The position numbers and the translations under genes are program-made. The notes beneath the pieces are model-generated. The model saw nothing but the letters and a program-made list of their open reading frames with translations. It had not been told where the DNA came from and did not search any database. Positions 1 through 64,000 of a stretch of DNA of 64,000 nucleotides are shown piece by piece. The first letter of the stretch is position 1, and every line of letters begins with the position of its first letter. The stretch comes from an uncultured Glaciecola sp. (GTDB lineage Bacteria > Pseudomonadota > Gammaproteobacteria > Enterobacterales > Alteromonadaceae), in assembly GCA_905479945.1 (NCBI GenBank), contig CAJQOP010000085.1, positions 1 to 64,000 on the forward strand, given 5' to 3'.

Positions 1-600
1 TGCGATGCGCACCCAAAGCTCAATATCTTCCGATTGTCTGAGTGCTTCATCAAAATAATATTTTCTATTTTGTTCTTCGTTGGTAGTTGAAATATCCGCG
101 AAAACTCTTCTTCGAATAACCGGAGCAGAACCATTACCAACAGGGTTACGACATAAAATATCTTTAAATTTTATGTCTGTTAACTTTGGGAATTGACCAA
201 TGCCCATGGTGTTTCCTGCTTCATCTATAAATAATGAAGGGCAATAACTTACGCCAACCTCAGGATTGCTATTTAAGTGAAGCACGTGTTTAGCAAGTTT
301 TTCATTTGCCCAATAATCATCTGAATCAAGCAGTGCAATATAAATACCTTTTGCCGCTTGAATACCTGTATTTCGAGCGCCTGCCAAACCTCGGTTTTTC
401 TGTGATATAAGTCTGATGCGAGGGTCAGTAAATTTTTTAAGAATATATAAAGTGTCGTCGGTACATCCATCATCAACGCAGATAATCTCAAGGTTTCTAA
501 AGGTTTGCGCTAACACCGAAGTGATGCATTTTTCTATATATTTTTCTACATTAAACATAGGGATAACGACAGTAACAATGGGTAAGCTTAGTTTATTCAT
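1..600 (-). CDS. Family 2 glycosyltransferase (3' end outside window)
   Basis: The minus-strand frame is open from ATG at 600 to the window edge, giving 200 codons, so the C-terminus is missing. It begins MNKLSLPIVTVVIPMFNVEK, the nucleotide-binding start of GT-A fold family 2 enzymes. It continues with VDDGCTDDT and the DSDD metal/nucleotide motif (ALLDSDDYW). These cytoplasmic enzymes transfer sugars from nucleotide sugars to a growing glycan. The start overlaps the 3' end of the flippase gene by 8 bp, so the two are co-transcribed and probably belong to an O-antigen or exopolysaccharide cluster extending left of the window. Donor and acceptor cannot be told from sequence. Confidence 0.9.
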   Translation of the reverse strand, partial: MNKLSLPIVTVVIPMFNVEKYIEKCITSVLAQTFRNLEIICVDDGCTDDTLYILKKFTDPRIRLISQKNRGLAGARNTGIQAAKGIYIALLDSDDYWANEKLAKHVLHLNSNPEVGVSYCPSLFIDEAGNTMGIGQFPKLTDIKFKDILCRNPVGNGSAPVIRRRVFADISTTNEEQNRKYYFDEALRQSEDIELWVRIA

Positions 601-1867
601 TAGTGTGACTCCTAAAAGACAAAAATTTAATAATTGAAATCCGACGCGAAGCACAGCCCTGAATGAGCAAAGCTAAAAGGCATATTCCACTCATTAGCAG
701 CACGCTAAGGGCGAAATCCACCGGTGTGTTTGCGTTGAATATGAACAGGCCAATGGCACTTGTTATTAGACAAAAGAGGCGAACGTACATCTCGTATTGA
801 TACTCGGCTTTCGCTCGTAAAATATTGCAATGGGTATCTATGAAAATAGCAGGTAAAGCGGCGCAGCATAGAAAGGCGACAGTTGAATAACTCTGCTGCC
901 ATTGCTGTTCAAATAAAATAGGGACATAAAAAGGCACGGCTATCGCTTGCAAAACAAAAGCGAATGCGATGAGCGAAGTGAGAATATATATTCTCACTAT
1001 AAAATTGGACAAGCTTTTTTGTCTATGTTTGTCGCATAGATAGGGGTAAAGAGCAGAATTGAAGGCATTGTTCAAAGATTGGCTTAAACCGACTCCTGCA
1101 CTTTTCGCGAAACTGTAAATACCAAATAACTCGGGGCTCAACAATCGCGCGCCAACTAAAACGTCCAATTGGAGTCTTAGTGCACGGACTAACTCGGTGG
1201 ACAGCAGTTGTCCTGAGCTTTTAATAAGTGAAAGAAAAACGCGTTTGCTAAATCCAAAACCAAAATTTTGAACTGGCGCGAAGTAGAATAAAACAACCCA
1301 CAGAACAACAAACACCCACTTGCCATAAACGACTGACATAATGCCAAAATCAGATAATGCAAAAATACCAATGCTTAGATTTTCCGCGAAAATACACAGA
1401 GCGTTGCAGATGCTGTAATACCGCATTTTACTAGCGCGGTGCAGCAAAAATACCTTAACACTTACCAAAGGGTAAAGCGTGTATGCGACTGCCATTAATA
1501 TTAGTAAGTCAGTTAGTTGCGAGTTTTCATAAAAATTAGCGATGGGGAAGGCAAGCGATGCTTGAAATGCTGCTAGCGATAAACATATGATCCATTGCAA
1601 TACCGCACCATTTCTGGCGAATTCAGGTAATTGCTGGTCACTGCATTGTACAATTTGAGAACCTGCACCTGAGCGCAACACTAGTTTTAGTACTTCATGG
1701 CAAGCAAGCGCTAGCATGACTGTGCCATATTCGACTGCGCCCAGCTGGGCTGCCAAAACTAAGATGACAAAAATTCGGGAGAATTTAGAAGCCAGCTCTG
1801 TACCTAATAACCAACTGGCGTTGCTTAACAACCGTTTACTTTCAAATTGTAGTACTGGAAATTTCAT
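593..1867 (-). CDS. Polysaccharide flippase (Wzx/MVF-type membrane protein)
   Basis: This 424-residue, very hydrophobic protein has about a dozen predicted membrane segments spread along its length. Its N-terminus (ASWLLGTELASKFSRIFVIL) is typical of oligosaccharide flippases of the MOP superfamily (RfbX/Wzx, PST). Such proteins move undecaprenyl-linked repeat units across the inner membrane. It is upstream of, and overlaps by 8 bp, the glycosyltransferase on the same strand, which supports a role in surface glycan export. About 225 AT-rich bases with no gene lie upstream. The substrate is unknown and family assignment rests on hydropathy and context. Confidence 0.82.
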   Translation of the reverse strand: MKFPVLQFESKRLLSNASWLLGTELASKFSRIFVILVLAAQLGAVEYGTVMLALACHEVLKLVLRSGAGSQIVQCSDQQLPEFARNGAVLQWIICLSLAAFQASLAFPIANFYENSQLTDLLILMAVAYTLYPLVSVKVFLLHRASKMRYYSICNALCIFAENLSIGIFALSDFGIMSVVYGKWVFVVLWVVLFYFAPVQNFGFGFSKRVFLSLIKSSGQLLSTELVRALRLQLDVLVGARLLSPELFGIYSFAKSAGVGLSQSLNNAFNSALYPYLCDKHRQKSLSNFIVRIYILTSLIAFAFVLQAIAVPFYVPILFEQQWQQSYSTVAFLCCAALPAIFIDTHCNILRAKAEYQYEMYVRLFCLITSAIGLFIFNANTPVDFALSVLLMSGICLLALLIQGCASRRISIIKFLSFRSHTNE

Positions 1868-2092
1868 TTATGCCACCTAACAAACTCACTTGTTAAGAGC
1901 TATATTTAAAAATTTTTCCACTTTTAATTTTATTTTAAACTATTGATATTTATATCAAAAATATTTAGTTCTTTAATTTGCAAATGAAATTTTGCAAGTT
2001 GCAAAGCAATTGATTTGCAACTTGCGAATGATTACTAAAGTAGAATGCCGACTTGTTATGCTAAATAAAGCGCTCAATCAAATGCTATATTA

Positions 2093-2236
2093 TCAGTCTT
2101 GCCATTGCTGAACTTTACGGTACAAGGTTGAAGGGCTGACCTCTAGTAATCCTGCCGCTTTGACGACGTTGTCGTTGCATGCAGCAATTGCATGCTCAAT
2201 CGCAGCCCTTTCAACTTCAGCTAGGCTTCGTATTCC
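2093..2236 (-). pseudogene. Detached Fis-type DNA-binding domain of the hnoC-like regulator
   Basis: Directly downstream of the TAA at 2237-2239 the same reading frame stays open for 47 codons and ends at TGA 2093-2095. It encodes a textbook Fis/NtrC-type C-terminal helix-turn-helix, including [24 protein letters not shown] and [12 protein letters not shown]. This is the domain that normally ends a sigma-54 activator, so the upstream CDS and this segment are one gene split by a single in-frame stop. No start codon with a ribosome binding site is visible inside the segment, so it is not obviously expressed by itself. A single base change from CAA, GAA or AAA, a sequencing error, or readthrough would all explain it. 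Confidence 0.85.
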
Positions 2237-3556
2237 TTAAGTACTGTTAAGCAGGGCATCATTAGTGTGAGCGCCTGAGGAGATATTTGTATTGGATCCT
2301 AGGGTAATTTGCATTGGCCCTTTTTTGTTGTTTATCTCATGCACTTGTTTGTCTGACAATCTTAGTTGGCGGACAATACTTTTATCGGTGAGCAGAGGAC
2401 CTTCTGACATCACTATTGCACTATGAATTGTATTCTCAAGTTGGCGGACATTTCCAGGCCAGTCATAATTTTGAATTAGTTTTTGTGCATCAGTCGATAG
2501 TCCAACAAATATCTTGTTTTCTAGCTCACTAAATTGCTGCAAAAAGAAGCGAGCTATTTGAACACTGTCTTGGTCACGCTCTTTTAAAGGAGGTAAATCA
2601 ATAGATATAACATTCAGACGATAGTAAAGATCTTCTCGTAACTTGCCGTTATCTATAGCTTCATAGGGTTCTCGGTTGGTGGCGCTTAAAAAACGAACAT
2701 CCACTTTTTCTAACTTATCGCTACCTACTTTTTGAAAGGTACCTGTTTGAATGAATCGCAATATTTTAGCTTGTAGGGCAATATCCATTTCACCAATTTC
2801 GTCTAAGAAGAGAGTGCCTTTATGCGCTTTGGTTGCCGCACCTTCACGATTAGATACCGCCCCTGAAAACGCTCCTTTAATGTGGCCAAAAATTTCGGAC
2901 TCCATTAACTCACTGGGAATTGCAGCACAGTTTAAGCTTACCAGGGACATATTCTTGCGAGGGCTCAGTTTATGTATAGCATCGGCAACCAGTTCTTTAC
3001 CTGCACCACTTGGGCCAGTGATAAAAACTGAGGCATGACTTTGCGCACAACGTTCGACTGAATCATAAACAAACTGCATTGGCGTAGATTGCCCGATAAA
3101 ACTCATGAAGTTATGTTTTCGCTTGGATTGCCATTGCTCCAATGTGTGGCGCAACAAACTTCGCTCTGCCAATATTTCGCTGAAGTTTAATGCCTGCTGG
3201 ATGGTAATTATTAACTCATCGTTGTTCCAAGGCTTTTGCATGAAGCTAAATATCTTTCCAGTATTGATTGTGCTCATCACCGCATCCAATTCGGTATAAG
3301 TTGTGAGCATGATTCTAACTGTTTCAGGCCAACGCTGCGCAACTTGTTGGAGAAATTCATTGCCTTCCATACCTGGCATATTCTTATCAGATATCACAAT
3401 GCTGATATCTTGCTTTTCTAGAATAATGAGCCCCTCTTCAGCAGAATTAGCTCTATAGATATCTAAATTGAGCGCTCTTACTGACCGAGTCAACGCGTCC
3501 AATATATTGACTTCATCATCAACAAACAAAACGCTGCCTTTCGAGTCATTATTCAT
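2237..3556 (-). CDS. hnoC: Sigma-54-interaction response regulator (HnoC-like), lacking its HTH because of an in-frame stop
   Basis: The 439-residue product has a receiver domain (residues 1-125, phospho-acceptor Asp57 in VISDKNMPGM, KPW switch motif). An AAA+ domain follows, with Walker A GPSGAGKE near 181, GAFSGA near 228 as the sigma-54 contact loop, and Walker B LFLDEIGEM. NtrC-family proteins normally end in a Fis-type HTH. Here TAA at 2237-2239 intervenes and the HTH continues in the same frame downstream. It is divergent from the HD-GYP-like regulator and sits beside hnoK/hnoX. By context it corresponds to HnoC of the Shewanella H-NOX network, named here by analogy. It is either a broken gene or an HTH-less activator. 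Confidence 0.82.
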   Translation of the reverse strand: MNNDSKGSVLFVDDEVNILDALTRSVRALNLDIYRANSAEEGLIILEKQDISIVISDKNMPGMEGNEFLQQVAQRWPETVRIMLTTYTELDAVMSTINTGKIFSFMQKPWNNDELIITIQQALNFSEILAERSLLRHTLEQWQSKRKHNFMSFIGQSTPMQFVYDSVERCAQSHASVFITGPSGAGKELVADAIHKLSPRKNMSLVSLNCAAIPSELMESEIFGHIKGAFSGAVSNREGAATKAHKGTLFLDEIGEMDIALQAKILRFIQTGTFQKVGSDKLEKVDVRFLSATNREPYEAIDNGKLREDLYYRLNVISIDLPPLKERDQDSVQIARFFLQQFSELENKIFVGLSTDAQKLIQNYDWPGNVRQLENTIHSAIVMSEGPLLTDKSIVRQLRLSDKQVHEINNKKGPMQITLGSNTNISSGAHTNDALLNST

Positions 3557-3595
3557 GTTTTACATTCCACTTAGTTAAGAGTCATTTTTACAGCA

Positions 3596-3610
3596 TGGCA
3601 CAATTCTTGA
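3596..3610 (+). promoter_or_regulatory. Candidate sigma-54 (-24/-12) promoter
   Basis: TGGCAC, five bases, then TTGA matches the sigma-54 consensus TGGCAC-N5-TTGC at every conserved base except the final C. It lies in the 216-bp divergent gap between the hnoC-like gene and the HD-GYP-like gene, about 160 bp upstream of the latter and reading towards it. Placement next to a gene for a sigma-54 activator makes it plausible, but the last mismatch lies in the critical -12 GC, so this is tentative. Confidence 0.35.
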
Positions 3611-3772
3611 TTGTTTAAAATCATGCACTCAGAAAGTGACACTAAGTTATCACAAAACATAGCGTTATTTGAATGGATTATATTGCTACTAAAATAATTA
3701 AGGGATAAATAAGCACATTTATCTCGTTGGTAGTAAACTTTGACAAACATCGATTATCAAGAAGGGCAAATT

Positions 3773-5065
3773 ATGGATATGTACTCTAATTCTTATAGTG
3801 ACATCACGTTATTGTGTATTGACGATGAACAAAATATTTTAAGTTCATTAAAAAGAGAATTGCGTAGCTTTGATTTTAAGCTGCTGACGGCCCAAAGTGG
3901 TGCCGAGGGTTTGTCTATTCTTGATACCGAAAAAGTGGATATAGTAATTTCAGATATGAAGATGCCAGAAATGTCTGGGGTCGAGTTTTTTGAAAATGTT
4001 ACGAAACACTTTCCAAGTGTCTTACGTATTCTGTTGACAGGTTACACTCAAATGGAGTCACTGATAGATGCTGTCAATAAAGGTAATATTCATCGCTATT
4101 TTGAAAAACCTTGGTCGAATAAAGAGTTAACAAGCGCCTTAACCGATTTTGCCGAAAAAATAAGACTAGAACGCCATAATACTCACTTGCAGAAAATGCT
4201 AAAAAAGCAAAACAAAGCACTATTTTCACTCAAGGCTAGTTTAGAAAGTAAAGTTGAGATGCGCACAAAGCAGATTCGAAATGTCTTAGTTAAGCAGCAG
4301 AAAAACGAAATCGCGATGCAAAAGTTACTTTACAATGTAATAAATATAAATCCACATATGGATGGGGGCTTCGCACATGCTGTTAGCCTTATGGCGGGGC
4401 GGGTCGCAAAACATTGCGAGTTAAGCGCAGCCGAAGTTAAGGATATCGAGTTGGCTGGTATATATTGCGATATGGGGTTGTTAGGGCTGGATGTGCAAGC
4501 GCTCTCAAGGCCCTTTGAAACAATGAAATTTATTAATCAACAGGAATACTTGGGTCAGATATATCAAGTAAGCTTAGTGCTTTCCCCTGCGGATGAATTG
4601 CGCAGCATTGAAACGATACTGATTAATCAATTCGAATATATAAATGGTTCTGGTTTTCCGAATGAGTTATTACTTGCTGATATACCTATCGGCTCAAGAA
4701 TATTGGCAATAGCAAGGGATTATTGGCGTTATCGAATGGGTAAAATTGTAGAGAGTAAACTTAGCCATCAAAATGCACTTCGTGAAATTAAGAAGCACAG
4801 TGGCACCCGTTACGATTCGGCCCTCGTTGATATGTTGATTAAAGATTTCGAAATGGCCTCACACGAGCAACCGAGAAGTTTTCTAAACACACCTGACTTG
4901 GAGCCAGGTATGACACTGAGTAGAAGTGTATTTGGGGAAAAGCATATTTTATTGCTAAGCGAAGGGCATGTGCTTACTCACCAGAACATTCAAGGCTTAG
5001 TTAGATATGAAAAGGTACAAAACAGCAAACTTAAAATTTCTGTTGCCCCCATACTGGAGGCTTAG
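3773..5065 (+). CDS. hnoD: Response regulator with degenerate HD-GYP domain (HnoD-like)
   Basis: I chose the ATG at 3773 because AAGGG lies 8 bp upstream. An in-frame TTG at 3740 lacks such a site. Residues 1-120 are a receiver domain (Asp61 in VISDMKMPEM, LLTGYT, EKPW). A coiled coil follows to about residue 180, then an HD-GYP-like domain. The catalytic HD motif (HDIGK in active enzymes) reads YCDMGLLG, the HHE region is replaced by INQFEY, and GTGYP reads GSGFP. Cyclic-di-GMP phosphodiesterase activity is therefore unlikely. A degenerate HD-GYP regulator is also the hallmark of Shewanella HnoD, reported to act allosterically on an EAL enzyme. The 3' end overlaps convergent hnoK by 4 bp. 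Confidence 0.85.
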   Translation: MDMYSNSYSDITLLCIDDEQNILSSLKRELRSFDFKLLTAQSGAEGLSILDTEKVDIVISDMKMPEMSGVEFFENVTKHFPSVLRILLTGYTQMESLIDAVNKGNIHRYFEKPWSNKELTSALTDFAEKIRLERHNTHLQKMLKKQNKALFSLKASLESKVEMRTKQIRNVLVKQQKNEIAMQKLLYNVININPHMDGGFAHAVSLMAGRVAKHCELSAAEVKDIELAGIYCDMGLLGLDVQALSRPFETMKFINQQEYLGQIYQVSLVLSPADELRSIETILINQFEYINGSGFPNELLLADIPIGSRILAIARDYWRYRMGKIVESKLSHQNALREIKKHSGTRYDSALVDMLIKDFEMASHEQPRSFLNTPDLEPGMTLSRSVFGEKHILLLSEGHVLTHQNIQGLVRYEKVQNSKLKISVAPILEA

Positions 5066-6552
5066 TCTACCGTGAACCCAAGCGTAAAGCAGGTACCCTT
5101 GCCCAAGGTTGAGTCAACAACGATACTAATGTGCTGTGCTTCCAAAATTGCATACGTTACGCTCAATCCTAAGCCCGTGCCTTTACCTACCGGTTTGGTT
5201 GTAAAAAATGGATTGAAAATTTGATTCTTAGTTTGCTCATCCATACCGACCCCAGTGTCTTCAACATGAATTAATAAATTTTTTCCACTGAGCTCGCTGT
5301 AGATCTTAAGGGTGCCTCCGTCGGGCATAGAATGTGCCGAATTTATGAGTAAGTTAACAAATACTTGCTGGAGTTGTCCGTAATTACTCAATATGTTTGG
5401 AAGTGTCTTTTCCAACTCATTAATGATTTGGTGTTGGTATTTAAACTCATTTGCGACGACACGCAGGGCAGTACCTACGCACTCATAAATTGATATCTGT
5501 TTGAGATTGTCATCACCAGCGTGTGAGAATGATTTAAGGCCTTCAACAATTTCTTTAACTCTCTCAACACCTTCTAGGTTCGACTTCAGAATGCTCTCTG
5601 CGTCTTCCAACAAAAAATTTAGATCTTGCTTATTGGCTGTATCAGTGAATTCTTGTTTTGACAAACTGCCGGTTAAGTTTACTTTTTCTTCAATCAATTT
5701 AAAGGTGCTTTTAAACTCTTTTAGATAGTCATCAAGCACCTGTAAGTTTGCACGAATATAGCCAATAGGATTATTTATTTCATGGGCAACACCTGCGGCA
5801 AGCTCTCCTAGTGATGCCATCCTCTCGGATTGAATTAATTGTTTTCGCGCGTCTTCAAGATGAGTCGCGGTCTCTTGAAGCTCAATATTTCGGCGAACCG
5901 TTCTTGCATCGGATAAACGTCGTCTAATGCCACTTCGCAAGTGGCCTTTCGCGATTTCCAGCACATTCAGAGCTTCTTCATCAATCAATTCACTTTTTGA
6001 TAGAAAACCAATCCATACCGAGCTATCGTTTCCAAGTTCAAAATTGATGCAAACAATCCATCGAAAACTTTGGCCCTCAATTCTATCATTTTCATCAATA
6101 GGCATGATAAGCCACTCGGGGGGGGCACCCGCTCTTTCTAAGGGAAAATGTTTAAAAAAGAATGATTGAAGTTCGATGTTTTGATCCCAAAAGCCACCAG
6201 AGGACCAGATTAGTGGCTTTGAGTTAGGTTGTACTTTTTGCCCATCAAAAATTGCGTTTATACCGTGTGCAGCATTAAAAAATCTGCCAGTAAGCGCAAC
6301 GGTGCTTTGAAGTATATCAAATAAGGTTAATTCTGAAGAGACGTCGTAGGAGGCCTTAGTAAGATATTCAATTTCAGCGTTTTTCTTCTTTGCATAATCG
6401 AGTGATTTTTTTAGGGATAGGTTAGTTTGATAAATTTCACGTGAGTGCACTTCTAGTTGCTGTTCGGCAATTTGACGAGCTTTTTGTTCTCGTTCAATTT
6501 TACGCTTGAGCAATTGTATGTCTAAAGCTTCTGGGGGAGGATTTTTATCCAA
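5062..6552 (-). CDS. hnoK: H-NOX-associated histidine kinase (HnoK-like)
   Basis: The 496-residue protein has no clear membrane segment. An N-terminal coiled coil (10-65) leads to a GAF-like region (65-210) and a second helix. The HisKA segment LGELAAGVAHEINNP follows, with phospho-acceptor near His257. The ATPase domain shows the N box (NLLINSAHSMPDGG), G1 (VEDTGVGM) and G2 (GKGTGLGLSV). It begins with TTG, 9 bp after GAGG, inside the last codons of the H-NOX gene (8-bp overlap), so the two are translationally coupled. In known systems NO-bound H-NOX inhibits the autophosphorylation of this kinase. Its likely partners are the two receiver proteins encoded just beyond it. Confidence 0.9.
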   Translation of the reverse strand: MDKNPPPEALDIQLLKRKIEREQKARQIAEQQLEVHSREIYQTNLSLKKSLDYAKKKNAEIEYLTKASYDVSSELTLFDILQSTVALTGRFFNAAHGINAIFDGQKVQPNSKPLIWSSGGFWDQNIELQSFFFKHFPLERAGAPPEWLIMPIDENDRIEGQSFRWIVCINFELGNDSSVWIGFLSKSELIDEEALNVLEIAKGHLRSGIRRRLSDARTVRRNIELQETATHLEDARKQLIQSERMASLGELAAGVAHEINNPIGYIRANLQVLDDYLKEFKSTFKLIEEKVNLTGSLSKQEFTDTANKQDLNFLLEDAESILKSNLEGVERVKEIVEGLKSFSHAGDDNLKQISIYECVGTALRVVANEFKYQHQIINELEKTLPNILSNYGQLQQVFVNLLINSAHSMPDGGTLKIYSELSGKNLLIHVEDTGVGMDEQTKNQIFNPFFTTKPVGKGTGLGLSVTYAILEAQHISIVVDSTLGKGTCFTLGFTVD

Positions 6553-7090
6553 CTTTGCTCACCTCAAGCACGCATCTGTCATCGTTGTTATGCTCGCATT
6601 CAACATGCGACACTGTCACCTCTTGATTTACATGCTTAGACAAACCATATATTAAGCCTTCGCAAAAGTAGCAAAGTTTACGAGGCGATTTATAATGAAA
6701 TCTTAAGGTTTTTTCAGATTCAAATAAAAAATCAAATTCAGGCAATAAGCCATCAGGGTTTAATTTTTTGACTTCAACATGGATAACATTTTGTACACCA
6801 TGCAAAAACTCAAATATGTCAACAAAGTCATGTGCACCAGGTGGAGCGATGGCATACAGCTCTGTGAATATCCATTCGCCAAAGGCTTTTTGAGCCTGTG
6901 CGACAGTAATACCTTTTTTATTTCCGATGAGACTTACTAGTGAAAAAAACTCCTGATCATCGTATACGCAGACGGTAGTGTAGATACCATCACTAGCTAA
7001 ATCGGCTTCTTGCAACAATTCATCCCACAGCGCAAGACCCCAAGTTTCTTCTACAAACTCACTTAGCTTTACAAATACAACACCTTTCAA
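6545..7090 (-). CDS. hnoX: H-NOX heme nitric-oxide sensor
   Basis: From the TTG at 7090 (GAGG 8 bp upstream) the product is 181 residues and starts MKGVVF, the normal beginning and length of bacterial H-NOX. The longer frame from ATG 7150 has no ribosome binding site and adds an unrelated leader. The proximal heme ligand is His104 (NVIHVEVKKLNP). The YxSxR heme-propionate motif is Tyr133-Ser135-Arg137. Cys140, His162, Cys165 and Cys173 reproduce the spacing of the structural zinc site of Shewanella H-NOX, shifted by one. It is the first gene of the hnoX-hnoK operon and should sense NO in the cytoplasm. Confidence 0.95.
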   Translation of the reverse strand: MKGVVFVKLSEFVEETWGLALWDELLQEADLASDGIYTTVCVYDDQEFFSLVSLIGNKKGITVAQAQKAFGEWIFTELYAIAPPGAHDFVDIFEFLHGVQNVIHVEVKKLNPDGLLPEFDFLFESEKTLRFHYKSPRKLCYFCEGLIYGLSKHVNQEVTVSHVECEHNNDDRCVLEVSKVG

Positions 7091-7315
7091 TTTTACGGCC
7101 TCGTTATTGGATTGACGTCCGCCTGAGTATAGACGTGGATGATATTTCAATCAATGTTCTTAATGATAAGCTTTTAATGCTTGTGAATTTTAATTTATGT
7201 TACTAATTTAGTTATGTATTTTGCAACTTACCACAGGTGACAAAGGCCTACTAAAAAAGAAATGGCAATAGGTTTTCGGGCCATTTATGTTAGGCTCCGG
7301 TCTGCAGCTATCTCT

Positions 7316-8518
7316 TTAAAACAATCCAAGCAGCTTATAAGCGCCCAAAATAATGATTACCAGTAAAACAATGCCTGCGATAACATTACTGAAGGCTGTA
7401 TTTGTATGGTTTCGCATGATACTTTTTTGATTCATGACATATAATAAAAACAAGACTGAAATCGGCAACAACAATGCATTTGAAGCTTGTGCCAATACAA
7501 TCACAGCTAAAGGTTTGAAGCCCGATATAGCAACCAAAACACCACAAATTAAGATAGTTGTGCATACAATTTTAAATTCTTTGGAATCGAGTTTGACTTC
7601 CCAGCCAAATAAACCGCATATGGCGTATCCTGCAGCAAGAGGAGCGGTTATAGCGCTAGTCAATCCTGCTGAAAATAAGCCCAAGGCAAAAAATAGATTG
7701 GCATAATCACCCAATATCGGCTCAAGTTGGGAAGCTATGTTTCCAGGTGACAGTATCGTATCGGTCAGGTAAAAGGCATTTGCGGCACATGACATAATCG
7801 CAAAGGTGACGATGCCGCCTAAACCAATAGAAGAGAACAATTGTTTTTTATGTGAGGGTAATTGTGCAGCTAAGTCAGTTTCAGAAAGGTTTTCCTCGGT
7901 CGCTTGTTTTGCGCTCAACCCGGCATGCAGGAATAAGTTATACGGGACAATAGTGGTGCCTATAATAGCTAGCAAAAGCGATGTATTGGACAAACCAACT
8001 TGTTTTAGTCCATTAGCTAATGTTGGCGAATCAATGCCTGCTATCAACATAATAGTGATAAATACACCACTCATTAGAGCGACCAAGGTAATCAGTACTT
8101 TTTCTACTAATTGATAGCGGTTACTAATCAATAAACAAAAGGAGATTGCACCTAAACTTAAAGCCCAAATAGTAATGCCACCAGGCATAACATTAGCTAG
8201 TCCTAAAGCTGCACCGGTCAAATTACCTCCTTCGTACGCTGCATTCCCGATACCGATCGCGGCGCACACCAAAATAATAAAAAACCACTTTATATAGTTA
8301 TTTTGACTGATGCCAACGATAGCTTCAGACAATCCTCTTCCTGTAACTAAACCTAAACGTGAGGCCATTTCTTGCAAAATGTAAGTGGCAAATATCGAAA
8401 ACAAAAGAGCCCACACTAAAGCGTAACCTAAGTTGGCGCCTGCCATTGAAGCGGTAGTTACGGTCCCAGGTCCGATAAAAGCAGCAGCGATGATAAGTCC
8501 AGTTTTACCCGATTTCAT
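7316..8518 (-). CDS. Nramp-family divalent metal transporter with altered metal site
   Basis: The 400-residue protein has eleven or so membrane segments and belongs to the Nramp (SLC11) family, recognised by the TM1 region IGPGTVTTASMAGANLGY and the TM6 region TTIVPYNLFLHAG. In canonical Mn/Fe transporters these read DPGN and MPH. Here the metal-binding Asp is Gly, the Asn is Thr, the Met is Val and the His is Tyr (VPYN). It is therefore probably an Nramp relative with another substrate, for example magnesium or another hard cation. It stands alone, divergent from the UPF0149 gene. No Mn or Fur site was recognised upstream. Confidence 0.85.
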   Translation of the reverse strand: MKSGKTGLIIAAAFIGPGTVTTASMAGANLGYALVWALLFSIFATYILQEMASRLGLVTGRGLSEAIVGISQNNYIKWFFIILVCAAIGIGNAAYEGGNLTGAALGLANVMPGGITIWALSLGAISFCLLISNRYQLVEKVLITLVALMSGVFITIMLIAGIDSPTLANGLKQVGLSNTSLLLAIIGTTIVPYNLFLHAGLSAKQATEENLSETDLAAQLPSHKKQLFSSIGLGGIVTFAIMSCAANAFYLTDTILSPGNIASQLEPILGDYANLFFALGLFSAGLTSAITAPLAAGYAICGLFGWEVKLDSKEFKIVCTTILICGVLVAISGFKPLAVIVLAQASNALLLPISVLFLLYVMNQKSIMRNHTNTAFSNVIAGIVLLVIIILGAYKLLGLF

Positions 8519-8623
8519 GTTGAATAAACTCCAAAACTGATTTTTATAGTTGTTATTCGTTTTGATTTACCTCTATCATCTACCGCATTGTTTGAAATCG
8601 CAACTTTAAGCTTTCTATCATCT

Positions 8624-9265
8624 ATGAATTTACTTCAAATATATCAAAAACCTAGCAACGCGGTTTTGCTCCATTCTCGGTACTACGTAGAGGGCGCGTT
8701 ATTTGGAGCCGGTGTTTCGCCCGAAATTCCGATGCCCGATGTTTGGTTGCCTTGGGCTATAAAGCATACTGGTAAAATCAAAAACAATCGTCAGGCAGAT
8801 GAAATAACGGATGCGCTATTTGATTATTTCAAACATTGTTTACAGCTTATGAAAGACAACAAACAGGCTTTGCCGGACTATTGTGAATTTGAACAAGACG
8901 CTGATAACGGCAATAGTGATTCGCCGCTTTCGCAGTGGCTGCAAGGTGTTTTAATGGCACATTCTAGTATGGAGTCGGTGTGGCTAAACGCATGGAAGCT
9001 GATGCAAAATAAAGCGCCTGATAAAGCCCCAGCATTGGCTAAAAAACTAAAGCATAGCCTGAGTATGTTTACGACTTTTGCTGATATACCTTTGGCAAAA
9101 GAGCAGGCATTAAAAAGGGGGCAGGGGGATGACTTTCAGAAAAACCTCGCCAATATTGCAAAGTCACTCCCTGACGCACTAAATACCTATGTTGAAGTTT
9201 CTGGAAAGCTAGCTGAGTATTTGCCAAATCAGTTTGAGACTTTTGTGCAAAAGCCCGTGACATAA
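8624..9265 (+). CDS. UPF0149 (YecA/YgfB-like) family protein
   Basis: The product is about 213 residues from ATG 8624, preferred over an in-frame TTG at 8588 because homologues begin close to the first conserved helix. The segment YYVEGALFGAGVSPEIPMPDVWLPW matches the family pattern of a small residue-rich loop followed by a proline-rich turn and W-LP. A later segment (LSQWLQGVLMAH) matches the family's second helix pair. It lacks the C-terminal SEC-type zinc motif of YecA. Function in the family is poorly defined. It is transcribed alone between divergent Nramp and convergent hemJ genes. Confidence 0.65.
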   Translation: MNLLQIYQKPSNAVLLHSRYYVEGALFGAGVSPEIPMPDVWLPWAIKHTGKIKNNRQADEITDALFDYFKHCLQLMKDNKQALPDYCEFEQDADNGNSDSPLSQWLQGVLMAHSSMESVWLNAWKLMQNKAPDKAPALAKKLKHSLSMFTTFADIPLAKEQALKRGQGDDFQKNLANIAKSLPDALNTYVEVSGKLAEYLPNQFETFVQKPVT

Positions 9266-9351
9266 AATAGTCGGACTATAGCAAGTGCTAATGAGGCTGT
9301 CGGCCACTGCTTGATGCCTTGCTGAGGCCTTATAATTGCGAATAAGGTTAA

Positions 9352-9780
9352 TTAAAACGGTTTAACAATAGCCAAAACCACAATTGCTAATAATACTAAA
9401 ACAGGAAGTTCGTTGATCATTCTGTAAAAGCGAGGGCTTTTGGTGTTTTTATCTTCGGCAAATACCTTAACTAAATAATATAGATAGAAGTGATAAACGT
9501 AAAATAAAGCCACTAATACTAGCTTTGCGTGGAGCCATGCTGAGGCTTTCAACCAATCAGTGCCGTATTGATACATAATCAATACGCCCAAGATTAATGT
9601 CAACAATGCAAAAGGGGTCACGAAAAACCATAAGCGTCGCTCCATAACCTTGAATTGGTTTTTGGTTTCTTGATGCTGACTTTCAGCATGATAAACAAAC
9701 AATCTAGGGAGATAAAAAATACCCGCCATCCACGCCACCATAAAAAACACATGAAAGGCTTTTAGCCACAAAATACTCAT
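9352..9780 (-). CDS. hemJ: Protoporphyrinogen oxidase HemJ
   Basis: The 142-residue membrane protein has four predicted helices and matches HemJ (UPF0093): WLKAFHVFFMVAWMAGIFYLPRLFVYH at the start, with the conserved His, and a final FYRMINELPVLVLLAIVVLAIVKP region. HemJ oxidises protoporphyrinogen IX in heme synthesis in bacteria without HemG or HemY. It lies 22 bp downstream of the CLC gene on the same strand, so the two may share a transcript. hemB elsewhere in this window belongs to the same pathway. Confidence 0.9.
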   Translation of the reverse strand: MSILWLKAFHVFFMVAWMAGIFYLPRLFVYHAESQHQETKNQFKVMERRLWFFVTPFALLTLILGVLIMYQYGTDWLKASAWLHAKLVLVALFYVYHFYLYYLVKVFAEDKNTKSPRFYRMINELPVLVLLAIVVLAIVKPF

Positions 9781-9802
9781 TTTTCTTACCCTAGTTTAGT
9801 TG

Positions 9803-11509
9803 TTAGTGTTGCTGCCGAAGAAGGTAACTATGCAGCATATTCCAAGTGATTATACCGATTATTTTAGGTTTTCCATGCTCAAAAACATGCTCGTCGTGCG
9901 CTAATGCTTCAAATATATAAACCGCGCCTTGTCTCTTTTTATGCAAGGTTTCATAAACCTCGGCCATAGTAGATTGATCACTAAGCCCCTCTATTTGATG
10001 AATCGAAAGCGGCAGTACGCCTTCCTGCAGACTAACGTCCATCGCAACAATTTTATACTGCCGGTCATTTTCAAATATACGTTCTTGCAGGACTAAGTGC
10101 TTGGGATTTGCTTGCAAATATTCATATAGTGCTTGCTTGGGGGCATCAATGAAATGTTTAAACTCAGTTTGCATTGTAGCCATTACGCCAGTCTCTTGCA
10201 GTACATCACGAATAGAGGATGTGGTATATGCCAGCTTTTGAAACTCCAACTGTTGGATAAATATGGAGCGGTTATTACAAAGCTGTTTAGAAGTTACGTA
10301 GGCACTTACAATAACGATTATTGCTGGTAAAATCACCTGTGAACTAGCCGATAATTCCATTACGGCGGAGAGTGCCGCCATAGGAGCATGAAGCACCGCG
10401 GCTAACATTCCGGCTAAACCAAGCAATGCAAATGTAGATGTCATTTCGCTATCGCCACTGATGCTATAAAGCGGCTGAAGTAAAATGACGCCTGCCAACA
10501 TACCGATAACCATAACCGCACCAATAATCCCGCCCGGAACGCCCAAACCTATTGCTGCAATCGCCAAAATAAATTTTAATGCAAATAGTATTAACAACAT
10601 ACTTAACTGTGGGTCGTTGGCGAATAATATTTCCATTGTTACAAATTGAGCACCCAGTGCTTCGGGTATGAAATAGCCTACAAAGCCTGTTATTGCTGCA
10701 GCTAGTAGTAAGCGAATAATCATATTTACATCGCGAAAAAGCTTCAATACCAACATTAGTTGCTGGTTAAACAATGCAGCGAGTAGCCCTAAAACAATTC
10801 CACATAGCACTAAGTACGGAAGTAATGCTGTATCAAGTGAATGGAAATCAAGAAAAGTAAGTTCGTTTTCATTGCCAAAAACAATGCGGGTTAATACTGA
10901 GCCGCATGCAGCCGCCAGCATAATAGGGATAAAAACATGTACTCGATAATGGCGCAAAACCACTTCCATTACAAAAATAACAGCGGCAAAGGGCGTATTG
11001 AAAGCGGCTGAAATGCCGGCAGCAATGCCACAACCAGTAAGAATGCGTAAACTATTGAAGGGGAGTCTAAACCATTGACCTAAAAGATGACTGCTAGCCG
11101 CTGCAAGGTGAACTGTAGGGCCTTCTTTACCGACAACAAAGCCGCCCGCTAAGGAGAAAATGCCACCAAAAAATTGGTTTATTGATGTCCCTAGTGGGAT
11201 ATGGCCGTAACGGGTCTTAACGCGATGAATAACAAATGGAATGCCCATTCGGTAATGTTGTAAACCGGTTATCTTGGCGACAATAAGAATCAAAACAATT
11301 GCGACGACGGGCAAGAATAGTAGGAACATACTTTCAATTTCAGCGTACTGCGCGACGCCTCCCAGTAGCGCTTTTTGTATAAATTCCCAACTTAACCTGA
11401 ATATAATAATGACCGTAGCTGCACAAGCACCAGCCACTATGCCCAGCAGGCATAGTTGAACTGAGGTTCTTGGATGTGAAACTTCTCGTCTTAGCGAGTG
11501 CAAAAACAT
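9803..11509 (-). CDS. CLC-family chloride channel/transporter with C-terminal CBS region
   Basis: The 568-residue protein has an N-terminal CLC membrane domain (to about residue 420) and a cytoplasmic tail resembling a CBS pair. The selectivity motifs are visible: MGIPFV for GSGIP, GKEGPTVH (the gating external glutamate) and GVPGGIIG. The internal proton glutamate of E. coli ClC-ec1 (second E of FIIEEM) is Val here (FVMEVV), as in CLC channels such as ClC-1. It may therefore conduct chloride passively rather than exchange it for protons. The tail carries nucleotide-type CBS features but no clear ligand. It lies upstream of hemJ. Confidence 0.9.
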   Translation of the reverse strand: MFLHSLRREVSHPRTSVQLCLLGIVAGACAATVIIIFRLSWEFIQKALLGGVAQYAEIESMFLLFLPVVAIVLILIVAKITGLQHYRMGIPFVIHRVKTRYGHIPLGTSINQFFGGIFSLAGGFVVGKEGPTVHLAAASSHLLGQWFRLPFNSLRILTGCGIAAGISAAFNTPFAAVIFVMEVVLRHYRVHVFIPIMLAAACGSVLTRIVFGNENELTFLDFHSLDTALLPYLVLCGIVLGLLAALFNQQLMLVLKLFRDVNMIIRLLLAAAITGFVGYFIPEALGAQFVTMEILFANDPQLSMLLILFALKFILAIAAIGLGVPGGIIGAVMVIGMLAGVILLQPLYSISGDSEMTSTFALLGLAGMLAAVLHAPMAALSAVMELSASSQVILPAIIVIVSAYVTSKQLCNNRSIFIQQLEFQKLAYTTSSIRDVLQETGVMATMQTEFKHFIDAPKQALYEYLQANPKHLVLQERIFENDRQYKIVAMDVSLQEGVLPLSIHQIEGLSDQSTMAEVYETLHKKRQGAVYIFEALAHDEHVFEHGKPKIIGIITWNMLHSYLLRQQH

Positions 11510-11647
11510 ATTGTATATAGGTTTATACTAATTAAGATTAAGACTATCATAGCGTTTTGTGCAGGTGCTTACTACCTGTGAATTGGTAGCTATCCCAAAA
11601 TAAATTGCTATCCTAATTGCTTGTTATTAACAAGAATGTCTTAAAAT

Positions 11648-12370
11648 GTGGAGTTTGCATTGAAATTTAAAGAACTGCGGGGCCAACTCGGTTTCGTAAG
11701 ATTTTATTTAGTCGCACTTTTTATCTTGTCTTGCGTTTTTTATGCCGGACACGAATTTGCGAATAAACGGAACCACTTACTCTCACTTGAAGTAGATGTG
11801 ATGAAAAGCAGCATTGATAATGTCTCGGCTGAGAATCAATCGCTTAACTCAGAACTCAATGTTAAGAAAGTAGAGCTTGAGGTGGCGAGTATTGCTAATG
11901 AGCAAGCGCAAATTTCATTTAAGAATTTTATGCAGCAAGAAGCTGAGTTGCGCGAGCAAATTAGTTTTTATCAAAAAGTAATGGCGCCTGAACTAACGCA
12001 AGATGGATTCGTTGTTGAAAGTGTAGAAGTAGTGCCAACTGAGAGTACCAATAATTTCGCAATAAAAGTCATGATGCTGCAACGAGAAAATATTAAGGCG
12101 ATAATCAAAGGAACGTTAAAAATCACGCTGCGCGGCAGTCAAAACCAAGTTCCCATGCAATATGATTTGAAAACGCTTTTGGATGACAAAGAACAAAAGA
12201 CAACGTTTTCGTTTAAATACTTTCAAGTAACTGAATTTCGCGTCACTTTGCCAGATTATTTCATTCCAGAGCAGATTGAGATTAATACCGACGTTTACAA
12301 GTTCAAGAGAAAGCGCGGTTCTTATGCCCGAACCATCGCGTGGAAAGACGCTTACAGTGAATCTGATTGA
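11648..12370 (+). CDS. Membrane-anchored coiled-coil protein (DUF6776-like)
   Basis: This 240-residue protein has one N-terminal membrane helix (residues 17-35, FVRFYLVALFILSCVFYAG), a coiled coil from about 45 to 115, and a C-terminal beta-rich domain ending in basic residues. The layout suits a bitopic inner-membrane protein with a periplasmic domain. The start is either GTG 11648 or TTG 11660. GGAG lies 6 bp before the TTG, which makes that start attractive. It precedes erpA by 79 bp. I recognise the architecture as the DUF6776 type seen in Alteromonadales, but no function is known to me. Confidence 0.75.
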   Translation: MEFALKFKELRGQLGFVRFYLVALFILSCVFYAGHEFANKRNHLLSLEVDVMKSSIDNVSAENQSLNSELNVKKVELEVASIANEQAQISFKNFMQQEAELREQISFYQKVMAPELTQDGFVVESVEVVPTESTNNFAIKVMMLQRENIKAIIKGTLKITLRGSQNQVPMQYDLKTLLDDKEQKTTFSFKYFQVTEFRVTLPDYFIPEQIEINTDVYKFKRKRGSYARTIAWKDAYSESD

Positions 12371-12449
12371 ATACTTGATTAAATTACTCAGGTATTAGAT
12401 AATCCGCGTCATTACTTTGAGCTCACAAGGCTTTTACTAGAGGAATATT

Positions 12450-12794
12450 ATGTCGGAAGAAATGGCATTGCCAATTGAGTTTTCTGAAGCTGCGGCAAAA
12501 AAAGTGAAAACCTTAATAATAGAAGAAGAAAATCCAGAGCTAAAACTGCGTGTTTACGTTACTGGTGGCGGTTGTTCGGGATTTCAGTACGGATTTACTT
12601 TTGATGAGAAAGTTAATGATGGTGACATGACAATTGTAAAAGAAAGTGTGACTTTGGTCATTGACCCAATGAGTTTGCAATATCTTGTTGGTGGCATTGT
12701 TGATTATACGGAAGGACTTGAAGGCTCTAGATTTTTCGTCAACAACCCAAATGCATCAACTACATGTGGTTGTGGTGCAAGTTTCAGTATTTAA
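12450..12794 (+). CDS. erpA: Iron-sulfur cluster insertion protein ErpA
   Basis: The 114-residue product is full length for ErpA, an A-type Fe-S carrier that delivers clusters to proteins such as IspG and IspH. The three cluster-binding cysteines are present: one in [12 protein letters not shown] and two in the C-terminal [11 protein letters not shown]. The start ATG 12450 has GAGGA upstream. It lies downstream of the DUF6776-like gene on the same strand and is convergent with the next gene. Confidence 0.96.
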
Positions 12795-12878
12795 GAATAG
12801 CAAGGCAATAAGCATTCGATTGACCCATAATAGAGTTAATTGAATGAGCGTTAATGACTTATATTGGTCGTTGAGTAT

Positions 12879-13922
12879 TTAACTATGGGGAAAGTGGATC
12901 TCTAATCTCACTGCAACACCTATAGACGTCCTGAAGTCTTCCTCGCGTAGCCATAAAAGAAACGGTTCAAGCTCTACAAATAACCAGGGCCTGAGCACGT
13001 TACGTTTGTACCGCATACTCACTAATACTTGTTCTTTGCGATATGAGGGCTTATTCAAGCCATCAATCATTGCAGTAAACAAGTAGCTAGTTTTGCCATC
13101 GTGTAAATAAAGATATTGTAATTCATGCCGCCAAAACATGTCTTCAGTTTTGTCACGGTAGCGAAATGTGTTTTCAAATTCAATTGCTTTATTTTTTGAA
13201 ATTGTGTGACTAAGCGAGGCTCTGAACTCTGCACCGAGTTGATCGTCGGAGTAATAGTTTGCTTCCACAAAATAGCTTATCTTGTTACGTTCACTAATAT
13301 TAAACGCATCGCTATACCTTGCTCTCGTGTACAACTGCGAGCCACGACCAAAACCAAGTCTGTAAGCTATTTTTGAGTCTGGTTTATCGCGGAATTGGAG
13401 TGCAACAGTCGCTTTATCGTCGTTCCCCAATTGTGGATTTCGAGCTGCCTTTACTGCTTGTTGATTAACATCATCTTCATCATCAGAAAGTAATAGCTCA
13501 ACTCTACCCTCTAATGCGGGTAATTTTACCCTTATTTTAAATCTGAAATCGAATTGATTTAAGGCCCGACTACGGGGTTCAATCCCAAAGCGCAGTTTGC
13601 CAGAAGCTCGGGCAGGTTTTGAGGTAGGTTTTTCTTCATGAATAAACCAGCGATTTACCTCCACAACAGTCGATTCGATGCCGTAGTTAAAATGGCAATA
13701 CCAATCATCTAGCCAAGGTTGGTCACCGCAATAATTAAAAGGTGTTTCTTGTACAGTATGTTTTACAGCCGGGTTAGCTTCTTTATTTTTATCAGTGGAG
13801 GCGTGTGCAATATTAACTGATAAGTAGGCCACAGTAAGGAGCACGCAAGCAAAGCTTGCAAAGAAGCCCTTTGATACCGTTAGTAATTTTTTATTTACCG
13901 CAGTTAAAAAGTATAATTTCAC
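12879..13922 (-). CDS. Predicted outer-membrane or periplasmic beta-rich protein, function unknown
   Basis: From GTG 13922 the product is about 347 residues with a long signal peptide ending VAYLSVNIAHA before STDKNK. The frame extends to an ATG at 13991, but that start has no ribosome binding site and the extension crosses 11-bp tandem repeats that are not a multiple of three. I therefore prefer 13922, with GGTG upstream. The mature protein alternates charged and hydrophobic residues in short strands (KISYFVEANYYSDDQLGAEF) and ends in RLEIHFPHS, suggesting a beta-barrel. No family was recognised. It is divergent from tatA. Confidence 0.7.
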   Translation of the reverse strand: MKLYFLTAVNKKLLTVSKGFFASFACVLLTVAYLSVNIAHASTDKNKEANPAVKHTVQETPFNYCGDQPWLDDWYCHFNYGIESTVVEVNRWFIHEEKPTSKPARASGKLRFGIEPRSRALNQFDFRFKIRVKLPALEGRVELLLSDDEDDVNQQAVKAARNPQLGNDDKATVALQFRDKPDSKIAYRLGFGRGSQLYTRARYSDAFNISERNKISYFVEANYYSDDQLGAEFRASLSHTISKNKAIEFENTFRYRDKTEDMFWRHELQYLYLHDGKTSYLFTAMIDGLNKPSYRKEQVLVSMRYKRNVLRPWLFVELEPFLLWLREEDFRTSIGVAVRLEIHFPHS

Positions 13923-13938
13923 GTTATTCACCGAGCAT

Positions 13939-13971
13939 AGAAAGAGCGCAGAAAGAGCGCAGAAAGAGTGC
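13939..13971 (+). repeat. 11-bp tandem repeat, three units
   Basis: AGAAAGAGCGC occurs three times head to tail, the last unit with one change (GTGC). It lies just upstream of the preferred start of the unknown beta-rich protein. The unit length is one helical turn and not a codon multiple, arguing that this stretch is non-coding or prone to slippage. Confidence 0.85.
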
Positions 13972-14153
13972 AAACGCTTGATTTGAAACATATGTATAAA
14001 AACAAGTTAGTGAAAGCCAGTGATATTTGTTAAAAGCAACGTATAATGCATTTAATAAGCCTGTATTGCGCCGTAAATTTGTGTGCTCTATTGAATGCAC
14101 TTTACAGTAAACGGTAACAAAAAAAACATAGTTTTAACAATGGAGAATTACCA

Positions 14154-14411
14154 ATGGGTCCTAGTGTTTGGAGTATTGTAGTTATACTGCTGATAGTTGT
14201 TTTACTATTCGGCACAAAGAAATTACGCAATGTTGGTGGTGATTTAGGCTCCGCGCTTAAAGGCTTCAAGAAAGCCTTGAGTGACGACGATGCCGCTACA
14301 GATAAAAAAGATGCTGACAAGTCAGATGCAGATTTTGACACTGTTGAGGACAAACGTGCGACAGAAAAAACGGTAAAGCCGACCGAAACTAAGACCACTA
14401 CCAAAGAGTAG
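14154..14411 (+). CDS. tatA: Sec-independent translocase subunit TatA
   Basis: The 85-residue protein has a short N-terminal membrane helix ([15 protein letters not shown]) followed at once by the [24 protein letters not shown] amphipathic helix with its invariant FG hinge. A charged, disordered tail completes it. TatA oligomers form the pore that exports folded, twin-arginine proteins. GGAG lies upstream of the ATG. It opens the tatABC operon and is 3 bp from tatB. Confidence 0.95.
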
Positions 14412-14414
14412 ATC

Positions 14415-14732
14415 ATGTTCGATATTAGTTTTTGGGAACTCTTCATCGTTGGTATTGTGGCTCTGCTCATCCTGGGTCCCGAACGCTTGCCTAGTGCTAT
14501 CCGCTCAACTGTAACGACGATTCGAAGTCTGAAAAGCATGGCCACGGGTTTCAGAACAGAAATTGAAGAGCAATTGCGCGTGCATGAATTGCACGAAAAC
14601 CTAAAAAAAGCAGAGAATATGGGCTTGGATAATGTGAGCCCCGAGGTTGCGCAAAGTGTTAAAGAGTTGAAAGAAGCAGCTTTATCAGTTCAAGAACCCT
14701 ATAAGAAAAAGAAAGATGACGACGAAAAGTAA
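14415..14732 (+). CDS. tatB: Sec-independent translocase subunit TatB
   Basis: The 105-residue protein starts MFDISFWELFIVGIVALLIL, the TatB membrane helix with its conserved Glu, followed by LGPERLP and an amphipathic helix. TatB pairs with TatC to recognise twin-arginine signal peptides. It is shorter than the E. coli protein (171 residues) because the tail is reduced, as in related marine genera. Its last 17 bases overlap tatC. Confidence 0.95.
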   Translation: MFDISFWELFIVGIVALLILGPERLPSAIRSTVTTIRSLKSMATGFRTEIEEQLRVHELHENLKKAENMGLDNVSPEVAQSVKELKEAALSVQEPYKKKKDDDEK

Positions 14733-15543
14733 TTTTATAAGCCATTTAATAGAGCTACGCAGTCGTGTGCTTAAAGCACTAGCCTCAGTGTTAGTTATCT
14801 TTTTTGCTTTAGCTTATTGGGCTCAAGATTTGTATGGAATTTTAGCTGCGCCGCTTGTCGCCACCATCCCTGAGGGAGCCTCAATGATCGCAACGAGCGT
14901 GGCATCGCCATTCTTTGCGCCCTTTAAGTTAACGATGGTACTGTCTTTCTTTATTGCTATACCCTACGTTCTCTATCAAATTTGGGGGTTTATCGCGCCT
15001 GGCCTGTATCGCAATGAGAAAAAGCTTGTCGCTCCTTTACTACTTTCAAGTACCCTATTATTTTATAGCGGAATGGCATTTGCCTATTTTGTTGTGTTTC
15101 CACTCGCATTCAGTTTTTTTGCTGCAGTTGCGCCAGACGATGTTCTTATTAGTCCTGATATTTCTGAATACCTTAGTTTTGTTTTAAAAATATTTTTTGC
15201 TTTTGGTGTCGCTTTTGAGATTCCTGTTGCCATCATATTAATGTGCTGGACCGGCATGACAACGCCGGACCAACTGCGTGCAAAGCGCTCTCATGTCATT
15301 GTTGCTGCCTTTGTTGTTGGTATGTTATTGACTCCACCTGACGTTATTTCACAAGTACTGCTAGCAATTCCTATGTGGTTTTTGTTTGAAGTCGGCATTG
15401 TGGTCGGCGGTTGGTATACAAAAAATGCCCCTCGCCGAGGCGAAGAAGATGCTGAAGAAGATATTGAAAACAGCATTCATAAGAATACGCAAGAGAGCGA
15501 ACAACAAGCAAACGACAACTCTAAAAATGAGGCTAAACCTTAA
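14716..15543 (+). CDS. tatC: Sec-independent translocase subunit TatC
   Basis: The 275-residue protein has six predicted membrane helices and the family's conserved N-terminus FISHLIELRSRVLKA (the signal-peptide contact region). PFKLTMVLSFFIAIPYVLYQ and the Glu in VAFEIPVAI also match. A hydrophilic acidic tail follows. It overlaps tatB and its stop codon overlaps the start of the next gene (TAATG), so translation is coupled through the operon. Confidence 0.96.
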   Translation: MTTKSNFISHLIELRSRVLKALASVLVIFFALAYWAQDLYGILAAPLVATIPEGASMIATSVASPFFAPFKLTMVLSFFIAIPYVLYQIWGFIAPGLYRNEKKLVAPLLLSSTLLFYSGMAFAYFVVFPLAFSFFAAVAPDDVLISPDISEYLSFVLKIFFAFGVAFEIPVAIILMCWTGMTTPDQLRAKRSHVIVAAFVVGMLLTPPDVISQVLLAIPMWFLFEVGIVVGGWYTKNAPRRGEEDAEEDIENSIHKNTQESEQQANDNSKNEAKP

Positions 15544-16175
15544 TGATTATTTCTTTCTTTAGTGCTATTTCCTTGCTTGCAGCAGTTCAGGGAGCGAATT
15601 TAGAACAGTCAAATATGCTCGATCAGGCTTTACTTAGTAAAGCGCAAGATTGTGGTGTTGTAGTCAACGATGAACAGCGCTTGGTATGCTTCGATAGCAT
15701 CTTTAGTACTGATTTAAAAACGGCACAAAAGAACGCAGCCTCTCTCGAATCGGTGCCTGCAACAAGCAAAACTGAAAAAACCAATAGCTTAGCAGAGAAA
15801 ACCCCAGCGGTAGCGGCTTCTTCCGCTGCTGCAAGCAGAAAAAATATTGTGTTACCTAAATCGATTGAAGAAGCCAAATCGAACGACAGCAATGCCTTGT
15901 TAATCGACAAATTTGGTGGTGAGCAATTTACATCTGATAAGGTGCAATCATCTAAACTAGAGCAGATCACTTTAGTCATTGATAAAGTGACTAAAACGCT
16001 CAGCAAGAAACAAGTTTTTCATTTTACTAATGGCCAAATTTGGGAAAATAAAACAACCAAGCAATTGCGCGTGAGAGCGGGTGATAAGGTGCGGGTTAAA
16101 GATGGCGCATTAAGTGCCTTTTATTTATCTAAAGTAGGCGGAAATGGCAAGGTTAGAGTTAAGAGAGTCAAGTAA
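15543..16175 (+). CDS. Predicted exported protein of the tat-tatD operon, unknown function
   Basis: This 210-residue protein begins with a signal peptide (MIISFFSAISLLAAVQGA). It contains a paired-cysteine segment, DCGVVVNDEQRLVCFDSIF, like the C-RL-CFD motif seen in several small periplasmic proteins. An Ala/Ser/Lys linker leads to a C-terminal domain with FHFTNGQIWEN and a basic end. Start and stop overlap tatC and tatD, so it belongs to this operon. No function is known. A role in envelope assembly is only a guess from the location. Confidence 0.75.
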   Translation: MIISFFSAISLLAAVQGANLEQSNMLDQALLSKAQDCGVVVNDEQRLVCFDSIFSTDLKTAQKNAASLESVPATSKTEKTNSLAEKTPAVAASSAAASRKNIVLPKSIEEAKSNDSNALLIDKFGGEQFTSDKVQSSKLEQITLVIDKVTKTLSKKQVFHFTNGQIWENKTTKQLRVRAGDKVRVKDGALSAFYLSKVGGNGKVRVKRVK

Positions 16176-16984
16176 TGCCATGGTTTGATATCGGCGTTAA
16201 TCTCTTAGACAAAAGATTTGAAATAGCCGATGTTATTGCCAGAGCGTCTGAAAACTCAGTGAACAATATCTGCGTTATTAGCTCTGACATTAAAGAATCG
16301 TTGCAAGCACAGCGCTTAACGCAGTCGCATAATCAGCAAGCAGGTTATCAACAACTAGTATATACAGCTGGTGTTCACCCTCATTATGCAGATAACTTTT
16401 CAGCTGACGCTTTAACTCAACTAAATCTATTATTGACCGATACCAATATGGTAGCGATAGGTGAGTGCGGCTTGGATTTTAACCGTAATTTCTCTACTAA
16501 AAAAAACCAATTGCATGCGTTTGAAGCTCAGTTGGCTTTTGCTGCTGAGCACAATAAGCCAATTTATTTGCATGAGAGAGACGCGTTTGAGACGCAAATA
16601 GCATTACTCAAAGATTATCTTCCAAGTATACCCAATGCAATAGTCCACTGTTTTACCGGCACTAGAGCGCAACTAGAAGCTTATTTAGCGCTGGACTGTT
16701 ACATAGGGGTAACAGGCTGGATTTGTGATGATAAACGAGGTGGCGATTTGCAAGAAGCTGTCAAGCACGTGCCGCTAGGCAGACTATTACTTGAATCAGA
16801 TGCCCCTTATTTATTTCCGAAAACCTTAAGGCCAAGAGCAAAAAATAATGAACCATGTTTTTTACCCCATGTGGCAAATAAAGTGTCAATATTGAAAAAT
16901 ATCGACTTAGATATATTGTCGAAAGCATGCTTACAAAATGCATTTAGTGTGTTTGGAATAAATAGTCACGATGTTAAAAAATGA
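16175..16984 (+). CDS. tatD: TatD-family metal-dependent hydrolase
   Basis: The 269-residue protein has the TatD TIM-barrel metal ligands: an N-terminal DIGVNL (where others have DxHxH), AIGECGLDF (Glu), IYLHERDA (His), IVHCFTGT (His) and LLESDAPYL (Asp). The DIGVN start marks the true TatD branch, as in E. coli, where it is a 3'-5' DNA exonuclease. It is fourth in the tat operon. The next gene starts 14 bp inside its 3' end. Confidence 0.93.
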   Translation: MPWFDIGVNLLDKRFEIADVIARASENSVNNICVISSDIKESLQAQRLTQSHNQQAGYQQLVYTAGVHPHYADNFSADALTQLNLLLTDTNMVAIGECGLDFNRNFSTKKNQLHAFEAQLAFAAEHNKPIYLHERDAFETQIALLKDYLPSIPNAIVHCFTGTRAQLEAYLALDCYIGVTGWICDDKRGGDLQEAVKHVPLGRLLLESDAPYLFPKTLRPRAKNNEPCFLPHVANKVSILKNIDLDILSKACLQNAFSVFGINSHDVKK

Positions 16985-18854
16985 ACAAAAGGCGCCTTAT
17001 AATACGTTTTTACTTGCTGCATTAGTCGCTGGATTTACTTTGCTTACACTATTTATGGTTACAAGTTTAAGCCGTGATAATGACAAGTACTTGATTCAGC
17101 AAGCGGTTTACCACTATTCAGATGATCTAAGCCAACAGAATATAGACAACATTGATTTGCTTCCAGCTTCCGTTTGGAGCGAAGAAAATAGCCAAAATTT
17201 CGGATTTACACTCGCACCTCAATGGCTTAAATTTGAGCTTCCCTCAAACGCAGGTGGTCGAATTTTAGAGATTGATTACCCCATGCTTGATGATGTCCAG
17301 TTGTGGTTTCGAAAGAACGCGAATGGTACTTATGTCGTTTTACAAGATTATCAATTAGGCGATAATTTTGATTTCAATCAGCGTCCAATTATTCATGATA
17401 GATTCCTCATACCGGTGCCTCTTGAGCAATCCAGTATTCAAGTATTGTTGCGGATAAAGTCTAAAGGGGCAGTCAAAGCGCCGCTTAAATTGTGGGCTAC
17501 GCAAGATTATATTGTTTATACCGCGTCACACCGTCTGTTTTTAGGGCTGTTTTTTGGATACATGTTAGCAATGGGTCTGATTAACGTATTTCTGTTTACG
17601 ACGACCAAAAATACGATGTTTATCACCTATGCTGGCTACGTATTCTCGTTTGCACTATTGATAGCAACGTTACACGGCATTGGTTTTCGATTTATATGGC
17701 CTCATAGCCCTTGGTTTCAGGAGCGAACCACAATCATTTTTGCATTTTTGATGATGAGTTTTGTGCTTATATTTTCTTCACAAATACTTGATTTGAAAAA
17801 ACTGAATAGAAACTTCTACAAAGCACTGCAGGTATTTTTTGCCATTTATCTCGCCTCAACCTTTGCGTCGTTTGTTCTGTCTTATGCTTTGATGGTCAAA
17901 TTTTTCCTGATTCTTTCACTATTTTCGATTCCAACTATTTTATTTATAAGTCTTAGTTTAACGTTCAAAGGAAGTAAAATAGCCAGGTATTTCAGCGCTG
18001 CATGGCTCGTGTTGATGATTTCCGGGTTAACAGCGACTGCTGACAACTTTCATTGGGTTGATATGCCAATTGACTCCAGCTATTTACTTATGGTCGGTGC
18101 CAGCACTGAAACGCTTCTACTGGCGCTGGCATTAGCGACAAGTTACAGCTTGCAGCGCAATGAAGCGAGGTTGTCATACCAAGAGGCAGATGAAAACGAA
18201 GTTCGCACTATCCAAGTGCAAGATGAACTGCTGCAGCTTCAAAAACAAGCACAGTTGGATTTGGAAGAGCAAGTTAGGGCTCGCACCCAAGAGTTTGAGA
18301 AAGCGTTATCAGGCTTGTCATTAGTAAATACCGAGCTTAAAGACCTAAGTGAAACGGATGCCTTAACCGGGCTAACTAATCGACGTCTTTTTAACAAAAA
18401 TATTAAAGCCGAAGCTGCCCGTAGCCGTCGTGAAAGAAATCCGCTAGCTATCGCGTTGTTGGATATTGACAATTTTAAAGCCGTTAACGATAACTATGGT
18501 CATCAATGCGGCGATGACTGTCTTGTGGCTTTTGCAGATGCATTGAAACGCACAGTTAAACGTCCAGGTGACTTGCTGTCACGTTTTGGTGGTGAAGAGT
18601 TTGTTGTTATGCTTCCCAATACCACGATTGAGGGCGCAACGGTTTTACTCGAAAAGGTTAGATTAGCAATAGAGGCTATGATTGTTGAAACTCAAGGAAA
18701 TAAAATTAGTTTTACAGTGAGTGCCGGCTTAACTGCTAGAGTCGTCTGCAATGATGGAGACACAGACATCATGTTGGCGTTTGCCGATAAGCTTTTATAC
18801 AAGGCAAAAGAAGCCGGCAGAAACTGCATTAAGTCTGGTAATTTTGATGAATAG
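16971..18854 (+). CDS. Membrane diguanylate cyclase, 7TMR-DISM plus GGDEF
   Basis: The 627-residue protein has a signal-anchor (13-33) and a periplasmic DISMED2-type beta domain (about 40-175, including LEIDYPMLDDVQLWF). Seven membrane helices (about 190-385), a coiled coil and a GGDEF domain follow. The active site reads GGEEF (about 540-544), and an RxxD inhibitory site (RPGD) lies five residues before it, so it should make cyclic di-GMP with product inhibition. DISMED2 domains are thought to bind carbohydrates. It overlaps tatD and is followed after 18 bp by a paralogue of the same layout. Confidence 0.94.
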   Translation: MLKNEQKAPYNTFLLAALVAGFTLLTLFMVTSLSRDNDKYLIQQAVYHYSDDLSQQNIDNIDLLPASVWSEENSQNFGFTLAPQWLKFELPSNAGGRILEIDYPMLDDVQLWFRKNANGTYVVLQDYQLGDNFDFNQRPIIHDRFLIPVPLEQSSIQVLLRIKSKGAVKAPLKLWATQDYIVYTASHRLFLGLFFGYMLAMGLINVFLFTTTKNTMFITYAGYVFSFALLIATLHGIGFRFIWPHSPWFQERTTIIFAFLMMSFVLIFSSQILDLKKLNRNFYKALQVFFAIYLASTFASFVLSYALMVKFFLILSLFSIPTILFISLSLTFKGSKIARYFSAAWLVLMISGLTATADNFHWVDMPIDSSYLLMVGASTETLLLALALATSYSLQRNEARLSYQEADENEVRTIQVQDELLQLQKQAQLDLEEQVRARTQEFEKALSGLSLVNTELKDLSETDALTGLTNRRLFNKNIKAEAARSRRERNPLAIALLDIDNFKAVNDNYGHQCGDDCLVAFADALKRTVKRPGDLLSRFGGEEFVVMLPNTTIEGATVLLEKVRLAIEAMIVETQGNKISFTVSAGLTARVVCNDGDTDIMLAFADKLLYKAKEAGRNCIKSGNFDE

Positions 18855-18872
18855 CTCTAATGAACAACGCTT

Positions 18873-20777
18873 ATGATCGCTAACTCTAAAATTTCCGTCG
18901 AGGGAAATAAGCTTCAACTCACAAGTTTGTGGGTGGCTGGCATGATAATTCTCTTAGGATTAGTGTTATTTGGCGTCGTTGTGTCCACATCCGGCAAAGG
19001 TGAAAAGGCACTGATTAACGAATTTACTCGACTCCATATCGCTACAAGTGACACAGATAACATTACAGCAATATTGGAGCTTAATAAGCTTAATTGGGAT
19101 GCTATAAATGACTCGAATTTTGCTCTTTCTAAAAAGGCGCATTGGTTTTCGGTAGAAGTTTCGCCAGATGAATTGGGCCGTTCGCAATTAGTTGAAGTGT
19201 CATTCTCAAATTTAGATAAAGTCGATGCCTGGTTTTTAGACAAGCTTAGCGGTCAGCAGAAAACCATCTTAGCTCACTATAAAACAGGGGATAGTCTTGA
19301 ATTCAATGCACGTGACGTAAAACATGATCAGTTGATTTTTCCTGTACCAATGACGGGCTTACCCAACCAGCTTTATTTGAGAGTGGAATCGCAGAGCAGT
19401 CTCAAAGTACCTATCAAATTATGGGTAGAAGATGAATATATTCAATATATCGGGTCAAACCGCGTATTTATTGGCATTTTTTATGGCTTCATGAGTGCAA
19501 TGGCCTTACTCAATCTATTTCTTTACATAAGTTCCAGAAACCCTATCACATTACTTTATGCCGGCTATGTTATTTGTCTATCTATTACCTTGGCCGGCAG
19601 CCAGGGCTTAGGCTATCGTTTTTTATGGCCAGATAGCCCTGCTTTCCAGCAGTATGCAGTGCTATTTTTTGTTTCATTAATGGCTTTTTTCTCAAGTTCA
19701 TTTACTGCTTCACTGTTAGATATAAAACAACATCATCCGTTTTTTTTGCGTCTTTTTAATGCTTTACGGATCATTATTCTAATTTATATTCTGCTTATTT
19801 TCATTATTCCATATGGCCTAGTAACCTCGATTGCGACCTTAGTAATTGTGATGTCAATGCTTATCATATTCATATCAACGCTATTCATCGCCTATAAGGG
19901 TAATGCTATTGCCAAATATCTATGTGCTGCTTGGTTCTCACTATTATTTAGTGGTTTGTTGGGCTTAGCGGACAGCTTTGGTTGGATAAACCTGCATCTT
20001 GATCCTAGCTACCTATTAATGGTGGGTGCGGTCATTGAAACTTTGTTTATGGCCTTAGGGATCGCCATGCGGTTCAATGATCAGAGGCTATTAGCTAAAC
20101 AAGCCCGCATGAAGGCTGCGCAAAATAAACAAAATACGATTCAAGCAAAAGAAGCATTAATGAGCTTGCAGCTTGAAACAAAAGAAAAGCTCGAGTATGC
20201 AGTAGATGAGAGAACATACGAATTAGAAATAGCGATACGAGAATTGAATGAAGCGAACCATGAGTTAGAGAGGAAAAGCTCTATAGATGCGCTGACCGGT
20301 GTAGCGAATCGTAGGTCATATGACAAGAAAGTGGTAGCAGAAGCTCGTCGTAGCCGCCGTGAGAAGACACCACTTGCTATCGCTATGCTTGATATAGACC
20401 ATTTCAAGGCGGTGAATGATACCTTTGGGCACCAGTGCGGAGATGAGGCGCTAAAACATTTTGCAAGTGTGCTAAAAGATTGCATAAAACGCCCGTCTGA
20501 CGTTATATGTAGATATGGCGGTGAAGAGTTCGTTGTTATCTTACCCAATACTGATATAGAAGGTGCTAGACTACTGATGGAGAGTGTTCGCTCAACTACA
20601 GAAAATAGTCAAATACAATGTGCTGGTAAGACAATCAAGTTTACCGTCAGTATCGGTGTTTCAACTAGAGTTATCGCTACAGATACTGAATATGAATTGC
20701 TTAATGCATTTGCTGACAAGCTATTATATCAAGCAAAAGAGAGTGGCCGGAATCAAGTTAAGGCCCTTGAGTTTTAA
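18873..20777 (+). CDS. Membrane diguanylate cyclase, 7TMR-DISM plus GGDEF (tandem paralogue)
   Basis: The 634-residue protein repeats the architecture of its upstream neighbour: anchor helix, DISMED2-like periplasmic domain, seven membrane helices, coiled coil and GGDEF. GGEEF (about 549-553) and the RxxD site (RPSD) are intact. Shared segments such as FAYAGYV/LYAGYV, RFLWPDSPAFQ, SSYLLMVGA and ARRSRREKTPLAIAMLDIDH show a tandem duplication, with the sensor half more diverged than the cyclase half. The two genes are probably co-transcribed but sense different ligands. hemB follows after 18 bp. Confidence 0.94.
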   Translation: MIANSKISVEGNKLQLTSLWVAGMIILLGLVLFGVVVSTSGKGEKALINEFTRLHIATSDTDNITAILELNKLNWDAINDSNFALSKKAHWFSVEVSPDELGRSQLVEVSFSNLDKVDAWFLDKLSGQQKTILAHYKTGDSLEFNARDVKHDQLIFPVPMTGLPNQLYLRVESQSSLKVPIKLWVEDEYIQYIGSNRVFIGIFYGFMSAMALLNLFLYISSRNPITLLYAGYVICLSITLAGSQGLGYRFLWPDSPAFQQYAVLFFVSLMAFFSSSFTASLLDIKQHHPFFLRLFNALRIIILIYILLIFIIPYGLVTSIATLVIVMSMLIIFISTLFIAYKGNAIAKYLCAAWFSLLFSGLLGLADSFGWINLHLDPSYLLMVGAVIETLFMALGIAMRFNDQRLLAKQARMKAAQNKQNTIQAKEALMSLQLETKEKLEYAVDERTYELEIAIRELNEANHELERKSSIDALTGVANRRSYDKKVVAEARRSRREKTPLAIAMLDIDHFKAVNDTFGHQCGDEALKHFASVLKDCIKRPSDVICRYGGEEFVVILPNTDIEGARLLMESVRSTTENSQIQCAGKTIKFTVSIGVSTRVIATDTEYELLNAFADKLLYQAKESGRNQVKALEF

Positions 20778-20786
20778 ATTATTTAA

Positions 20787-21794
<1,008 letters not shown>

Positions 21795-21894
21795 TGCGTT
21801 TCAGGTGAACAAAACTGAATATTGTCAATTTAGTTCAATTGTCATGTTCAGTATAAAATCGAGGCAGCTTTAACGCGCTGCTATCAGTTGAGAA

Positions 21895-22743
21895 TTAAAT
21901 CTCAACCTGGATATTATCAATAATTCTGGTCTTACCTAAAAATCCAGCACCTAAAATGACCAACTCTTTGTCTTCATGACTCGGTTGCAAAAGGCTGCTG
22001 GCTGAACGAATATCAATATAGTCAGTTTTGAACCCTAGGGCTGCCAAATTATCTCTGTTTTCTGCGATCATCACTGAGAAGTCTCTGCGTCCCGTTTTAA
22101 TCTCAGTTGCCATGTTTGAAATTAAAGTATAGAGAGTAGGTGCAATTAAACGTTGTTCCGCATTCAGAAAATTGTTTCGTGAGCTCATTGCCAAACCATC
22201 GCTTTCTCGTTCTGTAGGAACGCCGTGAATGGTCAGATTCATCGATAAGTCAGTTACCATAGCCTTGATAACCTGTAATTGCTGAAAGTCTTTCTCACCA
22301 AAAAAAGCCATGTTTGGCTGGACCATATTGAATAGTTTGCAAACAATAGTCGCAACACCTCTAAAATGACCTGGACGACTTGCTCCGCATATCATGTAAG
22401 ACAAGCCAGGCACTTCTACAAAGGTTTGTTGCTCCAAGCCTCTGCTGTATATATCACTTACCTTTGGCATAAATAGCAAGTCGACACCCAATGCCTCTAG
22501 TGATGCCTTATCTTGTTGCATCGTTCTGGGGTAGGCATCTAAATCTTCGTCTGGGCCGAATTGCAGGGGGTTAACAAAAATTGAAACAACAACCTTGCTG
22601 GAATGTTTTTTTGCTTCTTTGACTAATCTAAGATGTCCTTCATGCAAATTGCCCATTGTTGGCACAAACGCAATGGCTTGTTTCTCAGTTTGCCATTCGC
22701 GGCGGGTTTCTCTTAGAGTTTTAATATCACTAACAATATGCAT
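21895..22743 (-). CDS. panC: Pantoate--beta-alanine ligase
   Basis: The 282-residue protein carries the PanC signatures [16 protein letters not shown] (HIGH-type ATP site), [31 protein letters not shown] and a KMSKS-like MSSRNNFL. It condenses pantoate with beta-alanine to form pantothenate, the precursor of coenzyme A. It is 5 bp downstream of panB, completing a panBC unit at the end of the pcnB-folK-panB-panC run. No panD is present in this window. Confidence 0.97.
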
Positions 22744-22748
22744 AAAAC

Positions 22749-23543
22749 TTACTCGAATGAATGCGCTGAACTTGGAAAGCGCTGAGCTTTAACGTCATCA
22801 ATATAGGCGGTAACTGCAGCACGCATATCGTTGTGCTCAGCTAAATAGTTTTTGCTAAATTTGGGCATATAGTTAGCACTGATACCAAACATATCATGCA
22901 TAACTAAAATTTGACCGTCAGTTTCAGCGCCCGCGCCTATTCCTATAACAGGTATGCTTAGCGCGGCTGAAACTCTTTTTGCCACCGAATTTGGTACACA
23001 TTCTAAAACCAAAAGTTGAATACCTGATTTTTCAAGCGAGAGGGCCGCATCTAGGATTTCTTGCGCCTGTTTAGTTTCCCGACCTTGAACTTTGAAGCCG
23101 CCAAACACGTGAACTGATTGTGGTGTTAAGCCTAAATGACCACACACCGGTATACCACGTTCTACAAGCCCTTTGATTGTCGAGGATAACCAGTTTCCGC
23201 CTTCGACTTTAACCATGCTTGCGCCACTAGCCATCAATTTAGCTGCATTAGTGAATGCTTGCTCTGCAGTTGCGTAGCTCATAAATGGCATGTCGGCGAC
23301 AACAAAGGCGCGAGAAGTCCCTTTGCGAACGCATGATGTGTGATATGCAATGTCTTCAACCGTGACGGACAAAGTATCGTCGTCGCCTCTTAAGACCATG
23401 CCTAAGGAATCACCGATCAACATGACATCGATGTGCTGTTCGTCAAACATCTTAGCGAAACTTGCATCATAGGCGGTAAGAGCTGCTATTTTTTCGCCTT
23501 CGATTTTCATTTTTAGTAAGGAAGATGTGGTTACTTTTTTCAT
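22749..23543 (-). CDS. panB: 3-methyl-2-oxobutanoate hydroxymethyltransferase
   Basis: I set the start at ATG 23543 ([13 protein letters not shown]), giving 264 residues, the usual PanB length. A longer frame to 23630 overlaps folK and has no matching N-terminus. Metal-binding [12 protein letters not shown] and DMPFMSY, the substrate region VKVEGG and the catalytic Glu in LLVLECVP are present. The enzyme makes ketopantoate from alpha-ketoisovalerate and methylene-tetrahydrofolate. Neighbouring folK supplies folate, so the pair links the two pathways. Confidence 0.96.
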
Positions 23544-23557
23544 CAGTTCATCTCTTG

Positions 23558-24085
23558 TTAAATCGCAATTGTTTCGATTTTTTCCGCTAGGGGGTCGCGC
23601 TCTATACGATATAAACCTTCTAAATTGCATTTAGCAACCCATGTCGCTAAGGAGCGGCCATCTTGCATAATTAAATCTGGCGAAATTTCAAATAATGGGA
23701 CTAAAACAAACTCTCTCTCTTTCATACCACAGTGAGGTAGGGTTAGTTTTTTGGTAGTCAAGGCTAAATCATTGTATAACAAAATGTCTAAATCGAGTGT
23801 GCGAGGCCCCCAACGATCACCTTCTCGTTTGCGGTCCTGCTGATTTTCAATTTGTTGCAGCGTAGCCAGCAACTCTTGGGGTTGCAGGGATGTTTTGACT
23901 TTACATACAGCGTTCACATAATCAGGCTGGTCCTGCGGGCCCATAGGTGCACTAGAGTATAAATGAGAGCTTGAAATGAGCACCATTTGGCTGTGTGCGT
24001 CAATCGCTTTTAACGCAAGTTCTAATTGTTTCTCAGGCTCACTTAGGTTACTTCCTAGACCAATGTAAGCAATATCCGATAGCAT
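23558..24085 (-). CDS. folK: HPPK, 2-amino-4-hydroxy-6-hydroxymethyldihydropteridine pyrophosphokinase
   Basis: The 175-residue protein begins [17 protein letters not shown] and contains the family signature [16 protein letters not shown] with the two metal-binding Asps, plus [19 protein letters not shown]. It transfers pyrophosphate from ATP to the pterin in folate synthesis. It starts 1 bp after the pcnB stop codon, an arrangement found across Gammaproteobacteria, and precedes panB by 14 bp. Confidence 0.96.
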
Positions 24086-24086
24086 C

Positions 24087-25469
24087 TTAAGTCGCTTTCC
24101 GTTTTTTAATTATCTTTTTCTTTCTGGGAACGCCAGGCTGTTTGCGTAAATCACTAATCATATCTTTACGTTGTTCTGGCGTGACTTCTTGGAACTCTGT
24201 CCACCATTCACCTAGCTCTAATAAATCACCACCTTCAATTTGACCACGAATCAATAGAAAATCGTAAGCTGCTCTAAACCTTGGATGACTTAATGTTTGA
24301 TAGGCTCGCCGACCGAAGCGTCTAGGCAAACGCATTTGCAATTGCCACATTTCTCTTATGGGAATACTAAAGCGCTTTGGTATCATAATGCGTTGAGTTT
24401 GCTTTTGCAGAACCTCGCCCACAGCAATATTAAATGCATCGTTTTGTGCTACACCAGATTCGCCCATAATAAATTGGGTGCTTTCTTCAACGGGATACCA
24501 TAAAAATGCGGCATACAGGAATGCGGGCGTAACTCGCTGCTCATTGTTGAGACGATCATCGGTATTTTTGAGTACTTGCTCGACTAGTTTCATTTCTCGG
24601 CAGCTATTATCAACTAATAGTGGTGCCAGTTGCGGAAACAACGGGGCGAATAAGCCGTATTCATGCAGTAAATGGAAAGTGCGCAAACCAATTCCTGTGA
24701 CCAAGAGTTTCAATACTTCTTCAAATAACCTGGCAGGTGGAATATTTGCAAGTAAATGACTCAGTTCTTTAATCTGATCACCCATTTCTGGCGGTATTGT
24801 CATGCCCAATTTAGCGCTAAAGCGAATTGCTCTAATCATACGAACGGGATCTTCGCGAAAGCGCGTTGCTGGATCGCCAATTAATTCAATTTTTTTCTCG
24901 TTAATTGATGCCATACCGTTGGCAAAATCGATAATACTTTGGTCTTTTGCACTGAAATACATGGCATTAAACGTAAAATCACGTCGTTCAGCATCTTCTT
25001 CGATAGTGCCAAAGACGTTGTCACGTAATAGTTGGCCTTGTTGATCTTGCTTTGCCAACACATCGTCTACTTGATTGCCGCGGCGGCCTTTAACTTGGGT
25101 TTTGTTTTCTTCTTCATTTGCGTTAACTTCCTCGTGATGTCCTCGAAAGGTTGCAACTTCAATAATATCTCTACCAAAAACAATATGTGCAAGTCGAAAA
25201 CGGCGGCCTATTAGTCGGCAATTGCGGAAACACTCCTTTATTTGTTCAGGTGTTGCATTAGTCGCAACATCGAAGTCCTTGGGTGTTTTACCCATCAATC
25301 TGTCACGGATACACCCGCCTACCAAGTAAGCTTCATATCCTTTTGCGTTGAGCCTTCTCAATACAGAAAGTGTATTGTCACTGATATCAGAAAATGTGAC
25401 AGGATGTTGACCTTTTGGAATGGTCACCGGATTGATGATTGACTGTTTTTTCGCTGGGGTGCTTGGCAT
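24087..25469 (-). CDS. pcnB: Poly(A) polymerase I
   Basis: The 460-residue protein has the nucleotidyltransferase head AYLVGGCIRDRLMGKTPKDFDV with the GG and DxD motifs. RRFRLAHIVFGRDIIEVATFR and RRDFTFNAMYF follow, and a basic C-terminal tail (RKKKIIKKRK) binds RNA. These features separate it from CCA-adding enzymes. It polyadenylates RNA 3' ends and promotes decay. E. coli PcnB often uses a rare start codon, whereas here an ATG at 25469 is used. Confidence 0.95.
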   Translation of the reverse strand: MPSTPAKKQSIINPVTIPKGQHPVTFSDISDNTLSVLRRLNAKGYEAYLVGGCIRDRLMGKTPKDFDVATNATPEQIKECFRNCRLIGRRFRLAHIVFGRDIIEVATFRGHHEEVNANEEENKTQVKGRRGNQVDDVLAKQDQQGQLLRDNVFGTIEEDAERRDFTFNAMYFSAKDQSIIDFANGMASINEKKIELIGDPATRFREDPVRMIRAIRFSAKLGMTIPPEMGDQIKELSHLLANIPPARLFEEVLKLLVTGIGLRTFHLLHEYGLFAPLFPQLAPLLVDNSCREMKLVEQVLKNTDDRLNNEQRVTPAFLYAAFLWYPVEESTQFIMGESGVAQNDAFNIAVGEVLQKQTQRIMIPKRFSIPIREMWQLQMRLPRRFGRRAYQTLSHPRFRAAYDFLLIRGQIEGGDLLELGEWWTEFQEVTPEQRKDMISDLRKQPGVPRKKKIIKKRKAT

Positions 25470-25530
25470 GCCACCTTAACCTATTATCGATGGATTCATA
25501 AAATCGTCATCTTTATTGTTGTGTTTATAC

Positions 25531-25553
25531 AAAAATGAAACCTATTTGGTTTC
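25531..25553 (-). terminator. Intrinsic terminator after gluQ
   Basis: Read on the minus strand, GAAACC and GGTTTC form a perfect 6-bp stem around a 5-base loop and are followed by ATTTTT. It starts 13 bp after the gluQ stop and separates gluQ from pcnB. Confidence 0.6.
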
Positions 25554-25565
25554 TAAGTATGCGAA

Positions 25566-26453
25566 TTATACTGCATTTGTGCCAGAAAGCAGAATTTCTC
25601 TTTGCTTTGCTAGTAATTTAGGCGACCAATGTTTCACAGCCCAATCAACAAGGCTACTCACACTCATTTCTTCAGATAACTCTGGGCTTAATAATCCGAT
25701 CAATTCAAAGGCTTTGAGCAGATTTTGAGCAGCAAACTGGTTATCAACCGCTTCAGCGTGATTTTGTTTACTGAGTTTTTTGAATGTCTCGTTGCAAATA
25801 ACGGGCAAGTGAAAGTAACTCACACAGGGCATTTTGAATAATTTATACAAATAGTTTTGCTGCATTGTCGTATCAATGAGGTCTGCACCTCTAACTACGT
25901 GTGTCACTTGCTGAAAAATGTCATCAATAACTACGGCAAAATTGTAGGCGAATAAGCCATCTTTTCGTCGAATGCTTAAGTCTTCAGTACAAAAATCTAT
26001 ATCGACCTGAACTTTCCCTAAGTGTAAATCTTCAAAACTTGCTTGTTCACCATTGTTAATAACGCGAATAGAATTGCCCAAAAAGGGAAGTGCTAGCTCT
26101 CTGCACGTGCCAGTATAAAACTTTCCCTTTGCTTTTATGGCTTGTCTAGTGCACTCACAGGCGTAAACAGCCTTTTGCTGTATTAGCTCCTCTAAGGCAG
26201 ATTGATAAGCACGCTGGCGTTGAGTCTGATATACAATTTGGTCATCCCATTGCATACCGTGTGCTTGTAATTGAGACAGAATAATGTCGGCGGCACCATC
26301 TTGGATTCTTGTCGTATCTACATCTTCTATTCTAACTAGCCATTTCCCGTGAGCTTGGCGCGCATGCAAAAAGCTAACGAGCGCACATACGAGTGACCCA
26401 AAGTGAAGAGGGCCGCTAGGAGATGGCGCGAATCTGCCAACATAGCTTTGCAT
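25566..26453 (-). CDS. gluQ: Glutamyl-Q tRNA(Asp) synthetase
   Basis: From ATG 26453 the product is about 295 residues, a GluRS paralogue without the anticodon-binding domain. It has GRFAPSPSGPLHFGSL (HIGH site), the zinc ligands YACECTRQ and YTGTCREL, and a KLSKQN remnant of KMSKS. It attaches glutamate to queuosine in tRNA-Asp. Downstream of dksA, it matches the dksA-gluQ-pcnB order of enterobacteria. An intrinsic terminator between dksA and gluQ suggests that expression depends on readthrough. Confidence 0.94.
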   Translation of the reverse strand: MQSYVGRFAPSPSGPLHFGSLVCALVSFLHARQAHGKWLVRIEDVDTTRIQDGAADIILSQLQAHGMQWDDQIVYQTQRQRAYQSALEELIQQKAVYACECTRQAIKAKGKFYTGTCRELALPFLGNSIRVINNGEQASFEDLHLGKVQVDIDFCTEDLSIRRKDGLFAYNFAVVIDDIFQQVTHVVRGADLIDTTMQQNYLYKLFKMPCVSYFHLPVICNETFKKLSKQNHAEAVDNQFAAQNLLKAFELIGLLSPELSEEMSVSSLVDWAVKHWSPKLLAKQREILLSGTNAV

Positions 26454-26486
26454 CAATTAGACCTGCTGCTCACATTTATTTGAGCC

Positions 26487-26522
26487 ATAAAAAACCGCGG
26501 AAGCAAAGCCACCACGGTTTTA
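26487..26522 (-). terminator. Intrinsic terminator after dksA
   Basis: On the minus strand, AAAACCGTGG pairs with CCGCGGTTTT (one G-T pair) around an 11-base loop and continues into TTTT. It lies between dksA and gluQ. A terminator at this position is known in E. coli, where it limits gluQ expression. Confidence 0.75.
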
Positions 26523-26550
26523 AAACAAGATATCAAAAACAACTAAAAAG

Positions 26551-26991
26551 CTAGCCTTGCAACTGCTTCTCTTTTATTTCTGCCATTGTTTTGCAATCGA
26601 TACACATGTCTGCCGTGGGGCGCGCTTCAAGACGACGGACACCAATTTCAATGCCACAAGAATCACAAAATCCAAAATCGTCTTCTTCGATGCGTTTTAA
26701 GGTTTTCTCGATTTTCTTTATTAGCTTGCGTTCGCGATCACGAGCTCTCAACTCGAGACTGAATTCTTCTTCTTGGGCTGCTCTATCAACCGGATCAGGA
26801 AAATTTGCAGCTTCGTCTTTCATATGATTAACGGTGCGATCAACTTCTTGACGAAGCTGGTTACGCCATGCTTTCAGAATCAGTTTGAAATGATTCATCT
26901 GAGCATCGTTCATATATTCTTCGTTTGGCTTTTCTTGGTACGGCGTAACGCCCGCTAACGCAAGTAACCCTAATGTTTTTCCTGTTGGCAT
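26551..26991 (-). CDS. dksA: RNA polymerase-binding transcription factor DksA
   Basis: The 146-residue protein has the long coiled coil with the tip motif DPVDRA (D-x-x-D-x-A) that enters the polymerase secondary channel. A four-cysteine zinc finger (FCDSCG and MCIDCK) follows. DksA works with ppGpp to control rRNA and amino-acid promoters. The start MPTGKTLGL has TAGGAGAAAT just upstream. It lies between sfsA and gluQ as in E. coli. Confidence 0.97.
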
Positions 26992-27184
26992 TTACCATTT
27001 CTCCTAAACTTCGACATTTTGCATCCTTTTGCTCAATGTTTGCTAGCAAATAACATCGCACATAAATGTCGTTACTCGTTTACTCAGTGCATTTGTGCGC
27101 ACTAAATACAATAATTCGTCGACTCACTTTTTAAACCGAGGACGGTAATATGGTGATTTTTACACAAAAATCAATCTTTATTTA

Positions 27185-27880
27185 CTAAGCAATTGTCACT
27201 GAATGAGCTAACTCAATAAAATCACAGGAGAAATTACATCCATAACAAATTACCTCAAGGCCTGATTTCTGCGCTTCGAGCACTGCTAGCGCATATTCCT
27301 CGTCAATGTGTTTGGCAATATTAAACTTTTCAATTCCGGAATGTTGAGCGCAGAACAATAATACAGCCCTGTGACCAGCATTCGCTAACTGAGCCAATTC
27401 ATTTGCATGCTTTGTTCCTCTTTGCGTAATAGTATCGGGGAAATAACCAATATTGTTTTCGCAAAGCGTCATCGATTTAACTTCAAGATAGCAATCAGGC
27501 ATGTCATCACCCTGCAGAAAAAAATCAATTCGGCTTTCGCCAACTTTAAATTCAGACCTTATTTGATTGTACTCTGCTAGTTCAACAATAGCGTTAGCTT
27601 GCAATGCCTCTTTTACAATTTTATTCGCATTGTTGGCATTAATACCAATCCACTGACCGAAGTCATTTACGGCAAGTTCCCATGTGTGAGCATATTTCCT
27701 TTTTTTATTTTCAGCCAAACTTAAATACACTGTCCAACCGGGTGTTGCGCAATTCGTCATTGCTCCGGTATTTGGACAATGGACCGTGATTACTTCACCA
27801 TCATTTAATTCTACATCAGCTAAAAAGCGTTTATATCGCTTAATTAACTTACCCTTGACCAATGCTGATGGAAATATCAA
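27185..27880 (-). CDS. sfsA: DNA/RNA nuclease SfsA
   Basis: The 231-residue protein matches SfsA over its full length: FPSALVKGKLIKRYKRFLADVEL at the start (OB-like), VHCPNTGAMTNCATPG, and a nuclease-like core DFFLQGDDMPDCYLEVKSMTL with the E-x-K motif. E. coli SfsA was described first as a sugar-fermentation regulator and is related to restriction-type nucleases. It is upstream of dksA with a roughly 190-bp gap that probably contains the dksA promoter. Confidence 0.93.
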   Translation of the reverse strand: MIFPSALVKGKLIKRYKRFLADVELNDGEVITVHCPNTGAMTNCATPGWTVYLSLAENKKRKYAHTWELAVNDFGQWIGINANNANKIVKEALQANAIVELAEYNQIRSEFKVGESRIDFFLQGDDMPDCYLEVKSMTLCENNIGYFPDTITQRGTKHANELAQLANAGHRAVLLFCAQHSGIEKFNIAKHIDEEYALAVLEAQKSGLEVICYGCNFSCDFIELAHSVTIA

Positions 27881-28165
27881 CAGGTTTTATCCTTTTTATA
27901 TTTAGTGAACTACAAATTTTTTAAGACGGCGACTTCTAATGATCAGGCTCTGCCCACAACAGCTTAAACTAAATTGAATTCAAATTGATGCTTCTACCGT
28001 TGATTTATCATTAATAGACCCAATTGATATTTCACCTAAGTATAAAATTTTTAGTAGGTTTGGGTTTGTTGCGTGACGAATATTGCTCTTTCAACGCTTC
28101 TTATTGATTGGCCTTTTTCACCACTACGATAAGTCCTTTAGCCATAAAACCCTGTTGGAGTGTTA

Positions 28166-29452
28166 ATGTCAAATTTCAAAGTTGCATTAAGTTATGAAGC
28201 CGCTACGGTGTCTTGGGGAGTGAATAGTAAACTCTCGTTCAATGAAAGTGGCGCTGTTTTGCATCTGCCTGATGCCGCTCTGCACTTGCGCCAAATACAA
28301 AAGTCAGCGCGTAAAATTGCTTCTTTGAGTATAGATAATATTGAATTCATCGGTGAATGGGACGCTGAACAACAGTGGGCATTTGCAATGAGCTATTGCG
28401 GCGCTGGCTTTGCCGGCCAAATATACTGGTGTAAAGACGCTTCAGAACAAGATTTAACTGTCCGTTATGCCGCGATGCAGTTTACTCGAAAACTAGTTAA
28501 TGAGACTCCTGAAGAGCTTAGTCCAGAATCACTAGCAACCGCTGCCTCAACGTGGATAAAATCGCTAGCCCCCGAGCATGTGAGCGCAACAATGCTAACC
28601 GGTGAAGAACTCGTAGCCGCTGGATGGCAAGGAATTTACGAAGTGGGCCGCGGCAGTTCTAGGCCTCCAGTATTGTTAGAACTTGACTTTAACCCGACAG
28701 GCAATCCGAATGCAGAAATTGATTTTGCACTAGTTGGTAAGGGGATAACTTTCGACAGTGGAGGTTACAGTATCAAGTCTAGCGAAGGGATGCTGGACAT
28801 GAAGTGTGATATGGGCGGCGCGGCAACTGTCACTGGCGCACTCGGTTTAGCAATTATGCAGGGCTTGCAAAAGCGTACTAAACTATTTTTGTGTTGTGCA
28901 GAAAACCTGATTAGTGATCATGCCTACAAGCTAGGCGATGTTATTACATATAAAAATGGCGTGACAGTGGAAATTGTGAATACTGATGCTGAAGGACGCT
29001 TAGTGCTGGCAGACGGCTTGATGGCAGCCACTGAATCAGGTGCTAAGAAAATTATTGATGCAGCCACTCTGACTGGTGCGGCAGTGATGGCCGTCGGACA
29101 TGAGTTTAATGCAATATTTAGTATGGATGAAGATTTTCAAGCATCTGTGTTAGCAAGTGCGCACAAAGTGAATGAACCGCATTGGCGTTTACCTTTAATG
29201 GCATGGCACAGAGAACAATGCAGCTCGCCATTTGCTGATACAGCGAATAGTCGGCCAGTAAAAGGAGGCGGCGCAGGCGGGGCCTCAAATGCAGCAGGAT
29301 TTTTATCTCGTTTTGTCAAAAACGAGGGAAAAGGATGGTTGCATATTGATTTGGCTGCAGCTTACAATCGTAATGGTACAGAAATTATGCCAAACGGGGC
29401 AACCGCAATTGGCATTCGCACAATAGCCGACCAACTTATTGGCACTGGGTAA
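28166..29452 (+). CDS. pepB: Aminopeptidase PepB (M17 leucyl aminopeptidase family)
   Basis: ATG 28166 is chosen because GGAG lies 5 bp before it. A GTG six bases earlier overlaps the Shine-Dalgarno sequence. The 428-residue protein has the M17 metal-site segments VGKGITFDSGGYSIKSSEGM, DMKCDMGGAA and the signature NTDAEGRLVLADGL. It is a cytoplasmic dinuclear-metal enzyme that removes N-terminal residues from peptides. It stands alone and is convergent with a small HTH gene. Confidence 0.94.
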   Translation: MSNFKVALSYEAATVSWGVNSKLSFNESGAVLHLPDAALHLRQIQKSARKIASLSIDNIEFIGEWDAEQQWAFAMSYCGAGFAGQIYWCKDASEQDLTVRYAAMQFTRKLVNETPEELSPESLATAASTWIKSLAPEHVSATMLTGEELVAAGWQGIYEVGRGSSRPPVLLELDFNPTGNPNAEIDFALVGKGITFDSGGYSIKSSEGMLDMKCDMGGAATVTGALGLAIMQGLQKRTKLFLCCAENLISDHAYKLGDVITYKNGVTVEIVNTDAEGRLVLADGLMAATESGAKKIIDAATLTGAAVMAVGHEFNAIFSMDEDFQASVLASAHKVNEPHWRLPLMAWHREQCSSPFADTANSRPVKGGGAGGASNAAGFLSRFVKNEGKGWLHIDLAAAYNRNGTEIMPNGATAIGIRTIADQLIGTG

Positions 29453-29468
29453 ATGATTTCCGGGCGGT

Positions 29469-29651
29469 TTAAATGCCGCCTAATCTTTCCGCTAGCTCTT
29501 TGTATTTTGCAACATCATCACTGTCGAAAAGTGGGCTACCATTATCGTCTTTCTCTTTTGCCAATAAAAGACTCTCGCGCTCTAGCCTTTCCACTCTAAG
29601 AACTTTAACAGCAAGAAACTCTGCTACTTCGCCAACGGTCATTAGTGCCAT
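29469..29651 (-). CDS. Small helix-turn-helix (MerR/excisionase-like) protein
   Basis: From ATG 29651 (GGAG 6 bp upstream) the product is 60 residues. MTVGEVAEFLAVKVLRVERLERESLL resembles the first helices of a MerR or excisionase winged helix, with a DSDDVAKYKELAERL helix at the end. It has no effector domain. It could be a stand-alone DNA-binding or accessory protein. It is convergent with pepB, and a GGCGG/CCGCC inverted repeat covers its stop codon. Function is unknown. Confidence 0.65.
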   Translation of the reverse strand: MALMTVGEVAEFLAVKVLRVERLERESLLLAKEKDDNGSPLFDSDDVAKYKELAERLGGI

Positions 29652-29896
29652 TTTTTTCTCCAATTATTTGAAAATGATTACGCTAGTTGATGTTTATTCA
29701 ACTTATCCGTGCTGCTCATAGTTAACGACAAAAACGACGGAAATATTAGTTAAATTATCATAGCAGTAAATTTATTCTTTTTTATAAAAAATTATTATGC
29801 ATTGTTATTTTTTAATTAATCAGAGTAATAATCTGGGTTTTTACTGCCATTTTGAGCTCGAATAAAGCATAATTGCGAATTTTAAGGAGGACCGTT

Positions 29897-30499
29897 TTGA
29901 TCGAGATACTATCCGCAGCAACAATGCTCTTTCTTATTATGGATCCACTTGGTAATTTGCCAATCTATATGTCGGTTCTCAAGACAATTAATCCTAAACG
30001 ACGTCGAATCGTTATTGTCCGAGAATTGCTGTTTGCTCTGATTATCTTGATGGTCTTTTTGCATAGTGGACAAACTCTACTTGAGTTCCTAAAAATAGAA
30101 CAAGAAACCGTCAGCATTGCCGGTGGAATTATCTTATTTATTATTGCTATAAAAATGATTTTCCCTAAACCCGGAGGCATTATGAGTCTCCCTGCTGGTG
30201 AGGAACCATTTATCGTTCCACTAGCTATTCCTATGATTGCTGGCCCCTCAACAATGGCAGCGCTTATCTTATTAGCAAATCAAGAACCCAACAAAATGAC
30301 GCAATGGAGCATCGCACTATTTGCGGCGTGGCTAGTCAGTGCTATTATTTTGTCGATGTCGAGTACTTTTCATCGCCTGCTTGGAGAGAAAGGGCTGAAC
30401 GCCATTGAGCGCTTAATGGGGATGATATTGGTGATGATTGCAATTCAAATGTTGTTAAATGGCATAGGCGCCTACTTACAACACCAAATTACTGCCTAG
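29897..30499 (+). CDS. yhgN: MarC-family inner membrane protein YhgN
   Basis: The start is TTG 29897, placed by a perfect AAGGAGG 6 bp upstream. Upstream in-frame codons have none. The 200-residue product then aligns end to end with E. coli YhgN: LFLIMDPLGNLPIYMSVLK, RRIVIVREL, AGGIILFIIAIKMIFP, LPAGEEPFIVPLAIPMIAGPS and ERLMGMILVMIAIQML. It has six membrane helices. The family is often annotated as an amino-acid transporter or MarC, but the substrate is not established. A 20-bp tandem repeat covers its stop codon. Confidence 0.92.
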   Translation: MIEILSAATMLFLIMDPLGNLPIYMSVLKTINPKRRRIVIVRELLFALIILMVFLHSGQTLLEFLKIEQETVSIAGGIILFIIAIKMIFPKPGGIMSLPAGEEPFIVPLAIPMIAGPSTMAALILLANQEPNKMTQWSIALFAAWLVSAIILSMSSTFHRLLGEKGLNAIERLMGMILVMIAIQMLLNGIGAYLQHQITA

Positions 30500-30536
30500 A
30501 GCCTAAAAATACTGCCTAGAGCCTAAAAATACTGCC
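30491..30536 (+). repeat. 20-bp tandem duplication over the yhgN stop codon
   Basis: ACTGCCTAGAGCCTAAAAAT occurs twice exactly, followed by a third partial copy (ACTGCC). The first copy contains the last two codons and TAG of yhgN. The exact identity of the copies suggests a recent slippage event that left the protein unchanged. Confidence 0.92.
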
Positions 30537-30611
30537 TTGCCGGTTTTTCGAGTAAGCAGGGTATGCTTTAGATAAATCGATAATTAACATTTTCCAATTG
30601 AGTCTTAAATA

Positions 30612-31292
30612 ATGTCAAATCCAAAAGATACAAAACGCAACAAAGCTAAATTATCGGGCGATAAGCTGAACACCTTTCAACAGGTAAGGGATTTGTCTAA
30701 AAAGCCTGCGGTTGCGTTTTCAGCAGCGCTACTGCAGCGGATGCTGCCGAATTACGAGCTATTCTGTGAGCTAAACGAGGTTGATGATGAAGATGCCCTT
30801 GATATAGAGCTGGGTGATAAAGAGTCCGGTCAAAAAGAATTCGGTGATAAAGAGTTAGCCGCAAAACTCGTGGAGCTTATTTGGGAGTGGTTATCAGCGT
30901 CAAAAGCCAAAATTAATATCGCTGTTCAACTTGAGAAGTGGGAAGAAGTTACACCAGATATAGAAAACTTTGATACTTACGGTGTATATCCTGCTCTCGA
31001 TTTTTGTATGGCACTAACCGCAACTTTGCAGCTGATTTCCGATGAAGAACCTAATGGCGCGGTTATGGTTGCAAAGTTAAGTCAAGGCGGAGTTGAAGCT
31101 TATTTGTTGGCGTTGTCAGAAGTTGATCTCAGTAACGAAGAAATAAAGCAAGACCCACTAATGCAGTTTGAAATTGAAACCCAATTAGAAGTGTTGGCGA
31201 TGTGTAAGAATAAAGCCATCGATTTCAAGGTTCTGCGAGCAGAAATGAAAGCACAGGCAATGTCGAACATAGGCATTTCTTTAGCTGATTAG
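30612..31292 (+). CDS. DUF416 (YjaG-like) family protein
   Basis: The 226-residue acidic, largely helical protein matches the DUF416/YjaG pattern: AFSAALLQRMLPNYELFCE, TYGVYPALDFCMALTATLQ and QFEIETQLEVL. It carries an extra Lys/Glu/Gly insert around residue 68 (ELGDKESGQKEFGDKELAAK) that looks like an internal duplication of GDKE. It is soluble and cytoplasmic. Function is unknown. It is convergent with rsmD. Confidence 0.85.
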   Translation: MSNPKDTKRNKAKLSGDKLNTFQQVRDLSKKPAVAFSAALLQRMLPNYELFCELNEVDDEDALDIELGDKESGQKEFGDKELAAKLVELIWEWLSASKAKINIAVQLEKWEEVTPDIENFDTYGVYPALDFCMALTATLQLISDEEPNGAVMVAKLSQGGVEAYLLALSEVDLSNEEIKQDPLMQFEIETQLEVLAMCKNKAIDFKVLRAEMKAQAMSNIGISLAD

Positions 31293-31316
31293 TCTTTGAT
31301 GATTAGTTCTTGATAA

Positions 31317-31904
31317 CTAATCTTTTATAAAAAGCTGCGCTATGACTTGTTGTGTCGATTTTTCCTTAATTACACGCCAGCTTTCTGGAACTTGCAGCAC
31401 ACTGCCGTTGGCTTCTCGTTCAATATAAATTTTTGTCCCGCAGTGGGCTAACTCTTCTTGCACAATAGTTTTTACGCAGGGAGAGACTAGATCCTGATTG
31501 AATGGCGGGTCAATATATATGATATCAAAACTATCATTGAGCTCTTTTAGTAAGTTCAGTGAGTTGCCTTGCTGAATAATAGCTTGCTTACTGTCGTATT
31601 TAAGTATGCTTGCATTGCTTTGAAGTTGCTTCGCTACCGATTTATCCATCTCCATAAATATTGCCGATTTCGCTCCTCTAGAAAGTGCCTCAAAGCCAAG
31701 GGAACCTGCGCCTGCAAAGCAATCTAAGCATGTCGCGTCATGTACATCCATCATGAGCCAGTTGAACAATGTTTCTTTCATACGATCAGTAGTGGGTCTT
31801 AAACCTTGGGCATTCAATACCGGCAGCTTTCGCCCACGATGTACACCGCCAATTATACGAATGGATCCTAGGCTCGAATTTGATTGTTTTCTTGCTCGCG
31901 TCAT
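31317..31904 (-). CDS. rsmD: 16S rRNA (guanine(966)-N2)-methyltransferase RsmD
   Basis: From ATG 31904 (MTRARKQSNSSLGSIRIIGG) the product is about 195 residues, the usual RsmD length. The longer frame to 31961 adds an unrelated hydrophobic leader. SAM-binding CLDCFAGAGSLGFEALSRGA and the catalytic DPPF (IIYIDPPFNQD) are visible, as is the substrate region RPTTDRMKETLFNWL. It is divergent from ftsY, the same arrangement as in E. coli. Confidence 0.95.
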   Translation of the reverse strand: MTRARKQSNSSLGSIRIIGGVHRGRKLPVLNAQGLRPTTDRMKETLFNWLMMDVHDATCLDCFAGAGSLGFEALSRGAKSAIFMEMDKSVAKQLQSNASILKYDSKQAIIQQGNSLNLLKELNDSFDIIYIDPPFNQDLVSPCVKTIVQEELAHCGTKIYIEREANGSVLQVPESWRVIKEKSTQQVIAQLFIKD

Positions 31905-31987
31905 ATGCCATGAAAGTGTTAGTATCGTCAGAATATTAAAATTATATCTGAATCTATCCATCTGCTGTTAAGGATTTTTTAAACAAC

Positions 31988-33361
31988 ATGTCAAATCTGT
32001 TTAATTGGTTTAAAAAAGACCAACCGAAAAACCCACCTGAAGTCGCTGAATATCAGCAAAATGATGAAGTGGATGAGTCGACAAACTCATCAGCGGAAAC
32101 GCTTGCGCCTCAAAACTCAGAGATAGAGTCTGAAAAACCCTCAGAGCAGCCAATTAGGGTTGAAGCAATCAGTTCCTATGAGCATAAACATAGCGAGAGT
32201 CCGGCTCTTGATACTCAAACCGAAAGTCATGTTAGTAAAGAACTTAGCGAAGTTGAAAATACCAACAAAACCGATGCAGAAAAAATTGTCGCGGTAGAGG
32301 CTACGATCACTTTAGAGGCTGAGGTCAGTTTAGAAGACGAAGCTTCTTCAGCAGCACCGGTGCCACCTGCAACTGTAGCTCCCACCGAAACTAAAGAGAA
32401 GCCCAAATCGGCTAGATTCTTTGGTAGACTGCGGGAGAGTTTATCACGCACCAAAGAAAGCATCGGTACTGGATTTGTAGCGCTCTTTGCGGGTAAAAAA
32501 ATTGATGATGACTTGTTTGAAGAGCTAGAAACACAGCTACTTATTGCTGATGTTGGAATCTCAACGACTAATAAAATAATTGATAAATTAACTGAAGATG
32601 CCCGTCTTTCTCAATTAAAAGATGGTGAAGCACTTTACGACCTATTAAAACAGCAAATGAAAGCAATGCTAGAACCCGTTTCTGTGCCACTCGATTTAAG
32701 CACACCAGTTAATGAAACTGGTGAGAAAGAACCTTTTGTTATTTTAATGGTAGGTGTTAATGGTGTTGGTAAAACCACCACCATTGGTAAATTAGCGAAA
32801 CAGTTTCAGAATGATGGCAAGAAAGTCATGTTAGCGGCTGGTGATACTTTCAGGGCTGCCGCTGTAGAACAGCTCCAAGTATGGGGCGATCGTAACAATA
32901 TTCCGGTAGTTGCACAGCAAACTGGTTCGGACAGTGCCTCTGTTATTTTCGATGCCTTAGCGTCGGCAAAAGCCAAAAATGTCGACGTCTTAATTGCTGA
33001 TACTGCAGGACGATTACAAAATAAAGACCACTTGATTGAAGAGCTCAAAAAAGTCGTGCGTGTGATGAAGAAAATCAATCCAAACGCACCGCATGAAATT
33101 ATGTTGACGCTCGACGCCAGTACTGGCCAGAATGCAGTAAGCCAAACTAAAATATTTAATGATGCAGTTGGTATCAGCGGGATCAATTTAACAAAATTAG
33201 ACGGAACAGCAAAAGGTGGTATTATTTTCTCATTGGCTGACCAGTTTAATATTCCTATTCGTTATATTGGCATAGGTGAAGGTATTGATGATCTTCGCCA
33301 GTTTGAAGCCGAACAATTTGTCGAAGCGCTATTTAGCCAGGATGTTGCTGCACAAAATTAA
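31988..33361 (+). CDS. ftsY: Signal recognition particle receptor FtsY
   Basis: The 457-residue protein has an N-terminal basic start (SNLFNWFKK), an acidic Glu/Ser-rich A domain to about residue 140, and the NG GTPase domain. The NG domain includes GVNGVGKTTTIGKLA near 255, DTFRAAAVEQL, IADTAGRLQN and LTKLDGTAKGG. It docks ribosome-SRP complexes at the membrane. ftsE follows after 11 bp, so ftsYEX form one operon. Confidence 0.97.
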   Translation: MSNLFNWFKKDQPKNPPEVAEYQQNDEVDESTNSSAETLAPQNSEIESEKPSEQPIRVEAISSYEHKHSESPALDTQTESHVSKELSEVENTNKTDAEKIVAVEATITLEAEVSLEDEASSAAPVPPATVAPTETKEKPKSARFFGRLRESLSRTKESIGTGFVALFAGKKIDDDLFEELETQLLIADVGISTTNKIIDKLTEDARLSQLKDGEALYDLLKQQMKAMLEPVSVPLDLSTPVNETGEKEPFVILMVGVNGVGKTTTIGKLAKQFQNDGKKVMLAAGDTFRAAAVEQLQVWGDRNNIPVVAQQTGSDSASVIFDALASAKAKNVDVLIADTAGRLQNKDHLIEELKKVVRVMKKINPNAPHEIMLTLDASTGQNAVSQTKIFNDAVGISGINLTKLDGTAKGGIIFSLADQFNIPIRYIGIGEGIDDLRQFEAEQFVEALFSQDVAAQN

Positions 33362-33372
33362 AGGATGTTTTT

Positions 33373-34065
33373 TTGATAAAATTTGAGCAGGTAAGTAAAA
33401 CGTACCCAGGAGGGCAACAAGCCCTGCGTAAAGTCGACTTTCATGTAGAACAAGGTGAAATGGCTTTTTTAACTGGACATTCAGGTGCCGGTAAAAGTAC
33501 GCTGCTCAAGCTAATCAGTATTATGGAACGTCCAACCGTTGGTCGTGTGCTAATTAATGGACACGATTTGAGTGCCATTAAGCGCAGACAAATCGCTTAC
33601 ATTCGACGCGATATAGGCATGATTTTCCAGGGCCATCATTTGTTGATGGATAAAACCGTGTTCGATAATGTATCCTTACCCTTAGTTATTGAAGGCCACA
33701 CCCGTAAAAATATCGCGAAACGCGTTGATGCTGCGCTAGAAATGGTGGGTTTGCGTGACAAAGCTAAGAACTTACCCATTATGCTGTCAGGCGGCGAACA
33801 ACAAAGAGTCGGTATTGCTCGTGCAGTGGTTAATCGTCCGCCACTGCTGCTTGCTGATGAGCCAACTGGTAACCTCGATCCAAAGCTTTCCATGGAAATT
33901 ATTCGTTTGTTTGAAGACTTCAATCAAGCAGGTGTTTCAGTATTTATTGCTACCCATGATCTCGGGCTGATTGCTCGAATGAAGTACCGCACATTGACAC
34001 TAAAAAATGGTCAGATGATAACCGATGGTTTGTCTGAGCAGTCTGATGAAGGACTTTATGTATGA
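33373..34065 (+). CDS. ftsE: Cell division ATP-binding protein FtsE
   Basis: The start is TTG 33373 with AAGGA 8 bp upstream. The 230-residue ABC ATPase has Walker A GHSGAGKST, the signature LSGGEQQRVGIARAV, Walker B LLLADEPTGNLD and the H-loop ATHD. With FtsX it controls septal peptidoglycan hydrolases through EnvC-like activators. The last four bases overlap ftsX (ATGA). Confidence 0.97.
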   Translation: MIKFEQVSKTYPGGQQALRKVDFHVEQGEMAFLTGHSGAGKSTLLKLISIMERPTVGRVLINGHDLSAIKRRQIAYIRRDIGMIFQGHHLLMDKTVFDNVSLPLVIEGHTRKNIAKRVDAALEMVGLRDKAKNLPIMLSGGEQQRVGIARAVVNRPPLLLADEPTGNLDPKLSMEIIRLFEDFNQAGVSVFIATHDLGLIARMKYRTLTLKNGQMITDGLSEQSDEGLYV

Positions 34066-35042
34066 GCCTTCTATTTAAAGGGCGTGCTCAGGGCGCAGAA
34101 TCCGTAAAAATCGGATTTTTTCAGCTAATTATCATGTTTTTTACTGACCATCTTCGCCAAGCAGTAAATAGTTTAGGAGAATTATGGCGTTCACCATTTG
34201 CCTCTTTGATGACAATTGGCGTTTTGGCTTTTAGCATCACTTTGCCAAGCACACTTTATGTACTAGTTAAAAACACTGAACAAATTAGTCAACAATGGGA
34301 ACAAGCTTCTGAAATATCGCTTTTTTTGCGAGAAGATGTCACAGAGGCCAGCGCGCAGCAACTGCTTACTCGATTGCGTTTGTGGCCTGAAATTGCTGAT
34401 GTAGTTTATATTAGCTCAGATAGTGCACTGGAAGAATTTCAAACTCTTTCAGGCTTAGGAGATGCCCTCAATTACCTTGAGAAAAACCCCTTACCTGTAG
34501 TGGTTTTAGTGGCACCAACTAGCAAGTATGCAAGCCCAACAGCAGCCGGAATTTTACTAGATAAATTGCGCAAAGAACGTGAAGTGGAAGTCGGGAAATT
34601 AGATATTGAATGGCTCGAAAGGTTATACGCACTTATTGGCATTGCTAAAGATTTAGTGACCTTGCTAGCGGTATTGCTATTTTTTGCTGTTGTCTTGATT
34701 ATTGGAAACACTATCAGGCTTAATATTTTAAATAAAAGAGATGAAATTGTTGTCATGAAATTGGTTGGAGCAACAGACGCTTTTATCCAACGACCTTTTT
34801 TATACACTGGATTTTGGTTTGGCTTTTTAGGTGGAATAATGGCATGGGTAACCGTGCTAATCATTTTGCTGTGGGTCGATTATAGTTTGCAAGACTTTAT
34901 GGAAAAGTACCAAGTCGATTTTGACTTAACTGATATGGGTCTCAGCACTTTGTTAGGCATGTTGATCGTGTCTGTGACTTTAGGTATTACAGGGTCCTTA
35001 CTGTCTGTTCAGCGACATGTAAAAGACATCGAGCCAAGATAA
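34062..35042 (+). CDS. ftsX: Cell division permease-like protein FtsX
   Basis: The 326-residue protein has a cytoplasmic N-terminus and a first membrane helix near 50. A periplasmic domain of about 130 residues (EISLFLREDVTEASAQ through LPVVVLV) follows, then three further helices with NTIRLNILNKRDEIVVMKLVGAT, the family's FtsX core. It couples FtsE ATP hydrolysis to amidase activation outside the membrane. It overlaps ftsE by 4 bp. Confidence 0.96.
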   Translation: MSLLFKGRAQGAESVKIGFFQLIIMFFTDHLRQAVNSLGELWRSPFASLMTIGVLAFSITLPSTLYVLVKNTEQISQQWEQASEISLFLREDVTEASAQQLLTRLRLWPEIADVVYISSDSALEEFQTLSGLGDALNYLEKNPLPVVVLVAPTSKYASPTAAGILLDKLRKEREVEVGKLDIEWLERLYALIGIAKDLVTLLAVLLFFAVVLIIGNTIRLNILNKRDEIVVMKLVGATDAFIQRPFLYTGFWFGFLGGIMAWVTVLIILLWVDYSLQDFMEKYQVDFDLTDMGLSTLLGMLIVSVTLGITGSLLSVQRHVKDIEPR

Positions 35043-35055
35043 TGATAGTAATATA

Positions 35056-35517
35056 ATGCAAACTACAGACATACAAGCTAACACGGCGCCAACAAGCATA
35101 TTACAACAATCTCAAAGCAGTCCACTTATCATTGAATGGGCAACCCTACAGAATCAATATGATGCCTTTGAAAAGTTGTCACTGACGATTAAGCTATGCG
35201 CAATTTTTGTAAGCGCTGCTCTGATGTTTGATATTAAATATCCGGGATTAGTATTGTTTTTTAACGTCATCTTTTGGGTTCAGGACGCAATCTGGAAAAC
35301 GTTTCAATCTAGATTCGCCGAGAGGCTAGTAGATATCGAGCGAGAGCTAATAACTAAGCATACAGGCAATATAGCGTTTAATATTGCTTGGGAAGAGCGG
35401 CCAAGAAGCATTGTAAGGCTGCTTTCAGAATACCTCAGGCACTTGGCCAAGCCCACTATAGTCTTTCCTCATGCAATATTGCTATGCCTGAGTTGCTATA
35501 TTGTTCTTATTGCGTAA
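35056..35517 (+). CDS. Small membrane protein downstream of ftsX, unknown function
   Basis: This 153-residue protein starts 14 bp after ftsX and so is probably in the same operon. It has two predicted hydrophobic stretches in the middle (LTIKLCAIFVSAALMF and YPGLVLFFNVIFWVQDAIW) and one at the end (FPHAILLCLSCYIVLI). A charged segment with ERPRSIVRLLSEYLRHL lies between them. A hairpin and T run follow it, which suggests it ends the fts transcript. I recognise no family. Confidence 0.65.
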   Translation: MQTTDIQANTAPTSILQQSQSSPLIIEWATLQNQYDAFEKLSLTIKLCAIFVSAALMFDIKYPGLVLFFNVIFWVQDAIWKTFQSRFAERLVDIERELITKHTGNIAFNIAWEERPRSIVRLLSEYLRHLAKPTIVFPHAILLCLSCYIVLIA

Positions 35518-35599
35518 AGCGTTACCAACTAAACTAAAAAAGTTAACTAGTATTCAATCAAATTATGACACTTTCGATTCTTGATCAGGAATGTGTAAG

Positions 35600-35627
35600 C
35601 AGGCTTTATGCATCAAAAGCCTGTTTT
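35600..35627 (+). terminator. Intrinsic terminator of the ftsYEX operon
   Basis: CAGGCTTT and AAAGCCTG form a perfect 8-bp stem with an 8-base loop, followed by TTTT. It lies about 85 bp after the last plus-strand gene and touches the stop codon of the convergent EAL-HDOD gene. Confidence 0.65.
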
Positions 35628-36867
35628 ACCCTTGAGGTTTAGCTCGAGGGAAGAAATCTGATAAGGCTTGACGCATATCGTTGCTCCAACGTATCGCATC
35701 GTTAAAAATACCATGCAGGTCCTTTTGCGATATATCTAGTTTTTCAGATTGGGTGACTATTTTTAACCACAGTCCGCTTTCAAACGCCCTTGCTGTTTCA
35801 AGGTATTGAGAAAAATCACCGTCAATTCCTATTAGTGGTTGCTTGATATCATTACTAATAGGCAACTTCTCTAGAATAGATGCCATATCACCATCGAGGA
35901 TCGCATCGAGTAAGGAAAATAAGCCAACAATAAAAGCCGACATGAACTTAGTTTTGCCATTCTTATGCTGTTCAAAAAGTTCACAAAATTTAGCCCTAAT
36001 TAAAGACACTTGAAGCAGTTCGACAGGTTTAGCGTCGTTGAGGCTGGCAAGCGATAACAATGCAATGAATTTTTTAACTTCAACTTCGCCTAAATAGTTT
36101 AAAGCATGTCGAAGGGAGCTTATCTTTTCGCGCTTGTTGATCATTGGATTATTGATAAAGCGTAACAATAAATATGACAGCGCAGCGTCTCGCTCAATAA
36201 TACTGGCAACCTTCTCAATATTGAATTGAGCCTTGGCACTCTCAGACATTAACTCTAATAATGTGACTTTTGATGAGGGTAGCGCTTTTGCTGACTTTAT
36301 ATCTGGTTGAGTGAAGAAGTAGCCCTGAAAGTAATCGAAACCCAGATCGCGGCACATCGCAAATTGATCCAAAGTACTAACTTGTTCAGCGACTAATTTT
36401 ATGCCTGACGCAGCAAGTGCTGGAACATGCTCCTCTAGCTTTTGCTCGCTGACTTTATTGATATCAACTTTAATAATATCGATATAAGGATAGGGTGATA
36501 ATACCGCAGATTCTAATCGATTGTCGTTTAACGCGATGGTGTAGCCTGAATTTTTGAGGAACTCACAAGCGTTCATAAAACTCGTATTTACAGCAGGGTT
36601 TTGAGTGAGCTCTACTACCATATTGTTAGGCGATAACTCTTCAGGAAACCTATTAATAATGGTGTCAGGCAAAAAATTAATGAACGCGCGCTGATCGCCA
36701 GAAATGTCATCAATACCGAGGGTATTAAATCGAGCATTAATCAATTCTGATTTTTTTGGGTCGTGTTGTGGATAGCTGTCATTTGCGCCATCACGAAACA
36801 GTAATTCGTAAGCGAATAAGTCCTGCTCTTTATCTAATATGGGTTGGCGCGCAATAAATGCAAACAT
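35626..36867 (-). CDS. EAL-HDOD signalling protein, divergent EAL domain
   Basis: The 413-residue protein has an N-terminal EAL-like domain (1-200) and a C-terminal HDOD domain (200-405), the layout of Vibrio CdgJ and the YuxH family. The EAL motif reads YELLF. The second-shell motifs have drifted: VVELTQNP for ExTE, ALNDNRL for the LDDFGTG loop (first Asp lost) and VAEQVST for AEGVET. Phosphodiesterase activity is therefore doubtful, though IKVD and QGYFF persist. It lies 22 bp downstream of a better preserved paralogue. Confidence 0.85.
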   Translation of the reverse strand: MFAFIARQPILDKEQDLFAYELLFRDGANDSYPQHDPKKSELINARFNTLGIDDISGDQRAFINFLPDTIINRFPEELSPNNMVVELTQNPAVNTSFMNACEFLKNSGYTIALNDNRLESAVLSPYPYIDIIKVDINKVSEQKLEEHVPALAASGIKLVAEQVSTLDQFAMCRDLGFDYFQGYFFTQPDIKSAKALPSSKVTLLELMSESAKAQFNIEKVASIIERDAALSYLLLRFINNPMINKREKISSLRHALNYLGEVEVKKFIALLSLASLNDAKPVELLQVSLIRAKFCELFEQHKNGKTKFMSAFIVGLFSLLDAILDGDMASILEKLPISNDIKQPLIGIDGDFSQYLETARAFESGLWLKIVTQSEKLDISQKDLHGIFNDAIRWSNDMRQALSDFFPRAKPQG

Positions 36868-36889
36868 CTATAATTCCTGGTTTGACTAT

Positions 36890-38119
36890 CTAAACGATTG
36901 AACTGTTCATGTTCTGTGCCCAATGCATTGCTTCATAATAAAGCGTGTATAAACGTTCACCGCTGATATCAAACTGGAGCGCAACATAATCGATTTCATC
37001 CCAATTAGCTTCTTCAAATGCGTAACAAACACGCATTTGCAAACCCATGGTTGAATCAATGTTCTTCTTGCAAAGCGCATCGCTTAGTTCTTCGCCAACA
37101 GGCAATTTGCTAACCAAAGACTCCATGGGTTGATCAAGTAGGGCATCTAACATTGAAAACAAGCCTAACAAGAAACTCGTTGGTGGATTTTCTGGCAGCT
37201 CTAGCTCAATAGAAATCAAGGAGCAAAAGCGCGCTCTAACTAATGATTGAATAATTAATTCAGTGGGTTTTTCACCGCGCATATTAGCCAAGGCAAGCAG
37301 TGCGATGAATTTTTTAATTTCAATATGCCCCATATAATTGATGGCATGTTGCAAAGATTCAATTTTTTGTCTTTTGTTAATCAAAGGGTTATTAATAAAA
37401 CGCATTAATTTGTAGGCTAGACCTACGTCCTTTTCGATTACTTTGGTGACTTCCTTGGTATCAAAATTTGGTGAATTGCTCAAGCTCACAAGTTCCGTCA
37501 CAGAATGTAATGAGGCATTTAAGTCCCTGTGGCGGATCATTTCTGGTCGCGCTAAAAAGTAGCCTTGAAAAAGTTGCACACCCATTGCCTTGAAACGTTC
37601 GAATTGCTCGTGAGTTTCTACTTTTTCAGCAATGATTTTGATGCCACGACTACTTAGTTCTTGAATTTTTGCAATTGCTGCAGGACCCTGTTTCTCTATC
37701 TCCTCCACTTCAACTTTAATATAGTCAATGAAGGGCATAAATACGTCCCACCTGGGCGTAAAGTCGTAATCATCTAACGCCAACTGATAACCTAGATTTC
37801 GAATATGTTGACAGGCTTGAACGAGCTCATCATTAACTTCGACGGTTTCAACTATTTCTATGACTACACTTGATGGATCCAGAGTAGAAGGGAAGCGATA
37901 TAACAAAGTGTCTCTGTGAAAATTTATAAAAGCCGGTTTATTAAAAGTAATATCTTCAATACCAACGGTTAAATGACTGTTAGCTATCATGCTGCTAGTC
38001 GCTTCATCTGGTGACATATCCGGAAAGCAGTTGCTTTCTCCGTCCCTGAATAATAACTCGTAAGCGAATACACGCTTTTCTACATTATAAATCGCTTGTC
38101 TTGCAACATATGAAAACAT
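36890..38119 (-). CDS. EAL-HDOD signalling protein, conserved EAL residues
   Basis: The 409-residue protein has the same EAL plus HDOD layout as the next gene downstream. It keeps most metal and catalytic positions: YELLFRD, the Asn of INFHRD, VIEIVET, ALDDYDF with both Asps, YIKVE with the lysine, IAEKVET and LFQGYF. Cyclic-di-GMP hydrolysis, as reported for Vibrio CdgJ, is plausible. HDOD regions (FINNPLINKRQKIESLQHAINYMG) are shared almost word for word with the paralogue, showing tandem duplication. It is divergent from rpoH across a 294-bp AT-rich gap. Confidence 0.86.
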   Translation of the reverse strand: MFSYVARQAIYNVEKRVFAYELLFRDGESNCFPDMSPDEATSSMIANSHLTVGIEDITFNKPAFINFHRDTLLYRFPSTLDPSSVVIEIVETVEVNDELVQACQHIRNLGYQLALDDYDFTPRWDVFMPFIDYIKVEVEEIEKQGPAAIAKIQELSSRGIKIIAEKVETHEQFERFKAMGVQLFQGYFLARPEMIRHRDLNASLHSVTELVSLSNSPNFDTKEVTKVIEKDVGLAYKLMRFINNPLINKRQKIESLQHAINYMGHIEIKKFIALLALANMRGEKPTELIIQSLVRARFCSLISIELELPENPPTSFLLGLFSMLDALLDQPMESLVSKLPVGEELSDALCKKNIDSTMGLQMRVCYAFEEANWDEIDYVALQFDISGERLYTLYYEAMHWAQNMNSSIV

Positions 38120-38413
38120 TAATGGATTGCTCGAAAAAATAAAAAATTAGTGGTTTAAACTCAAAAAATCGATTTGTTTTATGATCCTTTTGTAAATTTA
38201 GCATATAATATTAATTAGTTATCACCTAAATAGATAAAACTTAGGTAAAATTGAATTTATTTTTTCTTAGGGCTTGAGTTCTGAGGAAGAATCCCTATAT
38301 TTATTGAAATGATCTAATCGAACTTTCGGTCTTTTAGTTTGTCTATTTACTATATAGACCACTCAAGTGTTTTGAGTTGAGACAAACATGATCGGCAAAG
38401 TAACGAGGTAAAA

Positions 38414-39265
38414 ATGACTAGAAAGATGCAATCATTAGCATTAAGCATCCCGCGCAGTGGCAGTATAGAAAGCTACATTCAAGCGGTGAGCAGCATAAAC
38501 ATGCTAACAGCAGAAGAAGAGAAATCTCTGGCTGTAAAGTTATTCGACAACGAAGACCTGGAATCGGCACGTAAGTTAGTCATGTCGCATTTACGTTTTG
38601 TTGTTCACGTTGCCAAGTCATACGCAGGTTATGGTTTGCCGCAGGCGGATTTAATTCAAGAAGGCAATATAGGCTTAATGAAAGCGGTAAAACGCTTCGA
38701 TCCAAATGTAGGTGTTCGTCTTGTCTCGTTCGCAGTACATTGGATTAAAGCTGAAATTCACGAGTTTGTTCTGAAGAACTGGCGCATCGTGAAAGTCGCA
38801 ACTACTAAGGCGCAGCGGAAGTTGTTCTTCAACCTTCGTAAAGCGAAGAAGCGTTTAGGGTGGTTTACTCATGCTGAAGTGCAAAAAGTAGCAGAAGAGC
38901 TTGGTGTGAGCACTAAAGAAGTATTGCAAATGGAAGCTCGAATGAGTAGCCACGACGCATCATTCGACTTATCTGCTGACGATGATGAGTCTAGTACTTT
39001 TGCTCCTGCTCAGTATCTAGAAGACAAAACTACTGATGTAGAAATGGACGTTATCAACACTGACCATGACAAAAATGCATCAAACAGCTTGTATTCGGCT
39101 ATCAAAACCTTAGATGCTAGAAGCCAACATATTATCGAGACTCGTTGGTTGTCTGATGACAAAACCACCTTGCAGGACTTAGCTAACGAATATCAAGTTT
39201 CTGCAGAACGCGTTCGTCAGATAGAAAAAAATGCAATGAAGAAGCTACAAGCAGCTATGGCATAA
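38414..39265 (+). CDS. rpoH: RNA polymerase sigma-32 factor (heat shock)
   Basis: The 283-residue protein has region 2 with [38 protein letters not shown] and the -10 contact stretch. The RpoH box [18 protein letters not shown] binds core polymerase and marks sigma-32. Region 4 carries the [30 protein letters not shown]. It follows ftsYEX after the two inverted EAL-HDOD genes, whereas in E. coli rpoH is directly after ftsX. The 294-bp leader may hold heat-responsive structure, but I could not establish one. Confidence 0.97.
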
Positions 39266-39307
39266 GCCATTAGGATAGCAGACTCTTGCTGCATTTGAGA
39301 GATTAAG

Positions 39308-39342
39308 AAAAAGCGTTAGTGTTTAGCACTAGCGCTTTTTTT
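39308..39342 (+). terminator. Intrinsic terminator of rpoH
   Basis: AAGCGTTAGTG and CACTAGCGCTT form an 11-bp stem (one G-T pair) around TTTAG, followed by a run of seven Ts. It lies 43 bp after the rpoH stop codon. Confidence 0.9.
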
Positions 39343-39449
39343 ATGCCTTGAGGGGCAACATACGCTAAATAATTACATGTTAAATCAGTGCCTGCTAAAC
39401 CATCACGCGCGAGGCCATCATGCCCTCTGAGCAAAAACGCGTCGACTTC

Positions 39450-40349
39450 CTACAACGTCGGAATGACCCAATATTTTCCAGTGAAGGTTGCTACCGCAAT
39501 ATCGTTATCGTGGATATCAACGGTTAGTTCAATCGGGCACTTTTTATTGGCTTGTATTAAGTCAAAACGTGCCTTCACCGACTCAATGTTGCAAACTGCA
39601 CGAGGGCGCATGGTAATCGGCTTGTGATAATGAATATTGCCGTCCCCCAAGACAATTTCTCCCGTTAACTCTTTTTGTTTCAACTGTAAAAAAATCATTC
39701 CCCAGCCCGTTAATGTAGCCTGCGAAAAGATGCTCCCGGCAAACATTGAGCCATGTAAATTAATGTTTTTATTAAGTGAGGCTCTAGTTTCAATTGTTCG
39801 TTCAGTATATTGATAAAGCTTAATACCCATGTGTTCAGTAATTGGGATTTGTTCATGCCAAGTATCTTGCAGCTCTTTGCACCACTTTGGGTGCAGTACT
39901 AGAACATTGTTGTCCACTAGTGGCTTAAACATGTGTTTACGTTTTAATTTTCCTAACTCATTAGGTGCGGCTTTTTCTATTTCAAAACCGCAGGCGGCAA
40001 AAAAGGACATTGATGTTTCTCGAGAGTTAGTAACGGCTCTTTGAGCGCCTAAATCTCTTGCAACAGCTTCGAGTGCAGATAATATAATTTGTCCAACGCC
40101 TTTTCGGCGGTATTTTTGCTCAACAGCAATGTGTCTAATTTGAGCCTCTTCAGCCGTATTTAGATGGATGCGCCCGCACGCTACGATAGCGCCAGTTGGA
40201 CTCAATATCACCCTATGCTCGCTTACTGTTTCATACTCGTCTTTTTCAGAGCCTTCAGGAAAGCCCCATGGCTCACGCAACCACTGCCATCTAAAATGGA
40301 AGTAGTTTTTAAGCTCTTCGTCGGACTTGGGCGTTGATATGGTAAACAA
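39450..40349 (-). CDS. GNAT acetyltransferase fused to YiiD-type thioesterase domain
   Basis: I place the start at TTG 40349 (GAGG 8 bp upstream), giving 299 residues beginning MFTISTPKSDEEL. The frame extends to 40424 with no Shine-Dalgarno sequence. Residues 1-145 form a GNAT fold with acetyl-CoA loop RRKGVGQII and FFAACGF. The C-terminal half has a hotdog fold of YiiD type (NLHGSMFAGSIFSQATLTGWG). Such bifunctional proteins occur throughout Gammaproteobacteria. Substrates are unknown. It is probably expressed apart from the dtd-pip pair upstream. Confidence 0.85.
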   Translation of the reverse strand: MFTISTPKSDEELKNYFHFRWQWLREPWGFPEGSEKDEYETVSEHRVILSPTGAIVACGRIHLNTAEEAQIRHIAVEQKYRRKGVGQIILSALEAVARDLGAQRAVTNSRETSMSFFAACGFEIEKAAPNELGKLKRKHMFKPLVDNNVLVLHPKWCKELQDTWHEQIPITEHMGIKLYQYTERTIETRASLNKNINLHGSMFAGSIFSQATLTGWGMIFLQLKQKELTGEIVLGDGNIHYHKPITMRPRAVCNIESVKARFDLIQANKKCPIELTVDIHDNDIAVATFTGKYWVIPTL

Positions 40350-40504
40350 TAGCTGACCTCGTGTAATATGTGAATGGCATAGAATAGCCCATGAATAGTG
40401 GCTTAGTCTTGCCTGAGCCCACAAGTTTAGCTTGAATGGTGTGTAAATAACTAGTGCACAATATGATTGCTAACAAATTCTACGGTTTTTTGATTAGATA
40501 GTGG

Positions 40505-40942
40505 CTATGATTCAAGCAAAAACGTAACAGGCCCATCATTAACCAGGGACACCTTCATATCAGCGCCAAATCTGCCTGTTTGGCATTCACGATACTGCGA
40601 CTCAATATGATTTATAAATTGCTGATATAATCGCGCTCCATGCTCGGGCGAAGCGCCTTTGGAGAAACCAGGTCGGTTACCTTTTGAAGTGTCAGCAACC
40701 AAAGTAAATTGCGATACAACAAGCAAGCCACCTCCTGTATCTATCAAACTTTTATTCATCTTGCCGTCGCTATCGGCAAAAATGCGATAACTAAAAATCT
40801 TGCGAGCCATTTTTTCTATTTGCAGAATGCTGTCTTCTTTCTCAAGGCCTAAAAAAAGTAGGGCACCTGCGCCTATCTCTCCAATAACAGCATCATCTAC
40901 TGTTACTGATGCTGCTGAAACGCGCTGTATTAGCCCTTTCAT
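40505..40942 (-). CDS. dtd: D-aminoacyl-tRNA deacylase
   Basis: The 145-residue protein is full length for Dtd, with MKGLIQRVSAASVTVDD, the active-site SQFTLVAD and the cross-subunit NDGPVTFLLES. It hydrolyses D-amino acids (and glycine) from tRNAs as proofreading. Its start overlaps the pip stop by 4 bp (ATGA), a pairing also seen in other Alteromonadales. Confidence 0.96.
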   Translation of the reverse strand: MKGLIQRVSAASVTVDDAVIGEIGAGALLFLGLEKEDSILQIEKMARKIFSYRIFADSDGKMNKSLIDTGGGLLVVSQFTLVADTSKGNRPGFSKGASPEHGARLYQQFINHIESQYRECQTGRFGADMKVSLVNDGPVTFLLES

Positions 40943-41904
40943 AAGTGAGCACCTAACTCACAGATATCGTTCATAATTGAGGTTAGCTCATTGGCAGTTC
41001 CCTGTTCTGACATGCTATGGCCAGCATTGTTAACGATTTTCAAAGTCGAATGAGGCAAGCGTTTATGAACGGCATATGCCGCTTCTAATTTACAAACCAT
41101 ATCATATCTGCCGTGAACAATATGACAGGGGATATCTGGAATTTTGTGTATGTTGTTAAGTATGAAGTTCTCCTCGATAAAGCACCTGTTAAGAAGGTAA
41201 TGACACTCCAATAGCGCAAGACTCTTCACTTGCTTGTCTGTGTTTAGGTCGCTCATCACAATATTGGGAGCGATCAATCTCGAAATGTTACCTTCCCAAT
41301 TGAACCAAGCTTTTAGCGCTGAAAAGCTTACTTGCGTGTCGGGGTGCTTGAACAAGCCTATGAATTGTTGACACACTTTGTCAGAGGAAGTTGTGTCTGT
41401 AATGTGGCTAGAAAATTTTTCGTATGTTTCGGGATATATTTGAGCAGCACAACCAGTGGGTAACAAAAACCAATCAAAATCTTCCTTTCGAGCGAGAAAA
41501 ACGCCTCTTAATACCATCGAGATGACTGGCTCAGGATGCTCAATACTGTAAATTAGCGCTAGGGTTGAACCCCATGAGCCGCCAAACAGAATCCATTTAT
41601 CTATACACAGCGCTTTGCGTATTACTTCAAAATCTTCAATTAACAGTTGAGTTGTATTGTTTGCGGTATCTCCGAACGGAGTTGAGCGACCGCACCCGCG
41701 TTGTTCAACGCCGATGACTCTGTATTTAAGTGGATTGAAAGGCCATTGGTAGTTTTCGCCAAGACCAGCCCCAGGACCACCATGCATATAGATAACAGGA
41801 ATTCCCTTGGGATTCCCGCTTTGCTCCACGTATACCTTGTGTTCACCAGAAACTGAAATAGTTTGACGATCGTACACGGCGTTAGTATGGAAAATTCCGT
41901 TCAT
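40939..41904 (-). CDS. pip: Proline iminopeptidase
   Basis: The 321-residue alpha/beta hydrolase matches peptidase family S33: oxyanion region YMHGGPGAGLGE, GVEQRGCGRSTP, nucleophile GGSWGSTLAL, then Asp in HGRYDMVC and His in NAGHSMSE. It removes N-terminal proline from peptides in the cytoplasm. It is first of the pip-dtd pair. Upstream is a long non-coding stretch reaching the SoxR-controlled region. Confidence 0.94.
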   Translation of the reverse strand: MNGIFHTNAVYDRQTISVSGEHKVYVEQSGNPKGIPVIYMHGGPGAGLGENYQWPFNPLKYRVIGVEQRGCGRSTPFGDTANNTTQLLIEDFEVIRKALCIDKWILFGGSWGSTLALIYSIEHPEPVISMVLRGVFLARKEDFDWFLLPTGCAAQIYPETYEKFSSHITDTTSSDKVCQQFIGLFKHPDTQVSFSALKAWFNWEGNISRLIAPNIVMSDLNTDKQVKSLALLECHYLLNRCFIEENFILNNIHKIPDIPCHIVHGRYDMVCKLEAAYAVHKRLPHSTLKIVNNAGHSMSEQGTANELTSIMNDICELGAHL

Positions 41905-42340
41905 ATATGCGCACTAGTAGTAATTCATATCCCTTGAAATCGATATTTTTCGGGTGAATTAATCCTTATTCATATGATTATTGTTGCATAGTTTCGCTAA
42001 TTATAGTTTAAAAAACACCTAAAATTATTAACCTGAAGGGTTTATGAAATTTTCTAAACTGATTTTAAGCATAATTCGAATTGCACAATACACCATTTTC
42101 TGGGACAGCGAGAAAACAATTGGGTCCATTGTTAAAATGGTGCAAATTGAAGGCGAAGCACTGCGATGTGTAACTTGGGTAAGAATTATGGAAACCAATT
42201 AGGGTCATTGAGCCATGGGCGGTCAGCAGCTAACCGCCGCAGCGATTCATACCATGCAAAAAGAATAGGCGTAAAAGGTTTTTATGAGGCGGCGATAAAT
42301 ATCGCTTTGTTGATACACAATAAGGTCGAGAGTGGCTACC
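41905..42340 (+). other. 436-bp region with no confident gene
   Basis: No convincing gene is present. The only candidate is a 52-codon plus-strand frame from ATG 42044 to TAG 42202 (MKFSKLILSIIRIAQY...), with GAAGGG only 3 bp before the ATG, which is a poor spacing. A second short frame overlaps its end. Two small perfect hairpins are visible: GGCGGT/ACCGCC around 42218-42240 and GCGAT/ATCGC around 42292-42305. It could be a leader, the body of a small RNA, or a decayed gene. Confidence 0.4.
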
Positions 42341-42445
42341 TTACTTAAAATGCATAATGCCATTAAAGGTATCTAGGGTTTTTCTGACGATATTCTTAAT
42401 ATGTTGCTTAACTGTGTTTATTTGTGTTTTGTAAAAATCTTTCAT
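42341..42445 (-). CDS. 34-residue small protein behind a SoxR-type promoter
   Basis: ATG 42445 follows AAAGGA at a good 8-bp distance, and the frame runs 34 codons to TAA 42341. The product is basic and could form one amphipathic helix (FYKTQINTVKQHIKNIVRKT). It has no cysteine and no membrane segment. Its promoter region contains a SoxR box with a 19-bp -35/-10 spacer, so it should be induced by redox-active compounds. It is too short for standard gene callers. It could be a real small protein or a leader peptide of a longer RNA. I know no homologue. Confidence 0.5.
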   Translation of the reverse strand: MKDFYKTQINTVKQHIKNIVRKTLDTFNGIMHFK

Positions 42446-42491
42446 AGTGATTTCCTTTGTTTGATGAATGCAATTGCTTATCGATAGTTAA

Positions 42492-42522
42492 ATAATAAAA
42501 CCTCACGTTAACTTGAGGTAAA
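42492..42522 (-). promoter_or_regulatory. SoxR-type target promoter (-35 TTTACC, 19-bp spacer, -10 TATTAT)
   Basis: On the minus strand TTTACC and TATTAT are separated by exactly 19 bp, the overlong spacer that MerR-family activators untwist. The spacer contains the SoxR palindrome. The arrangement matches the E. coli soxS promoter as I remember it. It points to the 34-codon frame, whose ATG is 47 bp further on. Confidence 0.8.
42501..42518. promoter_or_regulatory. SoxR box
   Basis: CCTCACGTTAACTTGAGG is an 18-bp palindrome with one mismatch. It differs by one base from CCTCAAGTTAACTTGAGG, the E. coli soxS operator. It sits 53 bp upstream of the soxR ATG and serves both directions. Confidence 0.9.
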
Positions 42523-42541
42523 GCTTTTTTTTCACTATATT
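42513..42541 (+). promoter_or_regulatory. Probable soxR promoter overlapping the SoxR box
   Basis: TTGAGG, 17 bp, TATATT is a good sigma-70 promoter reading into soxR. Its -35 is the right half of the SoxR box, so bound SoxR should repress its own gene, as in E. coli. Confidence 0.65.
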
Positions 42542-42571
42542 TGAAAAAGTGTTTAAGAAGAGGTTGAAAGT

Positions 42572-43012
42572 ATGGAAGACGCAAATCTGTCAGTAGGTTA
42601 TGTTGCTAAGCGGACTGGAGTGAAGGTGTCCACTTTGCATTTTTATGAACAAAAAGGTTTGATTAGAAGTTGGCGTAATCAAGGTAATCAAAGACGTTAT
42701 AAGCGAGATGTACTGCGCAGAATATCTGTGATTAAGGCGGCGCAAAGATTAGGTATTAGTCTACTAAGCATTCATCAAACTTTCTTAGGAATGCCAAATG
42801 AACGTACCCCCGATAAAAAAGACTGGGCGCAATTATCAAAACGTTGGCAACAACAACTTGATCGACAAATTCATTCATTAACTAAGCTGAGAGATTCACT
42901 AGACGGTTGCATTGGTTGTGGGTGCTTGTCTATGCAAAACTGTCCTATCTATAACCCAGATGATGTGCTTGAAGAGCAGGGGCCTGGGCCTGTTATTTTG
43001 GACAGAGAGTAG
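42572..43012 (+). CDS. soxR: Redox-sensitive transcriptional activator SoxR
   Basis: The 146-residue MerR-family regulator has an N-terminal HTH (SVGYVAKRTGVKVSTLHFYEQKGLI), a dimerisation helix and the [2Fe-2S] motif C-x2-C-x-C-x5-C in GCIGCGCLSMQNCPIY. The cluster senses redox-cycling compounds or superoxide. No soxS lies beside it, as is usual outside enterobacteria, where SoxR acts directly on a few targets. A GAGGTTG sequence lies before the ATG. A strong terminator follows. Confidence 0.96.
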   Translation: MEDANLSVGYVAKRTGVKVSTLHFYEQKGLIRSWRNQGNQRRYKRDVLRRISVIKAAQRLGISLLSIHQTFLGMPNERTPDKKDWAQLSKRWQQQLDRQIHSLTKLRDSLDGCIGCGCLSMQNCPIYNPDDVLEEQGPGPVILDRE

Positions 43013-43024
43013 TGTTAAGATAAA

Positions 43025-43060
43025 TTGCGACAGAAAAACTAACCCACTGTCGCAACTTTT
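43025..43060 (+). terminator. Intrinsic terminator of soxR
   Basis: TTGCGACAG and CTGTCGCAA make a perfect 9-bp stem around a 13-base loop, followed by CTTTTATTT. It starts 13 bp after the soxR stop. Confidence 0.85.
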
Positions 43061-43062
43061 AT

Positions 43063-43752
43063 TTAAGCCTGAATGCTTGAATTTTGCTGACGTATTTTCT
43101 GAATCAGCTCATAACTTAAGGGTAAAACAAGATAGATAATGGATATCCACATAAATGCAATTAGTGGCCCTATTTCTGTCAATGGAAGATCACTAAACCT
43201 TAGTGTGAGTGCGCCATACAAATAGGGAGTGAAGCAGACTATGAAAGCCGCACAGGCGTATCCAAACAAACGAAATTTATGTCGCTTGTCTAACAGGTGC
43301 AAAACTGTATAGCTGATAATTGACCAAGCAATAGACCAGTCGTGCACTAACATGCCCCAATCTAGTTTATATGCATTTGAGCCGAAAGAATTTGACCAGA
43401 AGAACCCTTCGGCAAATAACAGGTGGATATCACCGTTCATCCAATAATCTTTCAAAAATAACGGGTCGTCTGCGACGGAAAGAAATACCACTGCTTTGAT
43501 TAACATATAAAAAATTGTGAGAGAAATGACCGCCAGCCCCAGCGATAAATAGAGTTGTTTATTCATTGTATATCTCCAACAAGCAGAAAACGTGCTCTTC
43601 CAAAATAAAAAGTTATTAACCAAATTTGAGCTATCTGATTGATTAAATTCTTCAATTAGATCGCCTGAAATATCATCGTTTACTGAATCGGGTAGCAATT
43701 TATTCAGCAGCACTAATGCCAATGAAGGAGGTTTGTTGTTAATAGGTTTCAT
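43063..43752 (-). CDS. Membrane protein with permease-prefix-like N-terminus
   Basis: The first 40 residues (PPSLALVLLNKLLPDSVNDDISGDLIEEF) resemble the 'permease prefix domain 2' that precedes some MacB-like permeases. Here that domain is followed only by four or so membrane helices. Its ATG overlaps the stop of the PadR-like gene, a pairing also found when PadR regulators control permease-prefix proteins. It may be a membrane partner or sensor controlled by the PadR regulator. Function is unknown. Confidence 0.72.
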   Translation of the reverse strand: MKPINNKPPSLALVLLNKLLPDSVNDDISGDLIEEFNQSDSSNLVNNFLFWKSTFSACWRYTMNKQLYLSLGLAVISLTIFYMLIKAVVFLSVADDPLFLKDYWMNGDIHLLFAEGFFWSNSFGSNAYKLDWGMLVHDWSIAWSIISYTVLHLLDKRHKFRLFGYACAAFIVCFTPYLYGALTLRFSDLPLTEIGPLIAFMWISIIYLVLPLSYELIQKIRQQNSSIQA

Positions 43753-44099
43753 ATTATTGCCTCAACTTGAATTGAAAAATTAACCGAAGCTTGACTCCAT
43801 AAAGTTTCCAATTGTTTTTTAGTCGCATTCAGTGCCGACATGCCAAGCGGTGTGACACTGAAATAGCGTTTAGCTTTGCCTCCGCGTTCTGGCACTGCAT
43901 CTCCTTTTTTTGAACTGAGTAAGCCCTTATATTCTAAACGCTCGGCGGTAGAATACAGTGCACCAATTGCCACTTCCCTGCCTATTTTTTCTTTAAGGTT
44001 TTGCCTTATCGTCACGCCATAGGCGTTATCCTTAAGACTCAAAACACTTAACATCACGACATGTTCAAACTCACCAAGGTAGGATTCTTTGTTCGCCAT
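43749..44099 (-). CDS. PadR-family transcriptional regulator
   Basis: The 116-residue protein has a winged helix typical of PadR: FEHVVMLSVLSLKDNAYGVTIRQNL, then GALYSTAERLEYKGLLSSKKG and RYFSVTPLGMSALN. A short C-terminal helix for dimerisation follows. PadR proteins repress nearby genes in response to small molecules. It overlaps the permease-prefix gene by 4 bp and is first in the pair, so autoregulation is likely. Confidence 0.9.
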   Translation of the reverse strand: MANKESYLGEFEHVVMLSVLSLKDNAYGVTIRQNLKEKIGREVAIGALYSTAERLEYKGLLSSKKGDAVPERGGKAKRYFSVTPLGMSALNATKKQLETLWSQASVNFSIQVEAII

Positions 44100-44274
44100 T
44101 TTCTAACTCTCTCAATAATATTAACTACATAATAGTATTTAAATATGAGCATAGAATATAAAAAACTATTAAATAGTATTGGGTTTAATAACAGAGAGGT
44201 AAAATTGAGTGAGGCATGAAATAGTGATTGGACTAGCAGGTTTATGAGCCTTATGTATTAACAGAGATTATTTT

Positions 44275-44313
44275 TCGCTTCTTTGTCGCTTCTTTGTCGC
44301 TTCTTTGTCGCTT
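44275..44313 (+). repeat. 11-bp tandem repeat, three units plus partial
   Basis: TCGCTTCTTTG occurs three times head to tail and then continues TCGCTT. It lies about 60 bp upstream of the DUF2959 gene, where a promoter is expected, so changes in copy number would change promoter spacing by one helical turn. Confidence 0.85.
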
Positions 44314-44375
44314 TTGTTCGCTATGCTACACTTACAGCGCATATTGATTAACACTCTGTTTAAAGAAAGGAAGTT

Positions 44376-45026
44376 ATGATGTTTCGAATATTAGTTTGTA
44401 TTTGTTTATTGGCCTTGACTGGATGCGAATCAGTTGTAGATAAAGCTTATTACGGTATGTGGGAAAAGGTAGGAGTAGAAAAACGCGATATCTTAGTCGA
44501 CAGGGTGGAGGATGCCCAAGACTCTCAAAAGGATGCACAGCAAGAGTTTTCTTCGGCTTTAGATGAATTCAGTACACTGATCAACTTTGATGGCGGCGAA
44601 CTCGAAACTGTTTACAACAACTTAAATGATCAACTTGAAGTAAGCAAAGAAAGTGCGGCTTCGGTAACTCAAAGAATCAACAAAGTTGAATCCGTAGCAG
44701 AAGATCTGTTTGATGAATGGCAAACAGAGATTAATTTGATTTCTAGTGCTAATCTGAAACGTGATAGCCAGAGAAAATTAAGCGAAACAAAGAGAAAATA
44801 TGCTTCTTTGCTTAAATCAATGAGAAAAGTTGAAAAAAGTATGAGCCCTGTATTAATTGCCTTGCAAGACAATGTACTTGCGTTGAAACATAACTTAAAC
44901 GCGAACGCGATTGGGTCTTTACAAGGTGAGTTTAATAGTATTAAACAAGATGTCGGTAGTCTAATTAAAGAAATGAACGTCGCTATAAAACAATCCGACG
45001 ACTTTATTAAGAGTATTAAAGGGTAG
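44376..45026 (+). CDS. DUF2959 lipoprotein
   Basis: The 216-residue protein starts with a lipoprotein signal (LVCICLLALTGCES, lipobox LTGC). The rest is almost entirely helical, with heptad-like coiled coils: MWEKVGVEKRDILVDRVEDA, the family's opening motif, and KYASLLKSMRKVEKSMSPVL. It should be anchored in the envelope as a helical bundle. Its ATG has AAAGGAAG upstream. Function in the family is unknown. Confidence 0.88.
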   Translation: MMFRILVCICLLALTGCESVVDKAYYGMWEKVGVEKRDILVDRVEDAQDSQKDAQQEFSSALDEFSTLINFDGGELETVYNNLNDQLEVSKESAASVTQRINKVESVAEDLFDEWQTEINLISSANLKRDSQRKLSETKRKYASLLKSMRKVEKSMSPVLIALQDNVLALKHNLNANAIGSLQGEFNSIKQDVGSLIKEMNVAIKQSDDFIKSIKG

Positions 45027-45044
45027 CCACACGGGCTACTCTTC
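45023..45044 (+). terminator. Possible terminator between DUF2959 gene and metJ
   Basis: GTAGCC and GGCTAC form a 6-bp stem overlapping the DUF2959 stop codon, followed by TCTTC. The T run is poor, so termination is uncertain. Confidence 0.3.
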
Positions 45045-45065
45045 GCATAAGTCGACCAGAGGCTA

Positions 45066-45383
45066 TTAGGCCTCTTCAGCGTCGATATCAACGCCCATTT
45101 TTAGCATTATATCTCTTGCCGTTGCTGGGATTCTATGAGGGTTATCCTTCTTTATATCACTATCATCTGGCAGTGGTTGCCCTGTAAACGCATGTAAAAA
45201 TGCTTCACATAGCAATTCTGAATTTGTCGCATGTCGTAAGTTGTTCACTTGACGCCGAGTACGCTCATCAGTGAGTACCTTTAAGACATTAATGGGAATC
45301 GACACAGTGACCTTTTTAACTTGTTCATTTTTCTTACCGTGCTCTGCATATGGGTGTATATATTTACCGTTCCACTCTGCCAT
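45066..45383 (-). CDS. metJ: Met repressor MetJ
   Basis: The 105-residue ribbon-helix-helix protein is nearly identical in pattern to E. coli Met[57 protein letters not shown] in outline, with the beta-ribbon KKVTVSIP that contacts Met boxes. S-adenosylmethionine is the corepressor. It is divergent from metF across a gap that contains Met boxes, so it controls metF and probably itself. Confidence 0.97.
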
Positions 45384-45445
45384 GTGAATCCTTATTTTTT
45401 TTAGTTATATCAAAATTCTAACTGGTATAGAAAAAATATCAATCT

Positions 45446-46412
<967 letters not shown>

Positions 46413-46564
46413 TAAGCCGGAACCCTAAGATAGCGTCAAAGAAAAGAGGTATAGGAAGATAGGTTTAAGTTCGGCGCTGATAGAGGTAAACTAAGCACAA
46501 TCACAGGTGCGCTGATATTGCAGTAACGTACTTTGTCGTAATAGCAAAAACGGAGCTTGCTAAG

Positions 46565-47503
46565 TTGAATTTACCTGAGTTAGTTAATAAACGCGTCGCC
46601 CACTACAAGCCTTTGTTGATAAATATAGCAAAAACTTTTATTGATCATATTCGTTCTGAGAGAATCACCGTCTCAGCTGGTCATCTAGCTTACGTTTCAC
46701 TACTCTCTCTTGTGCCTGTAATCATGGTTTTCTTTATGATAATGTCGGCGTTTCCTGCTTTCGCTGAAGTGAGAGGTCAGTTAGAGAATTTAATATTCAA
46801 TAATTTTGTGCCTACTGCCGGCGATGTTGTGCAAACCTATATGGCGGACTTTGTTTCAAATGCTTCTGGTATGGGAGCCGTGAGCATCATTTCACTGCTT
46901 GTTGTTGCGCTTCTACTAATATCCAATATTGATAAAACCTTCAATCATATTTGGCGGACTCAAGTTCAAAGACCACTGATTTTCACCTTCGCCATTTATT
47001 GGATGGTAATTACATTGGGCCCCTTACTGATTGGCTCAAGTATCGTTGTCAGTTCATATTTAGCTGGACTAGCTAACTTTGCCGAAGAGTATACGCCCGG
47101 CTTGGGAACCTTCTTTCTAAAGCTAGTGCCTAGTATTGCAGCAACAGGTGCGTTTTTACTACTTTACATGATTGTACCTAATCGGCCTGTAAGAGCTAAA
47201 TATGCCTTATGTGGTGCACTATTAGCCACCATATTATTCGAATTTTCGAAGAAAGGTTTTGCGTTGTATGTCACCAGTTTCCCGTCTTATCAGATAATTT
47301 ATGGCGCGCTTGCCGTAATACCAATTTTGTTTGTTTGGGTTTATCTAAGTTGGATCGTGGTTTTACTAGGTGCCGTATTTACTTACAGCATAACGGTTAC
47401 TTGTGATGCTCGGGACGAATTAGCAGCGACAGAGGAAGCGAAAAATCAAAAAGTTAGGAACGGGGAGACCAATGGGGAGGCCACAACCAAAAATGCCGAC
47501 TGA
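46565..47503 (+). CDS. YihY/BrkB-family inner membrane protein
   Basis: The 312-residue protein starts at TTG 46565 with GGAG upstream and has about six membrane helices. SAGHLAYVSLLSLVPVIMVFF, the NIDKTFNHIWR motif and the GALLATILFEFSKKGFALYV region are characteristic of YihY/BrkB, once wrongly named RNase BN. The tail is hydrophilic. Function is not established. Confidence 0.92.
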   Translation: MNLPELVNKRVAHYKPLLINIAKTFIDHIRSERITVSAGHLAYVSLLSLVPVIMVFFMIMSAFPAFAEVRGQLENLIFNNFVPTAGDVVQTYMADFVSNASGMGAVSIISLLVVALLLISNIDKTFNHIWRTQVQRPLIFTFAIYWMVITLGPLLIGSSIVVSSYLAGLANFAEEYTPGLGTFFLKLVPSIAATGAFLLLYMIVPNRPVRAKYALCGALLATILFEFSKKGFALYVTSFPSYQIIYGALAVIPILFVWVYLSWIVVLLGAVFTYSITVTCDARDELAATEEAKNQKVRNGETNGEATTKNAD

Positions 47504-47845
47504 AGAAGCCAGCACTAATACTCACTGACTAGTAAGCCCTGCAGTAATTACGAGGGGTTCTGGTATGCTTTTCATCGTTATAGACGGGTACGCTTCATTA
47601 TCATCTTTACAAGCCTTGTTGGCTCAGTAATAGCATTCTATTAGTGCGCTGGCCTATACAAATCTATGCCGTCTTGTTTAAGCTATGTTTTCATGTTTAT
47701 ATAAAGAGTACCTTGTTGTTTCAGTCCTTTAAGTTTAGCTATAAAAAGCGATGTAAAGATCAAGTCATCGTTTTTGCAATTTAGCTAAGGTTCATTGAAG
47801 TAGGTTTCTTTGGATTTTTAAGTGGGTTAACAATAAGGGATTTTT
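47504..47845 (+). other. 342-bp gene-free region
   Basis: Between the YihY-like gene and the lysozyme-like gene I see no ORF with a ribosome binding site, no tRNA and no strong hairpin. It should contain the promoter of the downstream gene, but I could not pick one with confidence. Confidence 0.5.
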
Positions 47846-48478
47846 ATGAACACTATGCTCCGCAGTATAGCTATTGTAGGCTTGTCAGCAATCGTGATGG
47901 GTGGTTGCGCGACTAAGAATACGCAGCAGCAAACTAAAACTAGCACTGTTACAAGCGCTGCCACAACTAACGCCACAACTAACGCCACAACCAATGCCAA
48001 TTCCACAGCCATTCTTAATACCTCAGCGCCTCAACAATTTGCACAAAACAACTATCGAACCAATCAAGCGTGCGTCGACATTATTAAAAAGTTCGAAGGC
48101 GTTAGACTCAATGCCTATAAAGGACCGAGTGGACATTGGTTAATTGGTTACGGCCACAAATCCAACGTTGTTGAAGGTATGACTATTACACATGAGAAAG
48201 CAGAAATTATTCTCAAAGCTGATTTAGTAAAATTTGAAGGTGATGTTAGTCGTTTAGTTAAGGTAGAGCTTAATCGCAATCAATTCAGTGCATTAGTTTG
48301 TTTGGCATATAATATTGGAGGCGGAAGTTTCGCTCGTTCCACTTTGTTACGTAAACTCAATAGTGATGATTTTGAAGAAGCGGCTAATCAATTCGCTGTG
48401 TGGCGGAAGGTTAACGGTCAAATCAATAGTCATCAAGTCAAGCGCAGGGCCACTGAGCGAGCCCTATTTGTCCAATAA
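47846..48478 (+). CDS. Lysozyme-like (GH24) lipoprotein with altered catalytic residues
   Basis: The 210-residue protein has a lipoprotein-like signal (IVMGGCATK), a Thr/Asn/Ala linker encoded by a 12-bp repeat, and a domain related to phage T4-type lysozymes. That domain includes IIKKFEGVRLNAYKG, IGYGHK and LVCLAYNIGGGSFARSTLLRKLN. In GH24 the catalytic pattern is E-x8-D/C-x5-T. Here the Glu is present but the Asp is Gly and the Thr is Leu. It may bind rather than cleave peptidoglycan. No other phage genes are nearby, so this looks domesticated. Confidence 0.85.
   Translation: MNTMLRSIAIVGLSAIVMGGCATKNTQQQTKTSTVTSAATTNATTNATTNANSTAILNTSAPQQFAQNNYRTNQACVDIIKKFEGVRLNAYKGPSGHWLIGYGHKSNVVEGMTITHEKAEIILKADLVKFEGDVSRLVKVELNRNQFSALVCLAYNIGGGSFARSTLLRKLNSDDFEEAANQFAVWRKVNGQINSHQVKRRATERALFVQ
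47963..47998 (+). repeat. 12-bp coding tandem repeat
   Basis: ACAACTAACGCC is repeated exactly twice, with a third copy bearing two changes. It lies in the linker of the lysozyme-like lipoprotein and encodes repeats of Thr-Thr-Asn-Ala. The unit keeps the frame, so copy number can vary without damaging the protein. Confidence 0.85.
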
Positions 48479-48569
48479 CTTCTTGTGTTAACGTTCTTAG
48501 ACCCTAGTATGTGTCTTAATAAAACTATAGAGTAATCTGGAAGCCACCCAATTACCCAGAGATTACTTT

Positions 48570-49859
48570 ATGCGTTTTATGTTTCTTTTTTCAGCTTTTA
48601 TCTTCAGCCCCGCGTGTTGGTCAATTGACAACACTAATCCATGGCCAGAGATACGTAAAGAGCGACTGCAAACATTATTGCCAAAGGCTATGAAAACGGT
48701 AGACGTTGACGCTTGGTTAATTATTTGTCGGGAAAATAATAACGATCCTCTAGCCAAGCATGTCGGCTGCGAAAATGCGGGGCAGCAAGCCGTTTTCCTA
48801 TTTTACTTCGATGAGAAGGGTTTTCATTCCAAAGCATACTCACCTGCAGGTGAATCAAAAGCATTAGCAGATATCAATTTGCTGAATGAAGTTGTATCTG
48901 TGCCTCGGGAACAAAGTGCGGTGTCCTTAGCTGCAGCGTTTGTTGAGAAGAAAAAATTTGCACGTATTGCTATTAATACATCTCAAAACAACGCACAAGC
49001 AGATGGACTTAGCCATATTCAATATAAGGCTTTAGCCACTAATTTATCCAATGTCACGATTCAAAAACTTGTAAGTTCAGAAAATCTTGTTTACGAATAT
49101 CTTGCGATTAAGCTCCCCGCTGAAGTTGATATTATGCGTGCAGCAGCAGTAATAACAGCGAAATGGCAGCTTGAAGCCTACAATCAAATTGAAGTTGGGA
49201 AAACCACTGATAAGGACGTCGCGTTATTTCTTAAACGCAAAATGGCTGAATATGGCGTAACAGATGCATGGGCTGCAGATCAAAACCCTAATGTTGTGTC
49301 AGGCACTGATCGTGGGCATAGCCACGCCACTAGCAGAGTTATTCAAGTTGGAGATGTAATCCAAACCGATTTTGGGATAAAGGTCCATAATACTTGGGTG
49401 ACAGATATTCAACGTTTCGCGTATGTATTAAAACCAGGTGAAACTGCACCGCCAGCAGATATTTTGTATTATTGGGAAAGTGCCAAAAAGGGCCGTGCAG
49501 CTGCTTTCGATGCAATGCGGCCTGGTGCAACAGGAAGAGATGTTGATATCGCGCAGCGCAAAGTGCTCAAAGAAACAAACTCGATCCCTGTTATGTGGAG
49601 TACAGGACACCCGGTGGGTTACGTGGCGCATGATTCGGGCCCCAAGTTAGGTGGTGCAACTGCGAACCCGCCAAACCTTGCTTCTTTGAAACTGCTAAAG
49701 CCGGGAATGACATTCGCGTTTGATGGTTTTCACAGCTGGTTGCTGCCATCTGGCGAGCCTAAGACTATCTCGGTTGAAGAAATGGTCGTGATTACTGAAG
49801 ATGGCGCTGAATATCTTATCCCACCCCAACAGGATTTGGTATTGATTGGCGGTAAGTAA
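48570..49859 (+). CDS. Exported M24-family metallopeptidase (Xaa-Pro peptidase-like)
   Basis: The 429-residue protein has a signal peptide (MFLFSAFIFSPACWS) and an N-terminal creatinase-like domain. A pita-bread catalytic domain follows with the five metal ligands in order: IQTDFGIK (Asp), WVTDIQRF (Asp), STGHPVGY (His), a Glu/Asp in FAFDGFH and VEEMVV (Glu). The third-position change to Asp (FDGF) is unusual. It is probably periplasmic and cleaves peptides with proline at the second position. It stands alone. Confidence 0.85.
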   Translation: MRFMFLFSAFIFSPACWSIDNTNPWPEIRKERLQTLLPKAMKTVDVDAWLIICRENNNDPLAKHVGCENAGQQAVFLFYFDEKGFHSKAYSPAGESKALADINLLNEVVSVPREQSAVSLAAAFVEKKKFARIAINTSQNNAQADGLSHIQYKALATNLSNVTIQKLVSSENLVYEYLAIKLPAEVDIMRAAAVITAKWQLEAYNQIEVGKTTDKDVALFLKRKMAEYGVTDAWAADQNPNVVSGTDRGHSHATSRVIQVGDVIQTDFGIKVHNTWVTDIQRFAYVLKPGETAPPADILYYWESAKKGRAAAFDAMRPGATGRDVDIAQRKVLKETNSIPVMWSTGHPVGYVAHDSGPKLGGATANPPNLASLKLLKPGMTFAFDGFHSWLLPSGEPKTISVEEMVVITEDGAEYLIPPQQDLVLIGGK

Positions 49860-49870
49860 ATTATCGTATT

Positions 49871-49911
49871 GCGCAAGCGGGTTTAGGGCGCAAGCGGGTT
49901 TAGGGCGCAAG
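49871..49911 (+). repeat. 17-bp tandem repeat between the M24 peptidase gene and mutH
   Basis: GCGCAAGCGGGTTTAGG occurs twice exactly, followed by a third partial copy, GCGCAAG. It fills most of the convergent gap between the peptidase and mutH stop codons. Confidence 0.9.
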
Positions 49912-49924
49912 GTAAAAGCGAGGC

Positions 49925-50611
49925 TCAAATAGCAAAAGCGCGAGTGAGGATCTGTTGGGTAAAGTTTTTACGCAGGTAAAAACCTCGAGGCCGAGTTTTG
50001 ATAGCTTGGCCATTTTCACCTATAGCGTCTGTCACTACTGAGCCATTAGCTGCTTTAGGGCGCAGTTGCAAAACACTTCCAACGCTTGCGTCTATCCGCT
50101 CTACTTGCCCCAAACTAATCATATCCATAAGTTCCTCCCAATCGGTTTGCAACTGCAAACTCTCATGCTCAGTGGGACACCACAAAATAGGCGAACCTAT
50201 TGTTCGTTCTGCTGGCGGAATTTCTCTTTCTCCTTGAATAGGCAGCCATAAAACGCGTTGAAGTTTGTTGCGCACGTTAGAGTTAGTCCAATTAACCCCA
50301 GTGTTGTTGGTCAATGGTGCATAACAAACATAAGTGGTCTCTAAGGGTTTGAAGTCATATGAGAGCGGTAATGTTTTCAGTTCGATGCCTAATTCAGGAA
50401 AGTCTTGTGCAGGTTTCGAGCCAGCACTTGCTCCCAAGCAACGTTCAATAAGTTGCCCACTCCAGCCTTTTTGCGTCTTAAAGTTTTGTGGAATCTCTAT
50501 ATTTGCGCCACGCGCTAAATCACCTAGGCTTAAGCCTGCTAAATCTTTAGCTCTTCGCATTAGCTCGTCTACAGAACTAGGGGATGACAGCGGTGGTTGT
50601 ATGTATTGCAT
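49925..50611 (-). CDS. mutH: DNA mismatch repair endonuclease MutH
   Basis: The 228-residue protein matches MutH throughout: [31 protein letters not shown], the catalytic D-x-E-x-K motif in [14 protein letters not shown] and the C-terminal [17 protein letters not shown]. It nicks the unmethylated strand at hemimethylated GATC sites, which implies that Dam methylation operates in this organism. It is divergent from rppH, an arrangement shared with E. coli. Confidence 0.97.
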
Positions 50612-50718
50612 GTTATTAAGACTACACTCTATAAATAATTAACGCTATTGCTTTGCATAAGACATAGTTTATGGAAGAATGGACAAATATAAAAGAATAA
50701 ATGCGCTGGGTAATCTAA

Positions 50719-51258
50719 GTGATTGATGCCGAAGGATTCCGCGCGAATGTTGGCATAATTATATGCAATAAAATGGGCCAAGTATTTTGGGCCAGACGTT
50801 ATGGTCAACATTCATGGCAATTCCCGCAAGGCGGAATTGACCAAGGGGAAACTGCTGAACAGGCAATGTATAGAGAACTCCACGAAGAAGTGGGTTTACT
50901 CGAAAAAGATGTAAGCATAGTTGGGGTTACACGCAACTGGCTTCGTTATAAATTGCCAAAACGCCTTGTTAGAAAGGGTTCTAGCCCTGTATGTATTGGA
51001 CAAAAACAGAAATGGTTTTTGCTCACTCTCAACGGTGATGAAAAAGACGTCGATCTTTTACAGTCAGGACATCCTGAATTTGATGATTGGCGCTGGGTCA
51101 GCTATTGGTATCCTATTCGTAACGTTGTATCGTTTAAACGGGATGTTTATCGAAAAGCCATGAAAGAGTTTTTGCCCTTGGTACTGCCAGCGCATAAGCC
51201 TCCTTCACCCCACAACAACAGAAAAAACAAACGGCGTCGACCAAGGCCGCAAACATAG
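50719..51258 (+). CDS. rppH: RNA pyrophosphohydrolase
   Basis: The 179-residue Nudix hydrolase starts at GTG 50719 ([16 protein letters not shown]) and carries the box [23 protein letters not shown]. It also has [21 protein letters not shown]. It removes pyrophosphate from mRNA 5' ends, triggering decay. The C-terminal tail is rich in Arg, Lys and Pro. ptsP follows 65 bp downstream, as in E. coli. Confidence 0.97.
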
Positions 51259-51323
51259 CTTAAAAGTAGCGAATGCTTTAAGTTTGCTTTACTCCTTCTA
51301 TTAAATGCTATGGAGCCTAATGC

Positions 51324-53612
51324 ATGCTAACAACCTTGAAACGAATCGTTCAAGAGGTGAATCAAATTCCGGGGCTTGAACCCTCGCTTGATCGTCTGGC
51401 TACGCTTGTTCGAGAAACCATGGAAGTAGACTCTTGTTCGATCTATTTAGCAGACTATAGAAATCAAGCTTTGGTTTTAAAAGCGACTGATGGCCTTGAA
51501 AAAAACGCAATAAATAAAGTGAGAATTAACTTCAATGAAGGCTTAATTGGCCTAGTTGGTCAGCGAGAAGAACCGCTCAATATTGAAAACGCGCCTTTGC
51601 ATCCCCGTTATAAAAATTATCCAGAAGTAAATGAAGAGGCCTTCTTCGCATTCATCGGCACCCCCATTATTCATCAACGCAAAGTATTGGGCGTTATTTC
51701 CATGCAGCAAAAGTCTATCCGTCGCTTTAGCGAAGACGAGGAAGCCTTTTTGGTTACCTTAGCAACCCAAATAGGTTTGGAAATTGCTAACGCAGAAATA
51801 CGTGGCGTACTCGACGTTAATTCTGAAAGAGCTTTCGACGCGCCCAAAAGTATTAATGGTGTTCCAGGCTCGCCAGGCTTAGCCTTAGGGCAAGCTTTTG
51901 TAATAAATATGAAGCACGAATTGAGTCAGTTAGTTGTTCGAAAAACGACTAATCAGAAAAAAGAAATCGAGCATTATCGCAAAGCGGTTGAGATTACGCG
52001 TGGCCAAGTAGATAGCTTATCGGACAACTTAGCTGACAGCTTACCAGAAGATATTAAAGCGATTTTCCAGCTCTATCATCACCTTTTAGATGCGAATAGC
52101 TTAGGTCGTGAAGTTGAGCAAAAAATAAGAGAAAATTGGGACGCTGCTTCCTCTTTGAAATTAGTTGTCGATAATTATGCTGCGCGCTTTGCTGCCATGG
52201 AAGATCCCTATATGCAGGAGAGGGCTATAGATATTATTGACTTATCTAACCGCATTTTGCATAACATTATGGAAGCTTCGGGTTCATCCACAAATACAGA
52301 TCAAGATTTACCTGATAATGTGATTTTGGTAGCTCGTGAGGTGTCGGCATCGATGCTTGCAGAGTTTCCTGTTGAAAAGCTAAAGGGTATCGTTTCAATA
52401 CAAGGGTCGAATAACTCTCATGCAGCCATCCTAGCAAGAGCAATGGGGGTGCCTGCAGTAATGGGATTAGGCGGCGTTCCGTTAAGCTTAGTTAATCATC
52501 AAGAATTGTTTATTGATGGTTATTCTGGCCAGGTTGTATTGGCACCAGAACTGCAAGCGCGTGCTGTATTTTTGCAGTTAATTGCTGAAGAAGAAGCACT
52601 GTCAAAACGCATCGAGAGTGAAGCTGAGCAACCGGCAAAAACTCAAGATGGTTGTCATATGACTCTATTAGTCAACGCGGGCTTGTCTGCAGGATTAGAA
52701 ATGGAGCAAAACAAGCAGGGTGCTGGTGTTGGACTTTATCGTACTGAAATTCCTTTCATGTTGCGTGAACGATTCCCTTCAGAGCAAGAACAATACGAGC
52801 TTTATCACAGCTTGCTTAGCGCCCATCCGAATAAAGAAATGACAATGCGAACTCTGGATGTTGGTGGTGACAAGCCCTTGTCTTACTTTCCAATTTCGGA
52901 AGATAATCCTTTCTTGGGATGGCGCGGAATACGTTTAACACTCGATCAACCAGACATTTTTCTAGTACAGGTTAGGGCTATGTTAAGAGCGAGTATTGGT
53001 CTGACAAATTTGCACATTTTGTTGCCGATGATAAGCACCATTAATGAGGTTGACGAAGCAAATAGATTGATTAATCAGGTGTTTCACGAAGTAAGGGCAG
53101 AAGCATTAAAAAATCAACAAACCTTAGTAAAACCATCGATCGGAGTAATGCTAGAAGTTCCTGCGGTTATCTTTCAGTTAGAACGGCTAGCTGAAAAAGT
53201 TGACTTCTTTTCAGTAGGTACGAATGATTTAACACAATACCTTTTGGCAGTAGACCGCAATAATTCGCGTGTTGCCGGACTTTATTCGAGTTATCATCCG
53301 TCGGTGCTCATTGCGCTTTCTCACATTATTAGAATATCAAATCGATGCAATATTCCGGTAACTGTTTGTGGCGAGTTAGCAGGTGAGCCAAGCGGCGCAT
53401 TAATTCTAATGGCAATGGGCTATCGAAAACTTAGTATGAACGCTCATAGTTTACGAAAAATAAGCTGGGTTATTCGCAACGTGTCTATTGCTGAGTTGGA
53501 ATCACTGCTAGCGGATGTACTATCATGTGATGGGCCGTCTGATGTGAAGCATATCGCTGATAAATATTTAGAATTAAAAGGCCTAGGTGGTTTGGTTCGG
53601 GCTGGTTCGTAA
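51324..53612 (+). CDS. ptsP: Phosphoenolpyruvate--protein phosphotransferase PtsP (EI-Ntr)
   Basis: The 762-residue protein has an N-terminal GAF domain (about 1-165) and a full PTS enzyme I. The enzyme I part includes the phospho-His in QGSNNSHAAILARAMGVPAVMG, the PEP-binding GAGVGLYRTEIPFM, LDVGGDKPLSYFP and VCGELAGEP. It starts the nitrogen-related phosphorelay to NPr and EIIA-Ntr, which tunes potassium and stress responses. It follows rppH. The TauE/SafE frame begins at its 3' end. Confidence 0.97.
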   Translation: MLTTLKRIVQEVNQIPGLEPSLDRLATLVRETMEVDSCSIYLADYRNQALVLKATDGLEKNAINKVRINFNEGLIGLVGQREEPLNIENAPLHPRYKNYPEVNEEAFFAFIGTPIIHQRKVLGVISMQQKSIRRFSEDEEAFLVTLATQIGLEIANAEIRGVLDVNSERAFDAPKSINGVPGSPGLALGQAFVINMKHELSQLVVRKTTNQKKEIEHYRKAVEITRGQVDSLSDNLADSLPEDIKAIFQLYHHLLDANSLGREVEQKIRENWDAASSLKLVVDNYAARFAAMEDPYMQERAIDIIDLSNRILHNIMEASGSSTNTDQDLPDNVILVAREVSASMLAEFPVEKLKGIVSIQGSNNSHAAILARAMGVPAVMGLGGVPLSLVNHQELFIDGYSGQVVLAPELQARAVFLQLIAEEEALSKRIESEAEQPAKTQDGCHMTLLVNAGLSAGLEMEQNKQGAGVGLYRTEIPFMLRERFPSEQEQYELYHSLLSAHPNKEMTMRTLDVGGDKPLSYFPISEDNPFLGWRGIRLTLDQPDIFLVQVRAMLRASIGLTNLHILLPMISTINEVDEANRLINQVFHEVRAEALKNQQTLVKPSIGVMLEVPAVIFQLERLAEKVDFFSVGTNDLTQYLLAVDRNNSRVAGLYSSYHPSVLIALSHIIRISNRCNIPVTVCGELAGEPSGALILMAMGYRKLSMNAHSLRKISWVIRNVSIAELESLLADVLSCDGPSDVKHIADKYLELKGLGGLVRAGS

Positions 53613-53673
53613 ATACCTCTCACGTTTTTTGTTACGGCATTTATGGCCTAGTGAATCATCAATTGGAAATAAA

Positions 53674-54480
53674 ATGGATCCTAATCTCGAAATATTTTTA
53701 CTGTGCGCTATCTTAGGGTCAGTTGTTGGCGTGTTAGCAGGCTTGTTGGGTATTGGTGGTGGCTTAATAATCGTACCTGCTTTAGTGTTTTTACTGCATT
53801 ATTTTTTACAGTTGGATATTGAAGTGAGCATGCCAATTGCGATTGCGACATCCTTATCAACAGTAATTATGACAGGACTTTCTTCTGCAAGAAGTCATTA
53901 CAAATTTGGCAACTTAGACAAGCAGATTGTCATGTTCTGTGGCTTTGGAATAGCAATTGGAGCAACGCTTGGAGCGCAGTTTGCGAGTCATATTTCTGGT
54001 GTTTTATTACAACGTATATTTGCTGTTTTGGTTATTTTAATTGCTCTGCAAATGGTGTTTGGAGGTAGAAAAACCTCACACAACAGCATTGGAAAAACAG
54101 GTTTGGGTAGTATTGGTATCGGCAGTGGTTTTATTGCTGCATTAATGGGTATTGGTGGTGGAGCGCTAATTGTTCCCGTATTGGTTTGGTTTCAAGTTAA
54201 TATACGCAAAGCTATAGGGTGTGCTGCATTTTGCGGTATTATTATTGCTGTTTTTGGTACTATAAACTTTGTTATTACTGGCTGGAAGAACCCTAACCTA
54301 CCAGACTTATCGATAGGTTACGTTTATTTGCCAGCTACCTTTGGCATTATTGCTACCTCTGTCCTTACCGCCCCTATTGGTGCTAAACTAGGGCAAAAGC
54401 TAGACACGGCTAAGTTAAAGAAAGTTTTTGCTGCTTTCTTGGTCTTAGTTAGTATCCGCATGATCATAGGAATTGAGTAA
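53674..54480 (+). CDS. TauE/SafE-family membrane transporter (anion exporter)
   Basis: ATG 53674 (GGA 7 bp upstream) is preferred. A frame to 53587 overlaps ptsP. The 268-residue protein has eight or so membrane helices and the family's paired glycine motifs: LAGLLGIGGGLIIVPALVFLL near the start and AALMGIGGGALIVPVLVWF in the second half. Family members export sulfite, sulfoacetate or other anions. The substrate is unknown. It sits between ptsP and lgt, 3 bp before lgt, an order common in Gammaproteobacteria. Confidence 0.9.
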   Translation: MDPNLEIFLLCAILGSVVGVLAGLLGIGGGLIIVPALVFLLHYFLQLDIEVSMPIAIATSLSTVIMTGLSSARSHYKFGNLDKQIVMFCGFGIAIGATLGAQFASHISGVLLQRIFAVLVILIALQMVFGGRKTSHNSIGKTGLGSIGIGSGFIAALMGIGGGALIVPVLVWFQVNIRKAIGCAAFCGIIIAVFGTINFVITGWKNPNLPDLSIGYVYLPATFGIIATSVLTAPIGAKLGQKLDTAKLKKVFAAFLVLVSIRMIIGIE

Positions 54481-54483
54481 TAC

Positions 54484-55293
54484 ATGACCATCCCAGTACA
54501 AAATATCCCCGCGCATTTGGACTTTCCCCAGATAGATGCAGTTATCGTAAATTTAGGCCCGCTTGCCCTGCGTTGGTACGGCGTTATGTACTTAATTGGT
54601 TTTGTCGCCGCATTTTGGTTAGCCAACCGACGACTATCTCGAACCGACTGGAATAAGGACCAACTCAGTGACTTGCTGTTTTGGGGTTTTATGGGGGTCG
54701 TACTAGGTGGCAGAATTGGCTATGTATTGTTTTATAATTTTAGCGTGTTCCTCGATAATCCTTTATATCTTTTCCGAATTTGGGAAGGCGGTATGTCTTT
54801 CCATGGTGGTTGCTTAGGCGTTATTGTCGCTGCTTTTTGGTACTCTAAAAAAAGAGGTTGGAGCTTCTTACGTGTAGGTGACTTTATTGCGCCATTAGTT
54901 CCTATTGGTTTAGGAGCGGGTCGCGTGGGTAACTTTATTAATGGTGAATTATGGGGACGCACCACTGACGTGCCTTGGGCATTCGTTTTCCCAGGCGCCG
55001 GCGTTTATCCTCGTCATCCCTCGCAGCTATATGAATTTGCCCTTGAAGGTGTCGTGCTGTTTGTTATTCTTTGGTTGTACTCAGCTAAACCGCGCCCAGT
55101 AGGTTCTGTCGGCGGCTTGTTCCTTGTGGGTTATGGAATATTTAGATTTATTGTTGAATATTTCCGTGAGCCAGACGCACATTTAGGACTGTATTCATTC
55201 GGATTGTCTCAAGGCCAAATGCTTTGTATTCCAATGATTTTAGCTGGGTTTGGTGTCATTGCCTATGCGGTTAAAAAAGGTGAAAGAGCCTGA
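54484..55293 (+). CDS. lgt: Prolipoprotein diacylglyceryl transferase
   Basis: The 269-residue protein with seven membrane helices has the Lgt signature [18 protein letters not shown]. It also has the active-site region [11 protein letters not shown] and [15 protein letters not shown]. It adds diacylglycerol to the lipobox cysteine, the first step in lipoprotein maturation, and so acts on the lipoproteins encoded in this window. It is followed by thyA, as in E. coli. Confidence 0.97.
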
Positions 55294-55365
55294 TTTAGAA
55301 TGCGTATAAAATGCATACAGATAAGCAAACAACGACTAGTAAATATAAAGTAGGAAACGAGCATT

Positions 55366-56217
55366 ATGAGTCAGTATGAACAATTATGTCAGCGCATTGT
55401 TAGTGAAGGAACGTGGTTGACTAACGAGCGCACGGGGCAGAAGTGTTTAACCGTTATTAATGCGCAATTGGAATATGACGTCGAAAATAAATCGTTTCCG
55501 CTAGTAACTACCCGTAAAAGCTTTTTCAAAGCCGCTATTGCAGAGTTGTTAGGTTATTTACGCGGCTATCAGAGCGCAGCTGAATTTCGAGCTATTGGTT
55601 GCAAGACATGGAACGCCAACGCGAACGAGAACAAGGCTTGGTTAGCAAACTCGCACCGTAAAGGTGAAGACGACATGGGCAGAGTTTACGGGGTTCAAGG
55701 GCGTTCGTGGCAGAAACCAGATGGCTCAAGCTTAGATCAGCTAGCCAAGGTTATTGATAACCTATCAAATGGTATAGATGATCGCGGTGAAATAGTTACT
55801 TTCTACAACCCTGGTGAGTTTGAAATGGGGTGCTTGCGCCCGTGCATGCATACACATACATTTTCATTGCTAGGTAGGGACTTATATCTTACTAGTTATC
55901 AGCGTTCATGCGATGTTCCGTTAGGCTTGAACTTCAATCAAATCCAAGTGTATGTTTTACTCGCATTGATCGCACAAATTACAGGAAACAAGCCCAAGAA
56001 GGCTTATCATAAAATAATAAACGCACACATTTATGGAAATCAATTTGAGCTAATGCGCGATGTGCAGCTCAAACGTGAAGCATTTCCTAATCCAACATTA
56101 ACGATCAACCCCAAAATTAAAACACTTGAAGACATCGAAACTTGGGTAACTACCGACGATTTTAGCGTTGAAGGCTATCAACACCATGAGCCTATTGCGT
56201 ATCCGTTTTCTGTTTAG
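55366..56217 (+). CDS. thyA: Thymidylate synthase
   Basis: The 283-residue protein has the nucleophile region [13 protein letters not shown], the dUMP-binding [15 protein letters not shown] and the Asn/His/Tyr region INAHIYGNQ. The sequence around the catalytic Cys (RPCMHTHTF) differs from the E. coli LAPCHAFFQF pattern, and the length is about 20 residues longer, so it belongs to a divergent ThyA subgroup. It makes dTMP using methylene-THF. AGGAAACGAGC lies before the ATG. Confidence 0.95.
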
Positions 56218-56487
56218 TGAGAAAGTTAAAAGTACGAACGTGATATTTATATAATTTCTATGGGAATGACATTCATTCTGGACCACTTATATAAATTCAT
56301 ACTCAATCAGATACGTATTTTGAAAAATATAAGCTTTTGTAATAAAGTTCAAGTGTATCCTAGCCGATATAATGTGTATAAAGAATAACGAGAATGTGTC
56401 TGCAGCTTATAAGCCATTTAGATTTGTATGGTTTAACAGCGCACGGTTTCAAAAGTTATATATTCATCTTATTTAAAGGTCTTAATA

Positions 56488-57507
56488 ATGCCAGTGTCTG
56501 TTCTAATCTGCGATGATTCTAGTTTCGCCCGAAAGGCTATGGCTAGATCGCTTCCTGATGGTTGGAACATTAATATTTCATTCGCAGAGCATGGGCAACA
56601 GGCCATTGATATGGTCAAAGAAGGCAAGGGTGATATCCTCTTTCTTGATTTGAATATGCCCATATTGGATGGTTTTCAGACCATGCAAATTATACGTAAC
56701 GAAGACCTCCCTACACTTGTTATTGTTGTTTCTGGTGATGTCCAGCAAGAAGCTCGCAATCGTATGCTAGCGCTAGGGGCTATCGATTTCATTCGAAAAC
56801 CTATAGATAATGAGAAGCTGACCGTAATCCTTGCGAAGTATGGTATTTATAATGGTGATGCCAGTTCTGAAAAGCGAGAACAAAGCAATTTATTATCTGA
56901 AAACGCTGATGAAGCAGAAAAGCTCGATGCATTTAGAGAACTAGCTAATGTTGCAATGGGCCAAGCGGGCGAAAATTTAGCGTCCATTTTGAATGAATTT
57001 ATAGAGCTGCCTATCCCAAATGTGAGCTTGTTGCATAGCAATGAACTTCACATGGCGCTTGATGAAGTTCATCGAAACTCTCAAATGTCGGCGGTTTCCA
57101 AAGGCTTCATTAGTAGCGGTATTAGTGGTGAAGCTATCATTCTTTTTAATGACAGCAACGTACAAAATATGGCTAATTTATTAGGGGATGATATTACTAA
57201 TGAGGATGATAGCGGCGAAATTGAAGTACTCATGGATATTTCGAACATTCTTATTGGTGCTTGTTTAAATGCGCTATCTACGCAGTTAAATGTTAAATTC
57301 ACGCATAACTCACCAATAATACTCGGTATGCATTGTGACTTATATGACTTGATGCAAGGTCAAACGTCAAGGTGGAATAAAGTCTTAGCAATTGAAATTG
57401 CCTATGCCATTTCAAAGCACAATATTAATTTTGAGCTCTTACTGTTGATCCCTGATAAAGATGTGGATACGGTGTTTAATCGTTTAGTTTTTCAAAAGGA
57501 GGGCTAA
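56488..57507 (+). CDS. Response regulator with CheC-like phosphatase domain
   Basis: The 339-residue protein has a receiver domain (1-120, Asp54 in LFLDLNMP, KPID) followed by a CheC/CheX-type domain. Helix 1 of that domain carries FRELANVAMGQAGENLAS and helix 2 carries LMDISNILIGACLNAL, the E/D-x2-N sites of CheC phosphatases. It could dephosphorylate another regulator or be activated by phosphorylation. The stop TAA directly abuts the ATG of the diguanylate cyclase gene, so the two work as a pair. Confidence 0.88.
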   Translation: MPVSVLICDDSSFARKAMARSLPDGWNINISFAEHGQQAIDMVKEGKGDILFLDLNMPILDGFQTMQIIRNEDLPTLVIVVSGDVQQEARNRMLALGAIDFIRKPIDNEKLTVILAKYGIYNGDASSEKREQSNLLSENADEAEKLDAFRELANVAMGQAGENLASILNEFIELPIPNVSLLHSNELHMALDEVHRNSQMSAVSKGFISSGISGEAIILFNDSNVQNMANLLGDDITNEDDSGEIEVLMDISNILIGACLNALSTQLNVKFTHNSPIILGMHCDLYDLMQGQTSRWNKVLAIEIAYAISKHNINFELLLLIPDKDVDTVFNRLVFQKEG

Positions 57508-58482
57508 ATGAGTAGCGTGATAGAAGAACTTAGTGAATTGCATTGGCAACAAGACCTTTTAGGCTCTATTGAAGTAGGTATTACGGTAGTAGACAAAAAT
57601 TTCACTGTTGCTGTGTGGAACCAGTTTATGGAAAATCACAGCAGCGTAAGACCAAGCCAAATTTCGGGTAAGAATTTATTCAAGTTCTTCCCAGAAATCG
57701 ATGAAACGTGGTTCAGAAGGAAGTGTGAGCCTGTATTTAATATGGGCAGTCCAGCATTTATTATTTGGGAACAGCGCCCTTACGTCTTTAAATTTGGCAC
57801 CAGTCGACCTATTACCTCAACATCTGACAACATGTACCAAAATGTGACCATATTTCCGTTGGCATCAACTACGGGTGAAATCGACCGAATTTGTGTGCTG
57901 GTATATGATGTAACTGATCAGGCAATTGCAAAGAAGAGCATCGAAGGACTCAACGATCGCTTGAAAGAAGTGAGCCGAGTTGACGGTTTAACGGGCCTAT
58001 ATAACAGACGCTATTGGCAAGAACGTTTTGATCGTGAATATAAAATGGCAATGCGGACAGAGCCTGATATTTGTGCGGTTATGCTGGATATCGATCATTT
58101 TAAAAAAGTGAATGATACATATGGTCATCACGCTGGCGATTTGGTTATTCAGCGTCTAGCTAAATTAATTAAGTTAGCAACACGTGAAACTGATATTTGC
58201 GGACGCTATGGTGGTGAGGAATTTTGCATTATTTTGCCCAGTACGACCGAAAAAACGGCTAAAATAATGGCTGAACGACTACGAAAGTTGGTTGAGATGG
58301 ATGCGGTTCAATATGAAGATATTAAAATAAAAGTTACTATCAGCATCGGTGTAGCGCAATTCAGCAAAGAATATCGAGAATCTGTTTTGTGGCTTGAAGA
58401 TGCTGATAAGGCATTATATTTAGCTAAGGAAAGTGGGCGTAATAAAGTAATGCTTGCACACGAGCAAAATGACAAGATTTAA
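57508..58482 (+). CDS. PAS-GGDEF diguanylate cyclase
   Basis: The 324-residue protein has an N-terminal PAS domain (about 10-140, GSIEVGITVVDKNFTVAVWNQ) and a GGDEF domain. GGEEF lies near 235-239 with an RxxD inhibitory site (RETD) five residues before it. It has no membrane segment, so it should sense a cytoplasmic cue and make cyclic di-GMP. Translation is coupled to the REC-CheC gene, which probably controls it. Confidence 0.95.
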   Translation: MSSVIEELSELHWQQDLLGSIEVGITVVDKNFTVAVWNQFMENHSSVRPSQISGKNLFKFFPEIDETWFRRKCEPVFNMGSPAFIIWEQRPYVFKFGTSRPITSTSDNMYQNVTIFPLASTTGEIDRICVLVYDVTDQAIAKKSIEGLNDRLKEVSRVDGLTGLYNRRYWQERFDREYKMAMRTEPDICAVMLDIDHFKKVNDTYGHHAGDLVIQRLAKLIKLATRETDICGRYGGEEFCIILPSTTEKTAKIMAERLRKLVEMDAVQYEDIKIKVTISIGVAQFSKEYRESVLWLEDADKALYLAKESGRNKVMLAHEQNDKI

Positions 58483-58491
58483 CAAATTTTT

Positions 58492-58815
58492 CTAAGGACG
58501 AATACCAACCACGTCAAGTGGGCAGACTCCGTCACCTTCCAAGTATAAAATGCACATTGATAACTGATTCTTAATACACTCGTCACTTCTAATAAGTGGT
58601 TCTTCCCAATATTGCGCTTGATGTAAAACATGCCAAAAAATTCTCTCCTTGTGGCTATAAGGCTGGCACCTTTGGTTTTTTACTTGTGACCACTCCTCAA
58701 ATGTATCCCACAAGAAACATTCAAGCTCGGTATAGGGCAGTTCATTTTGCCAATATGAGCGCATATAAAAAGCGAGTTGTTCTGCTTTGCGATCAATGAA
58801 ATTTTGAACCAACAA
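58492..58815 (-). CDS. Small conserved-looking hypothetical protein
   Basis: The 107-residue protein is rich in Trp, Glu, Gln and Tyr (QLAFYMRSYWQNELPYTELECFLWDTFEEW). Cysteines occur at spaced positions, and the C-terminus reads GDGVCPLDVVGIRP. It is soluble with no signal peptide. It is convergent with the diguanylate cyclase, only 10 bp away. I do not recognise the family, but the composition is coding-like. Confidence 0.6.
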   Translation of the reverse strand: MLVQNFIDRKAEQLAFYMRSYWQNELPYTELECFLWDTFEEWSQVKNQRCQPYSHKERIFWHVLHQAQYWEEPLIRSDECIKNQLSMCILYLEGDGVCPLDVVGIRP

Positions 58816-58953
58816 GGTAGTTTGCCAACGATTAATAGTCTAAGAGGTCATTAAAGTATAGGTAGTGAATGTGGGTTCATGCAATATCAGGCGTAAATAT
58901 TGCCTAAATTATTGTATTTATTCAATATATAGTCGATTGAAGGCTGGAAAATA

Positions 58954-59961
58954 CTACCAACCTAAATATGTTGTCCAGCCCTTAAGGAGCCGCGCTATAT
59001 ACTCCATCTGAGCTTGGTCTAATGTTTGACCCACAACTTCTGACTGTCGATAGATTTCTTTTAACTCGGTCATTGCCTTTGTTTTGCGTTTGCTTTGCGT
59101 CTGCTTGCTCCAGTTATTGTCCTGAGCACTAATGAGATCAAGCAGTGGCATTGGTGTTTGCGCAACAATCATGGGTATTTTATTGTTCAGCTTTCGTATT
59201 GGCCAATAAGGGTTGTTGATGATAATTGCATCTATATTCTTAGCTGCTTCGTTACCTTCAGCACTTAGTTTCATAATAGTCGCTGCAGTTATGCCTTGGC
59301 TAATGACTATACGATGCCCCATCGTAGCTTGCATATGTTCAAATGCGGATTCTAAATATGCTGCTATTTCAAGAGAATAAATGACTAAGTCGGCTTCGCT
59401 TATACCGCCAACTTGCGAGCGACTATTCGCGATAGTAGTCTCGGATGTTATCTCACTAACACTACTCTCTAATAGGTCAGGGGCTGGTGCTGCCTCTGTC
59501 TCTGTCTCTGTCTCTGTGTTACTGACTGGTATGTCGTCTTGAACATCAGCTTCAGCTTGTTTGTTTTCCGTTTGTTCATCTTTGTTTTCTGGTATAGGCA
59601 ATACAACATTGGACACTTGGCTCAACCCAAGGGAAGGCATGGTGACGGTGGCCCAGCCAATGGCAGGAAGTGCATCTGCTACCTGTGTTAGCGAGTTGGT
59701 TCGACCGAATGCCATATCTGCATCACCAATAATAAATACAACGCCCTTTGTAATGACCTGTTCGGACTCCATTATAAGAATAGGAACCTGACGATCACCT
59801 AAGGAAATGAGTGTGAATTCATCTTCGTGCAATTGATTGCGCATGTCATATCTAGTAACTTCACTAAAAGACATATTTTGCGCAAAGCCGTGTAATGGTG
59901 CTGTCAACATAAGCAGGAATGCGAGCCGAGTGAAAGTTGCTCTTTTCTTTATTTTTAACAT
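58954..59961 (-). CDS. DUF3530 family exported alpha/beta-hydrolase-like protein
   Basis: The 335-residue protein has a signal peptide (FTRLAFLLMLTAPLHGFAQ) and regions typical of DUF3530: VVFIIGDADMAFG near 75, AIGWATVTMPSLGL, the nucleophile-elbow-like IVISQGITAAT and a final WTTYLGW. The expected serine elbow (GxSxG) reads SQGITA, so the nucleophile is not conserved. A Glu/Thr-rich linker encoded by a 6-bp repeat lies near residue 150. A terminator separates it from the upstream TonB receptor. Confidence 0.8.
   Translation of the reverse strand: MLKIKKRATFTRLAFLLMLTAPLHGFAQNMSFSEVTRYDMRNQLHEDEFTLISLGDRQVPILIMESEQVITKGVVFIIGDADMAFGRTNSLTQVADALPAIGWATVTMPSLGLSQVSNVVLPIPENKDEQTENKQAEADVQDDIPVSNTETETETEAAPAPDLLESSVSEITSETTIANSRSQVGGISEADLVIYSLEIAAYLESAFEHMQATMGHRIVISQGITAATIMKLSAEGNEAAKNIDAIIINNPYWPIRKLNNKIPMIVAQTPMPLLDLISAQDNNWSKQTQSKRKTKAMTELKEIYRQSEVVGQTLDQAQMEYIARLLKGWTTYLGW
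59494..59517 (+). repeat. 6-bp coding microsatellite in the DUF3530 gene
   Basis: CTCTGT is repeated four times. On the minus strand it encodes alternating Thr-Glu in the linker of the exported protein. The 6-base unit keeps frame and can change length without frameshift. Confidence 0.8.
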
Positions 59962-60133
59962 ATCCTAAAAAATACTCTTATTATAGATTTCGCTAGACTA
60001 CTACTTATCGGCAATTTACGGCGCTTAGTGAATCAAATTAGGAGAACTTATAAAGTTGACTGTCAATTTAGTTGGCGCGGGAATAAGCAAAGGCAGCTTA
60101 TACAATTCCAAATACAATATGAGCATAAACAAA

Positions 60134-60157
60134 AAAAGCAGCCAATTGGCTGCTTTT
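60134..60157 (-). terminator. Intrinsic terminator of the TonB receptor gene
   Basis: AAAAGCAGCC and GGCTGCTTTT form a perfect 10-bp stem around AATT. On the minus strand it is followed by a further run of Ts. It is 30 bp after the receptor's stop codon. Confidence 0.9.
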
Positions 60158-60187
60158 AATATCGTTTTTACTTAGTTCTAGCGAATA

Positions 60188-62641
60188 TTAGAATTCGTAA
60201 GAAATTGAGGCACCAAAGGTTCTTGGCTGATTAGGATAGGCATTGAAACTGCCACTTTGGATTGGTGGTGGGAATGAAGACAAGAAATACTCATCATTAT
60301 TCAAATTACGTACCCAAACTTGCAAGCCAATACCATTTTCCATGTTCAAACCAGCACTAGCATTCCAAGTACTAACAGCTCTGGTTAATTCCGGTGGCAC
60401 GTTAGACACTAACTGAACTTCACTTTCATATTGGTAATCGGTACGAGCGTAACCGCTCATGCCATTATCAAACTCGAAATTATACGTGATACCAGCATTG
60501 AACGTGCGCTCATGTATACCAAATGGTTTCTCACCAGACAAATCGACAACGCCGGTTAAGCCTGAAGCGCCCACGAATGAATCGTAGATAGGATCGAGTA
60601 ACATACCAGCAAAAGTAACGTCGATATCATCAGTCACATTGAATTTTGCATCGAACTCAACCCCTTTAGTGGATTGCTGCCCCGCGTTTGCTAATACAAA
60701 GCCTGTACCGACGAAGGTACTAGATTGGAATCCTTCAATAGTTTGGTCGAACGCAGTTACGTTAATAGCTGCATTTTCGAAGCGCGTTTTAATTCCTAAC
60801 TCGTAAACTGTGGTTTCTTCTGGGCCCGCAAAACGCGTACCATAGCTTTGGTTAGACTGCGTTAAGCCTGCTGTTGCAAGTGCTGCGGCTGAAGCAGGAA
60901 ACGGACGTGTGTCACGAGATAAGTTCCATGATGTGCCTTTAAAGCCAGTGGCAGCGGTAGCAAATAGGTTAACGTTTTTGTTAACTTTGTAGGCTAAACG
61001 CATGCTCCAAGTGGTTTTGCTGTCGGACGTTTTACCATCTTCAACCGAGTTTGGAAACACAAGTTGTGGTGGTAAAAATTGGACACCTTGCAATGTAGGT
61101 ATAAATGGCGCCAAAGGTGGCGCTACAACTGCAAGTGGAGCACCAAACACAGTCAAGTCGTTATTTAAATCAATAGAAGACAATACTTCGGTATTATTAG
61201 ATTCAATGGTGACCTCTTTTTCATCTTTGGTATAACTGGCACCAAAGGTCGCGGTAAGGTCTTCAGTTAGGTCATAATCGAGACTAACGAATAAGGAGTA
61301 AGCTTGGTTTTCTTGCTCAAATTCGGTATTCAGAGTTTGATCCGCTCCAAAGAATGTTCCTGGAGCTAGTCCAAATAAGCCTTCAACCGGAGCAAATATT
61401 GGCGCCAAGCCTAATATATCAAAGAATGGTCGTGATCCTGCACCATAGTACAAGGTATCGCCAGTATCAACAGTCTCATCGAAATAGAAACCACCAATCA
61501 ACCAATCGAAGGCCTCATCACCGTTAGACGTCAAACGAAACTCTTGTGTAAACGTATCAATATCAGTATGACCTTCTTCGGTCAAAATATCCAAAGAGGT
61601 GTAATCAACGTCACTAAAATAGTTTGATTTGTTGTTACGTAATGCAGTAATAGAGATAAAAGAAAAGTTTTCGTAATCAACATCAATTTGCAGTGATACG
61701 CCGCCATCTTCAACACTATTGTCTGGGTCGACATTTAACGCTGACTCAAATGCGAAAGGGTCATCTGTATCTAATACAGTGCCGCCTAAAGCTCTAACTG
61801 CTGCTGTCGTTGGGCCGTTTATAACATCGGCAACTGTACAGCAAGCTTCGTCAATTTCGCTGTAATCAGCAATGAAGCGAAAGCTCACATCATCTGTTGG
61901 CTCATACAGCGCTTGGCCTCTGAGGTTCCAACGATCTTTATTATTAATATCGCCTAAACCAACCACGCTTTCAGTGTAGCCATCGCGCGTATTCATACCG
62001 CCTGATAAGCTATAAGCTAAGTTATCAGTAATTGCATCGGTTACGTGAGCTTTTAAAATGCGTTGATTGTAATTACCGATGGTAGCTTCAGCTTTACCTT
62101 CAAGGTTAAATGAAGGCGCTTCGGTTCTTACGTTGATAACCCCTGCAGAAGCATTCTTACCGAATAGTGTGCTTTGTGGGCCACTTAAAATTTCTACTTG
62201 TTGCAAGCGCGGTAAGTCGCCAATTTGAGCTGCGGCTCTTGAACGGTAAACACCATCTATAAATACACCTACAGATGGCTCGATGCCGGTGTTATTAGTA
62301 CCGTTACCAAAGCCACGAATTGAGAAGTTGGTATTGGTTGAACGTTGCAAGGGTGTCACGCGCAGCGTTGGAACTAAGCTTTGCAAGTCGCCTATATCTA
62401 GAACTTTTGTTTGTAATATATCTTTAGCGCTAGTCACTGATACAGCAATTGGAGTCTCTTGTAATCCAGTGGAGCGTTTTGATGCCGTAATGACGATGGT
62501 TTCGAATTCTTGCTCGTTTTCTGGCTCTTCTTGAGCAAGCACGGCGTTTGAAGTAAAGCCTAAAGATATTGCTACAAGCAAAGCGATGGGCTTGGTTTTA
62601 AATTGTTTCGGTAAGTATTGAATCATTAATGTTCTCATCAT
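60188..62641 (-). CDS. TonB-dependent outer-membrane receptor
   Basis: The 817-residue protein has a signal peptide ending SNAVLAQ, a TonB box-like ETIVITASKR, a plug domain (about 60-165, including NFSIRGFGNGTNNTG and GVFIDGVYRSRAA) and a 22-strand barrel ending in SISYEF. It takes up a ligand across the outer membrane using TonB energy. A plug cysteine pair is absent. I see no Fur box, so iron regulation is not shown. The ligand may be a glycan, vitamin or siderophore. No transport neighbours are present. Confidence 0.92.
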   Translation of the reverse strand: MMRTLMIQYLPKQFKTKPIALLVAISLGFTSNAVLAQEEPENEQEFETIVITASKRSTGLQETPIAVSVTSAKDILQTKVLDIGDLQSLVPTLRVTPLQRSTNTNFSIRGFGNGTNNTGIEPSVGVFIDGVYRSRAAAQIGDLPRLQQVEILSGPQSTLFGKNASAGVINVRTEAPSFNLEGKAEATIGNYNQRILKAHVTDAITDNLAYSLSGGMNTRDGYTESVVGLGDINNKDRWNLRGQALYEPTDDVSFRFIADYSEIDEACCTVADVINGPTTAAVRALGGTVLDTDDPFAFESALNVDPDNSVEDGGVSLQIDVDYENFSFISITALRNNKSNYFSDVDYTSLDILTEEGHTDIDTFTQEFRLTSNGDEAFDWLIGGFYFDETVDTGDTLYYGAGSRPFFDILGLAPIFAPVEGLFGLAPGTFFGADQTLNTEFEQENQAYSLFVSLDYDLTEDLTATFGASYTKDEKEVTIESNNTEVLSSIDLNNDLTVFGAPLAVVAPPLAPFIPTLQGVQFLPPQLVFPNSVEDGKTSDSKTTWSMRLAYKVNKNVNLFATAATGFKGTSWNLSRDTRPFPASAAALATAGLTQSNQSYGTRFAGPEETTVYELGIKTRFENAAINVTAFDQTIEGFQSSTFVGTGFVLANAGQQSTKGVEFDAKFNVTDDIDVTFAGMLLDPIYDSFVGASGLTGVVDLSGEKPFGIHERTFNAGITYNFEFDNGMSGYARTDYQYESEVQLVSNVPPELTRAVSTWNASAGLNMENGIGLQVWVRNLNNDEYFLSSFPPPIQSGSFNAYPNQPRTFGASISYEF

Positions 62642-63005
62642 ATTACGGGAAATTTTTTATTTTTATTTGACCATAAGGTGGGGGATGCAAAATCTACCCG
62701 TTAGTAATTGCATATATATCCAACCTCATATCGCCATTGACCCATTTACTTAACTAGAAGACTTTTTAATCGATGTTAAATAAATGTTGCAGAACGTCTA
62801 GAGAATAAACGGATTTGCTGCTCTAGGCAACTGGAAAGTCGGGTTGTTAGTAACAAATACATAACAAATATGTAACTAAATTTAAAGTTTTCAATGGATA
62901 CAAACAAAAATTCAATGTTTTGGAAAAAATAAGGACTATATATTTATTTAATTTATAGTTGAATAATTATACAAAATAGCAATTCTGAGGGCCGAGGGGA
63001 GTCTT
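62642..63005. other. 364-bp AT-rich gap between rluA and the TonB receptor gene
   Basis: No ORF, tRNA or clear terminator is visible. The region is very AT-rich close to the rluA end and should contain the receptor promoter on the minus strand. I could not identify a Fur, CRP or other operator. Confidence 0.5.
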
Positions 63006-63683
63006 TTAACTGTCTGTTTTTTCTTGTTGAAATGGATGAATTGACTCGAATCGCAATTTCTCTCCGGAAACAGGATGAGTAAACTCATGCATCTGCGCAT
63101 GCAAGCATAAACGAGAACTCATCTTTTGTGCTTGCTCATGCGCATATAACCGGTCACCTAATATAGGGTGACCCAGCGCCAACATATGCACTCTTAGTTG
63201 ATGTGAACGCCCAGTAATCGGAGTTAACTTCATTAAGCTTGAATAGGTATCTCGCTGTACAACCAACCAATGCGTTTGCGATGACTTCCCGTGCTCATGA
63301 TCAACCATTTGCTTTGGCCTATTTGGCCAATCACAAATTAAGGGTAAATCGATTTCACCTGAGTTTTCGTGCACGTGGCCAAATACTCTGGCAAAGTAGG
63401 TTTTTGAGGTTTGGCGGTTTTCGAATTGAAGAGAAATGTGCACGTGTGCAGGTTTATTTAAGGCCATAATTATTATGCCAGAGGTGGACATATCTAAACG
63501 ATGCACAATGCTTGCAGTTGGAAAAACGCGCTGCACTCTAACTTGCAGACAATCACGGAGTTCGATGCCTTTTCCCGGCACAGTTAACAGCCCTGGCTGT
63601 TTGTCGAGTACCAAAATATCATCATCTTGATATAGAATCGAAAAGTACGGCGTTACTGGCGGTGAATAATTTAAAATTGCCAT
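63006..63683 (-). CDS. rluA: Dual-specificity tRNA/23S rRNA pseudouridine synthase RluA
   Basis: The 225-residue protein has the RluA signature SIVHRLDMSTSGIIIMALNK with the catalytic Asp. It also has KTYFARVFG, the ITGRSHQLRVHMLALGHPILGD motif and no S4 domain, like E. coli RluA (219 residues). It makes pseudouridine at tRNA position 32 and 23S rRNA position 746. It starts immediately after the rapA stop codon, the same pairing as in E. coli. Confidence 0.95.
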   Translation of the reverse strand: MAILNYSPPVTPYFSILYQDDDILVLDKQPGLLTVPGKGIELRDCLQVRVQRVFPTASIVHRLDMSTSGIIIMALNKPAHVHISLQFENRQTSKTYFARVFGHVHENSGEIDLPLICDWPNRPKQMVDHEHGKSSQTHWLVVQRDTYSSLMKLTPITGRSHQLRVHMLALGHPILGDRLYAHEQAQKMSSRLCLHAQMHEFTHPVSGEKLRFESIHPFQQEKTDS

Positions 63684-64000
63684 TTAAGGGTTATTCACTA
63701 CCACCCGCAAGCTATCTAAATATGGTTCTGCATTTGAAATTATGTCAGTTAGAGTTGCTTTTTGTGTCTCTATAAATTGGATTTCTTCATCACGTATAGA
63801 AGGGTTAGCTTTCTGTAATGAACGTAAACGACTGATTTCAGCGCCTAGTTCCGCCTGCATGTTGGCCAATGCGATATCTTGTTGTTCTGCCAAATCGGCA
63901 TGGCCTAAGGCCAAGCTTTTTTCTATACCTGAGGTAATCTGATCCGCTAATGCTTGCAATAACTGCAAGGCTACTTTGCGTTTGACTTTAAATAACTGGT
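63684..64000 (-). CDS. rapA: RNA polymerase-associated helicase RapA, C-terminal end (5' part outside window)
   Basis: The frame is open from the window edge to TAA 63684-63686, giving 105 residues. The helical segment (IEKSLALGHADLAEQQ, LGAEISRLRSLQKANPSIRDEEIQFIE) and the end (YLDSLRVVVNN) match the C-terminus of RapA/HepA, a SWI2/SNF2 ATPase that recycles stalled RNA polymerase. Adjacency to rluA supports this. Catalytic motifs lie beyond the window. Confidence 0.85.
   Translation of the reverse strand, partial: QLFKVKRKVALQLLQALADQITSGIEKSLALGHADLAEQQDIALANMQAELGAEISRLRSLQKANPSIRDEEIQFIETQKATLTDIISNAEPYLDSLRVVVNNP

Follow-up and report, generated by a model that had tools for sequence, protein, structure and literature searches.

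A candidate 5-oxoproline carrier among Nramp-related proteins that lack the canonical metal ligands

What does an Nramp-related transporter carry when the residues that hold the metal have been replaced? The question is raised by a gene in a 64,000-nucleotide stretch of DNA from an uncultured Glaciecola sp. (contig CAJQOP010000085.1), the whole of which we call the window. An earlier note on this DNA had read GPGT for DPGN in transmembrane helix 1 (TM1) and VPYN for MPHN in TM6, had concluded that the Asp, Asn and Met that bind Mn2+ or Fe2+ are all replaced, and had predicted a different substrate, as for the magnesium-transporting Nramp relatives. Because the metal ligands are lost and many bacterial and archaeal relatives of the gene lie beside enzymes that degrade pyroglutamate, we consider that the encoded protein (our query) is probably a carrier of 5-oxo-L-proline (pyroglutamate), or of a very similar small lactam, and not of a metal.

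The gene and its binding pocket

The reading frame begins with ATG and encodes a 400-residue product that belongs to the Pfam Nramp family (PF01566; 258 bits against a gathering score of 29.8, covering positions 1-356 of the 357 in the model). It passes the broad NCBIfam 'Nramp_1' model (70.8 against 50 bits) and falls below the cut-offs of the MntH model (141.7 against 430 bits) and the Nramp subfamily model (80.6 against 272.5 bits). In the annotated records that we examined, genes of its clade are labelled 'Nramp family divalent metal transporter'; we think it more likely that they carry pyroglutamate. The features discussed below are collected in Table 1.

Table 1. Position of the transporter gene and its motifs in the window, with examples of a second family from other genomes
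Feature	Position	Strand	Remark
Nramp-related transporter gene, GPGT/VPYN clade	7316..8518	(-)	predicted 5-oxoproline transporter; Slc11 'orphan outgroup' signature
TM1 unwound segment G16-P17-G18-T19	8462..8473	(-)	replaces DPGN
TM3 G91...Y95...G98-N99..G102...G106	8201..8248	(-)	matches the orphan-outgroup set G-Y-G-N-G-G of PMC10606218
TM6 unwound segment T188-T189-I190-V191-P192-Y193-N194	7937..7957	(-)	D. radiodurans Nramp has A-T-V-M-P-H-V
TM10 Q344-A-S-N347	7478..7489	(-)	
GPGF family examples, L263-L283 (Bacillota)	e.g. L264:5355-6572		

The gene stands alone, with a divergent UPF0149 gene upstream and, downstream on the same strand, an H-NOX gene and a histidine kinase gene. The UPF0149, HemJ and CLC clusters occur together, as they do in the window, in 16 of the relatives' 80 loci (the best 80 of at least 573); a gene of a PatB-family C-S lyase cluster, so named from its scanned representative, is found in 18 of the same best 80, usually convergent to the transporter and just downstream of it, and many of these loci are from Alteromonadaceae (for example L065, L067 and L071). 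At 3740-7150 of the window the H-NOX protein, the histidine kinase and a NosR-type HD response regulator adjoin one another and probably form a nitric-oxide/c-di-GMP signalling set.

An AlphaFold2 model built from 52 sequences (pLDDT 92.0, pTM 0.90) predicts an Nramp structure of the LeuT fold. Its best match in fold searches is the DraNramp entry (Z 49.4, rmsd 2.2 Å over 381 residues), and EleNRMT reaches Z 45.6. Amino-acid carriers of the same fold lie well below the Nramps (AdiC, Z 31.0; ApcT, Z 29.8); LAT also comes after them, as does, in one search only, the hydantoin carrier Mhp1.

Both motif replacements (TM1, AAFIGPGTVTTAS; TM6, IIGTTIVPYNLFLH) are confirmed by translation, by alignment and by a clade of 124 unique sequences. 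When the query is aligned to the D. radiodurans protein—the roles of whose metal-site residues are in part those given in PMC8806188—Gly16 stands in place of Asp, Thr19 of Asn, Thr188 of Ala and Val191 of Met. The earlier list of lost ligands is accurate. The first TM6 His is replaced too, by Tyr193, and the list can be extended by one entry: the TM3 Glu (E96) is not fixed in the clade (E in 92, Q in 31 and A in 1 of 124). The second TM6 His (H198) is retained, as it is in 118 of the 124 clade sequences. The TM10 Gln is kept from Nramps, and the TM10 Asn is common to many NRMT-like rows and to the GPGF family described below. Throughout the clade, the Asp site (position 16) is Gly (124/124); among the 60 non-clade Nramps readable at this position, 54 have Asp and 6 have Gly. 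Val191 is invariant, and no acidic residue attains 97% conservation. Since Gly16 and Val191 are fixed in this way and orthologues within the genus are up to 81% identical to the query, the motif is not a product of chance or sequencing error.

This pocket bears directly on the suggestion of a magnesium transporter of the NRMT kind. EleNRMT transports Mg2+ and Mn2+, and the binding-site signature of NRMTs is DxxG-TxxA/T; mutation of its Asp strongly compromises EleNRMT transport, and the residue is described as conserved in every SLC11 protein (PMC8806188). The query resembles NRMTs in Thr188, which corresponds to the NRMT Thr, and in having the Met likewise replaced, but its clade reads GxxT-TxxV. 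Because NRMTs keep the TM1 Asp that the clade lacks, the analogy does not fit. Moreover, the clade stands apart from rows with NRMT-like motifs in both trees described below, and no M-box was found at positions 4000-12000 of the window or in the loci of 11 relatives. On signature and trees we reject an NRMT identity, and we regard Mg2+ transport of this kind as highly improbable. The prediction of a different substrate stands; the magnesium analogy that came with it does not.

The Rfam scan gave no family above chance at positions 4000-12000 of the window (neither M-box nor yybP-ykoY; one match, with E 0.92, lay below its gathering score) and no metal riboswitch in the 11 relatives' loci, where the sole match was an unrelated L10 leader. 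An association of Nramps with ppGpp/ykkC riboswitches found no support either: this region and these 11 loci gave no such match above the gathering score, and no paper in the literature searched joins ykkC, ppGpp and NRAMP.

The clade and its oxoprolinase neighbours

The first clade alignment held 24 gammaproteobacterial sequences. The full set of 124 comes from Gammaproteobacteria, Bacteroidota, SAR324, Bacillota, Actinomycetota and Halobacteria (groups assigned from record titles or samples), after removal of rows that had more than 80 gaps or were identical. Its members are 41-81% identical and score 420-574 bits with the clade profile, against 93-306 bits for 73 other Nramps. In two maximum-likelihood trees the clade forms one side of a branch (SH-aLRT 91 in the first, 94 in the second). 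The first tree kept 96 of the 124 clade rows, those more than 80% identical having been removed, and 25 of the 73 others, from which rows more than 50% identical or gappy were removed; the second used 25 hand-picked clade rows, 22 of the 25 others (the three longest were excluded) and 10 of 12 GPGF rows.

The query (row L001) lies deep within the clade. Its branch in the first tree has a support of 99 and comprises 57 rows, 51 of them gammaproteobacterial on the same basis, the rest a sister group of six: the pxp-linked L092, the hyuAB-linked Actinomycetota L194, L196 and L197 (the same as L233, L235 and L236), L199, which sits on a short contig, and Salinisphaera L120, which stands beside the hyuAB-linked L196.

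Two proteins were noted near the edge of the clade. One, encoded on a Qipengyuania citrea plasmid (L301:3965-5275) and lying outside the 124-sequence set, has no oxoprolinase neighbour. It contains GPGT and VPYN in full yet scores only 294 bits with the clade profile, which makes the boundary of the clade less clear-cut than the set of 124 implies. The other, from Bacillota (L231/L171, genome G395), is an intermediate outside the clade: it scores 306 bits, reads GTGT in TM1 and TVPYN in TM6 and is unlinked, and its genome has a GPGF gene beside pxp genes.

We searched the flanks of the relatives' loci with profiles for PxpA, PxpB, PxpC, HyuA and HyuB, and counted genes within 6 kb as linked. 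Among 80 genome-contig loci (the best 80 of at least 573 relatives), 20 have pxp genes, usually in the order transporter-pxpA-pxpB-pxpC with all four on the same strand (as in Bacteroidota, Kangiella, Marinicella and others); 2 have, directly downstream, a gene for a 1252-residue fused hydantoinase A/B; and 58, mostly from Gammaproteobacteria, have no such neighbours. For the fused hydantoinase the best NCBIfam models are caprolactamase and acetophenone carboxylase, both far below cut-off. The query's own gene adjoins no pxp or hyu gene; encoding with pxpABC is a trait of part of its clade.

The linkage recurs in several phyla. In 249 sampled Bacillota genomes pxp genes lie near all 8 clade loci, and 198 sampled Actinomycetota genomes yielded 11 clade loci, of which 5 have pxp genes, 4 have hyuA-hyuB and 2 lie on short contigs (6.4 and 8.6 kb). 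Two loci are counted in two sets (L117=L223, Tepidanaerobacteraceae; L092=L232, Streptomyces). A plasmid collection gave 239 matches; among the 40 listed, 24 show 40-49% identity, 23 of them haloarchaeal and 1 from Pseudoalteromonas. Eleven of the 40 were examined at the locus: 8 haloarchaeal ones, the Pseudoalteromonas locus H1, and H25 and H26. In 7 of the 8 haloarchaeal loci examined (of the 23 among the matches listed) hyuA is directly downstream, with hyuB visible after it in 6; locus H24 has neither. All 8 haloarchaeal proteins carry AFIGPGT and score 416-469 bits. No oxoprolinase-family gene lies near the Pseudoalteromonas plasmid locus (H1). As a control, we took the 20 Nramp loci outside the clade that scored next best in these two samples, of Bacillota and of Actinomycetota. 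None has any of the five genes within about 5.5 kb, as far as the contigs extend; the count leaves aside the GPGF family, itself a pxp-linked family of non-clade Nramps.

PxpABC is described as showing no similarity in sequence to the eukaryotic-type oxoprolinase (PMC13274462). Linkage of one transporter clade to two unrelated oxoprolinase types thus points to a shared substrate class as the common factor. For the query's branch the simplest account is an oxoprolinase-linked transporter in the ancestry of the Gammaproteobacteria whose linkage was later lost, a direction of change that we infer. Since most of the 58 unlinked loci are gammaproteobacterial, a functional shift in that branch is possible.

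The query's own genome nevertheless encodes intact pxpA, pxpB and pxpC, in overlapping reading frames on another contig (L149:6874-9529); its PxpA passes the NCBIfam cut-off, and PxpB and PxpC pass Pfam's only. Among 59 relatives, the clade transporter and PxpA occur together in 27 genomes and the transporter without PxpA in none, and the 32 genomes without the transporter divide into 16 with PxpA and 16 without (Fisher p 1e-5, not corrected for kinship). PxpA is present in 40 of 44 clade-bearing genomes hand-chosen from the 80 loci (the best 80 of at least 573). The remaining four (L107, L120, L122 and L126) all have Hydantoinase_B (PF02538), which 16 of 60 genomes possess when the window's own is counted with those of its relatives. 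In the Bacillota sample, PxpA is encoded by 78 of the 249 genomes and by every one of the 8 with a clade gene.

The proposed substrate and its rivals

The altered pocket and the 5-oxoprolinase-family neighbours together support the prediction of a different substrate. We suggest that the query, within the Nramp superfamily, acts as a secondary transporter of LeuT fold, no longer binds metal and would instead move 5-oxoproline across the inner membrane. Uptake is the expected direction: imported 5-oxoproline would have its ring opened by the ATP-dependent PxpABC, encoded elsewhere in the genome, to give glutamate. Amino-acid carriers of the same fold hold the substrate carboxylate by backbone amides of TM1. 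In the query the backbone amides of the TM1 GPG may hold the carboxylate of 5-oxoproline, with N99, T188, Y193 and N347 placed around the lactam; these residues and Thr19 would then bind carboxylate and lactam where canonical Nramps hold Mn2+. In the literature searched, to which most subscription papers do not belong, we found no transport assay for any member of the GPGT/VPYN clade and no publication joining the clade to 5-oxoproline.

A second, far more distant PF01566 family, GPGF, occurs in pxp operons of Bacillota and has AIGPGF in TM1 and GGTVGGY in TM6. It is present in 22 of the 249 Bacillota genomes, all 22 with PxpA and none with the clade gene, and a pxp gene lies in the fetched stretch around the GPGF gene in 18 of 18 genomes. 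The 8 GPGT and 22 GPGF genomes of Bacillota share none; as about two shared genomes are expected, this is not significant by itself. In one Bacillota locus the order is pxpA, GPGF gene, D-glutamate cyclase, pxpB, pxpC and IclR regulator, which we take to be that of B. subtilis ycsF-ycsG-ycsI-kipI-kipA-kipR. Judged by this operon order and by the low identity between the query and the YcsG integrative model (18-19% in fold searches), B. subtilis YcsG and C. glutamicum PxpT are probably of the GPGF type. For the same reasons we dropped the idea that the query is a simple YcsG/PxpT orthologue.

GPGF-type proteins share about 22-29% identity with the clade, and in the second tree a branch of 4.6 changes per site sets them apart; with a branch of this length, a sister relation of GPGT and GPGF is 'not rejected' (p-AU 0.87). 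The GPGF profile gives a median of 55 bits on GPGT sequences (n=124, 17.7-87.2) and of 19 bits on other Nramps (n=72, -0.5-48.8), two ranges that overlap. When the two profiles are aligned (98.9% probability), the GPG, the TM3 G-N, the TM6 Tyr, the TM8 Thr-Ser and the TM10 Asn coincide. An exception to the oxoprolinase link of this family is the GPGF gene of an order-level relative (L290:5702-6931, G044), which lies between a sulfate permease gene and a LacI-type regulator gene in a genome without PxpA and has no oxoprolinase neighbours.

The gene pxpT of C. glutamicum, whose product is 50% identical to YcsG, is required for growth on 5-oxoproline; YcsG is cited as needed for 5-oxoproline use too, and metal transport by PxpT is not excluded by the authors (PMC13274462). 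Because GPGF proteins occupy this slot of the pxp operon and PxpT, their probable member, is needed for growth on 5-oxoproline, we count the family in favour of a 5-oxoproline substrate for the GPGT clade.

Might the substrate be another small amide or amino acid—hydantoin, proline, glutamine or lactams broadly, with 5-oxoproline as one of several—or might the protein export 5-oxoproline? The appearance of AdiC, ApcT, LAT and Mhp1 behind the Nramps in the fold searches would suit such a substrate, but a common fold is no proof of function. Similarly, the hydantoinase A/B family includes, by its NCBIfam names, enzymes with other substrates, but the commonest such neighbour is PxpABC, which is described as an ATP-dependent 5-oxoprolinase, and the growth data for the GPGF family concern the use of external 5-oxoproline (PMC13274462). 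These alternatives appear unlikely.

The strongest facts against a 5-oxoproline carrier concern Mn2+ and come from two proteins that may lie outside the clade. B. subtilis YcsG is reported as an Mn2+ importer: its overexpression raises cellular Mn and MntR binds its promoter, and the authors remark that polarity on pxpBC could account for the earlier ycsG phenotype on 5-oxoproline (PMC10448178). MumT of A. baumannii is an NRAMP whose operon also carries genes for urea carboxylase and allophanate hydrolase; it is reported to be needed for Mn accumulation, and deletion of mumT lowers cellular Mn (PMC5050338). Could the query likewise import Mn2+ through an unusual site, as YcsG/MntG and MumT are claimed to do, with oxoprolinase neighbours that would need the metal? 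Its predicted fold is that of an Nramp, its fold similarity is highest to metal transporters, and it is the sole PF01566 gene found in its own assembly (90.5% complete). The pocket can be read both ways: H198 and, in most members, the TM3 Glu are retained in the clade, but Asp, Asn, Met and the first His are gone, the TM3 Glu gives way to Gln in the 31 members noted above, and replacement of the Asp is what strongly compromises EleNRMT. The scan of 11 relatives' loci for metal riboswitches, with its null result, and the apparent place of YcsG in the GPGF family, not in the query's clade, also argue against Mn2+. We judge an Mn2+ importer to be distinctly unlikely and retain 5-oxoproline as the probable substrate.

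How might metal and lactam carriers be related? We offer tentatively, and with more doubt than conviction, that Nramp metal transporters descend from common ancestors with two groups of lactam carriers, GPGT and GPGF, which are old, diverged separately and both have a TM1 GPG at the Asp site. Metal transport would then be derived, or one of two ancient specialisations, and the published effects of ycsG and mumT on Mn2+ would be indirect. If this is true, the Slc11 'orphan outgroup' gains a function and a substrate, the origin of metal selectivity becomes testable by swapping a few TM1 and TM6 residues, and the dispute over YcsG as an importer of 5-oxoproline or of Mn2+ is seen in another light.

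Comparison with known systems

Canonical MntH/Nramp proteins (DraNramp, BfraNramp) have their fold in common with the query, at 21-24% identity. They have the Asp and Asn of TM1 and the Met and first His of TM6, all four of which are replaced in the query, which reads GPGT and VPY where the canonical Slc11/Nramp signature has DPGN and MPH. NRMTs (EleNRMT, C. acetobutylicum NrmT) share with the query PF01566, the LeuT fold and a Thr at the TM6 Ala position, but keep the TM1 Asp where the query's clade has Gly. On a Serratia marcescens IncHI2A plasmid (L300:3920-6632) lies another, different Nramp-related gene, with about 30% identity (141 bits); the gene after it is annotated 'magnesium transporter', and the two recall the pairs of NrmT and an MgtE fragment in PMC4072509.

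The 'orphan outgroup' of Slc11 described by Cellier has the TM3 G-Y-G-N-G-G set and the TM6 T, V and Y residues of the query (PMC10606218). On the residues listed (Y95, N99, G91/G98/G102/G106, T188, V191 and Y193), the query's clade bears the orphan-outgroup signature. The outgroup serves as a phylogenetic reference in PMC10606218, and no substrate is named in the portions of that paper drawn on here. PF01566 takes in Slc11, this kind of outgroup and NRMT (PMC9606685), and a 2026 preprint on Nramp evolution calls all such proteins 'Nramp-related proteins', with diverse residues replacing DPGN and MPH (PMC12873925).

YcsG and PxpT are PF01566-related carriers encoded with pxpABC, as are part of the query's clade. 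Over 397 alignment columns the query and the YcsG integrative model are 19% identical, which does not exceed the query's identity to DraNramp and compares with 41-81% within its own clade; by this comparison it falls outside the YcsG family, and it shares with YcsG and PxpT the company of pxp genes among its relatives.
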